6,125 nucleotides of DNA. Origin: Candidatus Mcinerneyibacteriota bacterium (GTDB taxonomy: Bacteria > AUK180 > JAQVHJ01). Location of the stretch: the NCBI GenBank assembly GCA_030630935.1, contig DAOVMD010000204.1, positions 1 to 6,125 on the forward strand. Reading direction: 5' to 3'. The notes below the pieces were generated by a model, which had not been told where the DNA came from, did not search any database, and saw only the letters and a program-made list of their open reading frames with translations. Shown one piece after another: positions 1 to 6,125 of the stretch. The position numbers and the translations under genes were made by a program. The stretch's first letter is position 1. Each line of letters starts with the position of its first letter.

Positions 1-14
1 ATCTTTATTTTCAT
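1..14 (-). CDS. Probable 5' end of a divergent gene, cut by the window edge
   Basis: On the minus strand an ATG lies at 14-12 and is followed by AAA ATA AAG before the window ends, giving M-K-I-K. It is preceded by AAGGAG (31-26), 11 nt upstream of the ATG, somewhat longer than the ideal spacing. A TAAAAT box lies further up at 40-35, without a clear -35 box. The start would be divergent from the OsmC operon, with about 115 bp between the two ATGs. Nothing can be said about the product. The call rests only on SD plus ATG, and a chance match is possible. Confidence 0.35.
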
Positions 15-76
15 TATATATAGTTCTCCTTGTTATTTTACCAACTTTTTTGGAGAAGAACCTTTTTGTTTTTTTC

Positions 77-105
77 TTGACATTAAACCAAAAATCTGAT
101 ATAAT
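77..105 (+). promoter_or_regulatory. Consensus sigma-70-type promoter of the redox/groES operon
   Basis: The -35 box TTGACA (77-82) and the -10 box TATAAT (100-105) both match consensus and are separated by exactly 17 bp. The spacer ends in TGA, so this is also an extended -10 (TGn). Transcription should begin near 112, leaving a leader of about 19 nt. The SD sequence GGAGG (116-120) sits 10 nt before the ATG at 131. No operator-like inverted repeat is evident over the boxes. By sequence this should be a strong constitutive promoter unless a regulator binds. Confidence 0.85.
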
Positions 106-130
106 CTTTGATTTTGGAGGATAAAAAACC

Positions 131-556
131 ATGGATATAAAAGTTAACTGGTTAAATAATATGACATTTGAAGGTTACGGTAAGACCGGAACCAATATCC
201 TAATGGATACTCCTGTTGATAAAGGCGGAGAAGATAAAGGACCGACTCCAAAAGAAATTTACTTAATGAGTGTTGCTGGGTGTACCGGTATGGATGTTAT
301 TAGTATTTTAAAGAAGAAAAGACTCACTGTTACCGGCTTCGAAATTGAGGTTTTTGCAGATGAGATTATTGATACCCACCCCCACATATTCACGAAAATA
401 AAGATTCACTACTCAATTATAGGTAAAGATTTAACAGAGCCGGCAATTAAACAGGCAATTGATCTCTCACAGAATAAATATTGTGGTGTTTCAGAAATGA
501 TGCGGAAGGCATTTGAAATTGAATATACATTTGAATTTAATAATGAGAAGGAGTAG
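131..556 (+). CDS. OsmC-family thiol peroxidase-like protein
   Basis: This 141-residue protein has the length and motif order of the OsmC/Ohr superfamily, closest in appearance to the YhfA-type subgroup. These are cytoplasmic, usually dimeric proteins; characterised members reduce hydroperoxides with a reactive Cys pair. Here the first Cys is C51 in the GPTPKEIYLMSVAGCTG segment (residues 37-53) at the head of the central helix. The second is C118 in NKYCGVSEMM. The catalytic Arg of true Ohr is not obvious, so organic-hydroperoxide activity is not assured. The start is fixed by an in-frame TAA at 122-124 and an SD GGAGG 10 nt upstream. It is the first gene of a four-gene operon with thioredoxin-fold proteins that could supply electrons to its cysteines. 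Family assignment is firm; substrate is unknown. Confidence 0.9.
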   Translation: MDIKVNWLNNMTFEGYGKTGTNILMDTPVDKGGEDKGPTPKEIYLMSVAGCTGMDVISILKKKRLTVTGFEIEVFADEIIDTHPHIFTKIKIHYSIIGKDLTEPAIKQAIDLSQNKYCGVSEMMRKAFEIEYTFEFNNEKE

Positions 557-560
557 TTAG

Positions 561-1574
561 ATGGAAAGATTCATTGATGAAGATTCGCAGAAGCAATTAA
601 AGGAATTATTTGAGAAGGAATTCGAAGGCGATATCGACATTCATCTTTATATTGGTGAAAAACCTAATGATTTTTCATTATTTTCAAAACAGATATTTGA
701 GGAATTATCAGAACTTGATTCCAGGATTAAACTGAATATTTACAATACACCAGAATCTCCTAACCCGTTAATTCCAATGTATCCTACTATCTGGATAGGA
801 AAAGATCTTGGGCATAGAATTTTATATTGGGGAGCACCATATCAACATGAATTTAATGGTTTAATAAACACGCTTCTGATTGTTTCTCAGGGGAAAACAG
901 ATATCCCCGAGAACCTGAAGAAATCTATTTCTGAGCTGGAGAAAGAAGTCAAGATTCATGTTTTTGTAACACCTCAATGTCCACATTGTCCTATGTCTGT
1001 TGTAACCGGACATAAAATTGCATTGGAATCAAATGGTAAGGTAACTTCTATTTGTGTTGAAGCTCAGGAAAACCCTGAACTCTCGAACCGATTTAATGTA
1101 TCTTCCGTACCACAACAAGTAATAAATGAAGACCTTGAATCCATTTCTGTTGGAGCTCCAAATATTAATACATTTGTTGAACAGATTCTTTCTTATGGTA
1201 AGGGAAAACCGGAAACAGTAATTGAAGCAAGGGAAGAAGTTCCAAAAGCTGAATTATTACTTCTTAAACCGGAAGAAATTAAGGATGTTCTAGAAAAACA
1301 TCAGAAAGTTGTGGCAATATTTACCGGTGATGAGTGCCAGGACTGCGAAGGAGTTAAGGACATACTTAAAGGAATGCTAAGCGAAGTTGGTGACTCTCTT
1401 AAGATCATTGAAATCGATTTAGGTTCAAAACGTGAGATTCCGGGATTTAAACCGTTTCCTATGATTCCAACTATTATTTCATTTGAAAAGAGCGAAGAAA
1501 AAGGAAGATGGATGGGCAGCCTACCTCCACCGGTTTTAAAAGCACAGATTAAAAAATTTTCAGAAAAGGATTAA
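561..1574 (+). CDS. Protein disulfide oxidoreductase-like protein with three thioredoxin-fold domains
   Basis: A 337-residue cytoplasmic protein (no signal peptide) that appears to contain three thioredoxin-like folds. Domain 1 (about 1-110) has a cis-Pro segment YPTIWIG (P75) but no CxxC. Domain 2 (about 125-213) has C140-P-H-C143 and the cis-Pro SVPQ (P184). Domains 1 and 2 match the layout of archaeal and thermophile PDO/glutaredoxin-like proteins, where one half is often inactive. Domain 3 (about 230-337) is an extra thioredoxin-like unit with C259-Q-D-C262 and cis-Pro MIPT (P303). A linker rich in Glu and Lys (about 214-235) joins it. The protein probably catalyses thiol-disulfide exchange, perhaps reducing the OsmC partner; this is inference. 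The SD AAGGAG (548-553) overlaps the end of the OsmC gene, 7 nt before the ATG, so translation is likely coupled. An unpaired C165 is also present. Confidence 0.82.
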   Translation: MERFIDEDSQKQLKELFEKEFEGDIDIHLYIGEKPNDFSLFSKQIFEELSELDSRIKLNIYNTPESPNPLIPMYPTIWIGKDLGHRILYWGAPYQHEFNGLINTLLIVSQGKTDIPENLKKSISELEKEVKIHVFVTPQCPHCPMSVVTGHKIALESNGKVTSICVEAQENPELSNRFNVSSVPQQVINEDLESISVGAPNINTFVEQILSYGKGKPETVIEAREEVPKAELLLLKPEEIKDVLEKHQKVVAIFTGDECQDCEGVKDILKGMLSEVGDSLKIIEIDLGSKREIPGFKPFPMIPTIISFEKSEEKGRWMGSLPPPVLKAQIKKFSEKD

Positions 1575-1584
1575 TAGAATATAA

Positions 1585-1833
1585 ATGAAAACACATAAAG
1601 TAATTGTATTTACTTCCCCATCATGTTCCTGGTGTAGAAAAGTAAAGGACTATCTTAAGAAAAACAAAGTTAGATTCACAGAAATTGATATTGTTAAAAA
1701 ACCTGAAGCAGCAAGAGATATTCAGAAAAAAACAGGACAGATCGGAGTACCTGTAATATTGATTAATAACAGAGCAGTTGTTGGATTTAATAAAGATAAA
1801 ATTGATAGAATGTTAGAACTAAAAAAACATTAA
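1585..1833 (+). CDS. Small glutaredoxin, YruB/NrdH type
   Basis: A compact 82-residue single-domain glutaredoxin. The active site is C14-S-W-C17 after the first beta strand (VIVFTSPSC). It is followed by a KKNKVRFTEIDI strand, the cis-Pro element GQIGVPV (P56) and the loop NNRAVVGFNKDKID. The GVPV plus VVGF signature is typical of the YruB/NrdH-like group, which usually takes electrons from thioredoxin reductase rather than glutathione. It likely passes reducing equivalents to proteins such as ribonucleotide reductase or peroxidases; the partner here is unknown. It is third in the operon, 10 nt after the previous stop. Its own SD is poor (AAAAGGA at 1564-1570 is 14 nt away), so translation probably depends on ribosomes finishing the upstream gene. 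Confidence 0.9.
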   Translation: MKTHKVIVFTSPSCSWCRKVKDYLKKNKVRFTEIDIVKKPEAARDIQKKTGQIGVPVILINNRAVVGFNKDKIDRMLELKKH

Positions 1834-1847
1834 AAGGAGGTTTCCTA

Positions 1848-2123
1848 ATGGGTATCAAAATTAAACCCTTAAAGGACAGAGTTCTTATTCAGCAAATCGA
1901 GGAAGCACCAGAAAAAGTCGGGAATTTATATGTTCCTGATACTGCAAAAGAAAAACCGCAGATTGGAAAGGTTATTGCAGTTGGTACAGATGAAGATATT
2001 CAAAAAACCATAAAACCTGGTGATAAAATTATCTATGCTAAGTACGGTGGAACTGAAATCAAGTACGAAGGTGAGAAGTATCTAATCGTCTCAGCGGATG
2101 ATATTCTGGCAATTCTCGGATAA
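1848..2123 (+). CDS. groES: Co-chaperonin GroES (10 kDa chaperonin)
   Basis: A 91-residue protein matching GroES along its length. It has the N-terminal IKPLKDRVLI strand, a mobile loop (about 17-34) ending in the hydrophobic tripeptide LYV before PDTAKEKP, then IGKVIAVG, the PGDKIIYAKYGGTEIK segment, and the C-terminal YLIVSADDILAIL. It forms the heptameric lid of the GroEL folding chamber; LYV occupies the IVL position that contacts GroEL. The SD AAAGGAGG (1833-1840) is the strongest in the window, 7 nt from the ATG and overlapping the previous stop codon, which would raise its translation above the other operon genes. No groEL follows: a terminator comes directly after. GroES here is last in a redox operon, so GroEL must be encoded elsewhere, and this could be a second GroES copy. 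Confidence 0.95.
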   Translation: MGIKIKPLKDRVLIQQIEEAPEKVGNLYVPDTAKEKPQIGKVIAVGTDEDIQKTIKPGDKIIYAKYGGTEIKYEGEKYLIVSADDILAILG

Positions 2124-2150
2124 TTGTAGAATATAGATTTAATCCAATTT

Positions 2151-2190
2151 AAGAAAGGTATGGTTAAATAATCATACCTTTCTTTGTTTA
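2151..2190 (+). terminator. Intrinsic terminator of the redox/groES operon
   Basis: A perfect 12-bp stem is formed by AAGAAAGGTATG (2151-2162) and CATACCTTTCTT (2173-2184), with a 10-nt loop and then the T-rich stretch TTTCTTTGTTTA on the plus strand. It lies 28 nt after the groES stop. The right arm is also coding DNA: it contains the stop codon and last codons of the converging minus-strand methyltransferase gene. On the minus strand the hairpin is followed only by AAATTGG, so termination there should be weaker. Confidence 0.82.
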
Positions 2191-2945
2191 TAGAGCAAAC
2201 TCAATATTATCCCGCCAGCAACCCCAACATTTAGTGATTCAATACTTTCCTGACCGGGAATCTTTAATCGATAATCAGAATAATTTAATAAATCTTCACT
2301 GACACCTGATGGTTCATTACCAAAAATTATAACTGACTTTTCCGGAAATGAAAATTCATATAAATTTTCTCCGGTCTGGGAAGTGGAACTGATTATCTTA
2401 AATTTTTGAATTTTAAATTCTTCAATTATTTCTTTTAATTCACCGGAATAAATATGAAATTTAAAATTATTAAATATTGCACCGGCTGAACTACGTATCA
2501 CTTTTGGAGAGAATAACTCTACACAATTATTTAAAACTACATCAAAAAAACCGAACCAGGCAAGTGTTCTCAATAATGTTCCCAGGTTACCCGGTTCACG
2601 GATCCTGTCAAAAAAAATGATATTGTTTGAAAATTCCCTTAGATCAGAAATAAAATAATTTTCAGGCAATAAAGCTGTTGAAATTACTCCCTGTGGCGTT
2701 TTTGTTGTTGAAATATACTCAAGCTCGTCTTTTGTGATTTGCTCAGTTTGAAATTCTAAAGATTCTATATAATTTATTATGCTCTTCTCTAAAACTTCAG
2801 GGCAGTAATATATAGAATTTACCCAACCTGAACGCTTTTTGAAAAGTATTTCATTGTTCTTAATACCTTCGATAATAAACTGGTTATCTAACACTCGGAA
2901 TTTCTTCTGATGTAATTTCCTTACTTCTTTAAGACTGTTACGCAT
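2172..2945 (-). CDS. SpoU/TrmH-family RNA 2'-O-ribose methyltransferase
   Basis: A 257-residue SPOUT-class enzyme expected to transfer a methyl group from SAM to a ribose 2'-OH in rRNA or tRNA. The N-terminal part (about 1-95) resembles the substrate-binding domain of this family and ends in the typical STTKTPQGVIS. The knotted catalytic domain carries all three motifs. Motif 1 is DRIREPGNLGTLLRT with N120 and R126; motif 2 is FGNEPSGVSEDLL (208-220); motif 3 is IPGQESIESLNVGVAGGI with N239. RSSAGAIFNN (151-160) is also characteristic. The target nucleotide cannot be read from sequence, so RlmB, TsnR-like and other members remain possible. Start: AAGGAG (2956-2951) lies 5 nt before the ATG. 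Its stop codon lies inside the terminator stem of the converging groES operon. Confidence 0.92.
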   Translation of the reverse strand: MRNSLKEVRKLHQKKFRVLDNQFIIEGIKNNEILFKKRSGWVNSIYYCPEVLEKSIINYIESLEFQTEQITKDELEYISTTKTPQGVISTALLPENYFISDLREFSNNIIFFDRIREPGNLGTLLRTLAWFGFFDVVLNNCVELFSPKVIRSSAGAIFNNFKFHIYSGELKEIIEEFKIQKFKIISSTSQTGENLYEFSFPEKSVIIFGNEPSGVSEDLLNYSDYRLKIPGQESIESLNVGVAGGIILSLLYKQRKV

Positions 2946-2962
2946 ATTTTCTCCTTTTGAAA

Positions 2963-2991
2963 ATTATAACATAGAATATAATTCTTTTCAA
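2963..2991 (-). promoter_or_regulatory. Sigma-70-type promoter of the RNA methyltransferase gene
   Basis: Read on the minus strand, TTGAAA (2991-2986) and TATAAT (2968-2963) are separated by 17 bp, and the spacer ends in TGT, an extended -10. Transcription should begin near 2956, so the mRNA would start at or just before the SD AAGGAG (2956-2951), with a leader of only about 11 nt. The repeat array begins 18 bp upstream of the -35 box, so it abuts the promoter. Confidence 0.8.
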
Positions 2992-3008
2992 GTATTAAAA
3001 AAACAATT

Positions 3009-3237
3009 GTTAAATTGTTTAAATGTTAATAAAACGTTCAAGTGCTAAAGATGTTTTGATAGTTAAATTGTTTAAATGTTAATAAAACGTTGAAGTGTTT
3101 AACAAGTTACAATAGTTCAATGGTTGAAATGTTTATAAAAACGTTAAAGTGTTATTGTAGAGACGTGCCATGGCACGTCTGATAGTTAAACTGTTAAAGT
3201 GTTTATGAAATGTTTAAGTGTTAAAAACGTTTAAGAG
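3009..3237. repeat. Array 1 of an AT-rich 53-bp repeat: four degenerate units
   Basis: Units begin at 3009, 3062, 3115 and 3185 with GTTAAATTG or close variants. The first three are spaced exactly 53 bp. The first 30 bases of units 1 and 2 are identical (3009-3038 and 3062-3091). A typical unit contains ATAAAACGTT around its middle and ends in GATA. Each unit splits into six blocks of about 8-11 bases resembling TTAAAGTG, so it may have grown from a shorter repeat. Unit 3 is interrupted by a palindrome, which shifts unit 4. No open frame runs through the array. The same repeat recurs at 4422-4544 and 4774-4826. Confidence 0.85.
3161..3180. repeat. Perfect 20-bp palindrome inside repeat array 1
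   Basis: AGACGTGCCATGGCACGTCT is its own reverse complement. It sits in the tail of the third 53-bp unit and is the most GC-rich element of the array. Preceding bases (TTGTAG) resemble the left flank of known GTAGAGACG...CGTCTCTAC palindromic repeats found in several phyla; the matching right flank is absent. It may be a small inserted, right-truncated palindromic element, but a protein-binding site is also possible. Confidence 0.75.
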
Positions 3238-3240
3238 TTC

Positions 3241-3303
3241 GAGTAAGAGACGATTGAGATAAGAAACTCCCCGATTAGGGGAGCTAACTCTTACTTCTTA
3301 CTC
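3241..3303. repeat. Imperfect inverted repeat with a CTCCCC/GGGGAG inner hairpin
   Basis: Outer arms GAGTAAGA (3241-3248) and TCTTACTC (3296-3303) are exact complements. An inner stem CTCCCC (3267-3272) and GGGGAG (3278-3283) closes on a 5-nt loop. The bases between do not pair well. The structure could be an extended hairpin in RNA from either strand, or a degenerate miniature element. It lies between the end of the ARPP-1 gene and the methyltransferase promoter. Confidence 0.6.
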
Positions 3304-3309
3304 TAACTG

Positions 3310-3329
3310 AAGTTTTCGAGAGAAAACTT
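3310..3329. repeat. 8-bp hairpin with a GAGA loop
   Basis: AAGTTTTC (3310-3317) pairs with GAAAACTT (3322-3329) around the loop GAGA, a GNRA tetraloop if transcribed from the plus strand (the minus-strand loop would be TCTC). No T-run follows on either strand, so it is not a standard terminator. Confidence 0.6.
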
Positions 3330-3334
3330 TGAGG

Positions 3335-3360
3335 GGGCGGGGTTTTAATTAACCCCGCCC
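3335..3360 (-). terminator. GC-rich 10-bp hairpin downstream of the ARPP-1 gene, possible transcript end
   Basis: GGGCGGGGTT (3335-3344) and AACCCCGCCC (3351-3360) form a perfect stem around a 6-nt loop, far more GC-rich than its surroundings. It lies 36 bp beyond the stop codon of the minus-strand ARPP-1 gene, the right place for a terminator or a 3'-end stabiliser. After the stem the minus strand reads CCTCAAAGTTTTC, with no good U-tract, so intrinsic termination is uncertain. A run of seven T lies before the hairpin on the minus strand. Confidence 0.45.
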
Positions 3361-3395
3361 TATTAAGTAAAAAAACGGAGGTCACGAAAGTTTTA

Positions 3396-4346
3396 TTACT
3401 TATTATAGAAATTTAAATGAAGATCATTACCTTCTTCATCTTTTACTCTGGTTCCTTTCACTTTTTTAGAATCAACTTTTTCCTGATCAGTATTATGTAT
3501 GGATTCTTTATGTTTTGACTTTGCTGTTAATGCTTCTTGTAGGAATTTCTCTGCTTCGCTTCTTGAAGGAAGTTTCCTGGATATTTCAACATCAATTGCA
3601 TCGATTACATACGCTTCGAGTAATGCGTCCCATTTCTTTAAGAATAAACTTCGATTCCCAAATACATCCAGGACCACATCTGTACCTATATATACAACAA
3701 CCCCAACCATATTTTTATTATTAGCCGGGAGATCTAAAAATGGTGCTTTAATTTGTTTTATCTTTTTACTTATCTCTTTGCTATTATAAATCTCTGTGTA
3801 ATTACCTGTTTTATTTTTTGTTCCTAATTTCTCATTCTGTTTTGCAACGTTTTCCCAAACTGCAGATTGACTGCCATCATTATTAGCAGCACTTCTTACC
3901 TTAGCAGTGACAATTTGATTTTTTGACTTAAATTCTTTCTCCTGATAAGTCCACCTGCCCTGTTCAACACAGAACACAGGAATCTTAACATTCTTTGCTA
4001 ACGGCTTTATAATGATGTCAATCCCTATTGTCCTGTTCTGCTTTGCACCTTCAATAATCTCACCAGCCATTATATAAATAGGACGACGCGATCTATTAGT
4101 TGCTTTCAATGTGTTTACTGTACCACCTTCTGAAACTTCCACTATTACAAGAAGGTCTTCCTTAGTCGCCTCTTCAAGTGAAAGATAGTCCTTGGGCGCA
4201 ACCTTGGTATCTTTATTCAACACTGGAAAAATCGTTATGGCCTTATATGTTACCGGGTCACCTATTGTGAAATCCGCGGCATTAACACTTATTAATAAGG
4301 TTACAATAAAAAGACCAACCACCAAAATCTTTGAGAAGATTTTCAT
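3396..4346 (-). CDS. Exported ARPP-1 (DUF6569) family protein of unknown function
   Basis: A 316-residue protein with a signal peptide: K2 and K6, a hydrophobic core (about 7-21), and a likely cleavage after VNA (A23). There is no lipobox Cys, so it should be soluble and outside the cytoplasmic membrane. The mature part carries the marks of the ARPP-1 family. These are an ITIFPVL strand, YLSLEEA (54-60), the AGEIIEGAKQNR block (94-105), KIPVFCVEQGRW (121-132) and a C-terminal VVYIGTDVVLDVFGN segment followed by LFLKKWDALLEAYVIDAI. The strict GAKQNR and VEQGRW blocks suggest a conserved site, but no activity is established to my knowledge. The last 45 residues are Lys/Glu-rich and probably disordered. 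The SD AAGGAG (4360-4355) lies 8 nt before the ATG. No convincing promoter was found upstream: TTGAAA (4408-4403) is too far from the nearest -10-like sequence. It stands alone, bordered on both sides by the 53-bp repeats. Confidence 0.85.
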   Translation of the reverse strand: MKIFSKILVVGLFIVTLLISVNAADFTIGDPVTYKAITIFPVLNKDTKVAPKDYLSLEEATKEDLLVIVEVSEGGTVNTLKATNRSRRPIYIMAGEIIEGAKQNRTIGIDIIIKPLAKNVKIPVFCVEQGRWTYQEKEFKSKNQIVTAKVRSAANNDGSQSAVWENVAKQNEKLGTKNKTGNYTEIYNSKEISKKIKQIKAPFLDLPANNKNMVGVVVYIGTDVVLDVFGNRSLFLKKWDALLEAYVIDAIDVEISRKLPSRSEAEKFLQEALTAKSKHKESIHNTDQEKVDSKKVKGTRVKDEEGNDLHLNFYNK

Positions 4347-4421
4347 TCTGCACTCTCCTTTTTTGAAATTCTAAATATAATTACGTGGAGAATTACAATA
4401 AATTTCAAAAGAAACAAGAGA

Positions 4422-4544
4422 GTTAAATGGTTAAAATGTTAAAATAATGTGTAAATGCTAAAGATGCTATGATAGTTAAATAGTTCAAGTGTTTATAAAA
4501 CGTTAAAGTGTTAAAAATGTGACGATAGTTTAATTGTTAAAGTG
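4422..4544. repeat. Array 2 of the 53-bp repeat: two full units and one partial
   Basis: Units start at 4422, 4475 and 4528, again spaced exactly 53 bp. They share the GTTAAAT start and GATA end with array 1; the second also has ATAAAACGTT. The third unit stops after 17 bases, where unrelated sequence begins (4545). The array lies about 75 bp upstream of the ARPP-1 start codon, just as array 1 lies just upstream of the methyltransferase promoter. Confidence 0.82.
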
Positions 4545-4773
4545 CTATAGTTTCGCTTCTCTCCACATTTATGATTTATGATTGAATATTTTTAATTGAT
4601 AATCCGATTTGCATTATGTATTATAATGCTTTAACTCAGAGCGATGTTTCTTAACATGAAATCTTTTAATTATCCTTAATTGCCAAATGAATGTAAATTC
4701 TATTCTGCTCTTTGTTCTCTGCTATTTGCTTTCTGCTAAAGCAACAGAGTTGCTTTAGCATGCTTTGCATGTG
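4545..4773. other. Non-coding segment interrupting the 53-bp repeat
   Basis: About 229 bp of sequence unlike the repeat, lying between the partial unit that ends at 4544 and the repeat fragment that resumes at 4774. It has no gene-like open frame and no terminal inverted repeat. It contains short TTTATGATT-type repeats near 4568-4582 and a strong hairpin near its right end. It may be inserted DNA, or older sequence over which repeat copies spread. Confidence 0.5.
4734..4760. repeat. 11-bp perfect hairpin
   Basis: TGCTAAAGCAA (4734-4744) pairs with TTGCTTTAGCA (4750-4760) around the 5-nt loop CAGAG. The bases just after, TGCTTTGCATG, partly repeat the right arm. Neither strand has a following T-run, so it looks like a REP-type palindrome or a structured RNA element rather than a terminator. 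Confidence 0.65.
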
Positions 4774-4826
4774 TTTAAGTGTTAAAAATGTGACGATAGT
4801 TTAATTGTTAAAGTGTTAATAAATTG
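4774..4826. repeat. Block 3 of the 53-bp repeat: two partial units
   Basis: The last 25 bases of one unit (4774-4798, ending GATA) run into the first 28 bases of another (4799-4826). The 39 bases 4777-4815 are identical to 4506-4544 in array 2, so this is a recent copy of that stretch and not an independently drifted one. Confidence 0.8.
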
Positions 4827-4953
4827 ATAGCACAATAACATTCAGTCGGTTTCAAGTAATCTCTTACAAGTCTCGTTCAAGTTCATGTTATTTTTTTTGT
4901 TCTCGTTAGTTTTTTAATAGGGAACCCTACGTGGTTCTTTACTCGTCAGTTCT

Positions 4954-4972
4954 CCCGATGTAAAAAATCGGG
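4954..4972. repeat. CCCGAT/ATCGGG hairpin
   Basis: CCCGAT (4954-4959) pairs with ATCGGG (4967-4972) around a 7-nt A-rich loop. It is GC-rich against its background. The plus strand continues with ATCACTTCCCTTTG and the minus strand with GAGAACTGACG, so neither side has a proper terminator tail. Confidence 0.5.
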
Positions 4973-5033
4973 ATCACTTCCCTTTGTTCGTCAACCTGCT
5001 TTATATATTTCTTTTTTTTTTGTTTTATCTGCA

Positions 5034-5089
5034 TCCGGAGTTTATCCTGAATCCAAGCAAAGCATGTGGTTTAGGACGTCCGGAGTTTA
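5034..5089. repeat. Direct repeat TCCGGAGTTTA with a GGACGTCC palindrome
   Basis: TCCGGAGTTTA occurs at 5034-5044 and again at 5079-5089, 45 bp apart; both copies continue with a similar CC-containing tail. The second copy overlaps the palindrome GGACGTCC (5074-5081). Between them TCCTGAATCC and GGTTTAGGA are imperfectly complementary, so the 56 bp could fold into a stem. It may be a fragment of a dispersed intergenic repeat. Confidence 0.5.
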
Positions 5090-5187
5090 CCCCTGTTTTT
5101 TCGGTGCGGTTAGAAAAAATCTTAAGCTGTTAAATTTGATTTCTGTTTTTTCTTTGTTTTAGTTTTTCTTTCATAATGAGTGATTAA

Positions 5188-5282
5188 TGGGACACCCTTG
5201 ATAAATTTGGAAAACACATTTCTTGGGAAACAGAAGAATATTTTATTAATAATGTTACTTATCCTATGAAAAGGATGTCCCA
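5188..5282. repeat. 95-bp element bounded by a 12-bp imperfect inverted repeat
   Basis: TGGGACACCCTT (5188-5199) and AAGGATGTCCCA (5271-5282) pair over 11 of 12 positions, with a single C-A mismatch. The interior is AT-rich and non-coding. The right end is followed by AGTTTTTTATTTTTTG on the plus strand. The size and end symmetry resemble a REP or miniature transposable element. No target-site duplication is visible at the ends (AA on the left, AG on the right). Confidence 0.5.
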
Positions 5283-5335
5283 AGTTTTTTATTTTTTGTT
5301 TTCTTTCTCCATATATCACTGTAGAAACATTTTCC

Positions 5336-5364
5336 TTGAAAAAGATTATTTTTTCTGATAAAAT
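5336..5364 (+). promoter_or_regulatory. Sigma-70-type promoter of arsC
   Basis: TTGAAA (5336-5341) and TAAAAT (5359-5364) are separated by 17 bp, with the spacer ending in TGA (extended -10). The transcript should begin near 5371, giving a leader of about 27 nt. The SD is weak (GGATAAAG, 5386-5393). No clear ArsR-type operator, a dyad over the promoter, is visible, so regulation by arsenite cannot be claimed from the sequence. Confidence 0.75.
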
Positions 5365-5397
5365 AACTATTATGTTAATTTAACCGGATAAAGAATA

Positions 5398-5991
5398 ATG
5401 GGTCGAAGAAAAGAGAAACTCAATATATTAATTATCTGCCGGGAGAACTCTTGCCGTTCACAGATGGCAGAGGGTATTTTAAAAAGTCGGTTTCCCAAAA
5501 TGACAATTATCTCAGCAGGTATAGAACCAGCGAAAGTAGTAAACCCTTTGGCAGTTCAAGTAGTAAGTGAACTTGGAATTGATATTTCAAAATATTCCCC
5601 AAAATCAATTGAGTCAATCCCAGACATTGAATTTGACCTTGTATTTACAGTCTGTGATTCATTAAAAAACTGTATTGTTTTTTCCGGAGAAACGAAACAC
5701 TTAGTTCATATTCCATTTCCTGACCCTTCTAAAGTCAATGGCTCAAATACAGAACTCCAAAATAATTTCAGAGCAGTCCGTGATGAGATTAAAATAATTT
5801 TAATTGATATAATCTCATTATACCTTAAGTACAAAACCGTATATTATCGTTGTCCTATTTGTAATCTTCATTTTGACGATCTTGCAAATGCTAAATTATG
5901 CGAGGATTGGTGTTTAAACCATCCCCAAAAAAAGAATCTTAAAATTGTCTCTCAATCTCTCGAAGCAAAAACTCAATTTAAACTCTTTTAA
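5398..5991 (+). CDS. arsC: Thioredoxin-coupled arsenate reductase with a C-terminal Cys/His motif
   Basis: Residues 8-145 are a low-molecular-weight phosphatase-fold arsenate reductase, which reduces As(V) to As(III) in the cytoplasm. The P-loop is C14-RENSC-R20-S; the usual form is CTGNSCRS, so the R-E pair is unusual. The other redox cysteines are C86 and C92 (VCDSLKNC), as in the three-Cys thioredoxin-dependent type. The general acid is D109 in PFPDP, followed by FRAVRDEI (124-131). Known family members are about 130-140 residues; this one has 197. The extra part carries C152-x2-C155, C168-x3-C172 and H175, a probable metal or thiol-binding knuckle. Start: an in-frame TAA lies three codons upstream (5389-5391), so the ATG is forced. 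Alternatively it could act as a plain tyrosine phosphatase, but C86/C92 favour ArsC. No ars transporter or ArsR gene is in view. Confidence 0.87.
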   Translation: MGRRKEKLNILIICRENSCRSQMAEGILKSRFPKMTIISAGIEPAKVVNPLAVQVVSELGIDISKYSPKSIESIPDIEFDLVFTVCDSLKNCIVFSGETKHLVHIPFPDPSKVNGSNTELQNNFRAVRDEIKIILIDIISLYLKYKTVYYRCPICNLHFDDLANAKLCEDWCLNHPQKKNLKIVSQSLEAKTQFKLF

Positions 5992-5997
5992 AGTTTT

Positions 5998-6056
5998 CCT
6001 AGGTTTGAAGCCCCAGGCTACGAATCATTTTCATGAGAATCATAAATGACTTCAAA
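5998..6056. repeat. Nested inverted repeats just after arsC
   Basis: CCTAGG (5998-6003) and CCCAGG (6012-6017) form a short stem with one mismatch. TTTGAAG (6004-6010) and CTTCAAA (6050-6056) form an alternative, larger pairing. GAATCAT occurs twice (6022-6028, 6037-6043) around the near-palindrome ATTTTCATGAGAAT. The position suggests a role at the end of the arsC transcript, but there is no U-tract, so a terminator call is not justified. Confidence 0.4.
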
Positions 6057-6125
6057 AGAAGTTATCAATAATGTAAAGATTATTTCTTCATTTGGGTGTT
6101 TTATTTCTTTTGGTCAGGGCGCCCG
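6046..6125 (+). CDS. Possible start of a gene running off the right edge
   Basis: From an ATG at 6046 the frame stays open for 26 codons to the window end, beginning MTSKEVINNV and continuing with a mildly hydrophobic stretch. An in-frame TAA directly precedes the ATG. There is no good SD (only GAGAA about 7 nt upstream), and an open frame this short is not rare in AT-rich DNA. The product was not recognised. Confidence 0.2.
   Translation, partial: MTSKEVINNVKIISSFGCFISFGQGA

Follow-up and report, generated by a model that had tools for sequence, protein, structure and literature searches.

Thioredoxin-type arsenate reductases (Trx-type ArsC), such as those of S. aureus pI258 and B. subtilis and the ArsC2 of Deinococcus indicus, transfer a disulfide through three cysteines, and the chemistry of this relay, which proceeds via C10, C82 and C89 in series, is established (PMC6193951). 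Among small cysteine-rich modules, the TRASH domain occurs as a free chaperone, in regulators and in archaeal copper clusters together with copper ATPases (PMC7830388, PMC3595675). Here, we describe a bacterial gene that joins an ArsC-like enzyme to a cysteine-rich finger, a domain combination that is undescribed as far as our searches reach; a literature search for ArsC with a zinc finger found nothing. The protein shares with Trx-type ArsC the low-molecular-weight (LMW) phosphatase fold, the CX5RS loop, the second and third redox cysteines and the general-acid aspartate. In contrast to these enzymes, it carries an extra C-terminal finger of 50 amino acids, the gap between its second and third redox cysteines (C86 and C92) is one residue shorter and its score lies under the cut-off of the corresponding model, TIGR02691.

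With moderate confidence, we favour a reading in which the protein is a Trx-type three-cysteine ArsC-like enzyme with a C-terminal accessory Cys4 zinc finger for metal or thiol docking or sensing. In such an enzyme, C14 would attack the oxyanion, C86 and C92 would pass the disulfide outward, and C152, C155, C168 and C172 would hold one Zn2+ in a permanent structural site. The finger would take no part in electron transfer; as an accessory module of metal(loid) or thiol homeostasis, it would dock the enzyme to a partner (a reductant, metallochaperone or efflux protein) or sense metal, a role modelled on the unrelated TRASH domain. Since the fusion is an enzyme with measurable activity, it offers a setting in which the role of the finger is directly testable.

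A fusion gene in two related genera

The window analysed here is a whole contig of 6,125 bases from a 3.16-Mb assembly of 471 contigs that is 80% complete. The fusion gene (5398..5991, + strand) starts with ATG and encodes 197 amino acids, comprising an ArsC/LMW-phosphatase-fold domain and a C-terminal Cys4 zinc-finger-like domain. The initial annotation had described this reading frame, whose key residues (the C14 loop, C86, C92, D109, C152, C155, C168, C172 and H175) are all present, and its view of a complete three-cysteine ArsC-like domain followed by a distinct extra domain is borne out by the Pfam match, by the AlphaFold2 folds and by retention of the tail in a second genome. The tail motif, C152-x2-C155-x3-F159-x8-C168-E-x-W-C172-x2-H175 (5851..5922, + strand), was located by motif scan; the window contains a single copy, and 200 dinucleotide-preserving shuffles gave none. 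Across 193 related genomes, it was found only in the source genome and in a relative from another genus of the same family (G001), and a reversed control pattern gave no match in the same set.

In G001, the tail sits on the same kind of protein with 49% identity over the tail, and its conservation in another genus argues against a frameshift or read-through artefact. The G001 gene is split over two contigs, C250 and C368, whose ends overlap by 249 nt at 98.4%. We considered a separate tail-less ArsC paralogue on C250 and rejected it, because this overlap indicates that assembly most likely broke a single gene into the two pieces. The joined gene would encode roughly 189 amino acids with the P-loop CKENSARS, both relay cysteines and the finger. 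In both genomes, the gene has a divergently oriented upstream ARPP-1 neighbour (PF20208; 3396..4346, − strand, in the window; L194:2-502, − strand, in G001), and the two ARPP-1 proteins are 65.6% identical over 125 amino acids. The recurrence of the fusion beside the same divergent ARPP-1 shows that the fusion is real, and it is probably older than the split between the two genera. ARPP-1 was not found in 14 control genomes, and a literature search for it returned nothing. In both intergenic regions flanking ARPP-1 (2956-3230 and 4396-4844), direct repeats of degenerate sequence recur every 53 nt.

Within the limits of a phylum sample of only 7 genomes, the fusion seems to be confined to one family. 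A comparison with ArsC homologues, suggested together with the initial annotation, recovered the tail with its four cysteines in G001 only; the 28 best ArsC homologues from 98 genomes are without it, so that conservation extends to this one relative. The class relatives G002, G003 and G006 have ArsC-like proteins that lack the tail, and one of these tail-less proteins sits behind an ArsR-like gene. No further ArsC fusion turned up when 386 related genomes and 45 genomes from another phylum were searched by profile, and none of the finger loci retrieved contains an ArsC. Searching with the tail alone by tblastn against plasmid and phage records gave chance-level matches only, and a single tail sequence or a two-row profile returned nothing significant outside the family from the related genomes, where detection worked only with a deep, 94-row profile. 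One profile match, in G006, was discarded as a 47-amino-acid frame in apparently non-coding DNA.

The ArsC-like domain and its putative substrate

The ArsC-like catalytic domain (residues 10–145; 5425..5832, + strand) is delimited by a Pfam and a structure match. Residues 10–132 match PF01451 above its cut-off (8.9e-17), and residues 11–134 match TIGR02691, the model of Trx-type ArsC, at 1.2e-25 with 90.2 bits, which is below the cut-off of 174.3. The nearest solved sequences are D. indicus ArsC2 and B. subtilis ArsC. An AlphaFold2 model of the full-length protein (pLDDT 94, pTM 0.87) places only a few residues between this domain and the finger, and its residues 1–145 superimpose on solved ArsC structures with Z scores of 19–22, including 22.2 for D. 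indicus ArsC2 (8p5n; 1.5 Å over 135 residues) and 20.1 for B. subtilis ArsC (1jl3).

C14, R20, S21, C86, C92 and D109 are conserved in both fusions. The P-loop, C14-R-E-N-S-C19-R20-S21 (5437..5460, + strand), had been singled out as altered, a claim that does not survive comparison with other members of the fold: it conforms to the normal CX5R(S) pattern, and homologues show variants such as CTHNSARS, CTENSSRS, CRANSARS and CSANSCRS, so that CRENSCRS is unremarkable. The redox pair C86…C92 (5653..5673, + strand) has five intervening residues in both fusions, against six in 23 of 25 comparable homologues and seven in the other two. The modified loop C[RK]ENSxRS and the relay shortened by one residue are lineage traits. 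D109-P110 (5722..5727, + strand) aligns with the general acid of the fold; G001 keeps the aspartate and has lost both the proline of this DP motif and the conserved arginine of RDEI, losses that may reflect a changed substrate.

By homology, C14, C86 and C92 correspond to C10, C82 and C89 of ArsC, which makes thiol-coupled oxyanion reduction likely. Arsenate is a putative and unproven substrate, to which a changed substrate is a serious rival; the surroundings of the fusion gene contain no ars operon, and a search of the 80%-complete genome gave no Acr3. An unlikely alternative takes this further and holds that the protein is an LMW phosphatase-like enzyme rather than a cellular arsenate reductase, with the finger serving in targeting, possibly in concert with the divergent ARPP-1. 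It could account for a TIGR02691 score of half the cut-off, the form of the P-loop, the shorter relay spacing, the degraded DP and RD motifs of G001, the lack of ars genes nearby and the adjacency of ARPP-1 conserved across two genera. However, both relay cysteines and D109 are conserved, and the nearest solved structure by sequence as well as by fold is ArsC2, which has been co-crystallised with arsenate.

The window also contains a same-strand cluster of thiol proteins (131-2123), consisting of OsmC, a 337-amino-acid protein that has thioredoxin domains with CPHC and CQDC motifs, a glutaredoxin (CSWC) and GroES. If the fusion protein is a Trx-type ArsC-like enzyme, as we prefer, these proteins are possible reductants for it.

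The finger family and its predicted zinc site

The fusion itself is narrow, and the finger family to which its tail belongs is the more interesting part. We defined this family by a DNA pattern of the cysteine core, which was scanned over 84,980 genomes and yielded at least 114 loci; the family pattern is CxxC-x3-[YF]-x8-CExWC-x5-C-N. Across L064-L179, it appears as a cysteine-rich finger of roughly 36 amino acids, CxxCGLxYx8CExWCxEHxSCNLEITxHA. Nearly all the matches listed are stand-alone proteins of 45–65 residues, and their hosts are mostly DPANN archaea and Patescibacteria, joined by Asgard and other archaea and, as a minor part, by a few other bacteria and two viral contigs. A pattern match at L083 was left out because it resembles a low-complexity chance match. 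The family is thus common in uncultured archaea and bacteria, and no Pfam or NCBIfam model reached its cut-off for it in the scores shown. The nearest model is DUF7128 (PF23447), whose profile finds 25 of the 94 family members and, at E 0.002 and 18.4 bits, the window tail, all below threshold. The window protein and its tail score 15.7–18.6 bits against a gathering score of 25.7, matches stay below 25.7 wherever a score is shown, and the match in the window protein is limited to the front part of the finger. One finger found by profile, L182 (G220), has an in-frame TGA in the matched stretch, which could mean a reassigned stop codon.

The window tail has the cysteine core C-x2-C-x12-C-E-x-W-C, which in other members is forced by the pattern, and the family profile, of which the window is one of 94 rows, finds the tail in its own genome at E 2.3e-14. 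Several positions are conserved though the pattern does not force them: L/F157, A165, S177, the cysteine and asparagine that follow, and I182. The cysteine of H-x-S-C-N is present in 90 of 92 members (~98%) and shifted by one residue in two more. In contrast, one residue is inserted after the finger core in both the window and G001, and the additional cysteine is lacking, H-x-S-C-N being replaced by HPQKKN and HNNKQN, respectively. On these grounds, both ArsC fusions appear to form a divergent branch of the family. In the window, the segment after the finger, PQKKNLKIVSQSLEAKTQFKLF (5923..5988, + strand), aligns with the family's x-S-C-N-L-E-I without its cysteine and forms short helices in the predicted structure.

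Modelled alone by AlphaFold2 with 94 family members, the tail adopts a hairpin and a helix (beta-beta-alpha; pLDDT 86). This finger (residues 150–187; 5845..5958, + strand) bears C152 and C155 on the hairpin and C168 and C172 on the helix (residues 162–174), and it superimposes on the C2H2 finger 7mc3 (Z 3.1; 1.5 Å over 30 residues). Zinc fingers make up the top Foldseek matches and nearly all the structural matches listed, with scores that are weak one by one, as expected at 30 residues. Profile matches to PRDM9 and other multi-finger PDB entries were set aside, being many short sub-matches summed rather than homology. Together with Y150 and F159, the spacing of the ligands (C-x2-C-x12-C-x3-C) is that of classical fingers with cysteine replacing histidine. 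The tail thus shares with the classical C2H2 finger the beta-beta-alpha fold, the x2-x12-x3 spacing and the aromatics before and after CxxC, whereas it has four cysteines in place of Cys2His2, is a single finger and shows no sign of DNA binding.

Fold and spacing make zinc binding by the tail likely, in keeping with one suggestion of the initial annotation, and the structure prediction it called for puts the tail cysteines at the zinc-ligand positions of a C2H2-like finger. Among small CPxCG proteins with four cysteines, some lack zinc or carry a different metal, and AlphaFold2 does not distinguish the zinc binders (PMC11241148). Five tail ligands had been proposed; the four cysteines are retained as the core, and H175 drops out, since its position holds tyrosine or asparagine in four of the eight fingers that the profile, and not the pattern, recovered.

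The tail had further been suggested to hold the As(III) product or to serve as an internal electron relay, and we consider it very improbable that its cysteines do either. A cysteine-rich tail on an enzyme that would produce arsenite invites the idea, and As(III) can in general attack C4 fingers. However, fold and spacing would put all four cysteines in one zinc site, so that holding As(III) would require displacement of zinc; H175 is not conserved; and neither fusion keeps a free conserved cysteine in its tail. For this last reason, the tail is unlikely to relay electrons; the four cysteines occupy classical-finger zinc positions, and the additional family cysteine is absent from both fusions.

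Fusions and neighbours of the finger

The units with a CExWC..H pattern that the initial annotation linked to heavy-metal-related proteins do exist, as the family scan, the fusions to ATPases and a MerR regulator and the neighbouring genes all indicate. Metal pumps, metal regulators and membrane proteins of thiol redox are recurrent partners of the finger, either fused to it or encoded next to it. It lies in the N-terminal region of heavy-metal P-type ATPases (L076:1147-3543, + strand; L161:623-3088, − strand), at the C terminus of a MerR-family regulator of Ktedonobacterales (L132:407-1033, − strand), possibly a metal-sensing variant, and on the N terminus of a SAM methyltransferase (L186:841-1668, − strand) that stands beside HMBD and RND-efflux genes and might methylate metal(loid)s. 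In L161, the finger immediately precedes an HMBD domain. In Nitrososphaerales, a finger is in frame with a tRNA intron (splicing) endonuclease (L081:5012-5779, − strand), an arrangement that could be a genuine fusion or result from the choice of start site. Among 118 same-strand neighbours of the finger, DsbD_TM occurs 11 times, E1-E2_ATPase 6, ArsR HTH_5 5 and HMA 4; these counts are modest. In a control set of 118 distant genes from these loci, the largest family count is 2, and DsbD, ATPase and HMA are not among the families reaching it.

This usage resembles that of TRASH (CopM, CopT/CopR and copper ATPase clusters), in that both occur as a small free protein, at the C terminus of a metal regulator and in the context of P-type ATPases. 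The sequence motif differs, and we claim no homology: TRASH has C-x19-22-C-x3-C, whereas in the window the final C-x3-C follows C155 after 12 residues and C152 after 15.

It is possible, though doubtful, that the finger is a structural add-on only, contributing stability to the enzyme or its dimer but nothing to metal(loid) handling or the choice of partner. The extra conserved cysteine of the stand-alone fingers is absent in both fusions, as if a metal role had been dropped and the zinc core kept, and the pTM of the full-length model suggests a fixed position of the finger on the ArsC body. However, the other ArsC homologues examined do without such a domain, and the family is otherwise linked to metal genes. 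We retain the accessory metal/thiol module as the preferred reading, in which the finger plausibly helps the enzyme to handle metals or thiols. A bolder proposal, which we think improbable, makes the finger an arsenite- or metal-responsive switch, in which As(III) or a thiophilic metal would displace zinc and alter activity or partner binding; were it true, the finger family of DPANN and Patescibacteria would be a general heavy-metal or thiol sensing module like TRASH.

The finger is also fused to several membrane proteins. Three genomes (L133, L138 and L147) encode membrane proteins of roughly 550 amino acids that carry CPVCG segments and a finger at the N terminus; a scan of L138 gave almost no Pfam match, and two of the three hosts are of the Patescibacteria type.
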